Shown here: in pieces, positions 1 through 64,000 of the stretch | Numbering within the stretch: position 1 is the stretch's first letter | How the letters are laid out: each line of letters begins with the position of its first letter | Source: Plantactinospora endophytica | GTDB lineage: Bacteria > Actinomycetota > Actinomycetes > Mycobacteriales > Micromonosporaceae | Direction: 5' to 3' | NCBI RefSeq assembly: GCF_016862915.1 | Contig: NZ_BONW01000002.1 | Span: forward strand, 1-64,000 | Length of the DNA: 64,000 nucleotides | The notes under the pieces: generated by a model | The model's input: the letters and a program-made list of their open reading frames with translations, nothing else | Told to the model about the DNA's origin: nothing | Database searches by the model: none | Position numbers and translations under genes: made by a program

Positions 1-11
1 CTGCGTGATGG

Positions 12-1283
12 TCAGACGATCTGGAGTTTGCGCCAGGTGGCGCCGTCCGCCGAGTAGGCCGCCCAGCCGGAACCGAACAGGTCGTAGGCGACGTAGCCGG
101 CGACGGTCCGGTCCAGTCGTTCGACGGTGGGCAGGCTGCCACCGGCCGGCTGGAAGGTGACGCCATCGTCGGCGCTCACGTAGAGCACCCGGTCGGTGCC
201 GGTCACCAGCAGTCGCCCGTCCAGCAGCGGCACCATCGCGCCGGACAGCCCCGTCGGCGGGCCGGACCGGGCCGTCCGGGCGATCCGGGTGAAGGACCGG
301 CCGCCGTCGGTGGAGTGGAAGAGGGCCAGCAGGGTCCGGCCGGTGCCGAGCACCGCCGCGTACGCCTGGCTGCCCAGGCTGGCCACCTCGACCGTACCGG
401 CCGGCACGTCGGATCCGGGCAGTTCCACCGTCCGCCAGTGCGACCCGAGGTCCCGGGTCATCGCCACCGCGGCGGTGCCGTTCCGGACGCCGCCGACCCA
501 CCAGGTGCCGTCGGCGCCGGCCGCCGACGCGACCCAGCAGACGTCGAGGTCGGGACGGCTGGTCGGAGTACCGGCCCGAGCCAGTTCCGGCCGCCAGACC
601 TCCACGGTCAGGTCGCACCGGCCACCGCCCGGCCCGGCCCGGAGCAGGTCGCCCCGGCCTGCCGGAATCGTCGCCGTCCCGGTGCCGGTCCCGGTGACCT
701 GCCAGGTCCGGCCCTCGTCGGTGGAGGCGTACGCCCCGCCGGGAAAGCCGACCAGCAGCCGGCCGCCGGGAAACGCCGTCAGGTCCAGCTCCCGCTGCCC
801 GGCGCTGGTGCCGGGCAGCTCGGTGTACTGCCAGGTCAGGCCGCCGTCCGAGGTCCGGGCCAGGTTGGCCGGGCAGGGCTCGGCCGGCCCGCAGCGGGCC
901 AGCAGGTAGCCGTGGTCGGGATCGACGAACTCGACGTCGGCGATCGTCCCCGGCACGTGGCTGACGGCGGACGCGGTGAGCCCGTTGACGGTGATCCCGG
1001 CCCCGGTGTAGACCGGCCCGCCGGGTGGGGCGTCGGCCACCGGCGGCGGTACCGGGTCGGTGCCGTCGGCCGCCCACGGCCGTACCGGGAGGGTCGCCAC
1101 GAACGCCAGACTGAGCAGGGCCGCGCCGCCCGCCGCGGCGACCGAGTGGCGACGGCGGCGCCGGGCCGCCGCGCGGTCCCGGATCCGGGCCATCGGCGGC
1201 TGGTCGATGTCGTCCAGCAGGGCCGCCCGCCCGGCGGCCAGCCGTGCGTCGAGCGCGGAGCGGGAAGGGTCTCGGTCAGGCAT
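12..1283 (-). CDS. Membrane-anchored Asp-box (BNR) beta-propeller protein, likely sigma-factor partner
   Basis: 423 aa. About 45 cytoplasmic residues ending in an Arg-rich stretch (RRRRRH) precede one membrane segment at roughly residues 47-67, so the rest should lie outside the cell. The outer part carries repeated Asp-box motifs of the S-x-D-x-G-x-T-W type: TSDGGLTW, STDEGRTW, TRDLGSHW, STDGGRSF, SADDGVTF and SADGATW. These are typical of sialidase-like or VPS10-like beta-propellers. No sialidase catalytic residues are evident, so a binding or sensing role is more likely than hydrolysis. The ATG lies 3 bp after the stop of the sigma-factor gene, which implies one transcript. By analogy with sigma/anti-sigma pairs the short cytoplasmic tail could bind the sigma factor, but it shows no recognisable anti-sigma domain, so that role is inferred. 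Confidence 0.8.
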   Translation of the reverse strand: MPDRDPSRSALDARLAAGRAALLDDIDQPPMARIRDRAAARRRRRHSVAAAGGAALLSLAFVATLPVRPWAADGTDPVPPPVADAPPGGPVYTGAGITVNGLTASAVSHVPGTIADVEFVDPDHGYLLARCGPAEPCPANLARTSDGGLTWQYTELPGTSAGQRELDLTAFPGGRLLVGFPGGAYASTDEGRTWQVTGTGTGTATIPAGRGDLLRAGPGGGRCDLTVEVWRPELARAGTPTSRPDLDVCWVASAAGADGTWWVGGVRNGTAAVAMTRDLGSHWRTVELPGSDVPAGTVEVASLGSQAYAAVLGTGRTLLALFHSTDGGRSFTRIARTARSGPPTGLSGAMVPLLDGRLLVTGTDRVLYVSADDGVTFQPAGGSLPTVERLDRTVAGYVAYDLFGSGWAAYSADGATWRKLQIV

Positions 1284-1286
1284 GTC

Positions 1287-1967
1287 TCACCCCGGTCGCA
1301 CCGCCGGCCGTACCCGGGCCGGTGGTTCCGTTCTGGCGGCCATCGGATCCGGCCGGCTGCCCGACAAATCTGTGCTGCTGGAGGTACCTGTCCGGCCACC
1401 CGGTCCGGACGCCCCGGTCCCCGGCGCGGGTTCGCCGGTGCCCCGGTAGTCGCCGAGGTGGGCGGCGAGCGCGGTACGCCCCCGGGACAGCCGGGACTTC
1501 ACCGTGCCGGTCGGTACCCCGAGCAGCAGGGCGATCTCCTCGACCGGCAGGTCGGCGAAGTAGTGCAGGACGATCACCTCCCGATAGCTGACCGGCAGGC
1601 CGGCCAGGGCCTCCCGCAGGTCGGTCCGCTCGGGTCCGGGAGCGGCCTCGACCAGTCGGGTCACCGGACGGTCCCGCAGCAGGATGGTGTCCAGCAGTTG
1701 GCGTCGCCGCCAGCGTCGCCGGACCACGTTGACCGCGACGGTCCGCAGCCACGCCTCGGGGTTGTCCACGTCGGCCAGCCCCTGCGGCCGGGCGATCGCC
1801 CGGGCGAACGCCTCCTGCACCACGTCCTGCGCCTCGGTCAGGTCCGTGGTGAACGCGTAGACCTGCGCGACCAGGCGCCGGTAGCAGGCGTGGTACAGCT
1901 CGCCCATCGCCTCGTCCACCGCGCCCCGGTCGCGTCCGGTGGCGCGTCCGCCCCGTTCCCGTGCCAA
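1287..1967 (-). CDS. SigE-family (ECF-type) RNA polymerase sigma-70 factor
   Basis: Directs RNA polymerase to a specific promoter set. Region 2 is visible in YRRLVAQVYAFTTDLTEAQD and the following VVQEAFARA; region 4 in LPVSYREVIVLHYF followed by the helix-turn-helix VEEIALLLGVPTGTVKSRLS. The C-terminal 45 residues are a Gly/Pro/Ser-rich tail. I chose the TTG at 1967 because GGGGAGGA ends 6 bases upstream of it; this gives 226 aa. A GTG at 2051 (254 aa) and an ATG at 1907 (206 aa) are alternatives, and the core domains are the same in all three. The downstream gene for the membrane propeller protein begins 3 bp after the stop, so the two form an operon. Confidence 0.85.
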   Translation of the reverse strand: MARERGGRATGRDRGAVDEAMGELYHACYRRLVAQVYAFTTDLTEAQDVVQEAFARAIARPQGLADVDNPEAWLRTVAVNVVRRRWRRRQLLDTILLRDRPVTRLVEAAPGPERTDLREALAGLPVSYREVIVLHYFADLPVEEIALLLGVPTGTVKSRLSRGRTALAAHLGDYRGTGEPAPGTGASGPGGRTGTSSSTDLSGSRPDPMAARTEPPARVRPAVRPG

Positions 1968-2075
1968 GCGCTGTCCTCCCCGGCCGGACGGTACGGCGCA
2001 GCCGGCTGCGCCGAAGCCGCCGACCGACTCCGGTTTCAGGGTACGAGTCACCGTGCTGCCAGCCGGTTCCCAGTT

Positions 2076-3430
<1,355 letters not shown>

Positions 3431-3513
3431 GCCCGCCCGACGCCCGGCGGGGCTCGGACCGCCGGGGCAACGGAACGTGGCCGCCGGTCGGCGCGGTGCC
3501 GGCCGGCGGGTGA

Positions 3514-4080
3514 GTGGAGCGGAGTGTGGTTGTCACGGACGGATCGCAGGATCCCGCGACCCCGGTGACCCGGGTCGGGATCGCCGTGGACGTCCCGGAG
3601 CCGTGGTGCGAGTTCCTCACCCGCAGGCGGGCGGAGGCCGGAGACCCGCAGGCCGCGTACGTGCCGGCGCACCTGACGCTGCTCGGGCCGACCGACATAC
3701 CGCTGGCGAGCCTGCCGGCGGTGGAACGGCACCTCGCCGAGGTGGCCGCCGCGCACCGGCCGTACCTGGTGCACCTGCGTGGCACCGGCACCTTCCGGCC
3801 GATCACCGAGGTGGTCTTCGTGGTGGTCGCGGCCGGGATCAGCGAGTGCGAGATGCTCGCCGCGGCGATCGGGCAGGCGCCCGAACTGCGGCGGGAGAGC
3901 CGCTTCCCGTACCACCCGCACATCACGGTCGCCCAGGACGTGGCGCCGGAGGCCCTGGACCGGGTGTACGAGGACCTGGCCGACTTCTCCGCGCTGTTCA
4001 AGGTCGAGAAGTTCACCCTCTTCTCGCACAACGGCGAAGCGCGTTGGCAGCCTCGCCGCGACTTCCCGCTCGGCGGCTGA
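3514..4080 (+). CDS. 2'-5' RNA ligase / 2H phosphoesterase family protein
   Basis: 188 aa. Two H-x-T motifs, HLTLLG near residue 50 and HITVAQ near residue 132, are the paired catalytic motifs of the 2H phosphoesterase superfamily (LigT, cyclic phosphodiesterases). The substrate cannot be told from sequence; RNA 2',3'-cyclic phosphates are the usual assumption. It follows trpS by 83 bp on the same strand. The start is uncertain: GTG at 3514 (used) or GTG at 3526; neither has a strong ribosome site. Confidence 0.85.
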   Translation: MERSVVVTDGSQDPATPVTRVGIAVDVPEPWCEFLTRRRAEAGDPQAAYVPAHLTLLGPTDIPLASLPAVERHLAEVAAAHRPYLVHLRGTGTFRPITEVVFVVVAAGISECEMLAAAIGQAPELRRESRFPYHPHITVAQDVAPEALDRVYEDLADFSALFKVEKFTLFSHNGEARWQPRRDFPLGG

Positions 4081-4121
4081 CCCCGCCGGGACCGTTCAGG
4101 CCGGACCCCGTCGGGAGGTCA

Positions 4122-4173
4122 GAGCAGGGGACTCGTAATCCCCCGGTCGCGGGTTCGGGTCCCGCCCAGGGTG
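4122..4173 (+). pseudogene. 3' half of a tRNA-Thr(CGT), tRNA remnant
   Basis: Bases 4126-4173 fit the tRNA 3' half: anticodon stem 4127-4131/4139-4143, seven-base loop CTCGTAA with anticodon CGT at 4134-4136, five-base variable region, T-arm 4149-4165 with a five-pair stem and loop TTCGGGT, then a 3' acceptor strand and discriminator. GAGC at 4122-4125 matches the 3' strand of a D-stem. Upstream there is no partner for that D-stem strand, the D-arm is several bases short, and only about 5 of 7 acceptor pairs form. I therefore read it as a partial copy. Duplicated tRNA 3' halves are the usual footprint of integrase-mediated insertion or excision at a tRNA gene. Confidence 0.75.
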
Positions 4174-4236
4174 AGTGCTGCGGCGTGCCGTGTCCAGCGG
4201 GCCCCGTGGCGGGTGGTGATGGGCAAGGATGACGGC

Positions 4237-5181
4237 GTGAACGCGTTCGAGCGGGTGGTGTTGCGCGTCGACACGCGGCTGACGGCGTACCGTCGACGGT
4301 CGCCGTGGTTCGACCACCTTGCCCGGGCCGTCGGCCGCTACACCGACGTGCTCGGCGCCCGCCTGGCGGCGGCGATCGCCTACTACGGCTTCTTCGCCGT
4401 CTTCGCCCTCGGCCTGGTGGCGTACGCCGTGCTCGGCGCGTTGCTCGGGGACAGCGCGGAGAGCGGCCAGGTGATCGTCGGCTTCCTCAAGCGGAACCTG
4501 CCGTTCGTCGACCCGGAGCAGATCCGGCAGAGCAGCAGCCGCCCCGGCATCATCGGGCTGATCCTGCTGGCGGTCACCGGGATCGGCTGGGTGGAGTCGA
4601 TCCGCTCCTCGCAGCGCTTGATCCACGGGCTGGCCCAGCATCCGGGCTACATCGTGCTGCGCCAGCTCGTCGACCTGGCCGTACTGCTGGTGATCTTCGT
4701 ACTGCTCGGGCTCTCGGTCGGTGCGGTGGACGCGCTGGAGTCGGTGCTGAGCTGGCTGCTGGGTGCGCGGTCGATCGGGCTCACGATCTGTAGCTGGTTC
4801 CTGGCGTTCCTGATCAACATGCTGCTCGCCTCGGCGCTGCTGCTCGCCGTACCGAGGCTGCGGATGAGCTTCCGGCGCTGGCTGCCGGCGGTCCTGCTGG
4901 TGGCGCTGGGCGTCACGCTGCTGAACTCGGTCGGCCGCTACTACGTGGTGCGCTGGGAGCGGAATCCGGCGTACACGGTGGTGGCCGGCGCTGTCGGCCT
5001 GCTCATCTACCTGTACGTGCTCAACCAGTTGCTGCTGTTCGGAGCGGCGATCGCGGCAACCAGCCACCAGGGGCGGGTCCGGGACCTGACCGGTGCACCA
5101 CACGTGCCCGATCCGGCCCGCCCGGAGCCGGCGTCGACCGAGCCGGATCCGGACACCCCGAGCGGCGGCGGCCGGACGTGA
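4237..5181 (+). CDS. YihY/BrkB family inner-membrane protein
   Basis: 314 aa from the GTG at 4237, chosen because AAGGA lies 7 bases upstream; an ATG at 4219 has no such site. About six hydrophobic segments are present, including IAYYGFFAVFALGLVAYAVL, IIGLILLAVTGIGWV, LAVLLVIFVLLGLSVGAV and LLIYLYVLNQLLLFGAAIAA. Their arrangement matches the YihY/BrkB (former RNase BN) family, a conserved membrane protein whose transport role is not settled. The last 40 residues are a hydrophilic Pro/Asp-rich tail. It starts about 60 bp after the tRNA remnant. Confidence 0.88.
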   Translation: MNAFERVVLRVDTRLTAYRRRSPWFDHLARAVGRYTDVLGARLAAAIAYYGFFAVFALGLVAYAVLGALLGDSAESGQVIVGFLKRNLPFVDPEQIRQSSSRPGIIGLILLAVTGIGWVESIRSSQRLIHGLAQHPGYIVLRQLVDLAVLLVIFVLLGLSVGAVDALESVLSWLLGARSIGLTICSWFLAFLINMLLASALLLAVPRLRMSFRRWLPAVLLVALGVTLLNSVGRYYVVRWERNPAYTVVAGAVGLLIYLYVLNQLLLFGAAIAATSHQGRVRDLTGAPHVPDPARPEPASTEPDPDTPSGGGRT

Positions 5182-5297
5182 CCCGGCGAGGGTGGCTGGG
5201 CGTGCGGCCGGGCGACGGCTGAGCGTGACCGGGCGAGGGGAAAGAGACCAGCGCTGCGATTCGGGCAAAAGCCACTAACGGCACGTGGATCGCCGCG

Positions 5298-5756
5298 ATG
5301 ATGAGTCCCGTGGGCGCACTAGTGACGTTGGAACTGCCGGACGACTCGCCGATCCTCGCCCTGCCCTGGATCATCACCTTCGGGCCGCTGGACGACGACG
5401 AGGAGTGGGAGCCGGTGGTCTGCGGCCCGTACGAGCGCCCGCACGCCCTGGCCCTGGCCGAGTCGGTGGTCGCCGACGAGGAGTTGATGGCGGTGGTCGA
5501 GCCGCTGCTGCCCCGGGTCTCCGCCGAGGAGATCCGGGCGGAGATCGCCGCCGCGCAGATCGCGGCCGAGGCCGAGGACGAGGCGGCGGACCTCGACGAC
5601 ACCAGCATCTACGGCGACTACGAGGACCTCGGCGCCGAGGAGGTGATCGGCGAGAGCGTGCAGGCACCGGCGCAGGCCGGACAGGCGCCGGACCCGACCG
5701 AGGTACGCGCCGGCATCGCCCGGATCGCAGCCATGCTCACCCGCCCCTCCGCCTAA
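5298..5756 (+). CDS. Conserved acidic hypothetical protein
   Basis: 152 aa, strongly acidic, with no membrane segment. The N-terminal half contains a compact hydrophobic block (LALPWIITFGPL) followed by DDDEEWEPVVCGPY. The middle is a helix-prone Ala/Glu stretch (EEIRAEIAAAQIAAEAEDE). I do not recognise a characterised domain. Codon use is typical of neighbouring real genes, which supports it. Start ATG at 5298, or the adjacent ATG at 5301. It converges with the GH13 gene across a long perfect palindrome. Confidence 0.75.
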   Translation: MMSPVGALVTLELPDDSPILALPWIITFGPLDDDEEWEPVVCGPYERPHALALAESVVADEELMAVVEPLLPRVSAEEIRAEIAAAQIAAEAEDEAADLDDTSIYGDYEDLGAEEVIGESVQAPAQAGQAPDPTEVRAGIARIAAMLTRPSA

Positions 5757-5791
5757 GCCGGGCGATCCGATCCGAGAGTGCACGCCGACGA

Positions 5792-5827
5792 GCCGGTGCC
5801 CCGGGAGTGCACTCCCGGGGCACCGGC
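5792..5827. terminator. 36-bp perfect palindrome, probable bidirectional terminator
   Basis: Each half-arm is 18 bases with no mismatch; the core is GGGAGTGCACTCCC. It sits between two convergent stop codons (5756 and 5914) and can fold as a hairpin on either strand. No T-run follows, as is usual for high-GC actinomycete terminators. The symmetrical core could also bind a dimeric protein, but position favours termination. Confidence 0.7.
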
Positions 5828-5913
5828 ACCACCATCCCCTCCACCACAAAGGGGTCGCTGCCCCGGTCGCCCGTCGGCGCGGAGCGCGGCGGACGACCAG
5901 GTCGAAAGAGGGG

Positions 5914-7563
5914 TTACCCCGATACCGGGCGGATGAACCACCCCGCCGCGTCGGTCGGCAGCGGCGCCGGGTCCGCCCCGCCCGAGGGCTGGCTGACCAG
6001 GATCGGAGTGCCGTAGCCGGCCACGTCCACCGGCTCGGCACCGAAGTTGACCACGCAGGTCAGCTCCGCCGTACCGCCCGCCGCCGCGCGACGGAACGCG
6101 AGTACCCCCGGCTCGCCGTCCAGCCAGGTCACCCCGCCCGGATCGGTCGATCCGTCGGTCGGCGCAAGATGCGTGCGGCGCAGTCGCAGCGCCGTCCGGT
6201 ACAGCTCCAGGGTCGAGTCCGGGGCGCCGGTCTGGGCGGCGACCGACAGGGCCCGCCAGGTGGGCGGGGCCGGCAGCCAGGCCGGGGCGCCGCCGTCCGG
6301 ACCGAAGCCGTACGGCGGGACGTCGCCGCTCCACGGCAGCGGTACCCGGCAGCCGTCCCGACTCTCGCCGGTGCGCAGGAACGCCGGATCCTGGCGCAGT
6401 TCGTCGGGGAGGTCGAGCACCTCCGGCAGGCCGAGTTCCTCGCCCTGGTAGAGGTAGACGCTGCCGGGCAGGGCCAGCATCAGCAGGGCTGCCGCACGGG
6501 CCCGGCGCAGCCCGAGCGCGCCGTCGCCGTACCGGGTGACGTGCCGGTGCTTGTCGTGGTTGGAGAGTACCCAGGTGGTCGGGGCGCCGACGATCGCCGA
6601 CTCGGCCAGCGCGGTGTCGATGACCTTGCGGAACGAGTCGGCCGACCAGGTCGCGTCGAGGAAGTCGAAGTTGAACGCCTGGTGCAGCTCGTCCGGCCCG
6701 ATGTAGCGGGCCAGCCGCTGCGGGGTCTCGGCCCACGCCTCGGCGACCGCCATCCGGCCGCCGGGGTAGCTGTCCAGGATGGGGCGCCAGGCCCGGTAGA
6801 TGTCGTGCACCTCGTCCTGGTCGAAGTAGGGCAGCCGACCCCGGCCGAGCAGTTCGACCTGGCGCTCGCCGGGCGGCACGGTCTTGCCGACGTCCGGCAG
6901 CCCTTCCGCCTTGATCATCCCGTGTGCCACGTCGATCCGGAAGCCGTCCACGCCACGGTCGAGCCAGAACCGCAGCACGTCCTCGAACTCGGCGCGTACC
7001 TCGGGGTGCCGCCAGTTCAGGTCGGGCTGGGCCGGGTCGAAGAGGTGCAGGTACCACTGGCCGTCGGGGACCCGGGTCCAGGCCGGGCCACCGAAGATCG
7101 ACTCCCAGTCGTTGGGTGGCAGTCCGCCGTCCGGTCCCCGGCCGTCCCGGAACAGGTACCGGTCCCGTTCGGCCGAGCCGGGCGGGCCGGCCAGGGCGGC
7201 GACGAACCACGGGTGCGCGTCCGAGGTGTGGTTCGGCACGATGTCGACGATGATCCGCAGGCCCAGCGCGTGCGCGTCGGTGATCATGTCGTCGAAGTCG
7301 GCGAGCGTGCCGAAGATCGGGTCCACGTCCCGGTAGTCGGCGACGTCGTAGCCGCCGTCCACCATCGGCGAGCGGTAGAACGGGGTCAGCCAGAGCGCGT
7401 CCACCCCGAGGTCGCGCAGGTACGGCAGTCGACCGCGTACCCCGGCCAGGTCGCCGGTGCCGTCGCCGTCGGCGTCGGCGAAGCTGCGGACGTACACCTG
7501 GTAGACCACCGCGGACTTCCACCAGTCCTCGGCCGGCCGGTGCTGTTCGGGGGGCACGGTCAT
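5914..7563 (-). CDS. GH13 alpha-glucosidase / oligo-1,6-glucosidase type
   Basis: 549 aa. A GH13 (alpha/beta)8 barrel beginning VVYQVYVRSFADADGDGTGD, where the aspartate-rich loop is typical of the alpha-glucosidase/oligoglucosidase subfamily. Catalytic residues are visible: nucleophile Asp in GFRIDVAHG near 206, acid/base Glu in AVAEAWAE near 273 and the third Asp in LSNHDK near 333. There is no signal peptide, so it should split imported maltodextrins in the cytoplasm. The ATG at 7563 has GGAAGA upstream; the reading frame extends further but that part is arginine-rich and unlike GH13. MalR-type motifs lie upstream at 7690-7719. Confidence 0.92.
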   Translation of the reverse strand: MTVPPEQHRPAEDWWKSAVVYQVYVRSFADADGDGTGDLAGVRGRLPYLRDLGVDALWLTPFYRSPMVDGGYDVADYRDVDPIFGTLADFDDMITDAHALGLRIIVDIVPNHTSDAHPWFVAALAGPPGSAERDRYLFRDGRGPDGGLPPNDWESIFGGPAWTRVPDGQWYLHLFDPAQPDLNWRHPEVRAEFEDVLRFWLDRGVDGFRIDVAHGMIKAEGLPDVGKTVPPGERQVELLGRGRLPYFDQDEVHDIYRAWRPILDSYPGGRMAVAEAWAETPQRLARYIGPDELHQAFNFDFLDATWSADSFRKVIDTALAESAIVGAPTTWVLSNHDKHRHVTRYGDGALGLRRARAAALLMLALPGSVYLYQGEELGLPEVLDLPDELRQDPAFLRTGESRDGCRVPLPWSGDVPPYGFGPDGGAPAWLPAPPTWRALSVAAQTGAPDSTLELYRTALRLRRTHLAPTDGSTDPGGVTWLDGEPGVLAFRRAAAGGTAELTCVVNFGAEPVDVAGYGTPILVSQPSGGADPAPLPTDAAGWFIRPVSG

Positions 7564-7689
7564 GCGGGGGTCTTCCGTTCTTCCGGGGCGCGCGGCGGGT
7601 GCCGTCGCGGGCAGAGGCGTGCCGCGCGGACGGCGCTCGGGCGTGCGGGGGAGGGGTCTGGCGGCTCTCAGCAGGATGCCCGGCGGGCT

Positions 7690-7719
7690 CTGCAAGAGTC
7701 AAGCAGTTCTTGCGCAAGA
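7690..7719 (-). promoter_or_regulatory. Candidate MalR operator before the GH13 gene
   Basis: Contains CTGCAAG at 7690-7696 and the 12-bp perfect palindrome TCTTGCGCAAGA at 7708-7719. CTTGCAG/CTGCAAG repeats resemble the motif I recall for the maltose repressor of Streptomyces. The same heptamer occurs before malE. Confidence 0.55.
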
Positions 7720-7745
7720 GGACCGCCCGCAGGCGGCCGGGCCGG

Positions 7746-8849
7746 TCAGACCGGCAGCGCCAGCTCCGTCGTCGGCCGGGGCTCCGCAGCCGGTCCGGAC
7801 GAGGCGCCGGAGACCGGTGCCGGCCGCTCGGCCATCCCGGGTACGACGGCCGTCGAGCCGCGTACCACCAGCTCGGGCCGGAAGATGTACTCGGAGTGCG
7901 GTGCCGCGTGCCCGTGGATCTCGTCGACCAGGGCGCGTACCGCCGCCACCGCCATCGCGATCACCGGCTGCCGCATGGTGGTCAGCGGCGGATCGGTGAA
8001 GGCCATCAGCGGGGAGTCGTCGTAGCCGACCACGGAGAGGTCGGCCGGTACGGACAGGCCGCGCTGCCGGGCCGCCCGGATCGCACCCAGCGCCATCAGG
8101 TCGGAGCCGCAGACCAGGCCGGTCACGCCCCGGTCGAGCAGCCGGGCGGCGGCGACCTCGCCACCCTCCACACCGAACAGGGACAGCTCGGCGAGCTCGT
8201 CCAGCTCCGCGTCGGGGAGCCCGACCAGCCGCTTCATCGCCGCCTTGAAGCCGGCCACCTTGCGCTGCACCGGCACGAACCGTCCCGGCCCGGTGAGCAG
8301 GCCGATCCGCCGGTGGCCGAGCGCGACGAGGTGGGCCACGGCCAGCTCGCCGGCCTCCCGGTCGTCGCAGGAGACGAAGGGCGCCGGGACCCCCGGGACG
8401 TACCCGTTGACCAGCACGATCGGCAGCGGCCGGGCGATCAGTGTGCGGTAGCGCGCCGGGTCGGCGGAGGTGTCGGCGTGCAGTCCGGAGACGAAGACGA
8501 TCCCGGAGACCTGCCGGTCCAGCAGCATCTCGACGTACTCGTCCTCGGTGACCCCGCCGGGGGTCTGGGTGCAGAGCACCGAGGTGTAGCCCGCCTGTGC
8601 CAGCCCCGACTCGACGACCTGGGCGAAGGCCGGGAAGATCGGGTTCTCCAGCTCCGGCACCACCAGCCCGACCAGGCCGGCGCTGCGCTTGCGCAGCCGG
8701 GCGGGGCGCTCGTAGCCGAGCACGTCGAGCGCGGTGAGTACGGCCTGCCGGGTCTCCGGCGCCACCCCGGGGCGGTCGTTGAGCACCCGCGACACCGTGG
8801 CCTCGCTTACTTCGGCCTGTTGGGCGATGTCGGCCAGTCGTGCACGCAT
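7746..8849 (-). CDS. LacI-family transcriptional repressor, MalR-like
   Basis: 367 aa. An N-terminal lambda-repressor-like helix-turn-helix (LADIAQQAEVSEATVSRVLN) and hinge are followed by a periplasmic-binding-protein-like sugar-sensing domain from about residue 60 (GLVGLVVPELENPIFPAF). It lies divergent from malEFG and upstream of one GH13 gene, so it should repress the maltodextrin genes until sugar is present. Likely binding sites are 8878-8924 and 7690-7719; the first also covers its own promoter, implying autoregulation. A rare specificity such as trehalose or another alpha-glucoside cannot be excluded. Confidence 0.9.
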   Translation of the reverse strand: MRARLADIAQQAEVSEATVSRVLNDRPGVAPETRQAVLTALDVLGYERPARLRKRSAGLVGLVVPELENPIFPAFAQVVESGLAQAGYTSVLCTQTPGGVTEDEYVEMLLDRQVSGIVFVSGLHADTSADPARYRTLIARPLPIVLVNGYVPGVPAPFVSCDDREAGELAVAHLVALGHRRIGLLTGPGRFVPVQRKVAGFKAAMKRLVGLPDAELDELAELSLFGVEGGEVAAARLLDRGVTGLVCGSDLMALGAIRAARQRGLSVPADLSVVGYDDSPLMAFTDPPLTTMRQPVIAMAVAAVRALVDEIHGHAAPHSEYIFRPELVVRGSTAVVPGMAERPAPVSGASSGPAAEPRPTTELALPV

Positions 8850-8877
8850 GGCCGCACTTTAACTTATCCGGCAAGTT

Positions 8878-8924
8878 CTTGCGAAGGGTGCTGCAAGCCC
8901 TTCCATTGGCTGCAACGTCTTGCT
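8878..8924. promoter_or_regulatory. Candidate MalR operator cluster in the malR-malE intergenic region
   Basis: Related half-sites crowd this stretch: CTTGC at 8878-8882, CTGCAAG at 8891-8897, CTGCAAC at 8910-8916 and CTTGCT at 8919-8924. The first pair forms an inverted repeat (CTTGC, 10 bases, GCAAG). The cluster lies between the divergent repressor and malE starts. Confidence 0.55.
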
Positions 8925-9044
8925 AACGTCCCGGCAACACGCACCCCTGATACCTGGTAACACGCACCCCCGACACGCGTACCCAGCACCCCCACCGGTC
9001 GGGTAGCCCCGTCCCCCGGGCCGACCATGACGACAGGAGTTCCG

Positions 9045-10289
9045 ATGCGCATCCGTACCGCGGGTGTGGTCGCCGCGATGGGGCTGGCGCTGGCCGGCGC
9101 CGGCTGCGGCAGCGATACCCCCAGCGCCGAGCCGAGCGCCACCGCCGGGGCCGGCGGCAGCCTGATGATCTGGGCCGACGACAAGCGTACGGCCGCCCTC
9201 AAGCCACTGGTCGCCAAGTTCGGTCAGGAACTCGGCGTCACCATCGAGATCCAGGCGGTCTCCGAGGACCTGCACCCGAAGTTCGTCACCGCCTCGCAGT
9301 CGGGCAACCCGCCGGACATCATGATCGGCGCGCACGACTGGATCGGCAACCTCGTGCAGAACGGCGCTATCGACCCGATCCAGTTGACCGACGCGCAGCG
9401 CGGGTCGTTCGCCGAGATCGCCGTCAAGGGCGTCACCTTCAACGGCCAGGTCTACGGCGTGCCGTACGCGGTGGAGAACCTGGCGCTGTTCCGGAACACC
9501 GAACTCGCCCCGCAGGCACCGGCCACCCTGGAGGAGCTGGTCGCCGCGGGCAAGCAGCTCAAGCAGTCCGGCAAGGCGACCGAGATCCTCTCCATGCCGG
9601 TCGGCCAGGTCGGCGACGCCTACCACATGTACCCGCTCTACACCTCCGGCGGCGGCTACCTGTTCGGCGTCAAGCCGGACGGCGAGTACGACCCGAAGGA
9701 CGTCGGGGTGGGTAACCCGGCCTCGATCGCCGCCTTCGAGAAGATCCGCAAGCTCGGCGAGAAGGGTGACGGTGCGCTGAAGCGCTCGATCGGGCACGAG
9801 AACGCGCTCTCGCTCTTCACCGGCAAGAAGGCCGCCTTCATGATCAGTGGTCCGTGGTCGATCGCGGACGTGAAGAAGGCCGGGGTGAAGTACGAGATCG
9901 AGCCGATCCCCGGCTTCGCCGGTGCCAAGCCGGCCCAGCCGTTCGTCGGGGTGCAGGCGTTCTACGTCGCGGCGAAGGGCAAGAACAAGGCGATCGCCCA
10001 GGAGTTCGTGGCCAACTACGTGACCAAGCCGGAACTGGCCAAGGTGCTCTACGACGCCGAGCCGCGACCCCCGGCGCTGACCGCCGCGTTCGACCAGGTG
10101 AAGGCGTCCGACCCGGACGTCGCGAAGATCATGGACGCCGGCAAGGGTGGCGCGATCATGCCGGCCATCCCGGCGATGGCGAACGTCTGGGACCCGTTCG
10201 GCAAGGCGTCCGCGGCGATCGTCGGCGGTGCCGCCGTACCGGCGACGGTGACGGCGGCCGGCAAGTCCATCACGGACAAGATCAAGTAG
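9045..10289 (+). CDS. malE: Maltose/maltodextrin ABC transporter substrate-binding lipoprotein
   Basis: 414 aa. The signal sequence MRIRTAGVVAAMGLALAG ends in the lipobox LAGAGC, so it is lipid-anchored outside the membrane. The rest is a family 1 extracellular solute-binding protein: LMIWADDKRTAAL, FVTASQSGNPPDIMIGAHDW, GVPYAVENLALFRNT and the C-terminal FGKASAAIVGG. The ATG at 9045 is preferred over the ATG at 9027 because AGGAG lies 5 bases before it. First gene of malEFG; malF starts 18 bp downstream. Confidence 0.92.
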   Translation: MRIRTAGVVAAMGLALAGAGCGSDTPSAEPSATAGAGGSLMIWADDKRTAALKPLVAKFGQELGVTIEIQAVSEDLHPKFVTASQSGNPPDIMIGAHDWIGNLVQNGAIDPIQLTDAQRGSFAEIAVKGVTFNGQVYGVPYAVENLALFRNTELAPQAPATLEELVAAGKQLKQSGKATEILSMPVGQVGDAYHMYPLYTSGGGYLFGVKPDGEYDPKDVGVGNPASIAAFEKIRKLGEKGDGALKRSIGHENALSLFTGKKAAFMISGPWSIADVKKAGVKYEIEPIPGFAGAKPAQPFVGVQAFYVAAKGKNKAIAQEFVANYVTKPELAKVLYDAEPRPPALTAAFDQVKASDPDVAKIMDAGKGGAIMPAIPAMANVWDPFGKASAAIVGGAAVPATVTAAGKSITDKIK

Positions 10290-10307
10290 CCGGGCGGGAG
10301 GTCGGAC

Positions 10308-11909
10308 GTGGCCGGAAAGGCGGCCACCCCGCTCCTGGACCGTGGTGGCCGGGAAGCCTCGGACGAGGTGCCCCGGCCACCACGCTCGGTGGGCCTGGGT
10401 GGGCAAATCGGAAAGATCGTCGCGCTCTCGGTGACCGTCGCGCTGGCGGTGTGGGCAGCGTTTCCGCTGGTCCAGCAACGGCAGTGGCTCGGGCTCGGCA
10501 TCGAGATCGCCGTCGTGGCGGTGATCTGCTACGTCTACCTGTCGCCCCGCCGGGTACCGACCAAATACCTGCTGCCGGGCACCCTGCTGCTGATCGCCTT
10601 TCAGGTGGTGCCGGTGCTCTACACCGTCGGCACCGCCGTCACCAACTTCGGCGACGGGCACCGGGGCAGCAAGGCCGAGGCGGTCGTCGCGATCCAGACC
10701 TCCTCGGTGACCAGGGTGGCCGGCTCCACCGAGTACGCCCTCTCGGTCGCCACCCGGGGCACCGCCGGCACCGGCCCACTGGTCTTCCTGCTGGTCGACC
10801 CGGCCGGGGCTGCCTTCGTCGGGGACGCCGACGGGCTGCGGCCACTGTCCGGGGCGACCGTCAACGGTGGCCGGGTCACCGCCGCCGAGGGGTACTCGCT
10901 GCTCAACATCGGTCAGGCCGCCGCTCGGGGACCCGAGGTCACCGAGTTCACCGTGCCGACCGACCGGGGCGCGATCCGGGCGCAGGGCATCTCCGCCGCG
11001 TACGAGGGACAGGCCGGTCGGCTCTACGACGCCGACTGCGACTGTGTCCGGGAGACCGCCACCGGAGCGGTGTGGCGGGCCGACGACGACGAGGGCGTCT
11101 TCGTGAACGACGTGGGCGAACGGCTGGCCCAGGGCTGGAAGGTCAACGTCGGGTTCGCCAACTTCACCCGGATCGTCACCGACGGCGCCGTCGCCGGCCC
11201 GTTCGCCGGCATCCTGGTCTGGAACCTCGCCTTCGCCGCCGGCTCGGCGCTCGGCACCTTCGCGCTCGGGCTGCTCTGCGCACTCGCCCTGCACTCGCCG
11301 AAGCTGCGCGGCCGGCGGATCTACCAGATCCTGCTGATCCTGCCGTACGCGATGCCGTCGTTCGCGATGCTGCTGATCTGGCGGGACATCTTCAACACCG
11401 ACTTCGGGCTGCTCAACCGGATGCTGGACCTGGACGTCGACTGGTTCGGCGGCACCTGGTCGGCCCGGATCGCGGTGATCCTGGTGCAGTTGTGGCTCGG
11501 GTACCCGTACATGTTCCTGGTGGCCACCGGGGCGTTGCAGGCGATCCCGAAGGAGGTCGGCGAGGCGGCCCGGATCGACGGTGCCGGGGCGTGGCAGCAG
11601 TTCCGCCGGGTCACCCTGCCGCTGCTGCTGGTCGCGCTCTCGCCGCTGCTGATCTCGTCGTTCGCGTTCAACTTCAACAACTTCACCGCGATCTACCTGA
11701 CCACCGAGGGGGCGCCGTTCCCGGCCGACAACCCGGGAGCGGGCGGTACCGACCTGCTGATCACGTACATGTTCCGGCTGGCCTTCGACGCGCAGGGCGC
11801 CCAGTACGGCTTCGCCGCCGCGATCTCGGTGGTCATCTTCGCCATCGTCGCCGTCATCTCGGCGGTCGCCTTCCGCCGGACCCGCGCGCAGGAAGAGGTG
11901 TACTCGTGA
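10308..11909 (+). CDS. malF: Maltose-type ABC transporter permease MalF
   Basis: 533 aa. After a cytoplasmic tail, membrane segments near residues 45-80 and 88-110 lead to a long extracytoplasmic insert (about residues 115-285). This matches the P2 loop that separates MalF from smaller sugar permeases. The core permease has the EAA motif EAARIDGAGAWQQFRRVTLP, which contacts the ATPase. GTG start with GGGAGG 7 bases upstream. Its stop overlaps the malG start by four bases (GTGA). Confidence 0.92.
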   Translation: MAGKAATPLLDRGGREASDEVPRPPRSVGLGGQIGKIVALSVTVALAVWAAFPLVQQRQWLGLGIEIAVVAVICYVYLSPRRVPTKYLLPGTLLLIAFQVVPVLYTVGTAVTNFGDGHRGSKAEAVVAIQTSSVTRVAGSTEYALSVATRGTAGTGPLVFLLVDPAGAAFVGDADGLRPLSGATVNGGRVTAAEGYSLLNIGQAAARGPEVTEFTVPTDRGAIRAQGISAAYEGQAGRLYDADCDCVRETATGAVWRADDDEGVFVNDVGERLAQGWKVNVGFANFTRIVTDGAVAGPFAGILVWNLAFAAGSALGTFALGLLCALALHSPKLRGRRIYQILLILPYAMPSFAMLLIWRDIFNTDFGLLNRMLDLDVDWFGGTWSARIAVILVQLWLGYPYMFLVATGALQAIPKEVGEAARIDGAGAWQQFRRVTLPLLLVALSPLLISSFAFNFNNFTAIYLTTEGAPFPADNPGAGGTDLLITYMFRLAFDAQGAQYGFAAAISVVIFAIVAVISAVAFRRTRAQEEVYS

Positions 11910-12751
11910 GCTGGGTGAAACAGGTCGGCTGGCGGCACCTGGTCGGGATCACGGCGGTGCTCTTCTCGCTCTTCCCGATCGTCTTCGTGGTCTCGGCGGC
12001 ACTCAACCCGCTCGGCACGCTCTCCTCCAGCGAGCTGCTGCCGACCGGGTTCACCCTGCGGAACTTCGTCGACCTGTTCGCCGAGCACGCCTTCGTCAAC
12101 TGGTACGGCAACTCGCTGCTGATCGCCGGGCTCGCCTCGGCGGCGGCGATCTTCATCTCCATGCTGGCCGCGTACGCGTTCAGCCGGATGCGGTTCCGGG
12201 GCCGCCGGGTCGGGCTGCTCTCGCTGCTGATGATCCAGATGTTTCCGCAGTTCCTGGCGGTGGTGACCATCTACCTGATGTTCACCACCATCACCGATCT
12301 CTGGCCGGCGGTCGGCTTCAACACCGCCTGGGGGCTGATCCTGCTCTACCTCGGTGGCGCGCTCGGAGTGAACACCTGGCTGATGAAGGGCTTCTTCGAC
12401 ACCGTGCCGAAGGAACTCGACGAGTCGGCCACCATGGACGGCGCCTCGCACGCCCAGGCGTTCTTCCGGATCATCCTGCCGCTGGTGACGCCGATCATCG
12501 CGGTCACCGGGCTGCTGGTCTTCATCGCCACCATCAACGAGTTCCTGCTGGCCAACGTCTTCCTCACCGACACCGAGGCGAAGACGCTCTCGGTCGGGCT
12601 CTACGGGCTGCTCGGCGGCGAGTCCCGGAACACCAACTTCGGGATCTTCTGCGCCGGCTCGCTGCTCACCGCGATCCCGACCGTGCTGGTCTTCCAGTTC
12701 CTCCAGCGCTACATCGTGAGCGGGCTGACCGCCGGCTCGGTAAAGGGCTGA
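11906..12751 (+). CDS. malG: Maltose-type ABC transporter permease MalG
   Basis: 281 aa. Six hydrophobic segments and the EAA motif ELDESATMDGASHAQAFFRI fit MalG. The GTG start shares bases with the TGA of malF (GTGA), indicating translational coupling. No ATPase gene follows; in Streptomyces such importers use the shared ATPase MsiK encoded elsewhere, which I assume here. Confidence 0.93.
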   Translation: MSWVKQVGWRHLVGITAVLFSLFPIVFVVSAALNPLGTLSSSELLPTGFTLRNFVDLFAEHAFVNWYGNSLLIAGLASAAAIFISMLAAYAFSRMRFRGRRVGLLSLLMIQMFPQFLAVVTIYLMFTTITDLWPAVGFNTAWGLILLYLGGALGVNTWLMKGFFDTVPKELDESATMDGASHAQAFFRIILPLVTPIIAVTGLLVFIATINEFLLANVFLTDTEAKTLSVGLYGLLGGESRNTNFGIFCAGSLLTAIPTVLVFQFLQRYIVSGLTAGSVKG

Positions 12752-12788
12752 CCATGCCGCCGACGACCCGCTCGACGAAGGGATGACC

Positions 12789-14612
12789 ATGCTCGGGCTG
12801 CCCCACCACGACGGCTCCGAACTGCACGTGCCGCAGCAGGCGCCTGCGCTCGGCGAGACGGTGCCGGTCTTCGTCCGGACGCCCGCGTCGGTGCGGTCGG
12901 TCCGGGTCCGCTCGGTCGCCGACGGCGAACCCCGGTACGGCACCGCCGTCGTGGACCGGGAGGTCGGCGGGGAGCGCTGGTGGCGGGCCGAGGTGCAGGT
13001 GCGAAACCCGGTGACCAACTACCGCTTCCTGGTCGACTCCGGGCCGTCCGGCGGCGGGCAGCGCTGGCTGAACGGGCGCGGTGTCTTCGGGTACGACGTG
13101 CCGGACAACAGCGACTTCCGGCTGGTGGCGTACGACCCGCCGCCGGCCTGGGCACGCGACGCGGTGGTGTACCAGATCTTCCCGGACCGGTTCGCCCGCT
13201 CGGCCGGCGCCGACGGTCGGGCGGTGCCGGACTGGGCCATCCCGTGCGACTGGGACCGGACCCCGGTGATCGGTCGGGGCCCCGAGACGCCGTACCAGTT
13301 CTACGGCGGCGACCTGGACGGCATCGCCGAACGGCTGGACCACCTCGACCGGCTCGGGGTGAACACCGTCTACCTGACTCCGATCTTCCCGGCCCGCTCC
13401 AACCACCGGTACGACGCCGCCACCTTCGACGCCGTCGACCCGCTGCTCGGCGGCGACGCCGCACTGGCCCGGCTCGGCGCGGCCGTGCACGCCCGGGGCT
13501 GGCGGCTGCTCGGCGACGTCACCAGCAACCACACCGGGGACAGCCACCGGTGGTTCGTCGACGCGATCTCCGACGTCAACTCCCCAGAGCGCGGGCTGTA
13601 CTACTTCGATGAGTCCGGCGACTACGAGTCCTGGCTCGGCGTGAAGTCGCTGCCGAAGCTGAACTGGGGCGGCGCCGAGTTGCGCCGCCGCTTCCTGGCC
13701 GGGCCGGACTCGGTGCTGGCCCGCTGGCTGCGCCCGCCGTACGGGCTGGACGGCTGGCGGGTGGACGTGGCCAACATGACCGGCCGACGCGGGCGGGACG
13801 CGTACACCTCCGAGGTGGCGGCGGCGCTGCGCGCGGCGGTGGTGGCGGCGAAGCCGGACGGGCTGCTCGTCGCCGAGCACGGGCACGACTTCACCGGCGA
13901 CCTGGACGCCGACGGCTGGCAGGGCACGATGAACTACGCCGGCTTCTGCCGTCCGGTGTGGAACTGGCTGCGCGTCGACGGGCTCGACCTGCCGGACTTC
14001 CTCGGCGTACCGGACGGGGTGCCCCGGCGGGCCGGGCCGGAGGTGCTGGCCACGATGCGGGCTTTCGGCTCGCTGGTCTCGTGGCGGGCGCTGACGCACT
14101 CGTGGCTGCTGCTCGGCTCGCACGACTCGGCCCGGATCCGCACCGTCGTCGGCGACGCCGACCGGCAGGAGGTGGCCGTCGGGCTGCTCTGCACCCTCCC
14201 CGGTACCCCGATGATCTTCGCCGGAGACGAACTCGGGCTGACCGGGCGCAACGGCGAGGACTCGCGTACCCCGATGCCGTGGGCGCGGCCGGAGAGCTGG
14301 GACGGTGCGACGTTCGACCGGTACCGCGGACTCGTCGGGCTGCGCCGGTCGCTGCCGGCACTGCGGCACGGCGGCCTGCGCTGGGCGTACGCCGACGCGG
14401 ACAGCCTGGTCTTCCTGCGCGAGTCGCCGACGGAGTCGGTGCTGGTGCTGGCCCGGCGTGCCGCTGCCGCCCCGATCCGGCTGTCCGGCCTGCCGCCGCT
14501 CGACGACGCCGTCAACCTGTACGGCGGAGCGGACGCGCTGCGCCCGGACCAGGACGGTGCGCTGACGCTGCCCGGGGACGGCCCGACCTTCCAGGTGTGG
14601 CGGCTGCCCTGA
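12789..14612 (+). CDS. GH13 maltodextrin-degrading enzyme (neopullulanase/cyclomaltodextrinase type)
   Basis: 607 aa. An N-terminal beta-sandwich of about 125 residues (CBM34-like) precedes the GH13 barrel, which begins AVVYQIFPDRFARS. Key residues: DGWRVDVANM (nucleophile Asp near 325), LVAEHGHDFTG (acid/base Glu near 363) and LLGSHDSAR (Asp near 444). A C-terminal all-beta domain follows. The N-terminal domain plus cytoplasmic location points to cyclomaltodextrinase, neopullulanase or maltogenic amylase activity. The second ATG (12789) is used because AAGGG stands 6 bases before it; the ATG at 12783 abuts that site. It follows malG by 37 bp. Confidence 0.9.
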   Translation: MLGLPHHDGSELHVPQQAPALGETVPVFVRTPASVRSVRVRSVADGEPRYGTAVVDREVGGERWWRAEVQVRNPVTNYRFLVDSGPSGGGQRWLNGRGVFGYDVPDNSDFRLVAYDPPPAWARDAVVYQIFPDRFARSAGADGRAVPDWAIPCDWDRTPVIGRGPETPYQFYGGDLDGIAERLDHLDRLGVNTVYLTPIFPARSNHRYDAATFDAVDPLLGGDAALARLGAAVHARGWRLLGDVTSNHTGDSHRWFVDAISDVNSPERGLYYFDESGDYESWLGVKSLPKLNWGGAELRRRFLAGPDSVLARWLRPPYGLDGWRVDVANMTGRRGRDAYTSEVAAALRAAVVAAKPDGLLVAEHGHDFTGDLDADGWQGTMNYAGFCRPVWNWLRVDGLDLPDFLGVPDGVPRRAGPEVLATMRAFGSLVSWRALTHSWLLLGSHDSARIRTVVGDADRQEVAVGLLCTLPGTPMIFAGDELGLTGRNGEDSRTPMPWARPESWDGATFDRYRGLVGLRRSLPALRHGGLRWAYADADSLVFLRESPTESVLVLARRAAAAPIRLSGLPPLDDAVNLYGGADALRPDQDGALTLPGDGPTFQVWRLP

Positions 14613-14615
14613 GTC

Positions 14616-15374
14616 TCACTTCGACTGCGGGTCGAGCACCTCGCGCATCCGGTTCACCTCGACGGCCTGTTCGAAGGCGATGTTCCGGGCCAGTTCCCGG
14701 ATCTGCCGGTCGACCCCGTTGACCAGCACCTCCTGGGCCATCGCGATGGCGCCCTGGTGGTGTGCGCTCATCATCTCGACGAACATCCGGTCGAAGTCCG
14801 TACCGGTCGTCGCGGTGAGCCTGGCGATCGCCTCCGGGCTCTGCATGCCGTGCATGGTCGCGTGCTCGTGCCCGGTCCCGCCGAGCAGCGAGTCGAGGTT
14901 GCGGTCCCGCAGCCAGCTCTTCAGCACCTCGACCTCGGGCTGCTGGCCGGCCCGGATCCGGTCGGCGACCGCGATCACGCCGGTGCTGCCGGCCCGCTCC
15001 GGCACCAGCGCGGCCATCGCCAGGGCCTGCTCGTGGTGCGGCACCATCATCGAGACGAAGCGGATGTCGGCCGCGTTGTGCTGCGCCCCGGGCGGCGGGG
15101 TGAGCTGGTCCGGCCGGAGCACCTGGGCCGACTCCCCGGGCCGGCCGGGCCGGATCACCGGGGCCGTGCCGATGGCCTGGGTGGGCAGCACGGTCGGGGT
15201 GGCGACCGGAGTCGCGGTCGCCGGGGCGGCAGCGGGCCGGCCGGGCGGATCGTCCCCGCCGGCCGCGAACCCGGCGATGCCGACGGCCAGCAGTACCGCC
15301 GCCGCCTCGACGAGCGCGAGAAACACGATCGCCGGTCGGCGACTGCTCCCGGCCACGTTCCTGGCCAACACCAC
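14616..15374 (-). CDS. DUF305 family membrane-anchored protein
   Basis: 252 aa from the GTG at 15374, chosen because GGGAG lies 8 bases upstream. One N-terminal membrane segment (IVFLALVEAAAVLLAVGIAG) is followed by a Pro/Thr-rich linker and a DUF305 domain. Its two histidine-rich helices are seen as MMVPHHEQALAMA and MMSAHHQGAIAMAQ, with HEHATMHGM between them. DUF305 proteins adopt a ferritin-like helical fold and some are linked to copper; the many His and Met residues fit metal binding, but no metal can be assigned. Its stop codon is only 3 bp from that of the convergent GH13 gene. Confidence 0.87.
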   Translation of the reverse strand: MVLARNVAGSSRRPAIVFLALVEAAAVLLAVGIAGFAAGGDDPPGRPAAAPATATPVATPTVLPTQAIGTAPVIRPGRPGESAQVLRPDQLTPPPGAQHNAADIRFVSMMVPHHEQALAMAALVPERAGSTGVIAVADRIRAGQQPEVEVLKSWLRDRNLDSLLGGTGHEHATMHGMQSPEAIARLTATTGTDFDRMFVEMMSAHHQGAIAMAQEVLVNGVDRQIRELARNIAFEQAVEVNRMREVLDPQSK

Positions 15375-15573
15375 AGCGTGAACTCCCGTCCGCCCTGCCG
15401 GCCGGTCGTGGCGTAGCCGGGGCTCCTGCACCCGGGCCGGGTCGTCAACCCCGGGTTGGCCGATGGTAGCCCGGCCGCCGGAACGGTGGAAGATCCAGTA
15501 CGCCCTGACCTCGGGCCGCGGCTGCCTGCCCGTCCCGCCCGGACCCGTCCCGACGGGATGGCTTGCGTCCTAC

Positions 15574-16188
15574 CTACTTCTCAACGCCGTGGCTGGCCAG
15601 CAGGGCGCGTACACCGTCGAGATAGGTCTTCGGGTCGGGGCCGGCGGCGAGCACGCGTTGCAGTACGAAGCCGGGGACCAGGCCGAACAGGACGGCGCCG
15701 ACCGCCTCGGGATCGGCGTCGGCCGGCAACTCGCCGGCCTGCTGGGCCCGGCGGGCGAGGACGACGAAGCGGGCCCGGAAGCCGCTGTAGAGCCGGGCGA
15801 CGAAGTCGGCCAGCGCGGGATCGCGCAGCGACTCGGCCCAGACCTGCACGGCGAGCGGGAACACGCCGTCCGGGCCGGTCTGGGCCTCGACGAACTGGAG
15901 CGCCCGGTCCAGCGCCTCGACGAGGGGGAGCGGCGGTTCTGCCGTGGCGAGGTCGGCGAAGAGGTCGTCGGCGCCGTCCAGCACCGACTGGGCGATCGAG
16001 GTGACCAACTCGTGCTTGCTGCTGAAGTAGCGGTAGACCGCGCCCACCGAGAGCCCGGCCTCGCTGATCACGTCCTGCATCGAGGTGGCGTGGAAGCCGT
16101 TGCGCAGGAAGCAGCGTCGGGCGGCGTCGAGGATCTGCTGGCGTCGGGCCGCCAGATGTTCGTCGGATACGCGTGGCACGGCACACAT
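15574..16188 (-). CDS. TetR-family transcriptional repressor
   Basis: 204 aa. The N-terminal TetR helix-turn-helix is clear (RQQILDAARRCFLRNGFHAT, then MQDVISEAGLSVGAVYRYF). The C-terminal region resembles the TetR C-terminal family that binds hydrophobic ligands. It is divergent from the membrane protein at 16278, and two near-identical palindromic sites lie in the gap, one beside each start. Autorepression and repression of the neighbour are therefore likely. A GTG at 16179 is an alternative start. Confidence 0.92.
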   Translation of the reverse strand: MCAVPRVSDEHLAARRQQILDAARRCFLRNGFHATSMQDVISEAGLSVGAVYRYFSSKHELVTSIAQSVLDGADDLFADLATAEPPLPLVEALDRALQFVEAQTGPDGVFPLAVQVWAESLRDPALADFVARLYSGFRARFVVLARRAQQAGELPADADPEAVGAVLFGLVPGFVLQRVLAAGPDPKTYLDGVRALLASHGVEK

Positions 16189-16196
16189 TGTAAAAC

Positions 16197-16208
16197 GAAC
16201 GCTCGTTC
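16197..16208. promoter_or_regulatory. TetR operator 1
   Basis: GAACGCTCGTTC, an inverted repeat with five-base arms, 8 bp upstream of the TetR ATG. It matches operator 2 in arm sequence. Confidence 0.75.
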
Positions 16209-16245
16209 TTGACTGCTGGGCAGGGGCGGAGGACTCTCTTTAAGA

Positions 16246-16257
16246 GAACGAGCGTTC
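16246..16257. promoter_or_regulatory. TetR operator 2
   Basis: GAACGAGCGTTC, with the same arms as operator 1 and a different central pair. It lies just upstream of the AAGGAG ribosome site of the membrane protein gene, 49 bp from operator 1. Confidence 0.75.
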
Positions 16258-16277
16258 GTTTTCGAAGGAGTCCCGAG

Positions 16278-17405
16278 ATGACTCGTCCACCGGCCCGGTC
16301 CGGGCCGTCCGGTTCCGCCCCGTCCACCCCCGGGTCGACCAGCTCCGGATCGACCAACTCCACCCCGGCCACCTCGGCGCGGCCCCATCGACCGCTGCGG
16401 GTCGCCGTGCTGCTGGCCGTCGCGGTGGTGCTGTTGCAGTCGCTGCTCATACCCCTCTTCGCCGCTCCGGCGGCCCACCTGGAGCCGCGCGACCTGCCGG
16501 TGGTGGTCGCCGGCCCGGCGTCGGCCACCGACCAACTGGTCGCCCGGCTCGACGCCGCCGCGCCGGGCGCCTTCGACCTGATCCGGCTTCCCGACGGCGC
16601 GGCGGCCGACCGGGCACTGCGCGACCGGGAGGCGTACGCCGCCTTCGTGGTCGGCCCGGACGGGCCGACCCTGCACACGGCGAGCGCCGCAGGCCCCACG
16701 GTGGCGGCGCTGCTCACCCAGGCGGCCGGGCAACTCTCCGCCGGGCAGGCGACCGGCGGGCAGCCCGTCCGGGTGGTCGACGTGGTACCGGCCGACCCGG
16801 ACGATCCCCGGGGTGCCGGGTTCGCGGCCGGCTTCCTGCCGATCGCGCTGACCGGCATGGTGGCCGGGGCGCTGCTGTTCCTGCTGGTGAGCGGTTGGGT
16901 CGCCCGGCTGGCCGGCCTGGTCAGCTTCGGACTGCTCGTCGGCGTCGCCGGACCGCTGGTGCTACAGGGCTGGCTCGGCCTGCTGCCCGGTGACCCGCTG
17001 GCCGTCGGGGCCACCCTCGGGCTGGTCGGGTTGGCCGTCGCGGCCACCGTCTGCGGGCTCGGCGCGCTGCTCGGCCGGCCCGGGCTCGGCCTCGGCGCGG
17101 TACTCGTCTTCCTGGTCGGCAACCCGCTCTCCGGAGTCGGTGCGGCGCCGGAACTGCTGCCCCAGCCCTGGGGCGCGGTCGGCCAGTGGCTGCCGGTCGG
17201 CGCCGGTGGCACCCTGCTCCGCTCCACCGCGTTCTTCGACGGCGCCGGGGCGACGACCCCGCTGCTGGTCCTCACCGGGTACGCCGTGGGCGGCCTGCTG
17301 CTGGTCGCCCTCGGCCACCTCCGACAGGCGAAGCCCCCCGCCCCGACCCGCCCCGACCCGATCCCCACCACGCCCGCCGCCCCCGCCGCAGCCCCCGCGC
17401 GGTGA
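16278..17405 (+). CDS. TetR-controlled polytopic membrane protein, possibly ABC-2/YhgE-like
   Basis: 375 aa. A Ser/Pro/Thr-rich cytoplasmic tail precedes one membrane segment (residues about 43-65), then an extracytoplasmic domain to about 190, then five or six close-packed membrane segments and a Pro-rich end. This single-helix / outer-domain / multi-helix layout is seen in YhgE/Pip-like and ABC-2 permease-like proteins. The ATG has AAGGAG 7 bases upstream. The divergent TetR gene and paired operators suggest inducible export or tolerance of a small molecule; the substrate is unknown and no ATPase is adjacent. Confidence 0.75.
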   Translation: MTRPPARSGPSGSAPSTPGSTSSGSTNSTPATSARPHRPLRVAVLLAVAVVLLQSLLIPLFAAPAAHLEPRDLPVVVAGPASATDQLVARLDAAAPGAFDLIRLPDGAAADRALRDREAYAAFVVGPDGPTLHTASAAGPTVAALLTQAAGQLSAGQATGGQPVRVVDVVPADPDDPRGAGFAAGFLPIALTGMVAGALLFLLVSGWVARLAGLVSFGLLVGVAGPLVLQGWLGLLPGDPLAVGATLGLVGLAVAATVCGLGALLGRPGLGLGAVLVFLVGNPLSGVGAAPELLPQPWGAVGQWLPVGAGGTLLRSTAFFDGAGATTPLLVLTGYAVGGLLLVALGHLRQAKPPAPTRPDPIPTTPAAPAAAPAR

Positions 17406-17417
17406 TCGCCGCGCGGT

Positions 17418-17496
17418 GAAGATCGTGCTCGTACGGCGATGGAGTGCCTTCGGAAGGTCCGGGAAGGCACTCCATCCCGGAAAGAGCGCGATCTTC
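17418..17496. repeat. Nested inverted repeats after the TetR-controlled gene
   Basis: An inner 14-bp perfect inverted repeat (17438-17451 with 17463-17476, GATGGAGTGCCTTC) lies inside an outer 13-bp pair (17418-17430 with 17484-17496, 12 of 13 matching). A further GC hairpin follows to about 17513. It begins 13 bp after the stop at 17405, so it probably serves as terminator, but the nesting is more elaborate than needed. Confidence 0.75.
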
Positions 17497-17532
17497 CCCG
17501 CGTCGGCGCGGGAAGAGCGGTCTTACCGCGTC

Positions 17533-17561
17533 GGGGCTGGTTGGGGTGGTAGGGCGGGGGG
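17533..17561 (+). other. G-run cluster, possible G-quadruplex
   Basis: Four G-runs (17533-17536, 17543-17546, 17552-17554, 17556-17561) are separated by 1-6 bases, followed by further runs at 17574 and 17581. It lies in the leader of the next gene on the coding strand. Confidence 0.4.
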
Positions 17562-17597
17562 CGGCGTTGGTGGAGGGGATGGGGGAGGATAGCGGCC

Positions 17598-17939
17598 GTG
17601 GAACCTCTCCGGCTGATCCTCCTCTATGCCCACCTGATCGGGTTCGCCCTGCTGCTGGGCGGTGCCGCCGCCCAGTACGCCACCGGACGGATCCGGATCA
17701 ACCCGCTGATGCTCTGGGGCGCCGCCATCCAGGTGCTGACCGGGATCGGACTCTCCGCGCCGCTGCGGGACGGCGACGAGCCGGCCCCGGCGAAGCTGGC
17801 CACCAAGCTGGTGATCGGCTTGATGATCTTCGTGATGGTGTTCTTCTCCCGGAAGCGGGAGGAGGTCAACCGCGGCCACTTCCTGGCGATCATCGGACTG
17901 ACCCTGGTGAACGCCGCGATCGCGGTCTTCTGGCGTTAA
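17598..17939 (+). CDS. Small four-helix integral membrane protein
   Basis: 113 aa with hydrophobic stretches near residues 5-22, 38-52, 68-85 and 95-112. Conserved-looking features are LLYAHLIGFALLLGGAAAQY and FFSRKREEVNRGHFL. I do not recognise a characterised family; it resembles small conserved actinobacterial membrane proteins. GTG start with GGGAGGA about 9-10 bases upstream. Confidence 0.75.
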   Translation: MEPLRLILLYAHLIGFALLLGGAAAQYATGRIRINPLMLWGAAIQVLTGIGLSAPLRDGDEPAPAKLATKLVIGLMIFVMVFFSRKREEVNRGHFLAIIGLTLVNAAIAVFWR

Positions 17940-18239
17940 CCCGCAGCCCGAATTGTTAACCCGCCGGCCGGGCCACTCCGGACGCGCCGCCCGGGGCAGA
18001 ACACGCGAAACGGGACGTCCCATAGGTCGAGGCCACGCATCGGACGGGCCTGGCAGTGATGTCGCGCACCCTGAAGTTACGTAAGGGTAACGGGCACTCA
18101 ACAGTCAGGCACGATTGTCGGCCGGTGGACAGGCGCGGGCGTACGCTCCCGTCCGTAACGTGGGACAGCCGGCGGCAACGCGCAGGCCGGCTTAGGGCTG
18201 CCACCGCGGTGGGCGGTGTGCAATGGGAAGGAGACCGTC
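17940..18239. other. Leader and promoter region of the nucleoside-uptake genes
   Basis: No gene is supported. It contains a direct repeat of GTTAACCCGC around the stop of the preceding gene and the palindrome TTACGTAA at 18077-18084. It ends in a strong ribosome site (AAGGAG, 18228-18233). No confident minus-35/minus-10 pair was found. Confidence 0.5.
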
Positions 18240-19325
18240 TTGCGCTCTGTGCGTGGGATGCGGATCGTCTCGGTATTCGCGGTGGGCGGGCTCGCGCTGG
18301 GCGCCGCCGCCGCGTGTGGTGAGGCACCGAGCGATAGCAACGCGGGCGGCGCCGCGGCCGAGAAGTACACCGCGTGCATGGTGACGGACGTCGGAGGGAT
18401 CGACGACAAGTCGTTCAACACCTCCGCCTGGGCGGGACTGGAGGCGGCCAAGGCCGCTGACAGCAAGATCGATATCAAGTACGTGGCGTCGAAGGCCGAG
18501 GCCGACTACGAGCCGAACCTGACCCAGTACGTCAACCAGGACTGCGACTTCATCCTCGCCGTCGGCGGACTGATGGGCGAGGCCACCTCGAAGATCGCCA
18601 AGGCGAACCCGGACCAGCAGTTCGGCATCGTCGACGCGAAGCTGCCGGAGAGCAACGTCTTCCCGATGCAGTTCGACACCGCGCAGGCCGGCTACCTCGC
18701 CGGTTACCTGGCGGCCGGGATGACCAAGACCGGCAAGGTCGGCACCTACGGCGGCATGAAGATCGGTCCGGTGACCATCTTCATGGACGGCTACGTCGAC
18801 GGGGTCGCCCAGTACAACAAGGTCAAGGGCAAGAACGTCCAGGTGCTCGGCTGGAACAAGCAGACCCAGAACGGGTCGTTCACCAACGACTTCGTCAAGC
18901 AGGACGAGGGCAAGAAGGTCTCCGACACCCTGGTCGCGCAGGGCGCGGACATCGTCATGCCGGTGGCCGGCGGTGCCGGTCTGGGTACCACGGCGGCGGC
19001 GCAGGCCTCCGGCGGCAAGTACTCGGTGATCTGGGTCGACGTCGACGGCTGCCAGAGCACCCCGAACTGCCCGGCCCTGATGACCACCGTGGTCAAGAAC
19101 ATCTCCGACGCCGTGAAGGACGCCGTGGTGACGGCGGCCAAGGGCGAGAAGCTGGCCCACGACCCCGGCTTCCTCGGCACCCTGGCCAACAACGGCGTCT
19201 CGCTGGCGCCGTACCACGAGTTCGACAGCAAGGTGCCGGCGGAGCTGAAGGGCGAGATCGACAAGCTCAAGGCCGACATCAGCTCCGGTGCGATCAAGGT
19301 CACCTCGGCCAGCCAGCCGAAGTGA
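18240..19325 (+). CDS. BMP-family nucleoside-binding lipoprotein
   Basis: 361 aa. A signal peptide (SVFAVGGLALGAAAAC) with Cys near residue 22 is followed by a BMP-family type 1 binding fold: CMVTDVGGIDDKSFNTSAW, DFILAVGGLMGEATSKIA, MQFDTAQAGYLAGYLAAGM and DIVMPVAGGAGLGTTAA. Such proteins capture purine or pyrimidine nucleosides for an ABC importer, which agrees with the ATPase, two permeases and salvage enzymes that follow. The TTG at 18240 is chosen because AAGGAG lies 6 bases upstream. Confidence 0.93.
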   Translation: MRSVRGMRIVSVFAVGGLALGAAAACGEAPSDSNAGGAAAEKYTACMVTDVGGIDDKSFNTSAWAGLEAAKAADSKIDIKYVASKAEADYEPNLTQYVNQDCDFILAVGGLMGEATSKIAKANPDQQFGIVDAKLPESNVFPMQFDTAQAGYLAGYLAAGMTKTGKVGTYGGMKIGPVTIFMDGYVDGVAQYNKVKGKNVQVLGWNKQTQNGSFTNDFVKQDEGKKVSDTLVAQGADIVMPVAGGAGLGTTAAAQASGGKYSVIWVDVDGCQSTPNCPALMTTVVKNISDAVKDAVVTAAKGEKLAHDPGFLGTLANNGVSLAPYHEFDSKVPAELKGEIDKLKADISSGAIKVTSASQPK

Positions 19326-19331
19326 CCCCCG

Positions 19332-19364
19332 GGTCGACCGTCCGACCAGCTCGGGCGGTCGACC
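19332..19364 (+). terminator. Hairpin after the binding-protein gene
   Basis: GGTCGACCG (19332-19340) pairs with CGGTCGACC (19356-19364), 7 bp after the stop. A second hairpin lies at 19440-19472 (GGTTTC/GAAACC with inner GC pairing). Partial termination here would let the binding protein be made in excess over the ABC subunits, as is common. Confidence 0.6.
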
Positions 19365-19578
19365 GGTACGGCTGCGACGCCGACGATCCGGTCGCTCCGA
19401 CCGTCGTGGAGACAATTCTCCGCGCCGATCGGGGCGACCGGTTTCTACACCGGCCGGGACGGCCGGGAAACCGGCGACGGCGGGCCGAACAGCCCGTCGC
19501 GATCGCCGGATGAGACCCTGTCGACCCGGTCGGAGCAGCAGCTAGGCTGCACCATCGCCCGCACTCCAGGAGGTTGCG

Positions 19579-21227
<1,649 letters not shown>

Positions 21228-21231
<4 letters not shown>

Positions 21232-22640
21232 CCGACGTGAACGAGCCCGGGACAGCGTCGCCGGAGAAGATCCCGGCCGGGCGGCGGCCCGAGACCGAGG
21301 CGGTCGGCGTGGTCGGCGAGGCCGGGTCCGAGCGCCCGGTCGCCGGCTCCGGGGACACCCCGGCCGATTCCGGGGGTACGCCGCCGGACGGTGGCGGGCT
21401 GACCGACCGGCACGGCGGCGGCCGGCAACTGCTGCGGGCGTTCGTGCACAACCTCTGGGCGGCCAACACCGTCACCGTCACCGTGCTGGCGATCGTGCTG
21501 GCCACGCTGATCGGTGCCGTCCTGATCGTCGTCTCCGACCCGGACGTGCTCGCCACCTGGGGTTACTTCACCGCCCAGCCGTCCGATGCGCTGAACGCCA
21601 GTTGGACGGTGGTCAGCGAGGCGTACGCGAACCTGTTCAAGGGCGCGGTCGTCGACCCGGCGGCGGTGCAGGCGTGGGCGAACGGCACCGGCGGCTGGCA
21701 GCCGGTCTTCGCGCCGATCTCGGAGACGCTGACCTACACCGCCCCGCTGGTCTTCACCGGGCTGGCGGTCTCGCTCGCCTTCCGGGGCGGCCTGTTCAAC
21801 ATCGGCGCCCAGGGCCAGGCCACCATCGGGGTGATCCTGGCCGCGCTGGCCGGCTTCCTGCTCCCGCTGCCCCCGGTGGTGCACCTGATCGTGGCCGTAC
21901 TGGCCGGCGCGCTCGGCGGGGCGATCTGGGGATTCGTCCCCGGTTTCCTGAAGGCGCGTACCGGTGCCCACGAGGTGATCACCACGATCATGCTCAACTA
22001 CGTCGCGATCTCCTTCCTGGCCTGGATCATCGTGCAGGACGGCGTACACGATCCGGACCGGACGGACGCGATCAGCCGGCCGGTGGACGGCTCCGCGCAG
22101 CTTCCCCGGCTGCTCGGCAGCGACCTGCGGGTACACCTCGGCATCGTGCTGGCGGTCGCCGCCACCTGGGCGGTCGGCTGGCTGCTCAACCGCTCCACCT
22201 TCGGCTTCGAACTGCGGGCGGTCGGCGCCAACCCGGACGCCGCGCGGACCGCCGGGATCAGCGTCGGCCGGACGTACGCGCTGGTGATGGTGATCGCCGG
22301 GGCGCTCTCCGGGCTCGGCGGCGCGAACATGGTGCTCGGCAGCACCGCCACCGCGCTCACCCCGCTGGTGATCGCCCAGATCGGCTTCGACGGGATCCTG
22401 GTGGCACTGCTCGGCCGGGTGAAGCCGTGGGGCGTGGCGCTCGCCGCGCTGCTCTTCGGCGCGCTCCAGGCCGGCGGCAACCGGATGCAGTCGTACGCCA
22501 GCATCTCGCTGGAACTGGTCACCGTGCTCCAGGCGCTGATCGTCATCTTCATCGCCGCGCCGGCACTGGTGAAGGCGATCTTCGGGCTCCGGGCCGCCCG
22601 GGCCGCCCGGTTGTCCACGAGCATGGCAAAGGGCTGGTGA
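21228..22640 (+). CDS. Nucleoside ABC transporter permease 1
   Basis: 470 aa. A roughly 80-residue hydrophilic, Gly/Pro-rich N-terminal tail precedes a BPD_transp_2 type permease with about nine membrane segments (LVFTGLAVSLAFRGGLFNIG, GAHEVITTIMLNYVAISF, AVGANPDAARTAGISV). This corresponds to YufP/NupP. The start overlaps the ATPase stop by four bases. The long tail is absent from shorter homologues and may be regulatory or simply low-complexity. Confidence 0.92.
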
Positions 22641-22700
22641 GCCAGTGAGTGCGAGGAGTGAGCTTGCGAGCCCCGCAGTCGCGAACGGAAGGCGGCACTG

Positions 22701-23978
22701 ATGTCCACCATGGCTGTCGAGGACGTCGCCGTCGCGGTGCGTACCGGCTTCTGGACCCGGGACCGCAAGATCGGCGCCGGAGCCCTACTGCTCGGGCTGC
22801 TCGCGGCGGGCCTCTTCGGCTCGCTCGCCACCGGTGCGGACGCGCGGTTCACGCTGAGTGAGGATGCCGGCGGCGCGGCGCTGGCCGTCGAGGGCACCTT
22901 CGGGGCGATCCTGTTCGGGCTGGTCGCGGCGGCGGCCGGGGCGGCACTGCTGGCCGGGCTGCCGAAGCGCTGGTTCGTGCCGCTGCTCGGGGTGGCGATC
23001 GTCGGGGTGGTGCTCTCCTTCCTCTGCTGGCAGGTGTCGGCGGCACCGACCGGGCAGAACTTCATGCCACTGGTCAACATCGTCCGGGGTACCTTCATCC
23101 TGGCCCTGCCGTTGATCTTCGGCGCGCTGGCCGGGGTGCTCTGCGAGCGGTCCGGCGTGGTGAACGTGGCGATCGAGGGCCAGTTGCTGATGGGCGCCTT
23201 CGCCGGTGCCCTGGTCGGCACGATCGCGGCGAGCGCCTGGGTCGGGCTGATCGCGGCGGCCCTGGGCGGCGCCCTGATCTCGCTGCTGCTGGCGGTCTTC
23301 ACCATCCGCTACCTGGTCGACCAGGTCGTGATGGGCATCGTGCTGAACCTCTTCGCGGTCGGCCTGACCGGGTTCCTCTACGAGCGGCTGATGCAGCCGG
23401 AGGCGACGAAGTACAACCAGCCGCCGAGGTTCGAGGCGTGGCCGATCCCGGTGCTGTCCGACATCCCGGTGCTCGGGCCGGCGCTGTTCCGGGGCAACAT
23501 CTTCCTCTACCTGGCCCTGATCCTGGTGGTGGTGATCCACGTCGCGCTGTTCCGTACCCGGTGGGGGCTGCGGACCCGCTCGGTGGGCGAGCACCCGACC
23601 GCCGCCGACACCCTCGGGGTGAAGGTGCTGGCGCTGCGGTACCGGAACGTGCTGCTGGCCGGCATGGTGGCCGGGGTCGGCGGTGCGTCGTACACCCTGG
23701 CGCTCTACACCTTCAGCAAGAACATGATCGGCGGCAAGGGCTTCATCGCGCTGGCGGCGCTGATCTTCGGACGGTGGAGTCCGACGGGCGCGCTGCTGGC
23801 GGCGCTCTTCTTCGGCTTCGCCGACCAGCTCGGCACCTACCTGAGCGCGATCGACAGCAGCATTCCGAGCGAGTTCCTGGCGATGCTGCCGTACCTCGCG
23901 ACCCTGCTGGCCGTCGCCGGCCTGGTCGGCAAGGTGCGGGCGCCGGCCGCCGACGGCAAGCCCTACATCAAGGGCTGA
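22701..23978 (+). CDS. Nucleoside ABC transporter permease 2
   Basis: 425 aa with about ten membrane segments. Family features are GVLCERSGVVNVAIEGQLLM, TIRYLVDQVVMGIVLNLFA and RTRSVGEHPTAADTLGVKVL. It corresponds to YufQ/NupQ and forms the channel with permease 1. The ATG has GGAAGG upstream. A 60-bp spacer separates it from permease 1. Confidence 0.92.
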   Translation: MSTMAVEDVAVAVRTGFWTRDRKIGAGALLLGLLAAGLFGSLATGADARFTLSEDAGGAALAVEGTFGAILFGLVAAAAGAALLAGLPKRWFVPLLGVAIVGVVLSFLCWQVSAAPTGQNFMPLVNIVRGTFILALPLIFGALAGVLCERSGVVNVAIEGQLLMGAFAGALVGTIAASAWVGLIAAALGGALISLLLAVFTIRYLVDQVVMGIVLNLFAVGLTGFLYERLMQPEATKYNQPPRFEAWPIPVLSDIPVLGPALFRGNIFLYLALILVVVIHVALFRTRWGLRTRSVGEHPTAADTLGVKVLALRYRNVLLAGMVAGVGGASYTLALYTFSKNMIGGKGFIALAALIFGRWSPTGALLAALFFGFADQLGTYLSAIDSSIPSEFLAMLPYLATLLAVAGLVGKVRAPAADGKPYIKG

Positions 23979-24002
23979 CCAGCGGCGGGGCAGGATGGGG
24001 AC

Positions 24003-24713
24003 GTGACCATGGAGATTGACTGGGCGAAGCTGCGGGCCGCCGCCACCGACGTGATGCGGCACGCGTACGCGCCGTACTCGAACTTTCCGGTCGGGGCGGC
24101 GGCGCTGGTCGACGACGGCCGGATGGTGGTTGGCTGCAACGTCGAGAACGCCGGCTACGGGGTGACGCTCTGCGCCGAGTGCGGGGTGGTGTCGGCGCTG
24201 CACGCCTCGGGTGGCGGGCGGCTGGTCGCGCTGTCCTGTGTGGGTGCGACCGGTGAGCCGTTGATGCCGTGCGGGCGGTGCCGGCAGCTTCTCTGGGAGA
24301 ACGGTGGGCCGGAGTGCCTGATCGAGGCCGATCCCGTTCCGCTGCGGATGGCGGAGCTGCTGCCGCACGCCTTCGGGGTGGAGGATCTCGAAGCGATCGC
24401 GGCGTCGGTGAAGGTGCCTCCGGTGCCGGAGGAGCTGGCCGCCTGGCGGGGGCGGGGGACCGTCTTCGTGCACCCGGACGTCTCCGGTGGGCGGCAGGTC
24501 TGGACGGGATACTGGGAGCGGGCCGCCGGGGACGCCGAGGGGGCGCAGACCGGGGTACTCGAGGAGGCGCCGACCTGGGACGACCCGGCCGAGGCGGTGA
24601 GCTGGGGGCAGGCGCGTACGCCCCGGGTGGTGGTGGTCGACGCGGACGGGGCGATGTTCTGGGCGGGTGAGGGGGAGCCGCCGGCCGAAATCCCTCGACG
24701 TTGGGGCGTCTGA
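24003..24713 (+). CDS. cdd: Cytidine deaminase with an extra C-terminal domain
   Basis: Converts cytidine/deoxycytidine to uridine/deoxyuridine. Residues 1-130 are a normal small cytidine deaminase: NVENAGYG, zinc ligands in LCAECGVV (catalytic Glu) and MPCGRCRQLL. The protein runs on for about 105 residues (total 236; usual about 130). The added region contains GRGTVFVHPDVSGGRQVWTG and PRVVVVDADGAMFWAGEG and is not a second deaminase copy. Its function is unknown. GTG at 24003 is used; ATG at 24009 is equally possible. It begins 24 bp after permease 2, so it belongs to the uptake operon. Confidence 0.93.
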   Translation: MTMEIDWAKLRAAATDVMRHAYAPYSNFPVGAAALVDDGRMVVGCNVENAGYGVTLCAECGVVSALHASGGGRLVALSCVGATGEPLMPCGRCRQLLWENGGPECLIEADPVPLRMAELLPHAFGVEDLEAIAASVKVPPVPEELAAWRGRGTVFVHPDVSGGRQVWTGYWERAAGDAEGAQTGVLEEAPTWDDPAEAVSWGQARTPRVVVVDADGAMFWAGEGEPPAEIPRRWGV

Positions 24714-24813
24714 GTTTTCCCGTCCGGCCCGGTCCGTCGCTGCCGGTGTCGTGGGTTGTTTTCGAGCTGGTCGGTGGCTGGGCTGAGGGGGTTCCCCCGC
24801 GTGGCGTGGGTGG

Positions 24814-24883
24814 GCCGGGGCCTGCCGTGCCCGGCTCCGGGCGGTCAGGCTTGATCCCTCCGCCGGGCACGGCAGGCCCCGGC
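24814..24883. terminator. 22-bp perfect inverted repeat between cdd and deoA
   Basis: Arms 24814-24835 and 24862-24883 match over all 22 bases with a 26-base loop. It lies 100 bp after cdd and 85 bp before deoA, so it can act as terminator or attenuator, splitting the salvage genes into two expression units. Confidence 0.75.
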
Positions 24884-24968
24884 TCGGTGGGCGCTGGCCG
24901 TACGGCGGTGACAGGTCCGAGGTTTCGGCAACGGCGCCGGGATCCGATGAGAAACGTGAGGAAGAGCT

Positions 24969-26249
24969 GTGGGTGGGTTTGCCGCGGTCGACGTGATCCG
25001 GGTGAAGCGGGACGGCGGGGTGCTCTCCGACGAGCAGATCGACTGGGTGGTGGACGCGTACACCCGGGGGCTGGTCGCCGACGAGCAGATGTCGGCGCTG
25101 GCCATGGCGATCCTGCTGCGGGGCATGACGGCGGGCGAGATCGCCCGGTGGACCGCCGCGATGATCGCCAGCGGGGAACGGCTGGACCTGTCCGGGGTAC
25201 GCCGGCCGACCGTGGACAAGCACTCGACGGGTGGTGTGGGTGACAAGATCACGCTGCCGTTGACTCCGCTGGTGGCGGCGTGTGGTGCCGCCGTACCGCA
25301 GCTCTCCGGGCGAGGGCTGGGACACACCGGCGGGACGCTGGACAAGCTGGAGTCGATCCCGGGATGGCGGGCGGCGCTCGGCAACGACGAGTTCATCGCC
25401 CAGTTGGGCGAGGTCGGCGCGGTGATCTGCGCGGCGGGCGAACGGCTGGCGCCGGCAGACCGCAAGCTGTACGCGCTGCGTGACGTCACCGGGACGGTGG
25501 AGGCGATCCCGCTGATCGCCAGCTCGATCATGAGCAAGAAGATCGCCGAGGGTACCGGCGCACTGGTGCTGGACGTGAAGGTCGGCTCGGGCGCGTTCAT
25601 GAAGTCGGAGGCGGACGCCCGGGAACTGGCCCGGACGATGGTCGAGTTGGGCGGCGCGCACGGGGTGCGGACGGTGGCCCTGTTGACGGAGATGTCGACG
25701 CCGCTGGGGCTGGCCGTGGGGAACGCGGTCGAGGTGGCCGAGTCGGTCGAGGTGCTGGCCGGGGGCGGGCCGGCCGACGTGGTGGAGCTGACCGTCAGGC
25801 TGGCCCGGGAGATGCTGGACGCGGCGGGGCTGCCGGACGCCGACCCGGAGCGGGCGCTGCGGGACGGCCGGGCGATGGACGTCTGGCGGGCGATGATCCG
25901 GGCCCAGGACGGCGACCCGGACGCCCCGCTGGCGGTCGCCCCGGAGGTGGAGGTCGTCCGGGCGGACCGGGACGGCTTCGTGGCGGCTGTCGACGCGTAC
26001 GGGATCGGGATCGCGGCGTGGCGACTCGGCGCGGGACGGGCCCGTAAGGAGGACCCGGTCAGCGCCGGGGCCGGGGTGCTGCTGCACCGCAGGCCGGGAG
26101 ATCCGGTACGCGCCGGTGAGCCGCTCTACGAACTCCGGGCCGACGACCCGGACCGGATTCCGGCGGCCCGGGCCGTCACCGAGGCGGCGGTGTCGATCTC
26201 GGCGGAGCGGCCGGCCCTGCCACCGCTGGTCGTCGACCGGATCGGTTAG
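24969..26249 (+). CDS. deoA: Thymidine phosphorylase
   Basis: 426 aa. Reversibly converts thymidine and phosphate to thymine and deoxyribose-1-phosphate. The family signature is seen as SGRGLGHTGGTLDKLESIPG, and the phosphate/active-site loop as KHSTGGVGDK near residue 80. The C-terminal alpha/beta domain (AWRLGAGRARKEDPVSAGAG) is complete. GTG start with GAGGAAGAG just upstream. The product would enter the deoxyribose pathway with DeoC encoded at 48878. Confidence 0.96.
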   Translation: MGGFAAVDVIRVKRDGGVLSDEQIDWVVDAYTRGLVADEQMSALAMAILLRGMTAGEIARWTAAMIASGERLDLSGVRRPTVDKHSTGGVGDKITLPLTPLVAACGAAVPQLSGRGLGHTGGTLDKLESIPGWRAALGNDEFIAQLGEVGAVICAAGERLAPADRKLYALRDVTGTVEAIPLIASSIMSKKIAEGTGALVLDVKVGSGAFMKSEADARELARTMVELGGAHGVRTVALLTEMSTPLGLAVGNAVEVAESVEVLAGGGPADVVELTVRLAREMLDAAGLPDADPERALRDGRAMDVWRAMIRAQDGDPDAPLAVAPEVEVVRADRDGFVAAVDAYGIGIAAWRLGAGRARKEDPVSAGAGVLLHRRPGDPVRAGEPLYELRADDPDRIPAARAVTEAAVSISAERPALPPLVVDRIG

Positions 26250-26271
26250 TCAGTCTGTCTCCGGTCCGATC

Positions 26272-26292
26272 GGCGCCGCGCATGTCGGACCG
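26272..26292 (+). terminator. Hairpin after deoA
   Basis: CGGTCCGA (26272-26279) and TCGGACCG (26285-26292) form an 8-bp stem with a 5-base loop, 22 bp after the deoA stop. No T-run. The rest of the gap to 26546 shows no supported gene. Confidence 0.5.
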
Positions 26293-26546
26293 TACCGTCG
26301 GGTCGTCGGTCTGCCGGCCCGTCGGCCCGATCCGGGGCGCCGGGCGCCAGGTGGATCACGCTGCCGGGGTGGTCCGGGTTGGACGCGCGGCGCCGGCACG
26401 ACTGCCACGCCGAGCGCCCATGGTGTACGCGCTGTCGACCCGCTATCCTCCGTCGCCGGGGGGTAGCACGGGGTGCGCGGTCGGCTCGACGCCGAGCTTC
26501 ACCGCACCCGGTGCCGTGGGCGCCGCGCGCCCGAGGCGACTCCGAC

Positions 26547-27245
26547 GTGACGGGAAACAACGTTGTGACCGTATCCGCTCCCGACCCGCAGGCGGTCCGG
26601 GCCGCCAACGTGACCGAGTTGCAGCGGTTGGGGCTGCCGGTGCCACCGGAGCAGTTTCCGCTGGTCTGGGAGCCGGGCGACGCGGTCGAGTTGCGACCCA
26701 CCGCCGAGATCGAGGCCCGGACGGCCGTACTGCACCTGGTGCTGGCGCGGTGCTTCGGCATGCCGCCGGAGGCGGGGATGAGCTGGCTGCTCGGCTCGCA
26801 CCTGGTGGAGCAGGTGACACCGCCGGAGTGGCAGTTCGTGATGGGCAGTCGGGGCGACCACCGGTCCTTCGTACTGCACCACGACGCGGTCTTCGCGCTG
26901 GCCTGGGTACTCGGACTGAGCCGGCACCTGGATCCGACGGAGCCCAGCGACGAGCGGCTGATGGAGCAGTTGCCCAACCTGGCGGCGGGGGAGAACTTCG
27001 GCCAGTGGCGTTCGCGCACCCTGGCGGCACCCCGGGACGCGGCCGAGGTCGCCGCCGTACTCGACTTCTACTACTGCCTCGACTGGGGTTACCTGGAGGC
27101 GGAGCAGGAGGGGCTGCGACTGCCCGGGATGATCGACAGCAACGCGATCGGGCAGCGGCGGTGGGCGCTGGAGTGGGCGGTGGTGTTCCGGGGGCCGTTC
27201 CACGACCCGCCCGCCGGCTGGGAGGAGATCGACCTCTCCACCTGA
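26547..27245 (+). CDS. DUF4272 domain protein
   Basis: 232 aa, soluble. The body matches DUF4272: an early block WEPGDAVELRPTAEIEARTA, then VLHLVLARCFGMP, a hydrophobic LAWVLGLSRHLDP, and the C-terminal NAIGQRRWALEWAV. The family is widespread and uncharacterised. GTG at 26547 is used; GTG at 26565 is an alternative. It does not fit the salvage function of its neighbours and may be present by chance of order. A 20-bp tandem repeat starts at its stop codon. Confidence 0.82.
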   Translation: MTGNNVVTVSAPDPQAVRAANVTELQRLGLPVPPEQFPLVWEPGDAVELRPTAEIEARTAVLHLVLARCFGMPPEAGMSWLLGSHLVEQVTPPEWQFVMGSRGDHRSFVLHHDAVFALAWVLGLSRHLDPTEPSDERLMEQLPNLAAGENFGQWRSRTLAAPRDAAEVAAVLDFYYCLDWGYLEAEQEGLRLPGMIDSNAIGQRRWALEWAVVFRGPFHDPPAGWEEIDLST

Positions 27246-27324
27246 CTGCGGGCGGCATGCTCCGACTGCGGGCGGTGTGCTCTGGTTCCGGGCGGTGTGC
27301 TCTGGCTTCGGGGGGCGCTCAGTG
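27245..27324. repeat. 20-bp tandem repeat at the DUF4272 3' end
   Basis: Units begin at 27245, 27265, 27285 and, degenerate, 27305. The shared core is CGGGCGGTGTGCTC. The first unit starts at the last base of the stop codon; the last runs into the 3' end of the convergent methyltransferase gene. Confidence 0.75.
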
Positions 27325-28179
27325 TGGGCGGTGGGCGGCCACCTGGACGGCGATCGTCACCGGGATCGGCTCGGGCAGCTTGTCGATCAGCCGGTCGAGC
27401 CGGGCGGGGTCGGTGTGCCAGGCGCTCGGGCCCATGCCGACCAGGGTGCGTACCTCGGTCCGGTCCAGCCGGAGCGTGTCGCGGTGCACGGCTGTCCCGT
27501 CCGGCGTGAAGTGCTCGGCCAGGCTGCCGGCCACCCGGGCCTCCTTGGCCGGGTCGACCCGGAGCAGGCCGAGCCGGTCGACCAGTTCGCCGAGGTGGTC
27601 GGCGGCCGGGGTGACCACCAGCAGCGCGCCGTCGTCCCGGAGTACCCGGCGGAACTCCGGCCCGTTGCGCGGGGCGAAGACGTTCAGCAGCAGCCCGGCG
27701 GCGCCGTCGGCCAGCGGCAGCCCGCGCCAGGTGTCGCAGAGCGCGGCGCCGGCCCGGGGATGGGCGCGGGCGGCCCGACGCAGCGCCGGCTTGGAGACGT
27801 CCAGCGCAAGCCCCGCTGCGGCGGGCAGGGCGTCGAGCACCACGGCGAGGTGCCGGCCGGTGCCGGCTCCGGCGTCCACCACCAGTTCCGGGTACGTCTC
27901 CGTCGCCGCCCCGACGACCGCCCTGGCGAGGTCGGCGAGCGCTGTCGAGATCAGGTCGTAGTGGCCGGCACCCAGGAACTCCTCCCGGGCGGCCACCATC
28001 GCCGGACTGTCCCCGGAGTGTGTGGCCCGCCCGGCGGTGAGGTTGACGTACCCCTGCCGGGCCAGGTCGAAGCGGTGCCCCGCCGGGCAGCCCAGCGCGG
28101 CCACGGCGGTGGGCGGTACGCCGGCCAGCGGCCGGCCGCAGACCGGGCAGCGAAGCCGCCGCAGGACCTCGGGAGGCAC
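27319..28179 (-). CDS. RlmA-like 23S rRNA (guanine-N1) methyltransferase
   Basis: 286 aa. The N-terminal zinc module has CPVCGRPL and LGCPAGHRFD, the Cys/His pattern of RlmA proteins. QGYVNL and the SAM-binding motif VVDAGAGTGRHLAVVLD follow, then motif IV-like LLNVFAPRN. RlmA(I) and RlmA(II)/TlrB modify G745 or G748 of 23S rRNA; TlrB-type modification contributes to tylosin resistance in producers. The exact site cannot be assigned. The GTG at 28179 is chosen because the Zn module begins there and family length is near 280. Divergent from add. Confidence 0.85.
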   Translation of the reverse strand: MPPEVLRRLRCPVCGRPLAGVPPTAVAALGCPAGHRFDLARQGYVNLTAGRATHSGDSPAMVAAREEFLGAGHYDLISTALADLARAVVGAATETYPELVVDAGAGTGRHLAVVLDALPAAAGLALDVSKPALRRAARAHPRAGAALCDTWRGLPLADGAAGLLLNVFAPRNGPEFRRVLRDDGALLVVTPAADHLGELVDRLGLLRVDPAKEARVAGSLAEHFTPDGTAVHRDTLRLDRTEVRTLVGMGPSAWHTDPARLDRLIDKLPEPIPVTIAVQVAAHRPH

Positions 28180-28287
28180 CCCGTCACGATAGTGCGCGGG
28201 CCGGACGGGGCCCGGCGGTGGCCCGGTCCTCCAGCCGACCGGTGGTCCCGGCGCGGGTCGGAGCGGCCGGGACACTAGGGTCGGGGG

Positions 28288-29367
28288 ATGGTGGCAATCG
28301 GCTACGAAGAGATCGTCCGGGTTCCCAAGGCGTTGCTGCACGACCACCTGGACGGCGGGCTGCGCCCGGCGACGATCGTGGAACTGGCCGGAGCGGTGGG
28401 GCACCGGTTACCCACCACCGACCCCGAGGAGCTGGGCCGCTGGTTCGTCGAGGCGGCCGACTCGGGCTCGCTGGAGCGCTACCTGGAGACCTTCGCGCAC
28501 ACCGTGGCGGTGATGCAGACGGTGGAGGGGCTGCGCCGGGTGGCCGCCGAGTGCGCCCTCGACCTGGCCACGGACGGCGTGGTCTACGCCGAGGTCCGGT
28601 TCGCCCCGGAGCAGCACCTGGAGCGGGGCCTCGGTCTCGACGACGTGGTGGAGGCGGTGCTGGCCGGCTTCGCCGAGGGCGCCGCCGAGGCGGCGGCGAT
28701 CGGACACCCGATCCGGATCGGTACGCTGCTGACCGCCATGCGGCACGCCGCCCGGTCGCAGGAGATCGCCGAGCTGGCCGTCCGGCACCGGGACACCGGC
28801 GTGGTCGGCTTCGACATCGCCGGTGCGGAGGCGGGCTTCCCGCCCACCCGGCACCTGGACGCCTTCGAATACCTGCAACGGGAGAACTTCCACTTCACCA
28901 TCCACGCCGGCGAGGCGTTCGGGCTGCCCTCGATCTGGCAGGCGATCCAGTGGTGCGGGGCGGACCGGCTCGGCCACGGGGTACGCATCGTCGACGACAT
29001 CACTCCCGGGGACGCCCGGCCGGTGCTCGGCCGGCTGGCCGCGTACGTCCGGGACAAGCGGATCCCGCTCGAACTGTGCCCGTCGTCCAACGTGCAGACC
29101 GGTGCGGCGCCGTCGATCGCGGAGCATCCCATCGGGCTGCTGCGCGACCTGCGGTTCCGGGCCACGGTCAACACCGACAACCGGCTGATGAGCGGTACCT
29201 CGATGTCCCGGGAGATGGCGCTGCTGGTCGAGGCGTTCGGCTACGGGTACGCGGAGTTGCAGTGGTTCACCATCAACGCGATGAAGAGTGCCTTCATCCC
29301 GTTCGACGAGCGGCTCGCCATCATCAACGAAGTGATCAAGCCGGCGTACGCGAAGCTGCTCTCCTGA
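28288..29367 (+). CDS. add: Adenosine deaminase
   Basis: 359 aa. Hydrolyses adenosine/deoxyadenosine to inosine forms. Zinc ligands are in HDHLDGG near residue 18; the catalytic Glu is in [10 protein letters not shown] near 210; LCPSSNVQT and NTDNRLMSG supply the remaining active-site residues. It completes a nucleoside uptake-and-salvage group with the BMP transporter, cdd and deoA, though it has its own promoter region. Confidence 0.96.
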
Positions 29368-29950
29368 CGGTTACCCGACTCCGGCGGATGTCCGGATGAG
29401 ACACCGGGCGGCCGGCATGTCGCACGATTTCCGGCACGCTATCTCTTTCGGCAGCGAAAACTGCCGGGCCGGCCCAGTCGGGATGTCCGGCCGGCCATTC
29501 GATGGTCCGCACGGATCGCGTAATCCGGCACTTCGACCTTGCCGTACCGGACCGGTCGGGCAATGGTTCTCTCCGCTGTGCGAGTGCCAGGCTCGTGGGT
29601 GACACCGGAGCCGGACGCAGCCACCCGACGCGAGGGCGTAGGGTTTCCCCGTGCCGGTAACGTTCGATACGTTGCGGTGCGGGTCCCGGGTACGGGCCGA
29701 CCAGCGAACGTCCATCTGGACGGTCGATGGCAGTAGAGCATGGACGGGATGCGTGACTACCCTGGGTGACGCCAGAAAGACAGAATGCTGTCAAATCGCG
29801 GGGACATCCCGATGCGCTTCCAGTCGGTGACAACCTGGGCTTTCTCTTTGAGTTGCGGCGTGATGGAATCTCGGAGGTCCGACCCGCCCGGGTCGGTCGA
29901 TCAGCGGTGCCCTGGGCCATTGGCCGGGCACTGGATGGGAAGGCGGTGAC
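29368..29950. other. 583-bp gap upstream of the conservon
   Basis: No reading frame here has the codon bias of the neighbours. GC content is visibly lower than in flanking genes. A small hairpin (CGGCAG/CTGCCG, 29449-29466) may end the add transcript. The rest probably holds the conservon promoter and leader; I could not fix a promoter. Confidence 0.5.
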
Positions 29951-32900
29951 GTGAGCAAGCGGCCGAAGACATCAAGCCCGATCCTGTCGCGTCTCCGCTG
30001 GCCGGTCGCCGGCCGGCTGCGCGACATGCCGATCTGGTCGAAGCTGGGTCTTATCATGATCGCGCCGACCATCGCGGTCGTCGTGGTCGGTACGACAAGC
30101 ATCGTCGACCACATGGAGACGTTGGACGACGCGAACCGGGCGCACAACCTGGCGACGCTCGCCCAGACCTCCGGCAAACTCGTGCACGACCTGCAGGACG
30201 AGCGGGCGGGCGCGGTCCTGCTGCTCGGCTCGCGGAACGAGGCCGCGAAGAAGACGAACCGCGACGCCTACAGCAAGGTGCACCCCGAGGTCGACAAGGC
30301 CAAGGGGCCGTATTCCGAGCGCCGGGCGCAGCTCGACGAGCTGCCGGCCAACTTCGACGCGCTGCTCGGCCAGATCGACCAGGGCCTGGCCGACCTGCCG
30401 GGGATCCGCAGCCAGGTCATCAACTCCAAGCTCAAGCTGACCGACGCGGCACAGTCGTACGAGGGTCTGATCAACGACCTGCTGAACATCCGGGACCTCG
30501 CCTCGCAGCTCGCCGGCGATTCCTCGCTGAGCGACCGGATGCGGGCCGCCGCCGCCAACGCGCGCGGCAAGGAGTTCCTGTCGATGCGCCGGGTCGTGGT
30601 GCACCGCGCCCTGATCGACGGTCGGCTGACCGCCGCGTTGCAGACCGACTACATCGCCACCGAGACCGGTCAGCAGCAGGCGTTGCAGACGTTCAAGGCG
30701 ATCGCCACCGGTCCCGAGTCCGCTTTCTACGACGAGACGGTCACCGGCGCCGACGTGCGTGAGGTCGACAGCTACGGCGGCTGGATCCGGGGTCGGACCG
30801 ACGAGGGCATGGCAGACGCCCCGTTCGACGCCGAGGACTGGGACTCCGCCATGGTCGGCAACGCCGGGCTGATCCGCGCGGTGGAGGGCCGGCTCGACGC
30901 CGACGTGCTGACCGAGGCCAGTGCGCTCCGCGACGACGTGCAGCGGCAGGTCTTCCTGGAGACCGGTCTGCTGCTGAGCATGCTGCTGCTGGCGGTGCTC
31001 TTCGCGTACCTGGTCGCCCGCTCGATGGCCCGCTCGCTGCGCGAGCTGCGGCACGGCGCGCTCTCCATCGCCCAGTACGGCCTGCCGCACGCGGTGTCCC
31101 GACTGCGTGACCCGCAGGTGACCGCGCAGATGTCGCCCGTACAGGTCGCCAACCAGATCGCCGAACCGCTACCGGTGCGGAGCAAGGACGAGTTCGGCCA
31201 GGTCACCGAGGCGTTCAACGCGGTCCACCTGGAAGCCGTCCGGACCGCCGCCGAACAGGCCGCCCTGCGGGCGTCGGTCGCGACGATGTTCGTCAACCTG
31301 GCCCGCCGTTCGCAGATCCTGGTCGACCGGCTGATCGGCCACCTGGACCGGCTGGAACGGGGCGAGGAGGATCCCGACCGGCTGGCCGAGCTCTTCCAGC
31401 TCGACCACCTGGCCACCCGGATGCGGCGCAACGACGAGAACCTGCTGGTGCTCGCGGGTGCCGACTCGACCCGGGTGCAGCGCGAGCCGGCGGCACTGAT
31501 CGACGTGCTCCGGGCCGCGCAGTCCGAGGTCGAGCACTACACCCGGATCGAGTTCGGCATGGTCGACCGGGATCTCGAGGTCCAGGCCAGCGCCGTCAAC
31601 GACCTGGTGCACCTGGTCGCCGAGCTCTTCGACAACGCCACGGCCTTCTCGCCGCCGGACTCGCAGGTGATGGTGGAGGCCCGCCGGGTGGGTGACCGCG
31701 CCACCCTGTTCGTCGAGGACCGGGGCATCGGCATCACCGCCGAGCAGTTGCAGGACCTCAACGAACGGCTCGCCACGCCACCCGCCGTCGACGTGACCGT
31801 CTCCCGGATGATGGGTCTGGTCGTGGTCGCCCGGCTGGCGTCCCGGCACGGTGTCAAGGTCGAGCTGCGGCCCGGCCCGGACCGGGGCACGGTAGCCGAC
31901 GTCACGCTGCCCACCTCGATGCTGATCCCCCGGGCCCTGTCCGGCCGGACCCAGCAGCCCGGTGGTCTTCCCCCGCTCCCGCCGGAGCCGGCCGCCCGTC
32001 CGGCGCTCGGCGCCCCGCTCGCCCTGGAGAGCGGCCCGGCCACGCCGTCGCCCGCACCGACCTTCGGCGACCGCGACCGCAGCCGGGACGTCTCGCCGCT
32101 CGGCCGGCCGTACGAACCGGCCATGAACGGCGGCGGGCACACCAGCGAGCCGAGCCAGCCCCGGGACATGCCGGCGTGGTCCGACCTGACCGGTGCCCGG
32201 GCCGGCCGCAACGGCAGCGACCCGTTCACGCCGAGGCTGCCCAACGGGCACGACATCGAGCCGCTGCCGCAGCGGCGGGCCACCGAGCAGGACGCGTCGG
32301 GTCTGTCGACCAACGAGACGACGATGTCCGGCTTCATCCCACGGCAGCGTCCGGTGACGCCGGAGCCGCAGCCGAGCGGGCTGACCGCGCTGCCGCCGGT
32401 GTCGGCACCGCCGGTCTCGGCACCGCCGGCCGGGCAGCCGCCGGTCTCCGCGCCGCCGTTCGGCCTGACCTCGCCGCCGCAGGCGCCGCCACCGGCACCG
32501 ATGATGCCTCCGGCAGCGCAGCCGCAGGCCCCGGCGTTCAACGCGCCGCCGGCCTGGCCACCGGTGAACGCGCCGGAGCGCGAGGCCGCCGCGCCACCCG
32601 TTCCGGAGCGGCTGGCCGCGGCGCTGGACATGACCGCCGAACTGCCCCGGATGGCCCGGACGCCCGCCACCGAGGCGTCGGCGAACGTGGAGGCCCGGCC
32701 GAAGTTCGCCGACGAGACCATGGAACTACCGATCTTCCGCGAGTTGGAGTCGGCCTGGTTCCGCACCCGCCGGAAGCCAGAGGAGACCGGCGGTCAGCCC
32801 CAGGGAGCCGGTACGGCTACCCAGACGACCGGCCAGGCCGTCGCGGTGGACACCGCCGTTCCCGACGCGGGCCAGGCCGGAACCGCAGCAACGACAGGCA

Positions 32901-33337
32901 ACGCGGCGGCGCACGGGCCGGGGCCTGGCGGCCAGCAGCCGGCGGGTCGGCCGGTCACCAACGGCACCGGTCGACCGGGTGAGCCGGCAGGCGGTTGGCG
33001 TACGGCTGCGGACGACGGTTGGCGGGCAGCCATGGCGGCTACGACAGCCGCCAGGACGACGGATGTCCAGACGACTCAGACCGGACTGCCCAAGCGGGTA
33101 CCCATGGCGCAGTTGGTGCCCGGGGCCGTGGAGAAGCCGACGACTTCGGTGCAGCGTCGGACGCCGGAGGCGGTACGCGGGTTGCTGTCCGCGTACCACC
33201 GTGGGGTGCAACGTGGCCGCACGCATCCGACGGACGACCAGTCGACCAACCCGGAGGGGACTCCGGCAGGGCAGCAATCCCCGCAGGCCGACGTGGGCCC
33301 CGCGAACGCAAGCGGCCAGAAGGAGCATGAAGGATGA
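29951..33337 (+). CDS. Conservon sensor kinase (CvnA type) with nitrate/sulfonate-sensing domain
   Basis: 1128 aa. One membrane helix at about 32-51, an extracytoplasmic NIT-type sensing domain with [15 protein letters not shown], a second helix at about 336-358, HAMP, then the helical block [14 protein letters not shown] and [20 protein letters not shown] HATPase follows with ELFDNAT (N-box, near 560) and EDRGIGIT (G1, near 587). From about 655 a Pro-rich region of some 270 residues leads to a conserved tail: SAWF (near 934), DDGWRAA, LPKRVP (near 1045), LVPG and YHRGVQRG. In Streptomyces such kinases head conservons and act with CvnB, C and D. GTG start. Its last bases overlap cvnB (ATGA). 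Confidence 0.93.
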
Positions 33338-33738
33338 CATCTACGCAGGATCTCGGTTGGCTGTTGGCCAACTTCGCCGATCGTGTGCCCGGCGTCGCCC
33401 ACGCGATTGCCGTCTCCGCGGACGGCCTGCTCCTCGCGTCGTCACGGGACCTTCCGCGCGACCGGGCGGATCAGCTCGCCGCGATCGCGTCCGGCCTGGT
33501 CAGCCTCACACAGGGGGCGGCGCGCTGCTTCGAGGGTGGGGCGGTGTTGCAGACGGTCGTCGAGATGGACAATGGTTTCCTGTTCCTGATGTCCATCTCC
33601 GACGGATCGTCCTTCGCGGTCCTCGCCGCCCGGAGCTGTGACGTCGGGCAGGTGGGTTATGAGATGGCACTGCTCGTCGACCGGGTGGGTGACGCGTTGA
33701 CGCCGCCACCCCGGGCCGCCGCGGGGATGCTGAGCTAG
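33334..33738 (+). CDS. Conservon roadblock/LC7 protein (CvnB type)
   Basis: 134 aa, a single roadblock/LC7 (MglB-like) domain: [34 protein letters not shown] and [19 protein letters not shown]. Such proteins regulate or scaffold small Ras-like GTPases such as the CvnD partner two genes on. The start overlaps the kinase stop by four bases, implying coupled translation. Confidence 0.93.
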
Positions 33739-33842
33739 GTGGTACCCGGCCGGTGCGCCTCGCCGGCTGGTGCGACGACAATGGAACAATGACGAACTCC
33801 AGGCTTTGAGTCTCGGGCACGACGAGAAGGGGGTGAACGGCG

Positions 33843-34223
33843 ATGATGGCCGAACGCGACGAGCCGACGGGCGCGCTGGTAAGGCCATACGCCGTTACCC
33901 GTGGTCGTACCAGGCCGAGGCTCGACATCGCGCTGGAGGCGCTCGTCGAGACGACGGTGCGCGGTCGGTCCGCCGGTAACGGCAATGGCGGCCAGGGCCG
34001 GGAGCATCAATACATCGCCGCGCTGTGTGATGGTCGGCTGCAGTCGCTCGCGGAGATCGCGGCGCGGATGCAGTTGCCGCTCGGAGTGGCTCGGGTCCTG
34101 ATCGCCGACATGGCCGCCGATGGCCTGGTGGCGGTGCACGAACCGACAATTCTGGACGACTCAAACGACGCGGTGGGCACTGAACTGCTGGAGAGGGTGC
34201 TGAGTGGACTTCGCAGGCTCTGA
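33843..34223 (+). CDS. Conservon DUF742 protein (CvnC type)
   Basis: 126 aa with a DUF742 winged-helix-like domain: LVRPYAVTRGRTRP, HQYIAALCDGRLQSLAEIAA and LPLGVARVLIADMAADGLVA. The last part resembles a DNA-binding wing, but conservon DUF742 proteins are thought to act in a membrane-associated complex. The start may be either of two adjacent ATGs (33843, 33846), with AAGGGGG upstream. The 3' end overlaps cvnD by 20 bp. Confidence 0.92.
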   Translation: MMAERDEPTGALVRPYAVTRGRTRPRLDIALEALVETTVRGRSAGNGNGGQGREHQYIAALCDGRLQSLAEIAARMQLPLGVARVLIADMAADGLVAVHEPTILDDSNDAVGTELLERVLSGLRRL

Positions 34224-34812
34224 CATGTCGCACCGCCCAACGGCCGGGCGCGTGACATCGGCGAAGATCGTCATCGCCGGTGGCTTTGGCGTCGGCAAGA
34301 CAACACTGGTCGGCTCGGTCTCGGAGATCACGCCGCTGACCACCGAGGCGATCATGACGTCGGCTGGTGTGGGTGTCGATGACACCCGCCAGGTGCCGGG
34401 CAAGACGACCACCACGGTCGCGATGGACTTCGGTCGGATCTCGATCGACCGGGACCTCATCCTTTACCTGTTCGGCACCCCGGGCCAGACGCGGTTCTGG
34501 TTCATGTGGGACGAACTGGTACGGGGCGCGATCGGTGCGGTCGTCCTGGTCGACACCCGTCGGCTGGCCGACTGCTTCGCGGCCATCGACTTCTTCGAGC
34601 ACCGGCGGCTGCCGTACCTCGTGGCGATCAACTGCTTCGACGGTATGCAGTACCACGACCCGCAGGACGTGCGGGACGCGCTGGCGATCTCGAGTGACGT
34701 GCCGGTCGTCGCGTGCGACGCCCGGAACCGGGAGTCGACCAAGCACGTGCTGATCTCGCTGGTCGAGTACGTGCTGACCATGCGGCGCTCGCGCGCCGTC
34801 GCCCCGGCCTGA
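34204..34812 (+). CDS. Conservon GTP-binding protein (CvnD type)
   Basis: 202 aa. P-loop GGFGVGKTT near residue 27, G3 in LFGTPGQTRFWFMWDEL (DxxG replaced by GTPG), and NCFDG in place of the usual NKxD. These variations are typical of the MglA-like CvnD family. It would be the switch of the CvnABCD complex. GTG start inside the 3' end of cvnC. Convergent with the binding-protein gene at 35438. Confidence 0.93.
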   Translation: MDFAGSDMSHRPTAGRVTSAKIVIAGGFGVGKTTLVGSVSEITPLTTEAIMTSAGVGVDDTRQVPGKTTTTVAMDFGRISIDRDLILYLFGTPGQTRFWFMWDELVRGAIGAVVLVDTRRLADCFAAIDFFEHRRLPYLVAINCFDGMQYHDPQDVRDALAISSDVPVVACDARNRESTKHVLISLVEYVLTMRRSRAVAPA

Positions 34813-35437
34813 CCGGCGCGGTACGTCGCCCGTCGGGAGGCCCGGCCGTAGGCCGGTGCCGTCACGCCCGACGCGGTCGCCCGGCCCGCGCCGGGTAGAC
34901 GGCTGCCCGTACTCCGGCGGCGACGGCGCGGTACGCGTGCTGCACCGTCAGCCGAGTCCGCCCGTGCGACGCCACGCCACCGTCTCCATGGCACCGCCCC
35001 CACGGCACCGTCCACTGTCGTGACAGCGGCGGACGGCGACAGGTGTCGGCGCCATCCGCTCCGGCGGTCACCCACCCGGCCCGATCCGCTGCCGTTTGAT
35101 CGGGGGCCAGTCCCGGTCCACGTTCGGCGGCCGGCAGGCCGCATCCCCGCACCGTAGGCCCGTGACGGTTTCCCGGGTCGCAGACGGTGGATCGGACGAC
35201 TCCACATCCCCGGCAGGCCAGTACCGGCGGACCGGCGAAGGTTGTCCAGAGATTCCGTCGACCGGCACGAGCCGGCGCAGCGGCACCAGCCGGCCCGGCA
35301 CAGCGGTACCAGCCGGCACAGTGGACCCGGCGACACCGGCAGACCCGACGACGGGCAGACCCGGCGCCCAGGCAGACGCGACGACACAGGGCAGTGGACC
35401 GGCGCGCGTGGCAAGGCCGGCACAGTGGACCGAGAGG
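34813..35437. other. 625-bp convergent gap with low-complexity repeats
   Basis: No supported gene. A short hairpin CCGGCC-GTA-GGCCGG (34842-34856) may end cvnD. From about 35260 the sequence is built from variants of GCCGGCACAGTGGACC; that 16-mer occurs exactly at 35312-35327 and 35416-35431, 7 bp from the stop of the next gene. Confidence 0.5.
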
Positions 35438-36652
35438 TCAGGAGACCCTGCTCCAGGAGCCGGAGACCACGGTGAAGACCCCGAGCGAGTCCGGCTCCAT
35501 CCCGCCATGCCGGATCGGCGCGAACGAGTACGCCCCGGCGATCCCCTCGGTGATCTGCGTACCCAGGTAGGCGCGCAACCGGCCACGGTCGACGCTCTTG
35601 CCGAGCCGGGCCGCGTTGACGACCAGCCGTAGCGAGTCCGAGGCGTACGGCGCGAAGCCGCTGAACGAGCCGTGCAGGTGGATGTAGCGGTAGATGAAGT
35701 CCCGCCGGTCCAGCCCGGCCGTGGTGGTGTTCGTCAGCGCCGAGCTGCCCAGCGAGCCGGGATGCACGACGTACGCGCCCTCGACCGCCGCCGCGTTCGC
35801 CTCCGACAGGGTGTCCTCGGCGACCGCTCCGGCGTCGAAGAAGATCCGGCCCTCGAAGCCGGTCTGCCGCAGTGCGCGGGCTGCCGTACCGGAGAACGGG
35901 GCGGTTCCCCAGACGACCACCGCCTCGGGGTCGGGGCCGGTCACCTTCCGGGCCGCCGGCCGGAAGTCGGCGTTCTCCTCCTCGGGCAGCCTCGTCACCC
36001 TGACGAGGTCGACGTCCACGGCCCGCAGAGCCGCTGTGAGGGCCCGTACGCCCGAGTCGCCGTGCGCGCCCGCCGCGGCCAGCAGGCCGACCTTTTCGAG
36101 GCCCTGCGAGCGAATCAGCGCAGCCAGCGCCCGTGCCACGTCGCGGGCGTCCGGGGTGAGCTTGAAGATGTACGTCCGTTGCGCCAACGGCACCGTGAGG
36201 TTGTCGGCGGCAGCGTAGGAGATGAACGGCACCTGCTGCTGCTGCGCGATCGGGATGATCGCCAGTGAGGTCTCGGCGAGGCAGCCGCCGACCAGCGCGT
36301 GTACGTTCTCCCGGGTGGCCAGCTCGGTCGCGTGCTGGGCGGCGAGCCGTGGCTCGCTGGCGTTGTCCCGGATCACCAGCCGGAGACTCCGGCGCAGGTT
36401 GCCGACCTGTACGCCGCTCTCGTTGAGCTTGTCAGCCGTGATCTTCAGCGCGCGTTCCTGGAGTACGCCGAGTGCCCGGCCGACGCCGGTGAGTTCGAGA
36501 CTGGCGCCGACGACGAGTTCCCGTGCGCCGGGACCGCTCGGTCCGGAGTTGCCCTCGTCGTTCCGCCCGCAGGCGGCGATCAGGGTGGTGGCCGCCGCCG
36601 CGAGGAGGCCCCGGCGGCTCAGCGTCCACGCCTCGACTGCCGATTCGGCCAT
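35438..36652 (-). CDS. ABC-type amino-acid/urea-like binding lipoprotein next to the conservon
   Basis: 404 aa. The signal region SRRGLLAAAATTLIAAC has a twin Arg-Arg and a lipobox (IAAC), so Tat export with lipid attachment is likely. The mature part is a type 1 periplasmic binding fold of the branched-chain amino acid class: LVVGASLELTGVGRALG, ALVGGCLAETSLAIIPIAQQ and FISYAAADN. No permease or ATPase genes are near, so it may act as a ligand sensor rather than in transport. Its place beside a conservon suggests, without proving, that it informs the NIT-domain kinase. ATG with GGAGG 7 bases upstream. Confidence 0.87.
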   Translation of the reverse strand: MAESAVEAWTLSRRGLLAAAATTLIAACGRNDEGNSGPSGPGARELVVGASLELTGVGRALGVLQERALKITADKLNESGVQVGNLRRSLRLVIRDNASEPRLAAQHATELATRENVHALVGGCLAETSLAIIPIAQQQQVPFISYAAADNLTVPLAQRTYIFKLTPDARDVARALAALIRSQGLEKVGLLAAAGAHGDSGVRALTAALRAVDVDLVRVTRLPEEENADFRPAARKVTGPDPEAVVVWGTAPFSGTAARALRQTGFEGRIFFDAGAVAEDTLSEANAAAVEGAYVVHPGSLGSSALTNTTTAGLDRRDFIYRYIHLHGSFSGFAPYASDSLRLVVNAARLGKSVDRGRLRAYLGTQITEGIAGAYSFAPIRHGGMEPDSLGVFTVVSGSWSRVS

Positions 36653-37143
36653 CGTGCCACCTCCATACGCTGGTCGTAGGTGTCGCCTACGGTCCCGGGG
36701 TATGTTGGCGGCCCCTGCCAGGCGTCGTCAACTCCCGTCAGTGTGGTGAGAAACACCAGGTAGACGTACATCTGAGGCTGATTGGCCAGTCAGCCGACGG
36801 GGTCTGTCCGGACGGACCGCCCGGTCGGTCGACCGGTTGGTCCGGACAGCGCGGAGCGTGTCCAGCCGGCCACGCGCAGCCGCGCCGACCTGCGAGGACA
36901 TTCGACGGACGGTGCGGGCACCAGCCGGCCACCACTCCCGCGATCGTTGCCCCGCGCCGACCGGGCCACGGCACGTAGACGACGACCGTCCACGGCACGT
37001 AGATGAGGACCGGTCCACGGCAGGTAGATCTGGTGGGCACCGGTCCCGGTCGGTCCGCTGATGCGAAGACCCGCACCGGCGCCGCCCGAGGATTCGGACG
37101 GCCGGTGCGGGTCTCGGTGGAAGAGCGCCGCCGGGTCGGTCGG
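36653..37143. other. 491-bp gap with direct and inverted repeats
   Basis: No supported gene. An inverted repeat CTGTCCGGAC/GTCCGGACAG lies at 36804-36813/36840-36849 and encloses CGGTCGACCG. Three consecutive units of 24, 25 and 30 bp starting CCACGGCA occur at 36966, 36990 and 37015. The promoter of the binding-protein gene must lie near 36660-36760. Confidence 0.5.
36966..37044. repeat. 24-30 bp tandem repeat, 3 units
   Basis: Units begin CCACGGCACGTAGACGACGA (36966), CCACGGCACGTAGATGAGGA (36990) and CCACGGCAGGTAGATCTGG (37015), each ending in ACCGT or ACCGGT. Confidence 0.7.
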
Positions 37144-39480
37144 TCAGGAGCGGTAGCCGGCGGAACGGTACTCGTAGTCGAGGTTGTCGGCCCGCTCGTC
37201 CGGGTCCCGGCTGAAGTCCCAGCCACCCGCGGCCTCCCGGCCCGGCCGACCGCCGACGGCGTAGCCGCCGATCTCCTGGCCGCGCCGCCAGCCCCGGAAG
37301 TAGCCGGTGGTGTGTTCGGCGATCCGGGCCGCGTCACGCACGATCCGCAGTGGCCGCTCGTCCCGCAGCGGCGAGCCGGGCACCAGGTTGGCCTGCGGCA
37401 CCCGCTTGGGCAGGCCGGCGTTGGTCGAGGCGCCGACGGAGGGCTTCGCCGCCTGCTGGGCGGCCTGCCAGCCGCTGTCGGCCTTCGACGCCCACTCGAT
37501 CTCGTCCTCCTCGGACTGGCCGGTGAACCAGGCGGACCTCACCGCGCCGAAGATCAGCAGGTCGCCGTCGCCCTCGTCGGACACGGGCGGGGCGCTCGGC
37601 TCGACGCCGCGGCGGGGCAGGCCCGACCCGGTCGCGGTCGGCTCCTCCCGATCCACCAGTCGCAGCGGCGGGTTGTCGGTGGGAAGGCTGGCGCGCAGGC
37701 CACGGTCCGCCAGCGGCGGCGGCGGTGGCGGCTCGACCAGGCGCAGCGTGGGCGGCTCCGGCGGCAGGTCGTCCGCCTGCCACGGCGGAGTCACCCGCCC
37801 GTCGCCGGGTGCCGGGCTGACCGGTGCGTCACGCTGGCCGGACTGCCCACCCGGGTATCCCGGATAGCCGGACCCGGTCGACCGGGCGTCCTGCTCGTCG
37901 TCGGAGTTCATCAGCGGCCAGTTGGCCCGGGAACCGGGCGGCGGTGCCGGCGGCTCGGGCCGGGCGGCCGGCAGCGAGACGGTCAGGCCGGCTGCGGAGA
38001 TGGTGCCGGGACGGGACGCCGGGTCCCCGTTGGTCTTCGGCCGGGGTGTGATCGGCGTCGGCCGCCGCTCGTTGCGGGCGCTGTTGATGGCCGCAGTGGT
38101 CAGGGTGGCCCGGAACGGCTCGCCGGCCTCGGCGGGCGGGATCGGGCTGCGCTGCGCCGGCGGCATCGGAGTCATCCCGGGCGGCGGGGGCGGCGGCGCG
38201 GAAACCGGCCGGTTCGCCATCGGGTCGCCCTGGTACGCCGGTGGCGCGGAGGAGGGCATCGCCGAGCGGGACTCGCGGGGCGGGCCGGAGACCGGTACGA
38301 CCGGCATGGAGAGCGTGGCGGCCGGCGACAGCGGCGGCGCGGACGAGGGGGTGACCGGTGGCGGCGCCATCGGCGGCGGCGCGACCGGTGACGGCGCGAC
38401 CGGAGGCGGTCCCATCGGCTGGGGGGTGGCCGGGCCGTTGCCGGCCGCCGCCGGCTGGTGCCGGGTGCGCCGCCCGGAGCTGGGTACCGGCTCGCGCGGT
38501 GCACCGGGCAGCCCGGTGCCGGCCGGCGCCGACGTGGGTACCTCGGCGGCACTGCGTCGCCCGGCCCGCCGGCCCGGAGCCGACGGCGTCGTGACGACCC
38601 GGGCGCTCAGGGTGGCGACCAGCGCGTCGCAGCCGGCGTCGCAGGCGCGTACGGCCGCGACCGCCTGCCGTACGGTCTCCGCTGCGGCGGAGGTGAGGGC
38701 CTTGTTGGTGGCGGGGCCGCGCCGGGGCGTCTCCGCGATGGCGACCCGCAGCGCGGTGACCGCCTCGGTGATGACGTCGGCCTCGGCGACACCGTCGGCG
38801 GCGAGGTGCGCGGCGATGGCGTCGGTGGCCACCGAACTCTCCCGGCCACGCGCACTCGTCCCGCCGAGCATGCCCGGCTCGGGCAGCGCGTCCAGTACGG
38901 CCAGCGAGACCGGCTCGGCCGGGTCGGGGTACGCCCGCAGCGCCGCCGGGTAGAGCTCGCGCAGCACCTCGCGTAGCGCCACGGCGGCGGCGTGCCGGCC
39001 GTTGGCGAGTGCGGCGTGCGCGGCGAGTACCGGCTTGAAGCTGATCAGCTCACGCGGCGGTGGCAGGGTGGCCGCCGAGAGCGCACCAGCCTGCAACGCC
39101 CGGGCGAGCCCGACGGCCCGGCGCTCGGCCGGGGCGGACTCCCGCTCCTCGGCCGACTCGTCGTCGGCGAACCGTTCGGCGAAGTCGTCGACGGAGTCGT
39201 CGTCTGCGATGACCAGGGGACGACCGGCGGCGCTCAACAGCGAGGTCACCATGTGGTCGTCGCTGTCCGCCGCCACGGCCGCGCCGCTCGGTCCGCTGCT
39301 CCGTTCGACGAGCACCGTGCCGAGCTGGGCGTACCCGGCCGGGTCGTCGGTGATCTCGCAGACATGGAGCAGCCTGCCTGCGTCGTCGACCACCGCGGAG
39401 GTCAGCGTCGCGCCGGCCGAAGCCGGCCGACCCGCCGTATCCGCAGAGGCCAGACCGCAGTACACCCGCACGAGCGCCAC
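37144..39480 (-). CDS. IS110-transposase-like domain fused to a CvnA-type C-terminal tail
   Basis: 778 aa from the GTG at 39480, chosen for the GGGAGGAGG 8 bases upstream. Residues 1 to about 290 read like an IS110 DEDD transposase N-domain: AVVDDAGRLLHVCE, then VTSLLSAAGRPLVIADDDSV, GLARALQAGALSAATLPPPR and VALREVLRELYPAALRAYPD. The catalytic acidic positions look lost (CGLAS for the usual G-I-D-V; ERRAVGLAR for K-T-D-x-x-D-A). The Tnp_20 part is absent. A Pro-rich linker of some 330 residues follows. The end repeats the conservon kinase tail: SAWF (near 648), ADSGWQAA, LPKRVP (near 690), LVPG and YFRGWRRG. No membrane segment. Inference: a domesticated domain acting with the conservon proteins. 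The acidic protein gene lies 62 bp upstream in the same direction. Confidence 0.8.
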   Translation of the reverse strand: MALVRVYCGLASADTAGRPASAGATLTSAVVDDAGRLLHVCEITDDPAGYAQLGTVLVERSSGPSGAAVAADSDDHMVTSLLSAAGRPLVIADDDSVDDFAERFADDESAEERESAPAERRAVGLARALQAGALSAATLPPPRELISFKPVLAAHAALANGRHAAAVALREVLRELYPAALRAYPDPAEPVSLAVLDALPEPGMLGGTSARGRESSVATDAIAAHLAADGVAEADVITEAVTALRVAIAETPRRGPATNKALTSAAAETVRQAVAAVRACDAGCDALVATLSARVVTTPSAPGRRAGRRSAAEVPTSAPAGTGLPGAPREPVPSSGRRTRHQPAAAGNGPATPQPMGPPPVAPSPVAPPPMAPPPVTPSSAPPLSPAATLSMPVVPVSGPPRESRSAMPSSAPPAYQGDPMANRPVSAPPPPPPGMTPMPPAQRSPIPPAEAGEPFRATLTTAAINSARNERRPTPITPRPKTNGDPASRPGTISAAGLTVSLPAARPEPPAPPPGSRANWPLMNSDDEQDARSTGSGYPGYPGGQSGQRDAPVSPAPGDGRVTPPWQADDLPPEPPTLRLVEPPPPPPLADRGLRASLPTDNPPLRLVDREEPTATGSGLPRRGVEPSAPPVSDEGDGDLLIFGAVRSAWFTGQSEEDEIEWASKADSGWQAAQQAAKPSVGASTNAGLPKRVPQANLVPGSPLRDERPLRIVRDAARIAEHTTGYFRGWRRGQEIGGYAVGGRPGREAAGGWDFSRDPDERADNLDYEYRSAGYRS

Positions 39481-39542
39481 GGCGTCGTCCTCCTCCCGAG
39501 ACACAAGTGGTGTGCCAAAGACTGATGCTCCCTGGTAAGGGG

Positions 39543-40505
39543 TCAGTCGCGCCAGTCCACGGCGGCAGAGATCTTGCCGATAATCGTGCGCCACCCGAGA
39601 CTTGCGGTTTGTGCCCCGATTTTCTTGAGTCGCCGCCGACCCCGGAATTTGCCGAGGCCGCCGGCTTCGGTCGCCCGGAGCGCCTCGTCGAGGTCGTCCA
39701 GGCTGGAGCCGGAAGAAAGCATATCCAGTACGGCGGGAAGCCGGAGCGCGTAGGCCAGGTCGCGGGCCACCTCGCCGGCCTCGATGAGCAGCGTCGCGTC
39801 CCAGACGTCGTGCCCGCCGCGAAGGTTCTCCACGACGAGGTCTAGCTCGTAGGAGTCCTCGTCGAGCGGGGCGACGTCGGCCGGCGTGATCCGCTCGGCG
39901 AGCCGGTCCCAGGTGTCCAGACCGGCCAGATCGTGCGGCGCGCCGGACTTGACGAATGTGACAAGTGCCTCAGGACTCTTGAAAAGCAGGAGCTTGCCGC
40001 GGTGGGTGAGGAAGGCCGGTACCTCGTCGGTCTCCTCCTCGATTTCCTCGGCCTTTTCGGCGTCCGCGTCGGCGTCCTCGGCCTTGCCGTCCCGCTCCGC
40101 GTCCTCGCGGTCGGCCTCGGCGAACTGGTCGGCGAGCTCCTCGTCGAGGATCACGACCGTCTCGTCGTCCTCGTCCTCGTCCACCTCGGCCTGCCGCGAC
40201 CTGCTGGCGAAGAGGTCGTCCTGCTCCCGGTCCTCGATGTCGGTCGGGGTCAGTTCGCTCGCCGGGCGGTACGTCCGCAGGGTGAAGCCGGAGCCGCTGG
40301 GCAGGGCGATCTCGACCGGATCGATCCGGGTCTCCGCCCAGAGCGACCGGTCCGTGCTGCCGGACGTCGCCGCGCCGTCGGCGTCGGTGTCGTCGGTGGT
40401 TTCCGAGGAGCCGGCGTCGACCTGCCCGGGGTCGACAGCCCCGTCGCTGCCGGCGGGCTCGTTGCCGGGCTCGGTGTCGGGCCGGTGGGACGACTGGCGG
40501 GCCAC
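39543..40505 (-). CDS. Acidic protein of unknown function, co-directional with the IS110-like gene
   Basis: 320 aa from the GTG at 40505 (GGAGG 5 bases upstream). The N-terminal half is very acidic and low-complexity (runs such as VDEDEDDE and DADADAEKAEEIEEE). The C-terminal half is folded-looking: FLTHRGKLLLFKSPEALVTF, HDLAGLDTWDRLAERITP, LPAVLDMLSSGSSLDDLDEA, ending with a basic RGRRRLKKIG and WRTIIGKIS. I do not recognise the family. The acidic/basic layout suggests a protein- or nucleic-acid-binding adaptor. It is probably transcribed with the gene 62 bp downstream. Confidence 0.78.
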   Translation of the reverse strand: MARQSSHRPDTEPGNEPAGSDGAVDPGQVDAGSSETTDDTDADGAATSGSTDRSLWAETRIDPVEIALPSGSGFTLRTYRPASELTPTDIEDREQDDLFASRSRQAEVDEDEDDETVVILDEELADQFAEADREDAERDGKAEDADADAEKAEEIEEETDEVPAFLTHRGKLLLFKSPEALVTFVKSGAPHDLAGLDTWDRLAERITPADVAPLDEDSYELDLVVENLRGGHDVWDATLLIEAGEVARDLAYALRLPAVLDMLSSGSSLDDLDEALRATEAGGLGKFRGRRRLKKIGAQTASLGWRTIIGKISAAVDWRD

Positions 40506-40642
40506 GCTGACCTCCGTGTGCGCTCGATATGGGCACCCGACCCGGCGAGGGAGCCGGCGGATCGGTGACTCTGCGCACACACCCTAGTAGGCCGGCGGCG
40601 GGCGTGGATGCCGGCACCCCGTTGGACTTCCGTGCATATATT

Positions 40643-40657
40643 AGTAGTCTTGCTACT
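40643..40657. promoter_or_regulatory. Candidate PadR operator
   Basis: AGTAG-TCTTG-CTACT, an inverted repeat starting just after the minus-10-like TATATT (40637-40642) and ending 1 base before the PadR ATG. Its position suits autorepression. Confidence 0.5.
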
Positions 40658-40658
40658 T

Positions 40659-41006
40659 ATGAACGCCCAGGCGCTGCACGGCCATCTCGATGCGCTGCTG
40701 CTCGCGGTGCTGGAGCGCGGTGCGCTGCACGGGTACGCCATCATCGAAGCGCTCCGGGCCCGCAGCGGCGGCGTACTCAACCTGCCCACCGGGACCATCT
40801 ATCCGGCGCTGCGCCGGCTGGAGCGGGCCGGCTACGTCAGCAGCGCCTGGAGCACCGTCAACGGCCGGGAGCGGCGGACCTACGAGCTGACCGGCGCCGG
40901 GCAGCGGGCCCTCGCGGGCGAGCGGTCCAACTGGCAGGAGTTCAGCTCGACGGTGGGGCAGTTCCTCGGCGGCGGCACGCTGCCCTCGCCCGGCACACCT
41001 GCCTGA
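40659..41006 (+). CDS. PadR-family transcriptional regulator
   Basis: 115 aa. A winged helix-turn-helix of the PadR type: LLAVLERGALHGYAIIEALR, LNLPTGTIYPALRRLERAGY and the wing TVNGRERRTYELTGAGQRAL. No long C-terminal dimerisation domain, as in short PadR-s2 forms. The ATG at 40659 has no ribosome site and only about 10 bases of likely leader. Its 3' end is caught up in a 35-bp tandem repeat. It converges with cydC; the target is unknown. Confidence 0.9.
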   Translation: MNAQALHGHLDALLLAVLERGALHGYAIIEALRARSGGVLNLPTGTIYPALRRLERAGYVSSAWSTVNGRERRTYELTGAGQRALAGERSNWQEFSSTVGQFLGGGTLPSPGTPA

Positions 41007-41085
41007 TCCGACGCGCTGCCCTCGCCCGGCACCCTGGCTGATCCGGCGCGCTGCCGTCGCCTGGCACCCCTGGCTGATTCGGCGC
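40979..41085. repeat. 35-36 bp tandem repeat across the padR 3' end
   Basis: Three units start GCTGCC(C/G)TCGCC at 40979, 41015 and 41050; a fourth start (GCTGATTCGG) is at 41086. The first unit includes the last codons and the stop of the PadR gene, so later copies look like duplications of the gene end. Confidence 0.85.
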
Positions 41086-41117
41086 GCTGATTCGGCCCGT
41101 CGTGCCAGGTTGGCGGC

Positions 41118-42944
41118 TCAGGAGCCGACGGAGAGGTGGTCGCGTTCCGCGCCGGCCTGGCGCAGCCACTGGTCGCGGTACCAGCCGGACTGCTCGACCA
41201 ACTCGGCGTGGCTGCCCCGGTGCGCGATCCGGCCCGCGTCGAGCACGATGACCTCGTCGTACCGGTCCAAACCGGACAGCCGGTGGGTCACCAGCACCAC
41301 CGTACGGTCCGGACCGGCGTGTGCGGTCGCCGAGGCGAGCACCCGGTCGGCGGCACCGGGGTCGAGACCCTCGGTCGGCTCGTCCAGCACCAGGATCCCG
41401 GCCGGGGCCGCGAGCAGGGCTCGGGCCAGCAGCAGGCGTTGGCGCTGCCCGCCGGAGAGCTGACCGCCGTCCTCGCCCACCACCGTGTCCCAGCCGGCGG
41501 GCTGCTGGCGTACCCAGTCCAGCAGGCCGGCCGCCCCGGCCGCGCCGGCCAGTTCCTCCTCGGTCGCCCCGGTCCGGCCGAGCAGGAGGTTCTCCCGGAC
41601 CGAGGCGTGGAAGACGTGTGCCTCGGCGAGCAGCCCGCCGACGATCCGGGGCAGCCGTTCGGCGGGCTGGTCGGCCAGGTCGACGCCGTTCAGGGTGACC
41701 CGGCCGCTGTCCGGCCGGACCATGCCGGTCAGTACGCCGAGCAGACTGCTCTTGCCCGCACCGCTCGGCCCGACGACGGCGATCCGGCTGCCCGCCGGCA
41801 GGTCGAGATCGATCCCGTCGAGCGCGGGCGGGCCCGATCGGCGGTACCGGAGACGCACCCGCTCCACCCGGCAGTGCCACCGGCCCGCGACCTTCTCCGA
41901 GTCTGCGGCTCCAATCCCGACGGTCGGCTCCGGTGCGTCCGGCGGGCGGCGGTCCGGCGACTCCGGGCCGCCGTCGGCGCCGGTCAGCAGGTCGGCCACC
42001 CGGGTCAGGCCGGTACGCAGCCGGGTCCACTGCCGGGCCGCGCCGACCAGCGCCAGGGCGGCCTCGACGGCGGCGAGCGTGCCGACCCCGAGCACCCCGA
42101 CGAGTACGCCGTCGACGCCGGCCCGGAGCGCCACGGTCAGCACGGCGGCGCTGGTCGCACCGGCGACCAGGATTCCGAGACCGTCCACCGCCCAGCCCAG
42201 CGCCGCCGTCCGGCGTTCCAGCCCGGCCAGTTCACGGGCCCGGGCGTCGGCCCGGTCCAGTGCCGCCCGGGTGGCGCCGAAGGCGGCCAGGTCGGCGGCG
42301 CCGGAGGTCAGGTCCACCGCGTCACCGGCGAGCGCACCGCGCAGCGGCGCCACCCGGGCGGCGGTACGCCGGGTCAGCATCGCCGCCAGCGCCGGCAGCA
42401 CCACCCCGGCCAGCAGCAGCCCGCCGGCCAGGGCCAGCCCGGCGAGCGGCTCCACGGCGGACGCGCCGAGTACGGCGAGCAGGCCGACGAGCGCGGCGGC
42501 CACCCCGGGGACGAGTACCCGGAGCAGCAGGTCCTGCACCGCCTCGACGTCCGAGACGAGCCGGCTGAGCAGGTCGCCGGAGTGCCGCCCGGCGGAGTTC
42601 TGTGCGGCGCGGTGCTGTGCGGCGCTGCCGCGCCGGGCCGCCAGCGCGGCGAAGACCCGGGCGCGGACCTCGGTGACGACCCGCAGCGCGGCGTCGTGCC
42701 CGGCCAGCCGTTCGGTGTAGCGCAGCACGCCTCGGCTGATCGCCAGCGCGCGTACCGCGACGATCGCCACGGTGAGCGTGTCCAGCGGTGGGCGGCCGGC
42801 GGCGCTGACCAGCAGCCAGGTCGCGGTCGCCAGCAGGGCGAGCCCGGCGAGTTCGGTGCCGGCGGCGAGCAGGCCGGCGCCGAGCAGCCGACCGAGGTAC
42901 GGCCGGGCCAGCCGCCAGACGACCCGTTCCGGTCGCAGCCTCAC
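41118..42944 (-). CDS. cydC: Thiol reductant ABC exporter subunit CydC
   Basis: 608 aa, a fused membrane/ATPase half-transporter. Six membrane helices in the first 320 residues (TWLLVSAAGRPPLDTLTVAI), then an ABC domain with GPSGAGKSSLLGVLTG, signature LSGGQRQRLLLARALL and LVLDEPTEGLDP. With CydD it exports glutathione or cysteine-type thiols needed to assemble cytochrome bd. The GTG start overlaps the cydD stop (GTGA). cydAB are not in this window. Confidence 0.93.
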   Translation of the reverse strand: MRLRPERVVWRLARPYLGRLLGAGLLAAGTELAGLALLATATWLLVSAAGRPPLDTLTVAIVAVRALAISRGVLRYTERLAGHDAALRVVTEVRARVFAALAARRGSAAQHRAAQNSAGRHSGDLLSRLVSDVEAVQDLLLRVLVPGVAAALVGLLAVLGASAVEPLAGLALAGGLLLAGVVLPALAAMLTRRTAARVAPLRGALAGDAVDLTSGAADLAAFGATRAALDRADARARELAGLERRTAALGWAVDGLGILVAGATSAAVLTVALRAGVDGVLVGVLGVGTLAAVEAALALVGAARQWTRLRTGLTRVADLLTGADGGPESPDRRPPDAPEPTVGIGAADSEKVAGRWHCRVERVRLRYRRSGPPALDGIDLDLPAGSRIAVVGPSGAGKSSLLGVLTGMVRPDSGRVTLNGVDLADQPAERLPRIVGGLLAEAHVFHASVRENLLLGRTGATEEELAGAAGAAGLLDWVRQQPAGWDTVVGEDGGQLSGGQRQRLLLARALLAAPAGILVLDEPTEGLDPGAADRVLASATAHAGPDRTVVLVTHRLSGLDRYDEVIVLDAGRIAHRGSHAELVEQSGWYRDQWLRQAGAERDHLSVGS

Positions 42945-44905
42945 GCCACCACCTCCCGGTGCGTCTCCTCGACGGCAGGTGTCCCGGGCCCGACCGCCGG
43001 CCCGGACCCGAGCCGGGTCTGCTCGGTCACCCGGCCGTCCTCGACCCGGAGTACCCGGTCCGCCCCGGCCAGCAGCGTCGGCCGGTGCGCCACCAGCAGC
43101 GCGGTACGCCCGGCGACCAGCCGCCCGGTGGCGGCGAGTACGGCGGCCTCCGAACCGGCGTCGAGCCGGGCTGTCGGCTCGTCGAGCAGCACGATCGGGG
43201 CGTCCCGGAGGAAGGCCCTGGCCAGCGCGACCCGCTGCCGTTCCCCGCTGGACAGCCCGTGGCCGCCCTCGCCGAGCCGGGTGTCGAGACCCTCGGGCAG
43301 CCCGTCCACCACTTCGGTCAGAGCGGCAGCCCGGACGGCGGCCCGGACCGCCTCCTCCGGCGCGTCCGGCGCCCCGAGCCGGATGTTGTCGGCGAGCGAG
43401 GTGCCGAACAGGTGTGCCCGCTGCGGTACCCAGGCCAGTTGCCGGCGCCATCCGGCCAGGTCCAGGGCGGCGAGGTCGGTGCCGCCGACGGTGATCCGCC
43501 CGCTGCTCGGGCTGACGAAGCCGAGCAGCAGGTGCAGCAGCGTGCTCTTGCCGGCGCCGCTCGGCCCGACGACGGCGATCCGCTCACCTGGCCGGATGGT
43601 GAGGCTGACGTCCCGCAGCGCCGTGGTGCGCGGGTAGTCGACCGTGACCGACTCGAACCTGATCTCGCCGTCCGCCCGCACCCCGTTCGGAGCGCCGCCC
43701 GACTGCCCGGGAACGAGCGAGCCGGTCTCCGGTCCGACGAGCGAACCCGCCGGGCCGGGGGAGCGGACGGCGACCCGCTCCGAAACCTCGGTGCCGCCCG
43801 GACGGTCGATCGACCGTCCGCGCGGGCCGGTGCTTGACGGTTCGGGCCGGCCGAGGGCTGACGGCGGGCCGGTGGTTGCCGGTTCGGCGGGGTCGGTGGT
43901 GGGGCGGTCGGCCGGGCTGGTCGCCGAGGGGTCGGTGGCGGTGGTCGTCGGGTCGGGGTCGAGCAGGGTCAGCGCCTCGTCCAGTGCGGTCAGCCCCTCC
44001 TGGCTGGCGTGGAACTGACTGCCTGCGGCGCGCAGCGGCAGGAACGCCTCGGGGGCGAGCAGCAGCACCAGCAGCGCCGTCTGGAGGGTGAGGCCCCCGC
44101 CGAGCAGCCGGAGGCCGATCGGTACCGCGACCAGCGCGACCGAGAGGGTGGCGACGAGTTCGAGTACCAGCGCGGAGAGGAAGGCGATCCGCAGCGTCTT
44201 CATGGTCGCCAGCCGGTGCCGGTCCGCCATCCGGCGTACCACGGCGACCTGGGCCGGGGCCCGGCCGAACAGGTGCAGGGTGGGCAGTCCGCGCACCATG
44301 TCCAGGAAGTGGCCGCCGAGCAGGGCCAGCCGGCGCCACTGCCGCTCGGTCGCGGCCTGGGCCTGCCAGCCGAGCAGCGCACCGAAGATCGGGACCAGCG
44401 GCAGGGTCACCGCGATGACCAGTGCGGAGCTCCAGTCGGCGAAGACCAGCCGGGCCAGTACCGCCAGCGGCACCGTGACGCTCAGCACGAGCTGCGGCAG
44501 ATAACCGGTGAAGTACGCGTCGAGCGCGTCCAGCCCGCGCCCGGCCAGCGTGGCGAGCTGGCCCGTACGCTGCCCGGACAGCCAGCCCGGCCCACGCCGG
44601 CCGACGGCGTCGAGCAGGTCGGCGCGGAGTGCCGCCTTGACCGTCGCCGCGGCGCGGGCGGCGACCGTCCCCTGCGCCCAGAGCAGGGCGGCGCGGCCGG
44701 CGACACTGGCCAGGAAGGCGGCCAGGGCGACCCGGTCGAGGTGTCCGCCGGCCGCCTCGGCGAGCACCGTGGCGAGCGTGGTGGCCTGGGCGATGACCAG
44801 TCCGGCGGCGGCGATCCCGAGCGCGCCGAGCAGCCCGAGGTGCCGCCGCGCACCGGGCACCCGGTGCAGCAGACGGGGATCGAACGGGCGGCGGCGGCGG
44901 CTCAT
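42941..44905 (-). CDS. cydD: Thiol reductant ABC exporter subunit CydD
   Basis: 654 aa. The membrane domain (LVFADWSSALVIAVTLPLVP, FLDMVRGLPTLHLFGRAPAQ) is followed by an ABC domain with GPSGAGKSTLLHLLLG, LSSGERQRVALARAFL and VLLDEPTA. Between them lies a linker of about 95 residues rich in Thr, Pro, Asp and Gly (TTTATDPSATSPADRPTTDP and onward), far longer than the usual connection. Heterodimer partner of CydC. A BlaI-type dyad lies 176 bp upstream of the ATG. Confidence 0.93.
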   Translation of the reverse strand: MSRRRRPFDPRLLHRVPGARRHLGLLGALGIAAAGLVIAQATTLATVLAEAAGGHLDRVALAAFLASVAGRAALLWAQGTVAARAAATVKAALRADLLDAVGRRGPGWLSGQRTGQLATLAGRGLDALDAYFTGYLPQLVLSVTVPLAVLARLVFADWSSALVIAVTLPLVPIFGALLGWQAQAATERQWRRLALLGGHFLDMVRGLPTLHLFGRAPAQVAVVRRMADRHRLATMKTLRIAFLSALVLELVATLSVALVAVPIGLRLLGGGLTLQTALLVLLLAPEAFLPLRAAGSQFHASQEGLTALDEALTLLDPDPTTTATDPSATSPADRPTTDPAEPATTGPPSALGRPEPSSTGPRGRSIDRPGGTEVSERVAVRSPGPAGSLVGPETGSLVPGQSGGAPNGVRADGEIRFESVTVDYPRTTALRDVSLTIRPGERIAVVGPSGAGKSTLLHLLLGFVSPSSGRITVGGTDLAALDLAGWRRQLAWVPQRAHLFGTSLADNIRLGAPDAPEEAVRAAVRAAALTEVVDGLPEGLDTRLGEGGHGLSSGERQRVALARAFLRDAPIVLLDEPTARLDAGSEAAVLAATGRLVAGRTALLVAHRPTLLAGADRVLRVEDGRVTEQTRLGSGPAVGPGTPAVEETHREVVA

Positions 44906-45080
44906 CGGAGTCCCGGTGCGCCGGTGACCGGCGGACCCTGGCGGACGCGGTCGTCGGTCGGTGGCGGTACCCGGGACGGTGCCGGCGGCGGCAGCGTCCG
45001 GACCCGCCGACCCGGCCGACGACCATCGCGAATTCCCATACCACGCATCTTTTCGGTCAGCTTCCCTGACAGGACCAGTT

Positions 45081-45097
45081 TACTACGTGGTGTAGTA
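45081..45097. promoter_or_regulatory. BlaI-type operator upstream of cydD
   Basis: TACTAC-GTGGT-GTAGTA, a perfect dyad with 6-base arms and 5-base spacer, in the 204-bp gap between the M56 gene and cydD. It matches in layout the site before blaI (46471-46487). Confidence 0.72.
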
Positions 45098-45109
45098 GAA
45101 GCTGGCGGC

Positions 45110-46033
45110 TCAGTGCAGGAACAGCGACACCGGCAGGCTGACCAGGGCAGTGGCCAGCACCAGCGCGGTCGCGCCGGGCAGCCGACCCGGCCGACGGGCC
45201 GCCAGCAGCCGCTGCACCCGGGCGTCGAGTTCGCCGTCCGCCATCCCGAGGGCGCCGACGGGGGTGACCCGGGAACCGGCACTGGCGAACCGTAGCAGGG
45301 CGGCGGCGAGCGGGCCGTCGGCGTGCAGTCGCCGGGCCTTGTCGTCGGCACGCATCTCCACCAGCAGTGCCACCGCCTCGTGCGCGGCGCGTACCCAGCG
45401 GACGCCGGGCAGCGCCCGGCACAGCGCGGTGAACGGAAGCAGTACCAGGTCGTGCCGCTCGTCGGCGTGCGCCCGCTCGTGACTGAGTACGGCCGCGAGC
45501 TGGGCCCGGTCCAGCAGGCTCAGGGTGCCGGCGCTGACCACCACCTGCGGGCGTACCCCGGGCAGGCAGTAGGCGGCGGCGCTGGGATGGTCGAGTACCA
45601 GCGCGCCGGGCGCGGCCGGATCGTCCCGGGCGACCAGGGTGAGCAGGTCCCGGTGCCGCCGCTGGGCGCGCAGCGCGCCGAGCAGGCTGCGCGCCGTCGA
45701 GCCGAGCAGTACCGCCGCCACGCCGAGGCCGATCCCGACCAGGCCGAGGTGGGTCACCCCGAGGCCGGGCGGCAGGTCGTCGCCGGTGAAGAGGTCGACA
45801 GCCAGCGCCCGCAGTGCCGAACCCGGACCCAGGCCGTACGGGGCGAGTCCGACGGAGATCGGCAGCCCGATCGCGGAGAGCCCGAGGGCCAGCCCGACCG
45901 CCTGCCAGCAGATGATCGCGACCCGGGGGCTGTGCCAGGCCCAACCGGCACCCAGCCGGCCGGAACGGGTCAGCGCCCGGGCGGCGAGATAGCAGGCCAG
46001 GACGGCGAGCGCGAAGTGCAGGGCGTACGTCAT
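45110..46033 (-). CDS. M56 (BlaR1/MecR1-like) membrane metallopeptidase
   Basis: 307 aa. Membrane helices at about 3-18, 40-60 and 95-112 and at the C-terminus frame a cytoplasmic zinc protease domain with HERAHADERHD (HExxH) near residue 188 and AAYCLPG before it. There is no penicillin-binding sensor domain. In BlaR-type systems this protease causes removal of the BlaI repressor when a signal is sensed. Its ATG is 4 bp after the blaI stop. Confidence 0.9.
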   Translation of the reverse strand: MTYALHFALAVLACYLAARALTRSGRLGAGWAWHSPRVAIICWQAVGLALGLSAIGLPISVGLAPYGLGPGSALRALAVDLFTGDDLPPGLGVTHLGLVGIGLGVAAVLLGSTARSLLGALRAQRRHRDLLTLVARDDPAAPGALVLDHPSAAAYCLPGVRPQVVVSAGTLSLLDRAQLAAVLSHERAHADERHDLVLLPFTALCRALPGVRWVRAAHEAVALLVEMRADDKARRLHADGPLAAALLRFASAGSRVTPVGALGMADGELDARVQRLLAARRPGRLPGATALVLATALVSLPVSLFLH

Positions 46034-46037
46034 CGAC

Positions 46038-46460
46038 TCAGACCTGCCGTTTCACGACGGGCGGCCGGTCGGTCGCCACCGGACCGGCCGTGGCCGGGGT
46101 GTCGCCGGCCTCCTCGTCGAGCGCCGCGCGCAGCACCTCGGCCTCGGTACCGGTCACCGAGCGGGCGAACCGGACCAGTGCGGCGTCCCGGCTGCCGGCC
46201 AGGTCCAGGGCGTCGAGCATCAGCCGGGCGATGTGCGCCTCCCGACTGGCGGCCGGCCGGTAGCGCCAGGCCCGGCCCTCCCGCTCGCGCTCGACCATGC
46301 CCTTGCCGGCCAGCCGGTCGAGCACGGTCATCACCGTGGTGTACGCCAGCTCACGGTCCCGCAGCGCCTCGGCCACCTCGCGTACGGTCGCCCCGGCACC
46401 GGCGCCCCGGTCCCAGAGCACGTCCATCACCGCACGTTCGAGATCACCGAGTCGCGTCAC
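46038..46460 (-). CDS. BlaI/MecI/CopY-family repressor
   Basis: 140 aa. A winged helix domain in the first 75 residues: GDLERAVMDVLWDRG, TVREVAEALRDRELAYTTVM and VLDRLAGKGMVERE. A dimerising C-terminal helix region follows. GTG start. A dyad resembling its expected operator (TACTAC-N5-GTCGTA) lies 11 bp upstream, so autorepression is likely. Mycobacterium tuberculosis has a comparable BlaI with a PBP-less M56 partner. Confidence 0.93.
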   Translation of the reverse strand: MTRLGDLERAVMDVLWDRGAGAGATVREVAEALRDRELAYTTVMTVLDRLAGKGMVEREREGRAWRYRPAASREAHIARLMLDALDLAGSRDAALVRFARSVTGTEAEVLRAALDEEAGDTPATAGPVATDRPPVVKRQV

Positions 46461-46470
46461 GCGACAATTC

Positions 46471-46487
46471 TACTACCCGCTGTCGTA
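46471..46487. promoter_or_regulatory. BlaI operator upstream of blaI
   Basis: TACTAC-CCGCT-GTCGTA, with the same 6-5-6 arrangement as the site before cydD and one arm mismatch. Confidence 0.65.
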
Positions 46488-46603
46488 CCGGTCCGGCCCC
46501 GTCGCCCGCCGGCCGGAAACGCCGGAGTCCACGTACGCCTCGGTCGTGGTGCAGGACGGCCGACCGGGAGCCCGTCGCATCTGACCGGACCGGCCGGTGC
46601 GGC

Positions 46604-46632
46604 ACCGGCCCGGGAAAGACACCCGGGCCGGT
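46604..46632 (-). terminator. Terminator after the short aldehyde dehydrogenase gene
   Basis: ACCGGCCCGGG (46604-46614) and CCCGGGCCGGT (46622-46632) form a perfect 11-bp stem with a 7-base loop. The stem begins at the last base of the stop codon (46632-46634). It separates the deoC operon from blaI. Confidence 0.8.
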
Positions 46633-47456
46633 CACACACCCTTCGGGTGCCAGACGGTCTTGGTCTCCAGCAGCGCGGTCATCCGGCCGACACCGGGATC
46701 GGCGGTCCAGTCCACCGGTCCGGCGGCCGGCCGGAGTACCCGCTTGAGGTTGCCGGCGGCGGCCCGCTCCAACTCGGCGGCGAGTTCCGGGTCGTCGACC
46801 CCGGTCAGGTCGAGCGCGTTCACGTCCATGTGCCCGGCCAGCCAGGGCGCGGTCTCGGCCGGCCGACCGGTGAGCAGGTTGACCACCCCGCCGGGCAGGT
46901 CGGAGGTGGCCAGCACCTCGGAGAGGGTGATCGCAGGCAGCGGGCTCGCCTCGGCGACCAGCACCACCACCGTGTTGCCGCTGACGATCGCCGGGGCCAC
47001 CACGCTGACCAGCCCGAGCAGGGCCGGCTCGGTCGGGGCGAGCACCCCGACCACGCCGGTCGGCTCCGGCGCGGAGAGGTTGAAGTACGGCCCGGCGACC
47101 GGGTTGGCGTTGCCGTACACCTGGGTCAGCTTGTCGGCCCAGCCGGCGTACCAGACCCAGCGGTCGATCGCCTCGTCCACCTCGGCGGCCGGCACGCCGA
47201 GGCCGACGAACTGGTCCCGCCGCCCCTCCAGCATCTCGGCGACCCGGTAGAGGATCTGCCCCCGGTTGTACGCGGTCGCGCCGGACCAGCCCTTGACCGC
47301 CGCCCGCGCCGCCAGCACGGCGTCCCGGACGTCCTTCCGGGAGGCGAGCGCCACGTTGGAGTTCTGCACCGGATACGACCGCCCCGACTCGCTGCGCGGG
47401 AACTTCCCGCCGATGAAGAGCTTGTACGTCTTGCGTACCGCAATCCGCTCAGACAT
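46632..47456 (-). CDS. Short aldehyde dehydrogenase-like protein without the catalytic half
   Basis: 274 aa. Matches the N-terminal, NAD-binding part of the aldehyde dehydrogenase superfamily: YKLFIGGKFPRSESGRSYPV, WSGATAYNRGQILYRVAEML, GVVGVLAPTEPALLGLVSVV and SDLPGGVVNLLTGRP. It ends where other members have ELGGK and the catalytic Cys; both are missing. The stop is followed at once by a terminator and no remnant of the other half is seen downstream, so this looks like a stable short paralogue. It overlaps the full-length gene by 8 bp, which suggests a hetero-oligomer or regulatory role. Confidence 0.85.
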   Translation of the reverse strand: MSERIAVRKTYKLFIGGKFPRSESGRSYPVQNSNVALASRKDVRDAVLAARAAVKGWSGATAYNRGQILYRVAEMLEGRRDQFVGLGVPAAEVDEAIDRWVWYAGWADKLTQVYGNANPVAGPYFNLSAPEPTGVVGVLAPTEPALLGLVSVVAPAIVSGNTVVVLVAEASPLPAITLSEVLATSDLPGGVVNLLTGRPAETAPWLAGHMDVNALDLTGVDDPELAAELERAAAGNLKRVLRPAAGPVDWTADPGVGRMTALLETKTVWHPKGV

Positions 47457-48873
47457 CGAGGTACGCCTCCAGCCCCTGCCGGCCACCCTCCCGGCCGTAG
47501 CCCGACTCCTTGTAGCCGCCGAACGGCGAGGTGGGGTCGAACTTGTTGAACGTGTTGGCCCAGACCACTCCGGCGCGCAGCCGGTCGGCCATCCAGAGGA
47601 TCCGGGAGCCCTTGTCGGTCCAGATTCCCGCCGAGAGTCCGTAAGGCGTGTTGTTCGCCTTCTCCACCGCCTCGGCCGGGGTCCGGAAGGTGAGTACCGA
47701 GAGCACCGGCCCGAAGATCTCCTCCCGGGCGATCCGGTGTGCCTGGCTGACCCCGGTGAAGATGGTCGGGGCGAACCAGAAGCCCCGGTCCGGCAGCTCG
47801 CACGGCGGGGACCACCGCTCGGCCCCCTCGGACGACCCGATCTCGCTCAGCTCCCGGATCCGGTCGAGCTGTGCCGCCGAGTTGATCGCGCCGATGTCGG
47901 TGTTCTTGTCCAGCGGGTCGCCGACCCGCAGCCGGGCCATCCGGCGCTTGAGCGAGCCGAGCACCTCGTCGTACACCGATTCCTGGACCAGCAGCCGGGA
48001 GCCGGCGCAGCAGACGTGGCCCTGGTTGAAGAAGATGCCGTTGACGATGCCCTCGACGGCCTGGTCGACCGGGGCGTCGTCGAAGACGATGTTCGCCGCC
48101 TTGCCGCCCAACTCCAGGGTGAGCTTCTTGCGGGTGCCGGCCACCGAGCGGGCGATCTGCCGGCCGACCTCGGTGGAGCCGGTGAAGGCCACCTTGGCGA
48201 TCCCGTCGTGCTCGACCAGCGCCCGGCCGGTCTCGCCGGCCCCGGTGACGATGTTGACCACGCCGGGCGGCAGGTCGGCCTGCTGGCAGATCTCCGCGAA
48301 GAGCAGCGCCGTCAGCGGGGTGGTCTCGGCCGGCTTGAGCACCACCGTGTTGCCGGCGGCCAGCGCCGGGGCGATCTTCCAGGCCAGCATCAGCAGCGGG
48401 AAGTTCCACGGGATGACCTGGCCGGCCACGCCCAGCGGGCGCGGGTCCGGGCCGTAGCCGGCGTGGCCGAGCTTGTCGGCCCAGCCGGCGTAGTAGAAGA
48501 AGTGCGCGGCGACCAGTGGAAGGTCGACGTCCCGGGACTCCCGGATCGGCTTGCCGTTGTCCAGCGACTCCAGCACGGCCAGTTCGCGGGACCGCTCCTG
48601 GACGATCCGGGCGATCCGGAACAGGTACTTGGCCCGGTCCCGGCCGGACATCGGACCCCAGACCTCGTCGTACGCCCGGCGGGCCGCCCGTACCGCCCGG
48701 TCCACGTTGGCCGGGCCGGCCCAGGCGACCTCGGCCAGTACCTCCTCGGAGGCGGGGTTGACCGTCTTGTTGCGGTCCTCGCCGTCGACGAACTCGCCGT
48801 CGATGAACAGCCCGTACGACGGCTTCACTTCCACGACGGCGCGCGACTCCGGCGCCGGAGCGTATTCGAACAT
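47449..48873 (-). CDS. NAD(P)-dependent aldehyde dehydrogenase
   Basis: 474 aa, full length. Substrate/cofactor motifs IPWNFPLLMLAWKIAPALAA, FTGSTEVG, LELGGKAANIVF (general base Glu near 254) and NQGHVCCAGSR (nucleophile Cys near 288). It starts 4 bp after deoC and so may oxidise acetaldehyde released by the aldolase, though the natural substrate is inferred from position only. Confidence 0.93.
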   Translation of the reverse strand: MFEYAPAPESRAVVEVKPSYGLFIDGEFVDGEDRNKTVNPASEEVLAEVAWAGPANVDRAVRAARRAYDEVWGPMSGRDRAKYLFRIARIVQERSRELAVLESLDNGKPIRESRDVDLPLVAAHFFYYAGWADKLGHAGYGPDPRPLGVAGQVIPWNFPLLMLAWKIAPALAAGNTVVLKPAETTPLTALLFAEICQQADLPPGVVNIVTGAGETGRALVEHDGIAKVAFTGSTEVGRQIARSVAGTRKKLTLELGGKAANIVFDDAPVDQAVEGIVNGIFFNQGHVCCAGSRLLVQESVYDEVLGSLKRRMARLRVGDPLDKNTDIGAINSAAQLDRIRELSEIGSSEGAERWSPPCELPDRGFWFAPTIFTGVSQAHRIAREEIFGPVLSVLTFRTPAEAVEKANNTPYGLSAGIWTDKGSRILWMADRLRAGVVWANTFNKFDPTSPFGGYKESGYGREGGRQGLEAYLDV

Positions 48874-48877
48874 CGGT

Positions 48878-50026
48878 TCAGTCCAGGGTGAAGTAGTCGG
48901 GGCCGGAGTAGACGCCGGTGCTCAGCTTGGTGCGCTGCATCAGCAGGTCGTTGAGCAGGCTGGAGGCGCCGAACCGGAACCAGTCCGGGTGCAGCCAGTC
49001 GGGGCCGGCGGTCTCGTTGACCAGTACCAGGTATTTGATCGCGTCCTTGGTGGTCCGGATCCCGCCGGCCGGCTTGACCCCGACCTGCCGCCCGGTGGCG
49101 TCCCGGAAGTCCCGGACCGCCTCCAGCATGACCAGGGTGACCGGCAGGGTGGCGGCCACCGGCACCTTGCCGGTCGAGGTCTTGATGAAGTCGGCGCCGG
49201 CCAGCATGGCCAGCCAGGAGGCCCGCCGGACGCTGTCGTAGGTGGCCAGCTCGCCGGTCTCCAGGATGACCTTGAGGTGGGCGTTTCCGCAGGCCGCCTT
49301 CACCGCGAAGATCTCGTCGTAGACCTCCTGGTAGCGGCCGGAGAGGAAGGCGCCCCGGTTGATCACCATGTCGATCTCGTCGGCACCGGCGGCCACCGCC
49401 GCCCGGGTGTCCGCGAGCCGCACCTCCAGCGGTGCCTGGCCGGACGGGAACGCCGTGGCGACGCTGGCCAGGTGCACCCGGCTGGCGGGGGCGGGGCCGG
49501 GCAGCGCCAGCCGACCGCCGGCACGATCCGTGCCGTCCCGTGGGCCCCGGCCGTCGGACGGCTCGCCGAGCAGCCCCAGCCGGGGAACGCTGCCGTTGTC
49601 GGAGCCGCTCCCGGCACGGAAGCCGTCGGAGCCGGTCCCGTCCTCGGACGGCCCGGCCGGGCCGGGTGTCCCGCCCCACAGCACGGCGGCGGCCACCGGA
49701 ACCATCGTCGGATAGACACAGACGGCGGCGACCGACGGGCACGACGGGTCGGCCGGGTCCGGGCGCAGCGCCTTGGCGGCCAGCGCGCGTACCTTGCCGG
49801 GCGTGTCGGCGCCCTCCAGCGTGGTCAGGTCGACCATCCGGATCGCCAGGTCGATCGCCCACGCCTTGGCACTGGTCTTGATCGAGCGGGTGCCGAGCAT
49901 CGCCGCCCGCTGCTCCGCGCCCACCTGGTCCACCCCGGGCAGGCCGTGCAGGAAGGTCCGCAGGGTCGCCTCGGAGCGCCCCACCTCGGACAGGTCGGAC
50001 CGCGCCGACGCCGTTGTCGCCGTCAT
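48878..50026 (-). CDS. deoC: Deoxyribose-phosphate aldolase with a long internal insertion
   Basis: Cleaves 2-deoxyribose-5-phosphate to glyceraldehyde-3-phosphate and acetaldehyde. 382 aa from the ATG at 50026. Catalytic residues: Asp in DEIDMVINRGAFLSG, Schiff-base Lys in DFIKTSTGK, Lys in VGVKPAGGIRT. Between VPVAAAVLWGG and VHLASVATAFPSG there is an insertion of about 65 residues rich in Gly, Ser, Pro and Asp at a barrel loop. First gene of deoC-aldehyde dehydrogenase-short dehydrogenase. Divergent from upp. Confidence 0.94.
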   Translation of the reverse strand: MTATTASARSDLSEVGRSEATLRTFLHGLPGVDQVGAEQRAAMLGTRSIKTSAKAWAIDLAIRMVDLTTLEGADTPGKVRALAAKALRPDPADPSCPSVAAVCVYPTMVPVAAAVLWGGTPGPAGPSEDGTGSDGFRAGSGSDNGSVPRLGLLGEPSDGRGPRDGTDRAGGRLALPGPAPASRVHLASVATAFPSGQAPLEVRLADTRAAVAAGADEIDMVINRGAFLSGRYQEVYDEIFAVKAACGNAHLKVILETGELATYDSVRRASWLAMLAGADFIKTSTGKVPVAATLPVTLVMLEAVRDFRDATGRQVGVKPAGGIRTTKDAIKYLVLVNETAGPDWLHPDWFRFGASSLLNDLLMQRTKLSTGVYSGPDYFTLD

Positions 50027-50173
50027 GCCGGCAAGTCTACGCACCGACGCATGCGTGTGATCTTGGCCATACCCACCCGCTGCCCGCGCCGGTCGCCCGC
50101 CGGGAAGCCGGCCGGCCGGAAGCCGGTGACCAGGAGAAGATGCCGGTCGGGGTTACCGGTAGGTTGAGCGACC

Positions 50174-50806
50174 GTGGACGTACTCGTGGTTGACCATCCC
50201 GTGGCCCAGACGCGGCTGACCGTGATGCGCGACGCCCGGACCGACTCGGCGTCGTTCCGCGCCGCGCTGCACGAACTCACCACCATGCTGGTGTACGAGG
50301 CCGCGCGCTCGCTGCCGGTCGAACAGTTCCCGATCGACACCCCGGTGGCGCCCACCCAGGGCATCCGGCTGGCCAACCCGCCGCTGCTGGTACCGGTGCT
50401 GCGCGCCGGACTGGGCATGGCCGACTCGGCGCTCGGTTTGCTGCCCGAGTCGTCGATGGGCTTCGTCGGGCTGGCCCGGGACGAGCACACGTACGAGCCG
50501 CGCGCCTACATGGAGTCGCTGCCGCCCGACCTGACCGGCCGCCCGGTACTCGTGCTCGACCCGATGCTGGCCACCGGCGGCTCGCTGGAGCACTGCTGCC
50601 GACTGCTCGCCGACCGGGGCGCCACCGACATCACCGTGCTCTGCGTACTCGCCGCGCCGGCCGGTATCGAGCGGCTGGACCGGTCCGGGCTGCCGCTGCG
50701 GCTGGTCACCGCCGCCATCGACGAGCGGCTCAACGACAAGATGTTCATCGTGCCGGGGCTCGGCGACGCGGGCGACCGCCAGTTCGGCGGTATGCCCCGG
50801 TTCTGA
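50174..50806 (+). CDS. upp: Uracil phosphoribosyltransferase
   Basis: 210 aa. Makes UMP from uracil and PRPP. The PRPP loop is [18 protein letters not shown] near residue 125; uracil-binding region [16 protein letters not shown] at the C-terminus. Length is normal. GTG start. It fits the pyrimidine salvage theme of the neighbouring deoC and more distant deoA/cdd. Confidence 0.96.
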
Positions 50807-50944
50807 TCGCGCCGAATTCCGGCGGCCGGGCAGCAGCACCCCGATCGTCAGCAGCAGCGGCCCGGCGCCGATTCCGGCGGGCGTCCGGCCCGGTCCGGCC
50901 AGGACACATGCGCGGCTGGCGCGAAGCGGCTACCGTCTCGGGCC

Positions 50945-51622
50945 ATGACTGGTGTTGGGCTGGCCGAAGAGTTGCTCCTGCTCGGCTACGACGATAAGTC
51001 CGGTAAGGCGACAGGTTCCCGGATCGGCCTCGACCTGGGGATGGCCGCCGCCGTGCTGGTCGACCTCGCCCTGGCCGGCCGGGTCGCCTTCTCCGACGGC
51101 TCGATCGTGGCCACCGACTCCACACCGACCGGCGACCCGGTCGCCGACGACGTACTCGCCCGGATCGCCGCGGACACCCCGCACACGCCGGCCTCCTGGG
51201 TGCAGCGGCTCCGGCACGGGCTGCGCGACCGGATCCTGACCGGCCTCTGCGCGCGCGGGGTGATCAGCGACGTCGACGAGACCGAACTCGGCTACATCCA
51301 CGTCCACCGCTATCCGGTGCTCGACCCGTCGGTCGAGACCGAGATCCGGAACCGGCTGACGAGCGCGCTGACCGGCGAGGGCGTACCGGACGAGCGGACC
51401 GCCGCGCTGGCCGCCGTGATGGCGGCGATCCGGGTACAGCCCAGCCTGGGGTTGACCGGCACGGCCGCCGAGGACGCCCGGAACCGGCTGACGGCGATCG
51501 CCCGGGGAGCCGGGTTCACCGACGACGTCAGCCTGGAGGAGTCGACGATCCGGCCCTCGGTGGCGCTGGTGATCGCCGCACTCTCCCGGGCCATCGACGC
51601 CGCGCTGGGCAGCCGGGCCTGA
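50945..51622 (+). CDS. GOLPH3/VPS74 (GPP34) family protein
   Basis: 225 aa. Typical family start LAEELLLLGYDDKSGKATG, followed by LGMAAAVLVDLALAGRVAF and RDRILTGLCARGVIS. Eukaryotic GPP34 proteins bind phosphoinositides at Golgi membranes; the role of the many actinobacterial copies is unknown. It lies 138 bp after upp and converges with the phosphomutase gene. Confidence 0.9.
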   Translation: MTGVGLAEELLLLGYDDKSGKATGSRIGLDLGMAAAVLVDLALAGRVAFSDGSIVATDSTPTGDPVADDVLARIAADTPHTPASWVQRLRHGLRDRILTGLCARGVISDVDETELGYIHVHRYPVLDPSVETEIRNRLTSALTGEGVPDERTAALAAVMAAIRVQPSLGLTGTAAEDARNRLTAIARGAGFTDDVSLEESTIRPSVALVIAALSRAIDAALGSRA

Positions 51623-51650
51623 CCGGCAGGGCCCGGCGTACCGGGGCGGC

Positions 51651-53345
51651 CTACCAGATGCCGAGGGCGGCGGCGGTCTCGGTGCGCAGCGCGCGTACCG
51701 AGGCGGCGGCGCGTTCCCGGGCCGCCGGTACGTCGCCGTCCGGCACCGACTCCAGCACCTCCAGGTACGCCTTCAGCTTCGGCTCGGTCCCGGACGGCCG
51801 AACCACCACCCGGGCCGAACCGGTACGCAGGATCAGTACGTCCGCCGCCGGAGCCAGATCCTCCACCGAGGTCACCGGCTCGTCGAGCAGGGTCGTCGGG
51901 GTCTTCGTCCGGATGTAGGTCATCGTGTTCTCGATCTCGCGCAGGTCGTCGACCCGGACCGCGAGCTGGTCGGTCAGGTACACGCCGAGTGTGCCGGCCA
52001 GTTCGTCGAGCCGGTCTGCCACGGTGCGCCCCCGCGCCTTCAGCGTCGCCGCCAGCTCGGCGAAGAGCAGTGCGGCGCTGATCCCGTCCTTGTCCCGGAC
52101 CAGCTCCGGGGCGACGCAGTAGCCCAGCGCCTCCTCGTAGCCGTACCGCAGCGGCTCGGTCCCGGACTCGGCCCGGACGATCCACTTGAACCCGGTGAGC
52201 GTCTCCGCGTACGGCCGGCCGCCCGCCTCGCACAGGGCGCGCAGTTGCGAGGAGGAGACGATGGTGGTGGCGAAGAGCCCGCTGCCGCCCCGGCTGACCA
52301 GGTGGTCGGCCAGCAGTACCCCCACCTCGTCGCCGTGCAGCATCCGCCAGCCGCGTACCCGGTCCGGGATCGCCACGGCGCACCGGTCGGCGTCCGGGTC
52401 GTTGGCGATCGCCAGGTCCGCCCCGATCGACCGGGCGAGGGCGAGCAGCTTGTCGGTCGCGCCCGGCTCCTCCGGGTTGGGGAACGAGACGGTGGGGAAG
52501 TCCGGATCGGGCTCGGCCTGCTCGGCCACCACCCCCGGTACGGCGAACCCGGCCCGGGCGAAGACCGAGGTGAGGACCGCCGCACCCACCCCGTGCAGCG
52601 GCGTGTACGCGATCGTCAGCTCCCGCGCGCCGTCCGGTGCGACCAGGGCCGCCACGTCCCGCACGTACGCCGCCACGACGTCGTCGCCGAGCACCTCGCC
52701 GGGCGGACCCAGCGGTACCGCCGCGAGCGGCCCGACCGCCGCGATGGCGGCCGAGATCTCGGCGTCGACCGGGGGCACGATCTGCGCACCCGCGCCCAGC
52801 ACACCGCCGAGTTCGGCGCCCAGGTAGACCTTGTAGCCGTTGTCCTGCGGAGGGTTGTGGCTGGCGGTGACCATCACCCCGGCGACCGCCCCGAGGGCCC
52901 GGACCGCGTACGCCAGCACCGGTGTGGGCAGTGGCCGGGGCAGCACCACGGCGGGTCGACCCGCCCCGGTGGCCACCCGGGCGGTTCGCTGGGCGAACTG
53001 CTTCGAGCCGTGCCGTGCGTCGTACCCGATCACCAGCGGGCCGGGCGCGTCGCGGCCGGCGAGCCAGCCGACCAGCCCGGCCGCCGCCGCCGTGACCACG
53101 GCCAGGTTCATCCCGTTCGGGCCGGCGCGCAGCGGCCCACGCAGCCCGGCGGTGCCGAAGGTGAGCGGCCCGGCGAACCGGTCGGCCAACTCGGCCGCGC
53201 TGGCCGGCAGCCGGTCGAGGACGGCCCGCAGTTCGTCCCGGGTCGCCGGGTCGGGGTCGTCGTCGAGCCACGTCTGCGCCCGGGCCCGCAGCCCGGTCAA
53301 CTCGTCGGGGGATACGTCGTCCCGCTGGTTCGGTTTCGCCGCCAT
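51651..53345 (-). CDS. Phosphohexomutase / phosphoglucomutase family enzyme
   Basis: 564 aa. Moves phosphate between carbons of hexose or pentose phosphates. Phosphoserine loop VMVTASHNPPQDNGYKVYLG near residue 165, metal loop NDPDADRCAV near 315, sugar loop in PLRYGYEEALGY and the C-terminal phosphate site VVRPSGTEPKLKAYLE. Length matches PGM2-type phosphopentomutase/glucose-bisphosphate enzymes. Next to deoC and upp, conversion of deoxyribose-1-phosphate to the 5-phosphate is plausible. Confidence 0.92.
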   Translation of the reverse strand: MAAKPNQRDDVSPDELTGLRARAQTWLDDDPDPATRDELRAVLDRLPASAAELADRFAGPLTFGTAGLRGPLRAGPNGMNLAVVTAAAAGLVGWLAGRDAPGPLVIGYDARHGSKQFAQRTARVATGAGRPAVVLPRPLPTPVLAYAVRALGAVAGVMVTASHNPPQDNGYKVYLGAELGGVLGAGAQIVPPVDAEISAAIAAVGPLAAVPLGPPGEVLGDDVVAAYVRDVAALVAPDGARELTIAYTPLHGVGAAVLTSVFARAGFAVPGVVAEQAEPDPDFPTVSFPNPEEPGATDKLLALARSIGADLAIANDPDADRCAVAIPDRVRGWRMLHGDEVGVLLADHLVSRGGSGLFATTIVSSSQLRALCEAGGRPYAETLTGFKWIVRAESGTEPLRYGYEEALGYCVAPELVRDKDGISAALLFAELAATLKARGRTVADRLDELAGTLGVYLTDQLAVRVDDLREIENTMTYIRTKTPTTLLDEPVTSVEDLAPAADVLILRTGSARVVVRPSGTEPKLKAYLEVLESVPDGDVPAARERAAASVRALRTETAAALGIW

Positions 53346-53382
53346 CGGACTGTGATAGCACGTCCACCGATCCCGGACGCAG

Positions 53383-53423
53383 CCCGGCCCCGCCCGGCGT
53401 GGTGTACGCCAGACGGGGCCGGG
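53383..53423 (-). terminator. Terminator downstream of the Ser/Thr kinase gene
   Basis: CCCGGCCCCG (53383-53392) pairs with CGGGGCCGGG (53414-53423), with a further inner GGCGT/ACGCC pair. It lies 30 bp beyond the kinase stop. Confidence 0.7.
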
Positions 53424-53452
53424 GCGAATTCGTCAGCCGGCGGCGGGTGGGG

Positions 53453-55360
53453 TCAGCCGGCGTTGGTGAGCCGGAACGACTTGACCATCTCGTCGAAGAT
53501 CGGCTTGCTCTCCTCGAACCGCTCGTCCGGGGTGGTCAGGTAGAACGAGTACGCCTTGCCGTCCTCGGTGACCGCCCGCCAGACGCCGTGCCGCTTGCCG
53601 TCACCCTCCCCGCAGGTGTACTCCAGCTCGGCGGCCGGCTTGCCGCCGACCTCGACCTCCTGGAGCGCCACCTGGGCGTACGGCTTCTTGCAGCTGCTGT
53701 TGTTCTTCTTCAGGCCGCCCTCGGCGACCTTCATGAAGCCCATCGGCGTCTTGCCGGACTCGACCAGGATCCGCACCCGCCGGCCGCTGTCCTCCGGATC
53801 GGTGTAGTCGGTGAAGACCCCGCCGACGTTCTTCTTCCAGCCCTTCGGGACGTTCACCGAGACACCCTTCGCGCTGTGCGCCTGGGTGGCGAACGCCGCC
53901 TGGACGGGTGCCTGGCTGGTCGGCCCGGCCTGCGGCGGAGGTGTGCCGGCCGGGTCGTCGTCACCGCCGCCGAGGGAGAGGGCGACGATGCCGATCAGCA
54001 GCACCGCAGCCACCCCGCCGGCCACCGCGAGCTGCATGTTGCGCGGCCAGCCCTTGACCGTATCGAGCACCGAGCCGCCGGTCTGCCGGGCGCCGGAAAG
54101 GCCACGCCCCAGGCCGCCGCCCCTGGCCACGTGCACCGTACCGCCCCGACCGCCGTGCCCCGGCATCGCCCCGGTCGGCGTGTTGAGCGCCGCGCGCCGG
54201 CCGCCCGTGCCGGGCATCGCCCCGGTCGGGGTGTCCAGCGGGTCGTCGCCGGTCGCGGGCGGCCGGTTCGAGCCGGCGGCGTCGCGGGCGTTCCGGCTCA
54301 GCCGCTCGGTCGGGGACTCGTTGGGGGCGAGCATCGCCCGGCCGCCGATCTCGCCGTTCGCCGGCCGGGTGGAGTTCGGCGCCGCGCCGGCTGGGGCGGC
54401 GCCGGGTGCCGGCTGCTGCCACGGCGAACGCTGGCTCGGCACCACCGCGTACGGGTCGGTGACCATGTGCCCGGCGGCGTTGCTGGCCAGTGGGCCGGCC
54501 AGCAGCTCGCGGAGCATGGTGCGGGAGGCGGTCACGTCGAGCCGGCGGGCCGGGTCCTTCTCCAGCAGGCCGAGCAGCACCCGGGTCAGCGCCCCGGACC
54601 GGACCGGCGGGGCGGGCGGGTCCTCCACCACCGCGTGCATGGTCTCGATCGGGTCGCCCTTGTCGAACGGCGGCCGGCCCTCGACCGCCGTGTAGAGGGT
54701 GACGCCGAGCGAGAAGAGGTCACTGGGCGGGCCGAAGTCCTGGCCCATGGCCCGCTCCGGCGAGATGAAGTGCGGCGACCCGAGCACCATGCCGGGGGTG
54801 GTGAGCTGGACGTCGGTCGGCATCCGGGCCACCCCGAAGTCGGTGAGCACGCACCGGCCGTCGTTGCAGATCAGTACGTTGGCCGGCTTGACGTCGCGGT
54901 GCAGTACCCCGATCGCGTGCGCCACCTCCAGCGCGCCGAGCAGGGCGATGCCGATCTTCGCCACGGCGCGTGGGGCGAGCGGGCCGTCCTCGATCACCAT
55001 GTCGGCGAGGCTGCGCGCGTCGAGCAGCTCCATCACGATCCACGGCCGCCCGCCCTCGGTGACCACGTCGTAGACCTGCACCACCGCCGGGTGCTGTAGG
55101 GCCGCCGCGGCCCGCGCCTCGCGGAGGGTGCGTTCGTACATCGCGTCGCGGTCGCTGGGGGCCAGCCCCGGTGGGAGCACGACCTCCTTCACCGCCACGT
55201 CGCGGCGCAGCAGGGTGTCGGCCGCGCGCCACACCGTGCCCATGCCGCCGTGGCCGACCGCCGCCCGCAACGAGTACCGACCGCCGATGGTGATGCCGGG
55301 TGCCGCACGTCCGTTGGTGGGATTGGCCGGTCCGCCACTCCACGTCGGGATCTGAGTCAC
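53453..55360 (-). CDS. Transmembrane Ser/Thr protein kinase (PknB-like, no PASTA domains)
   Basis: 635 aa. Kinase domain at about 28-285: glycine loop [13 protein letters not shown], catalytic loop [19 protein letters not shown] and [14 protein letters not shown] Pro/Gly-rich juxtamembrane region contains two copies of TPTGAMPG. One membrane helix lies near 445-467, then an outer domain of about 160 residues ([20 protein letters not shown]) that is not PASTA. The outer region is probably the sensor. Divergent from the acyl-CoA mutase gene. Confidence 0.94.
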
Positions 55361-55735
55361 AGAGAAGCCACCGAAGAGAATCGAGGGGCACAGGACAGAA
55401 CCCCCCTATATTGCGGGTTCCGACCGCAGAAGGGAAAGACAACCGCCGGAGTTCCCGATAACTCGACCGTACGTGTTGACGCTCTCACTCAACGTTCGCA
55501 TTTATCGACGGCGAGTGCCGGTCCGCTCACCCGGCCACCGGCCCCCGACCGGCGCTCCGAAACGGCCCCGACGGCGCACTCCGGTACGCCTCGACCGGGC
55601 CCTCCGGCACATCCCGAGCGGGCACTCCGGCACGCCCCGAGCGGCACTCGGAAACGGGCTCCGACACCCGGGTGGCGGCGATGGTGGGTCGGCCCACCAG
55701 TGCCTGGTCAGCGGGTCGGCTCTACCATGCCGACT
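55361..55735. other. 375-bp divergent promoter region
   Basis: No gene supported. It holds the kinase promoter near 55380-55440, a TTGACG hexamer at 55476-55481 on the + strand, a 23-bp repeat at about 55553-55645 and the minus-10-like TACCAT (55724-55729) before the mutase start. Confidence 0.5.
55553..55645. repeat. 23-bp tandem repeat upstream of the acyl-CoA mutase gene
   Basis: Units at 55577-55599, 55600-55622 and 55623-55645 share CCTCCGGCAC or CACTCCGG(T/C)ACG followed by CGA(C/G)CGGG. A diverged 24-bp copy precedes them at 55553-55576, and a further one may follow. Confidence 0.75.
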
Positions 55736-57319
<1,584 letters not shown>

Positions 57320-57349
57320 CCCCCGCGGCCCGCGCTGACCCGTCCGCCC

Positions 57350-57405
57350 GGAGGCGCCTGGGTCGGCCGGCTGGAGGCGCCTGTCGCTCCGGCCGGAGGC
57401 GCCTG
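57350..57405. repeat. 22-23 bp repeat after the mutase gene
   Basis: GGAGGCGCCTG occurs at 57350, 57373 and 57395, each in a CGGCCGGAGGCGCCTGTGTC-like context and each containing the palindrome AGGCGCCT. It starts about 30 bp after the stop. Confidence 0.75.
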
Positions 57406-57871
57406 TGTCGCCTGGATTGCCGCCCTCGGCCGGATGATCGGCTGTCCGTGGAGTGCCGGCCCGGGTTTCCGGGTATCGGAAAGGCAGTCGGAATCCCGGC
57501 ACGACGACGGACAGCCTGTCCGCGGCCTGTTTGACACCGGCTGGCACCCTGGGGAGCCCCGCCACCCACCCGGTGGTGCTCCACCGCCCGTTCGCCCCGG
57601 ATGCGTCGGACAGCTCGACAAATCGGACGAGCGGTGTCGCTGTCGCGCTAGATCGTGACTGGTGAAACCGTCACGCGTTGTAGGAGGTGTGGCACAGATG
57701 GCGGGGTCTGATGGCGGGGTTAGTAGCGTTCCGTATATCGCCGAGCGCTCCTACCAGGGCTTTCGTGACGCTGTGCTGTCTGATCACTACCAGAACGAGG
57801 TTGCGCAGCGTCACCGTCGGCGGTCTAGGCTGTCCGAGTCCCATCCCATCCACAGTGATCGAGAATTCGAC
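57406..57871. other. Leader region of the M20 amidohydrolase gene
   Basis: No separate gene is supported. AGGAGGTG at 57682-57689 precedes an in-frame ATG at 57698, but the codons from there to 57871 use many A/T third positions, unlike the gene itself. TTGCGC (57801-57806) and TAGGCT (57826-57831), 19 bp apart, could be a promoter. Confidence 0.45.
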
Positions 57872-59125
57872 GTGACGAGTGCGTTGCAACTGCCGACCGG
57901 CAGCCAGCCGGCGTCGTCGGAATCCGAGACGCCACCCGGGGCCGAGCCCCTGCCCTTCGGGCTCGACCGGATGCTCGACGTCCGGCTGCCCGACCTGATC
58001 GCGACCCGCCGGTTCCTGCACGCCCACCCGGAGCTGTCCGGGCAGGAGTTCGACACCGCCGCATTGATCGCCCGGGAGTTGGCGGTGGCCGGCCTGGAGC
58101 CGCGCCTGCTGCCCAAGGGCAACGGGGTGATCTGCGACATCGACGGGCGGCCGTCCGGGCCGGTGGTCGCGCTCCGGGCCGATCTCGACGCACTGCCGCT
58201 GAGCGACGTCAAGGACGTCCCCTACCGGTCCACCGTGGACGGCGCCTGCCACGCCTGCGGGCACGACGTGCACACCACCGTCGTACTCGGGGTCGGCCTG
58301 CTGCTGGCCCAACTCGCCAAGCGCGGCAAGCTGGACGGGCGGGTCCGGCTGATCTTCCAACCGGCCGAGGAGATCCTGCCCTGCGGCTCGCTGGAGGTGA
58401 TCGAGGCCGGCGGGCTGGCCGACGTCACCCAGATCTTCGCCCTGCACTGCGACCCGAACCTGCCGGTCGGCCAGGTCGGCCTGCGGGTCGGCCCGATCAC
58501 CGCGGCGGCGGACAACATCACCGTCCGGCTGACCGGGCCCGGCGGGCACACCGCCCGGCCGCACCTGACCGTGGACCTGGTCGACGCGCTCGGCCGACTG
58601 GTCACCGAGGTGCCGGCGCTGGTCAACCGCCGGGTGCCGGCGAACAGCGGACTGCTGCTGGTCTTCGGGCAGGCGTCGGCCGGCACCCAGTACAACGTCA
58701 TCCCGAACGAGGCGATGGCGGCCGGCACGCTCCGGGTGCTGGACCGGGACACCTGGGACCAGGCGCCGAAGATCGTCGCACAGGTGGTCCGGGACGTGAT
58801 CGCCCCGACCGGCGCCACCGTGGACGTCGAATACCTGCGGGGCCGGCCACCGGTGGTCAACGATGCCGGCGCGATCCGGGTACTCACCGCCGCGACAGTC
58901 GCGTCCGCCGGTCCGGCCGGAGTCGCCGAGACCCCGCAGAGCATGGGTGGCGAGGACTTCTCCTGGTATCTGGAGCACGTACCGGGTGCGCTGGCCCGAC
59001 TCGGCGTGGGGCGGACGGCGGCCAACGTCGACCTGCACCGGGCCACCTTCGACGTGGACGAGCGGGCCATCGGGGTGGGCGTACGGCTGCTGGTGCAGAC
59101 CGCCCTCAAGGCACTCGCCGGTTGA
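57872..59125 (+). CDS. M20 family metallo-amidohydrolase
   Basis: 417 aa from the GTG at 57872. Metal-site motifs: HAHPELSGQEFDT, ACGHDVHTTVVLG, FQPAEEILPCG and the C-terminal GGEDFSWYLEHVPGA; the dimerisation domain begins DNITVRLTGPGGHTARPH. It belongs to the amidohydrolase (hippurate/N-acetyl amino acid hydrolase) group; the substrate is unknown. An upstream in-frame ATG at 57698 with a perfect ribosome site would add 58 residues, but its codon use argues against it. Confidence 0.9.
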   Translation: MTSALQLPTGSQPASSESETPPGAEPLPFGLDRMLDVRLPDLIATRRFLHAHPELSGQEFDTAALIARELAVAGLEPRLLPKGNGVICDIDGRPSGPVVALRADLDALPLSDVKDVPYRSTVDGACHACGHDVHTTVVLGVGLLLAQLAKRGKLDGRVRLIFQPAEEILPCGSLEVIEAGGLADVTQIFALHCDPNLPVGQVGLRVGPITAAADNITVRLTGPGGHTARPHLTVDLVDALGRLVTEVPALVNRRVPANSGLLLVFGQASAGTQYNVIPNEAMAAGTLRVLDRDTWDQAPKIVAQVVRDVIAPTGATVDVEYLRGRPPVVNDAGAIRVLTAATVASAGPAGVAETPQSMGGEDFSWYLEHVPGALARLGVGRTAANVDLHRATFDVDERAIGVGVRLLVQTALKALAG

Positions 59126-59154
59126 GTCCGGCGCGGCGGGCGGCGGGCCGAGCG

Positions 59155-59182
59155 GCCGGGTACCGGCGGACCGGCACCCGGC
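59155..59182. terminator. Bidirectional terminator hairpin
   Basis: GCCGGGT (59155-59161) and ACCCGGC (59176-59182) extend inward with CCGG/CCGG pairing to an 11-of-12 stem and 4-base loop, between two convergent stops. Confidence 0.65.
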
Positions 59183-59198
59183 GTACCCGGGGAACCGC

Positions 59199-60200
59199 TC
59201 AGTCGGGTGGTGCCGGCGCCTGGGTCGGCACCGGAAGGTTGACCCGGGCGGCCGGAGCCGGAGCCGTCAGCGCCGGCAGGGGGCGCCGGGCCCGGAACCG
59301 GCGGACCAGCCAGAGCACCCCGAACAGCGGCAGGCCCAGCCCGATGGCCCACGGCAGCAGCGCGCCCAACACGGTCAGCAGGACCCGCAGCGACGCGACG
59401 AACGCCGTCCAGCCGCCCTCCAGGCCGGCCAGGAACCCGCCCGCCGGCTCGTCCTCCGGCACCTGGGCGTTCGGGCCGAGGATCACGGCGGTGATCGTGG
59501 AGAGCGCGGTCAGGTCGGCCAGCCGGCGCTTCTTCGCCTCCAGCGAGGCGAGGTCCGCCTCCCGCTTGGCCAGCTCGCCCTCCAGCATCACCAGGTCGGA
59601 CAGGGAGTTCGCCTGGGCCAGCAGCCGCCGGCCGCTCTCCACCCTGGCCTTCTGGGTGGCGATCCGGGCGTCCAGGTCGAGGCTCTCCTCGGTGACGTCG
59701 TCGGTCTTGATGTCCCGACGCAACTGCTCGCCCAGCCGGGCGATCTCGTCCACCACCGTGGCGAACCGGTCCGCCGGGACCCGCAGTTGCAGGGTCGCCT
59801 CCGAGCGGGACTCGTCGCTGCTCCGGTTGTCGCCGCCGAGGAACCCGCCGGCTCCGGTCGCGATGCCCACCGCCCGCGCCGCCGCCGCGTCGACGTCGTC
59901 CACCCGTACCGTGACGGAGCCGGTGTAGACGATGGCCCGCTGGTTGACGCCCAGCTCGGTCGTCGGCTCCTTGGCCGACGTGTCGGCCTCGCCGACCCCG
60001 CCCGCCGGTGCCTCGGCCGCGCCGGGCTGGGCCTGCTCGGCCCCGGCCGGGGCGTCGGCGGCCGTGCCGCTGGAGGCGTGGTCCCCGGCGTCGGAACCAC
60101 AGCCGGCCAGCGCCAGCGCGGCGGTCAGCGTCAGCACACCGAGCACTCCGGCCAGGCGACGTCGGCCGGCTCCGGCCTCGCTCCCTCTTCGTCCGCTCAT
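59199..60200 (-). CDS. DUF4349 lipoprotein
   Basis: 333 aa from the ATG at 60200 (GGAGG 4-5 bases upstream). The lipobox LALAGCGS follows a signal helix. A DUF4349 domain spans about 85-270, with YTGSVTVRVDDVDAAAARAV, a coiled-coil stretch (LMLEGELAKREADLASLEAK region) and a membrane helix near the C-terminus (WAIGLGLPLFGVLWLV). DUF4349 proteins are thought to be envelope-associated; function unknown. Confidence 0.9.
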   Translation of the reverse strand: MSGRRGSEAGAGRRRLAGVLGVLTLTAALALAGCGSDAGDHASSGTAADAPAGAEQAQPGAAEAPAGGVGEADTSAKEPTTELGVNQRAIVYTGSVTVRVDDVDAAAARAVGIATGAGGFLGGDNRSSDESRSEATLQLRVPADRFATVVDEIARLGEQLRRDIKTDDVTEESLDLDARIATQKARVESGRRLLAQANSLSDLVMLEGELAKREADLASLEAKKRRLADLTALSTITAVILGPNAQVPEDEPAGGFLAGLEGGWTAFVASLRVLLTVLGALLPWAIGLGLPLFGVLWLVRRFRARRPLPALTAPAPAARVNLPVPTQAPAPPD

Positions 60201-60479
60201 GTCCCCTCCGTTCCTCAGGCCCCCGTCGAGGCGTTCCGTCAGACGCGCCGCGAAGTCGTCCCGGTTCCGGCAGACTGCGCTGAGGACATCACGATTCGGT
60301 GACCGGGAAGTCTCGATGCGACTGGTCACGTACGACCTCGGGCGCGTACGGGTGGCGGGCGGCGGCGCGTCGACGTCCAAACTGGACGTACCGGCCGAGC
60401 TGCCGCGTACGGGCGGGCGCGGACCGCACGCTGGCTGCCCGGTACCCGACGCCGTCGACTGAACAGGGAGACCGAGAAG

Positions 60480-61613
60480 ATGGCCGGCCTGCCCCGTGAC
60501 CTCGTCGAGCGGCTCTACGCCGCCCCGCCGGACGGTTTCGTCGCCGCCCGGGCCGAGGCGGTCGCCGCCGCCCGGGCCGCCGGTGATCCGGCCGCCGCCC
60601 GGGAGATCGCCAAGCTGCGCAAGCCGACCGTGGCGGCCTGGCTGGTGAACCTGCTCGCCCTGCGCCGCCCGGAACTGATGGCCGAACTGGTCGAACTCTC
60701 CGCCGCGCTGCGCACCGCCCAGCGGGAACTGCGCGGCGACCGGCTGCGCGAACTCTCCGTCCGGCGGCGGGGCGTGGTGTCCGCGCTGGTCGGCCAGGCC
60801 CGGACGCTCGCCGAACAGGCGGACCCGCGACCTGCCGCCGGCAAGCTCCCGCTGGCCGAGGTGGAGGCGACGTTGAACGCGGCGCTGGCCGATGTGGAGG
60901 TCGCCGAGCAGGCCCGGTCCGGCCGGCTGGTCCGGGCGGCGAGCTATGCCGGCTTCGGCGAGGTGCCCCGGCCACAGTTGCGGCTGATCGTCGGCGGCCC
61001 GGACACGGAGGACGAACCGACCGGCGACGAGTTGACCGGGGCCGACGTGGCCGAGCTGACCGAGAGCGGCCTGGCCGAGCGGGCCGAGCGCCGTGTGGCA
61101 GGGCTGGCCGGCGGTACCGCCGACGAACGGGCCGAGGCGGTGGTGGACGAGTCGGTGCGGGCGACGCCCAGGACGGGGCGTCGGGCGGGGGGCCGGACGG
61201 CGGCGGAGCAGGAGACGGCGCGCGGTCGGGGTACCGGAGCAGGGGCGGCGGGTACCTCGGCCGCCGAGCGGGCGGCGGTTCGGGCGGCGCGGGCCGAGGA
61301 GTCCGCCCGCGCCGCCCGGCGCCGGGCCCTGGACCGGGCACTGGCCGACGCGGGTACCCGGCAGGAGCGGGCCGAGGCGGAGCTGGCGGCGGCGGTGGCG
61401 GCCGAGCGGGACGGCGTCGCCGCGCTGGCCGCGATCGAGTCCGAACTGGCCGAACTGGAGCGACGGCGGGCCGCCGCCGAGCGGGAGTCCGGCCGGCGCA
61501 AGTTGGCCCGCCGGGCGGCCGAGCGGGGTGCCGTCGCTGCCCGGCGCCGGGTGGGCGAGGTACAGGCGGCCGTCGAGGCACTGGCGGCGGAGGACGGCGA
61601 CGATCCACGGTGA
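60480..61613 (+). CDS. Conserved actinobacterial coiled-coil protein
   Basis: 377 aa. The N-terminal half has a conserved-looking core: LRKPTVAAWLVNLLA, LRELSVRRRGVVSALV and RAASYAGFGEVPRPQLRLIV. The C-terminal third is a long Ala/Arg/Glu-rich helix, probably coiled coil. No catalytic motif or membrane segment. Start ATG at 60480 with GGGAG upstream. Its last codons are included in an 87-bp duplication. Function unknown. Confidence 0.82.
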   Translation: MAGLPRDLVERLYAAPPDGFVAARAEAVAAARAAGDPAAAREIAKLRKPTVAAWLVNLLALRRPELMAELVELSAALRTAQRELRGDRLRELSVRRRGVVSALVGQARTLAEQADPRPAAGKLPLAEVEATLNAALADVEVAEQARSGRLVRAASYAGFGEVPRPQLRLIVGGPDTEDEPTGDELTGADVAELTESGLAERAERRVAGLAGGTADERAEAVVDESVRATPRTGRRAGGRTAAEQETARGRGTGAGAAGTSAAERAAVRAARAEESARAARRRALDRALADAGTRQERAEAELAAAVAAERDGVAALAAIESELAELERRRAAAERESGRRKLARRAAERGAVAARRRVGEVQAAVEALAAEDGDDPR

Positions 61614-61745
61614 CGCGACGGCGGGAGGCGTCGCGGATCGGGCGGGCCGGCACCGCTCGGCAGGTAGTCACCGGCGGCGGAGGGCGACGGTCCACGGTGA
61701 CGCGTCGGCGGCAATCGTCGCGGATCGGGCGGGCCGGCACCGCCA
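61583..61745. repeat. 87-90 bp tandem duplication across a gene 3' end
   Basis: The stretch from GGCGGCGGAGG at 61583 recurs from 61673. The best-preserved part is CGTCGCGGATCGGGCGGGCC and its flanks (61629 and 61716). The first copy includes the stop of the coiled-coil protein gene; the second lies in the intergenic region. Confidence 0.85.
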
Positions 61746-61859
61746 CACAGGTTGTTTCGGCGCGGCTGGCGGTCGGGACTGCCGAAATGACCGTCCGCGA
61801 GGCAGACTCAACCGGGTGAGGCGGGCGGAACCCGGAACTCGAACCGGAAGGCGGTCTCG

Positions 61860-62618
61860 TTGACCCCCGAGCAGGCCGCCGGCTCGGCCCGGCCGACCGT
61901 GCTGAAGTTGGGCAGCGCGTTCATCGAGTGTCCCCGCACGTTGCGCCGGGCACGCCAGATGGGCATCTCGGGCTGGGCGTTCCTGGTGACCGGGCGCGGT
62001 GCGGTCCTCGGCGACGTACGGACCGAGACCGTGGCGGCGGCGATCGGCATCCTCTCGCCGGACGCGGTCGCCGACGGCTGGGAGACCGCCGTCCGGGTGG
62101 CCACCCCGAGCGCGGTGGCCGAGGTCAGTCGGGCCGAGTGTTGCCGGTGGGGGATCGACTACCTGGCCGGCTTCCCGCCGATCGCGCGGCTGATCGAGTT
62201 GGTCGAGCCGGTCGTGGTGGCGGCCGACGCCACCGGGATGCCGCTGTTCGCGGCCTGGCGGGGCATGCCGATACCGGCGGACGCCGCACCGGCGGCGCGG
62301 GCGGCCGTCTTCCTGCACCTGCTCTTCGAGTACTACTCCGGCGCCAGCCTGATGGCGGTACGCGCGGCCGGCATGACCGCGATGGAGATCATCCTCGCCG
62401 GTCCCGACGGCGAGTCCAGCGCGGTGGCGTACGGCTGGACGCCGCCGTACCCGCCGGTGGGGCCGCTGGTCCGGCGGCGCCTCTGGGTCGAGTCGGTGAC
62501 CGACCGGATCGTGGCCCAGGCGTTCGGGGTGCTCGACCCGGCGGAGCGGGCCGAACTGGTCAACCTGCTCGGTGCCGCGCTGACCGGAGTCCGGATGTCC
62601 CCGCCCAACCTGGACTGA
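61860..62618 (+). CDS. SCO6745 family protein
   Basis: 252 aa, soluble, mostly helical. Family features: FIECPRTLRRARQMG, SGWAFLVTGRGAVLGDV, ARAAVFLHLLFEYYSGASLM and the repeat-like AMEIILAGPDGES. Named for a Streptomyces coelicolor gene of unknown function; homologues often look HTH-like at fold level. The TTG start has GGAAGG 8 bases upstream. Confidence 0.82.
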   Translation: MTPEQAAGSARPTVLKLGSAFIECPRTLRRARQMGISGWAFLVTGRGAVLGDVRTETVAAAIGILSPDAVADGWETAVRVATPSAVAEVSRAECCRWGIDYLAGFPPIARLIELVEPVVVAADATGMPLFAAWRGMPIPADAAPAARAAVFLHLLFEYYSGASLMAVRAAGMTAMEIILAGPDGESSAVAYGWTPPYPPVGPLVRRRLWVESVTDRIVAQAFGVLDPAERAELVNLLGAALTGVRMSPPNLD

Positions 62619-62666
62619 CCCCGGTCCACCCGACCACCACCACCCGTCCGCCCGCCCGTCCCGACT

Positions 62667-62804
62667 CAGACCCGGCCCCGACCAGACCCGGCCCCGACCA
62701 GACCCGACTCGGCCCGCTGGTCCGAGGCGCGGACCGGCGGGCCGAGGATCAGGACTCCCGGGGCATGAGGGTCAGGACTGCCGGGGCGGGCCGAGGATCA
62801 GGAT
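62667..62804. repeat. 16-bp tandem repeat and a direct repeat at the permease 3' end
   Basis: CAGACCCGGCCCCGAC occurs at 62667 and 62683, with a partial third at 62699. GCGGGCCGAGGATCAGGA occurs at 62737 and again at 62786, where it overlaps the stop of the ABC permease gene. Confidence 0.7.
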
Positions 62805-63616
62805 GACCAGCGGAACAGCTTCGCGGCCAGGCCGCCGAAGAGTACGGTGCTGCCCACCAGCACCGCCAGGTGCAGCGGCTGCGGCCAGTCGCCGCTCCAG
62901 GCGTCCTGGAGGGCCTGGGAGGCGGCGCCGAGCGGGGTGAAGTCGGCGACCCGGCGTACCGCGTCCGGCATCAGCGGACCCGGCGTCCAGACCCCGGCCG
63001 CGAAGAGCATCGGGTAGTAGACCAGGCTGCCGATGCCGGTCGCTGCCCGGCTGGTCGGGGTGAAGGCGGCGACGAGCAGGGCCAGCGCCGCCATCGAGGC
63101 CGAGCCGAGCACGAAGGCGACAAGCATTCCGGGTACGTCCGGCCGGGCCTCGACCCCGAAGGCGAGTACGGCGGCGAGCAGTGCCAGCCCGGAGCCGAGC
63201 AGCAGCGCGGCCACGTTCACCACGATCTGGGCCACCAGCAGCCGGATCGGCGAGACCGGGGTGGTGGAGAGCCGGCGGAGTACCCCCTTCTCCCGGTCGG
63301 CGGCCAGCGCGTTCAGCAGGTTGACCAGTGCGACGGTGCCGATCGCCAGGGCCAGGGTGATCGGCAGGTAGAACTCGATCGGCCGGCGCCCGCCGATGTC
63401 GGCGCTCGGTTCGTCGAAGCCCGGCATCGCGGCGCCGAGGATCAGGACCAGGGCGGCGGGGAAGATCACCCCGAAGAAGGCGCCCAGGGGTTCCCGGACG
63501 AAGAGCTTCGCCTCGGTGACGATCAGTTTCACGGTGCTCCGGCCGGCGCTGCGACGCCGGGCCGACCGGCCGCCGTTGCCGGCCGAGACGTGCTGCGGAA
63601 GGGCGGTGGCGTTCAT
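62798..63616 (-). CDS. ABC-2 type transporter permease
   Basis: 272 aa with six membrane helices (FFGVIFPAALVLILGAA, FYLPITLALAIGTVALVNLL, VVNVAALLLGSGLALLAAVL and others) and the ABC-2 feature EKGVLRRLSTTPVSP between helices 2 and 3. It lies 87 bp after the partial ATPase gene on the same strand, so the two should form one exporter, possibly for a drug or lipid. The N-terminal 35 residues are hydrophilic. Confidence 0.93.
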   Translation of the reverse strand: MNATALPQHVSAGNGGRSARRRSAGRSTVKLIVTEAKLFVREPLGAFFGVIFPAALVLILGAAMPGFDEPSADIGGRRPIEFYLPITLALAIGTVALVNLLNALAADREKGVLRRLSTTPVSPIRLLVAQIVVNVAALLLGSGLALLAAVLAFGVEARPDVPGMLVAFVLGSASMAALALLVAAFTPTSRAATGIGSLVYYPMLFAAGVWTPGPLMPDAVRRVADFTPLGAASQALQDAWSGDWPQPLHLAVLVGSTVLFGGLAAKLFRWSS

Positions 63617-63703
63617 GGGATTCCTCGATCCTTCGATTCGGGCGGTACGTCACAGGTCGGTTCGGGCCGGAGACGCCTCGGCCGGACTCAGTTCGGGCAG
63701 ACG

Positions 63704-64000
63704 TCAGTTCGGGCTGGTGGCGGTGCGGCCGGTGGCGGTGGGGCTGGTCAGGGCGAGGACGGCGTCCTCCAGGGTGGGCCGCTCGACGCCGGGCAACTCG
63801 GTCCGGGCCACCAACTCGGCCGGGGTGGCGATCGCGACCACCTCGCCGGCCCGGACGACGGCCAGCCGATCGCAGAGCCGCTCGGCCTCGTCCATGAAGT
63901 GGGTGACCAGGACGACGGTCACGCCCCGGTCCCGGACGTCCCGGACGAGCTGCCAGGTGTCCCGGCGGGCCTGCGGGTCCAGACCGGTGGTCAACTCGTC
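63704..64000 (-). CDS. ABC transporter ATP-binding protein (3' part only)
   Basis: 98 residues of the C-terminal end; the gene continues past the right edge. Visible are the D-loop region LTTGLDPQARR, the switch His in VLVTHFMDEAERL, and RLAVVRAGEVVAIATPAEL. This is the DrrA/NodI-like class that pairs with ABC-2 permeases, which agrees with the adjacent gene. Confidence 0.92.
   Translation of the reverse strand, partial: DELTTGLDPQARRDTWQLVRDVRDRGVTVVLVTHFMDEAERLCDRLAVVRAGEVVAIATPAELVARTELPGVERPTLEDAVLALTSPTATGRTATSPN

Follow-up and report, generated by a model that had tools for sequence, protein, structure and literature searches.

An IS110-type RuvC-like domain without its catalytic acids, fused to a CvnA-type tail in the Micromonosporaceae

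We describe a gene of Plantactinospora endophytica, located on the minus strand of the 64,000-nucleotide stretch analysed here (the window), that joins a catalytically inactivated IS110-type domain to a tail of the kind carried by the conservon sensor kinase CvnA. Homology to IS110 transposases, covering their RuvC-like and coiled-coil parts, extends over about 297 N-terminal residues, the CvnA-like tail comprises about 100 residues, and the gene is kept under selection, nearly always in a single copy, throughout the family. The descent of the N-domain from IS110, accompanied by catalytic inactivation, is well supported, and we regard it as highly probable.

Architecture of the gene and homology of its N-terminal part

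The coordinates and peptides quoted in an earlier note on this DNA are present in the window, and the parts of the gene and its neighbours are collected in Table 1. The open frame starts with a GTG at 39480, a putative ribosome-binding-like GGGAGGAGG lies 5′ of it at 39497-39489, and ATG occupies the same start position in those aligned relatives that begin there. The proline content of the linker reaches 26% over residues 301-636, and a template-free structure model places a long helix at residues 257-295. One orthologue locus, L065, is broken into two frames, perhaps by a sequencing error.

Table 1. Features of the fusion gene and its surroundings in the window
Feature	Position	Strand	Basis or remark
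IS110-CvnA-tail fusion gene	37144..39480	-	778 aa, open frame
RuvC-like (IS110 DEDD-type) domain, residues 1-177	38950..39480	-	PF01548 in orthologues, hhalign, Foldseek, VIA, catalytic columns
Helical/coiled-coil region as in IS110, residues 178-297	38590..38949	-	hhalign, model, orthologue NCBIfam match
Variable Pro-rich linker, residues 298-636	37573..38589	-	alignment, composition, dN/dS
CvnA-type tail, residues 637-739	37264..37572	-	profile of orthologue tails
cvnA (NIT, HAMP, HATPase, same tail)	29951..33337	+	Pfam, tail match
cvnB, roadblock/LC7	33334..33738	+	PF03259, 81 bits; best match to roadblock profile
cvnC, DUF742	33843..34223	+	PF05331
cvnD, small GTPase	34204..34812	+	PF03029
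Acidic SatS-related partner gene	39543..40580	-	NCBIfam SatS, PDB SatS chains, synteny

The homology of the N-domain becomes visible only via diverged orthologues and profiles, not when the window protein is scanned directly. At full length it had no Pfam match at E <= 10 and no transpos_IS110 match in the NCBIfam scan, and its N-domain alone scored 13.1 bits (E 0.08) against PF01548, far under the cut-off. The full-length orthologue L112 (from genome G012) reached 39.0 bits against the gathering cut-off of 29, while the protein L122 (from G050), scanned by itself, remained just under it with 28.6 bits; the whole-genome searches of G012 and G050 gave 42.8 and 32.4 bits, respectively. Among the 24 orthologue N-domains scanned, PF01548 was the most frequent Pfam family (10 of 24 at E <= 0.1) and the sole one to reach its cut-off in an orthologue, two other families matching one N-domain each. 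The NCBIfam model transpos_IS110 matched residues 8-264 of L112 with 32 bits, under its cut-off of 140, and did not match L122.

In the opposite direction, the orthologue profile recovers actinobacterial IS110 transposases with E-values down to 3e-31. When the 24 orthologue N-domains were aligned by hhalign with 14 IS110 transposases, the probability was 99.7% over 267 columns, the coiled coil included, and with five more distant IS110s it was 96.3% over 146 columns; as controls, unrelated alignments of three other parts of the same locus (partner, roadblock, tail) gave 0.1-2.2%. Since the IS110 sets used in hhalign were themselves matches of the same orthologue profile, Pfam is the independent test of the homology. 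When PDB sequences were searched with the orthologue profile, ISCro4 (E 0.19) and also IS621 (E 0.3) came up as weak matches, placed just below an unrelated heme-binding protein (E 0.18), and these matches, being non-significant, do not by themselves support the IS110 claim.

The structure model, of medium confidence (mean pLDDT 62, pTM 0.47), points to a RuvC-like/RNase H fold by both Foldseek and VIA. The six best Foldseek matches in the PDB are IS110 recombinases, with E-values of 0.004-0.016, none below 0.001, and with low global TM-scores of 0.27-0.29. The top VIA rows are the YqgF domains of Spt6/Tex, ahead of IS110; the identities, 20% over 113 residues for the IS110 rows and 18-20% over 118-119 residues for the best Tex row, are so similar that they do not separate the two. 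The N-domain might be an old cellular RuvC-like domain of the YqgF/Tex/RuvX type rather than a descendant of IS110, but the Pfam cut-off reached by PF01548 alone, the 267-column alignment running into the coiled coil and the IS110 recombinases at Foldseek ranks 1-6 make this reading very improbable.

In a tree, a branch with a support of 100/99 separates the 24 orthologues from 19 IS110s. This tree is unrooted and cannot be rooted, and we infer the direction of descent, from IS110 to the fusion, because the fusion is narrowly and IS110 widely distributed. The earlier note had recognized the order of an IS110 DEDD domain in the first 290 residues. Its assignment is corroborated by PF01548 above the gathering cut-off in an orthologue, by hhalign, by the matches of the orthologue profile and by the Foldseek top six, so that the profile and fold matches it had called for were found. 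As to extent, the part corresponding to PF01548 stands, and the kept region proved longer, continuing through the coiled coil to about the start of Transposase_20.

Loss of catalysis and maintenance as a host gene

The catalytic acids are almost entirely gone in the orthologues: over 117 loci, D1 is kept in none, E2 in one, D3 in three and D4 in two (117 of 119 loci were counted, including some near-copies, with L128 and the too short L076 omitted). The position of E60 holds D in 112 of the 117, which means that one acidic position is conservatively kept. All four acids are present in 19 of 19 IS110 comparators, and IS621 needs each of the four (PMC11208158). The recombinase part is missing as well. 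Transposase_20 (PF02371) gave no match at E <= 10 in the full-length proteins of the window, L112 and L122, and the true transposase L127 carries it from residue 284; in the fusion the Tnp/serine part is supplanted by the Pro-rich linker and the CvnA-type tail. The replacement of the acids and the lack of the recombinase part, both suspected from the window alone, are therefore confirmed, the former as a loss common to the orthologues. The refuting case of homologues with an intact DEDD set and active insertion was examined as well, and the outcome favours the earlier note.

Relatives of the fusion gene were found in 80 loci. The gene is present in 60 of 61 sampled family genomes (the window's own included), nearly always as a single copy, with at most one match in 58 of the 61; the genome assembly G038, consisting of 780 contigs, gave no match. 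Over seven pairs, dN/dS amounted to 0.10-0.30 for the N-domain, 0.24-0.50 for the linker and 0.08-0.35 for the tail, and the linker exceeded both ends in 7/7 pairs. The tail is common to the window protein and to 19/19 diverged aligned orthologues. The single copy, the conserved place and the purifying selection indicate that the fusion gene is a domesticated host gene, and the retention by selection proposed earlier agrees with both the low dN/dS and the presence in nearly the whole family.

An active or recently inserted IS110 is ruled out by the copy number, the constant neighbours and the loss of acids. An ordinary insertion or a decaying remnant without host function might account for the IS110 homology and the lost acids, but this possibility, which we find scarcely credible, is already contradicted by the single copy, the same neighbours, the long frame and the low dN/dS, as well as by the tail shared among diverged orthologues.

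When the best 10 candidates per genome were scored in 246 Actinomycetes genomes, the domesticated form appeared in only three, all of the gene's own family, and because of this scoring strongly diverged orthologues elsewhere may have been missed. The synteny that had been envisaged for Streptomyces was not found. The other class-wide matches whose frames were read are IS110 transposases or fragments by appearance, and one weak match (L177 in G077), which lacks the tail, falls in a frame that runs antisense to another transposase. A single-sequence search of plasmids yielded nothing at E <= 1e-5; it missed IS110 transposases too and is hence too insensitive to serve as evidence of immobility.

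The tail, the conservon and the SatS-related partner

The profile of orthologue tails matches the neighbouring CvnA in the window (E 4e-16) and CvnA-size ORFs genome-wide, so that what had been called a signalling-type tail is, more specifically, a CvnA-type tail. The origin of the tail from the neighbouring CvnA is unsupported, because within the window's genome this CvnA scores 56 bits vs. 65 and 58 for two other CvnA-size ORFs. The survey of tails gave 43 matches listed in 79 class genomes, the target included, and 33 loci were examined. A roadblock match lies in the flank on the same strand in 32 of 32 non-target loci, in 30 of them by the automatic adjacency rule; at L183, one of the two outside this rule, the roadblock is 69 nt downstream. 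Apart from one ORF of 193 aa, the non-target bearers are of CvnA size and have roadblock genes after them, and for 7 of the 32 no HATPase match was seen in the examined flank.

The complete conservon of the window (29951-34812) lies on the strand opposite to the fusion gene, and the latter has no Pfam match to NIT, HAMP or HATPase. Of the 19 diverged orthologue loci, 14 have a roadblock as the next gene, at most about 140 nt away (Pfam-confirmed for two). Counted over the 78 loci with room for it, these 14 are the only ones with an adjacent roadblock, all being diverged, as against none of the 59 others, the window included. In the genomes on the window's side of the family (8/8), the best roadblock-profile match is encoded on the other strand, some 3-5 kb away from the fusion gene, and in the window's own genome it is cvnB; among the 10 roadblock matches of this genome, none is closer than the adjacent CvnB, and no dedicated roadblock was found elsewhere. 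No cvnC/cvnD match was found in the examined flanks of 6 of the 19 diverged loci.

The most constant neighbour of the fusion gene, ahead of the adjacent roadblock, is the SatS-related gene, which in 98 of 99 loci lies upstream of it in the same orientation, usually with a conservon near. It lies 62 nt upstream in the window, and its start is probably internal, near 40505-40511, from where the relatives become alike. The placement of the gene among conservon genes and beside an acidic partner, as the earlier note had it, thus holds. The partner profile matches the C-domain chains of SatS in the PDB (6dnm/6drq, E ~7e-19). The partner differs from SatS in having one SatS-like unit plus an acidic region, and it scores 36 bits on NCBIfam SatS (35-41 for three relatives), where the mycobacterial equivalog cut-off is 700; with scores that far below, the function of SatS is not assured for it. 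Nine other genomes of the order also bear SatS, and in its examined flanks there the N-domain profile detected no IS110-like gene.

SatS is an export chaperone (PMC6333443). The fusion protein might accordingly do its main work with the partner, as an export co-chaperone or a targeting scaffold, the link to the conservon being historical or merely regulatory. The partner's constancy at a median gap of 67 nt, set beside the 14 of 78 loci with an adjacent roadblock, speaks for this, but the conserved tail, borne elsewhere by CvnA-size ORFs preceding roadblock genes, and the low equivalog score speak against it, and we consider it unlikely.

The same short gap (above 160 nt in 3 of 98 loci) bears on whether the protein could still be an RNA-binding regulator, that is, a nuclease-dead RNA-guided factor, comparable to exapted TnpB regulators, holding RNA on its RuvC-coiled-coil part. 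Both parts are retained, the helical half of the model resembles the Nop56/58 RNA-protein scaffolds (VIA), and an architecture common to IS110 and Nop proteins is described in PMC12045711. This reading is nevertheless quite improbable: the C-terminal Tnp part is absent, the gap leaves little upstream room for a guide RNA, and the Nop segments are perhaps a generic match of long helices, as VIA itself warns. Rfam, in which bridge RNAs are not necessarily represented, gave no match in 34500-41500, including the 491 bp 3′ of the gene.

A possible adaptor role and its relation to known systems

The best explanation overall, which we hold to be probable, is that an ancestor of the Micromonosporaceae would have captured an IS110-family transposase gene, that the catalytic acids and the Tnp/serine domain of its product were then lost, and that a Pro-rich linker came to connect the remnant with the C-terminal tail of CvnA, a conservon sensor kinase, giving a kinase-less CvnA-like adaptor. 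A regulatory role, as had been proposed, is plausible for the putative product. For the mechanism itself we lean, with some reserve, towards a tail that docks on a roadblock protein (GAP) and a dead IS110 dimer that brings the input. The retained coiled coil would form the dimer, and the dead RuvC-like face may recruit a partner, possibly the SatS-related neighbour or nucleic acid. The diverged members, with the gene order SatS-like/IS110-tail/roadblock, would dock on their own downstream roadblock, and those of the window lineage on the CvnB encoded in the adjacent conservon. The adaptor would hold the GAP or let it go, and would thereby give the CvnD GTPase switch a second input, a non-membrane one. 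According to PMC13343842, the CvnB homologue MfpD is a GAP, and the terminal regions of CvnA8 are said to be unstructured. The tail may also have a binding partner other than roadblock. A bolder and only tentative version is that the dead RuvC-coiled-coil dimer replaces the conservon sensor kinase and relays to the roadblock GAP a signal from a nucleic acid or an export chaperone, with RNA or branched DNA maybe still bound.

RNA-guided regulators are known that arose by exaptation of transposon nucleases. In TldR, the nuclease-dead TnpB regulators, a transposon nuclease became a host regulator that lost the catalytic residues and kept the guide RNA; the fusion differs in its IS110 origin, and we know of no TldR with a signalling fusion. 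With the RNA-guided IS110 transposases (IS621, ISCro4 and the actinobacterial elements with a GIDWAE-type motif), the fusion protein shares the order of the RuvC-like and coiled-coil parts, the length and the Foldseek fold. Unlike them, it has its acids replaced, lacks the Transposase_20/serine domain, carries the linker and the CvnA tail, and is non-mobile by copy number and synteny, with no bridge RNA seen by Rfam or gap length. Like the CvnA sensor kinases, it has a Pro-rich linker and the same C-terminal tail, with a roadblock gene next in 14 of the 19 diverged loci, as in cvnA-cvnB, but an IS110-derived head takes the place of the membrane sensor kinase. The accessory conservon proteins CvnF and CvnE, with GAF or P450 and encoded after cvnD, may likewise supply input (PMC13343842); they are described without a transposase, a word absent from the main text of that paper. 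In Nop5 of the archaeal box C/D snoRNP, too, a RuvC-like domain that is inactive sits on a coiled coil and serves to recruit a partner, there fibrillarin (PMC12045711); Nop5 belongs to another lineage and keeps the RNA-binding C-terminal domain that the fusion has lost.

Our searches of literature listings yielded no report of an IS110 enzyme turned signalling adaptor. Our results suggest that, in a family of soil actinobacteria, part of an IS110 enzyme was co-opted to give a bacterial G-protein system a new input module. A 2026 paper (PMC13343842) regards the step from the conservon tail to the GAP protein as largely unexplored, and the fusion gene lends itself readily to testing this step. 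Since relatives occur in Micromonospora and Salinispora, knockout work in laboratory strains should be feasible. The gene links three poorly understood things, conservons, SatS-type chaperones and IS110 exaptation. If the proposed reading is true, a whole family has wired a dead RNA-guided transposase domain into Ras-like G-protein signalling, and if RNA or branched DNA is bound as well, a small GTPase of bacteria would here receive an input that senses nucleic acids.

Probable descent of the N-domain from IS110 transposases

The protein encoded by the fusion gene carries an IS110-derived head, deprived of its catalytic acids and of the Tnp domain, and a CvnA tail. In the alignment, conservation falls into three zones: the N-domain (~297 residues) is strongly conserved, the Pro-rich linker varies, and the tail is conserved again. 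The start is GTG at 39480, which is supported by GGGAGGAGG directly upstream and by the ATG that aligned relatives have at this position.

Features of the window around the fusion gene
Feature	Position	Strand	Remark
Fusion gene	39480-37144	minus	open frame, 778 residues
Acidic SatS-related partner gene	39543-40580	minus	
Periplasmic binding protein gene	35438-36652		PF13458; between fusion gene and conservon
Conservon cvnA-cvnD	29951-34812	plus	

A match to the fusion gene was found in 60 of the 61 family genomes, the window's own counted, G038 being the sole one without it. A second match is present in three of them (G002, G055 and G059); that of G055 (locus L127) proved to be a true IS110 transposase when the protein was read. 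The nearest named relative, from Plantactinospora mayteni, is 90% identical, so that we take the family to be Micromonosporaceae. The Verrucosispora sioxanthis orthologue (L065:6001-8317) lies in two frames instead of one, perhaps through a sequencing error.

The whole window protein gave no Pfam match at E <= 10, and its N-domain scanned alone reached 13.1 bits (E 0.08) against PF01548, the IS110 DEDD N-domain. As judged from sequence comparison, the IS110 signal is borne by the diverged orthologues. In whole-genome searches covering 12 genomes, PF01548 (cut-off 29 bits) scored 42.8 bits in G012 and 32.4 bits in G050, stayed under the cut-off at three more orthologue places (G040, 23.0; G014, 15.2; G035, 15.0 bits) and gave no listed match for the orthologues of the remaining seven. 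Searched as single proteins, the orthologues of G012 (L112) and G050 (L122) scored 39.0 and 28.6 bits; in L112, NCBIfam transpos_IS110 aligned to residues 8-264 with 32 bits, under its cut-off of 140. PF01548 was matched at E <= 0.1 by 10 of 24 orthologue N-domains, and every other family by at most one. A PDB sequence search was weak (E 0.19-0.3).

A profile of the 24 N-domains had matches in 28 of 246 Actinomycetes genomes, three of which belong to the fusion gene's own family and carry the fusion. The other matches include, as reading of the frames showed, IS110 transposases of ~400-450 aa (best E 1e-22 to 6e-30), and one lies in a 274-aa frame (E 3e-31). In hhalign, the N-domains aligned with 14 such IS110 transposases, among them L127 from the family genomes, at a probability of 99.7% over 267 columns, and with five remote IS110s at 96.3% over 146 columns, vs. 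0.1-2.2% for unrelated controls. A tree of 43 rows separated the 24 orthologues from 19 IS110s by one branch (support 100/99). We regard descent from IS110 with inactivation, as proposed in the earlier note, as highly probable; that the N-domain is an old YqgF-type domain is a rival, very unlikely reading. The window's genome also contains true IS110 pieces on contigs C50, C51, C52, C58 and C64 (L081-L088), with eight PF01548 matches, some spanning just part of the profile.

Loss of the catalytic acids and selection on the gene

The catalytic columns were compared in 117 of 119 orthologue loci (the window included as L089, some loci being near-copies; L076, too short, and L128 left out) together with 19 IS110 transposases, all of which keep D, E, D and D. 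In the orthologues, the first D is replaced by A, T, V or S in 117/117; the E position holds D in 112, E in one and another residue in four; the third position is D in three; at the fourth, 107 loci have R and two have D. Therefore, no locus compared keeps the first acid, nearly all lack the third and the fourth, and at the second position most have changed to D. Acids are kept nearby in a few diverged members, as K-D-x-x-D (L111, L113, L121) or E-D-x-x-D (L109, L120), so that the exact register is uncertain there. In IS621, mutating any one of the four acids abolished recombination (PMC11208158, partial text). PF02371 with its catalytic serine was not found by Pfam scans of the window protein, L112 or L122.

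Across seven pairs, the N-domain had dN/dS values of 0.10-0.30 and the tail of 0.08-0.35; those of the linker were 0.24-0.50. The loss of the acids might be read as the mark of a decaying remnant, a very unlikely reading against which the low dN/dS and the long open frame speak.

Gene order, the SatS-related partner and the CvnA-type tail

The SatS-related gene lies on the same strand <=2 kb upstream at 98 of 99 orthologue loci (the exception is L113); the gap between the two genes, taken at 98 loci, has a median of 67 nt. At L109, L120 and L121, the gene upstream of the partner encodes TYKLYxGGKFPRSESGR, in a protein that we take to be of the aldehyde dehydrogenase type. The partner is acidic (D+E 25% over 285 residues). 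Its profile found the chains 6dnm and 6drq, which represent the SatS C-domain (E ~7e-19), but the partner itself scores far under the SatS equivalog cut-off. Of 148 class genomes, 11 contain matches to the profile, two belonging to this family and nine to the same order. The mycobacterial chaperone SatS serves protein export, and its C-domain has a new fold (PMC6333443, in part). The fusion protein might be an export scaffold acting together with this partner, a less likely rival of the adaptor model described below.

In diverged members, the gene order is SatS-like/fusion/roadblock. A same-strand roadblock (cvnB-type) gene directly follows within ~140 nt at 14 of the 78 loci with room downstream, all 14 belonging to the 19 diverged loci (0/59 elsewhere); the two checked against Pfam were both roadblock. 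At most orthologue loci, a conservon lies farther on, encoded by the opposite strand: with short contigs scored as misses, the 99 loci gave matches to cvnD at 72, cvnA at 70, cvnC at 69 and cvnB-type genes at 75, six of the latter being the adjacent roadblock. Neither cvnC nor cvnD was found in the flanks of six diverged loci (L109, L112, L113, L120, L121, L122). In 8/8 window-side family genomes, the adjacent-roadblock profile has its best match on the strand opposite to that of the fusion gene, ~3-5 kb away from it; for the window, this match is cvnB. The periplasmic binding protein gene was matched at 29/99 loci.

A profile of 25 orthologue tails matched the window's CvnA (E 4e-16), and an alignment of 24 tails found three further ORFs in the same genome (E 6e-17 to 2e-14) and a weak one (1e-3). 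Among 79 class genomes, the window's included, 23 have tail matches, 43 in total; those other than the target are ORFs of 872-1450 aa, bar one 193-aa frame. Thirty-three tail loci, target included, were taken with ~1.5 kb flanks. Of the 32 non-target ORFs, 25 also match the window's CvnA over its HATPase region, a match not seen within the flanks of the other seven, and all 32 have a same-strand roadblock match. The automatic adjacency rule passes 30; the remaining two matches sit inside a longer open stretch, one of them (L183) 69 nt past the tail match.

A possible adaptor role

We take the SatS-like/fusion/roadblock order as probably ancestral. The coiled coil would dimerise, as that of IS621 does (PMC11208158, partial text), and the tail would dock on the roadblock protein. 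Since MfpD, a roadblock CvnB homologue, acts as a GAP (excerpt of PMC13343842), the fusion would set the GTPase state. The dead RuvC face may recruit a ligand, by analogy with Nop5, whose inactive RuvC recruits fibrillarin (excerpt of PMC12045711). This adaptor model, with the tail on the roadblock and the dead face as recruiter, is slightly favoured; an RNA-binding regulator is a rival, unlikely reading.

Among the open-licence papers listed for IS110 exaptation or for conservons, no title or abstract opening describes this gene. Exapted transposases are already a known kind; as far as these searches go, the incorporation of an IS110 transposase in a conservon-type protein is new.
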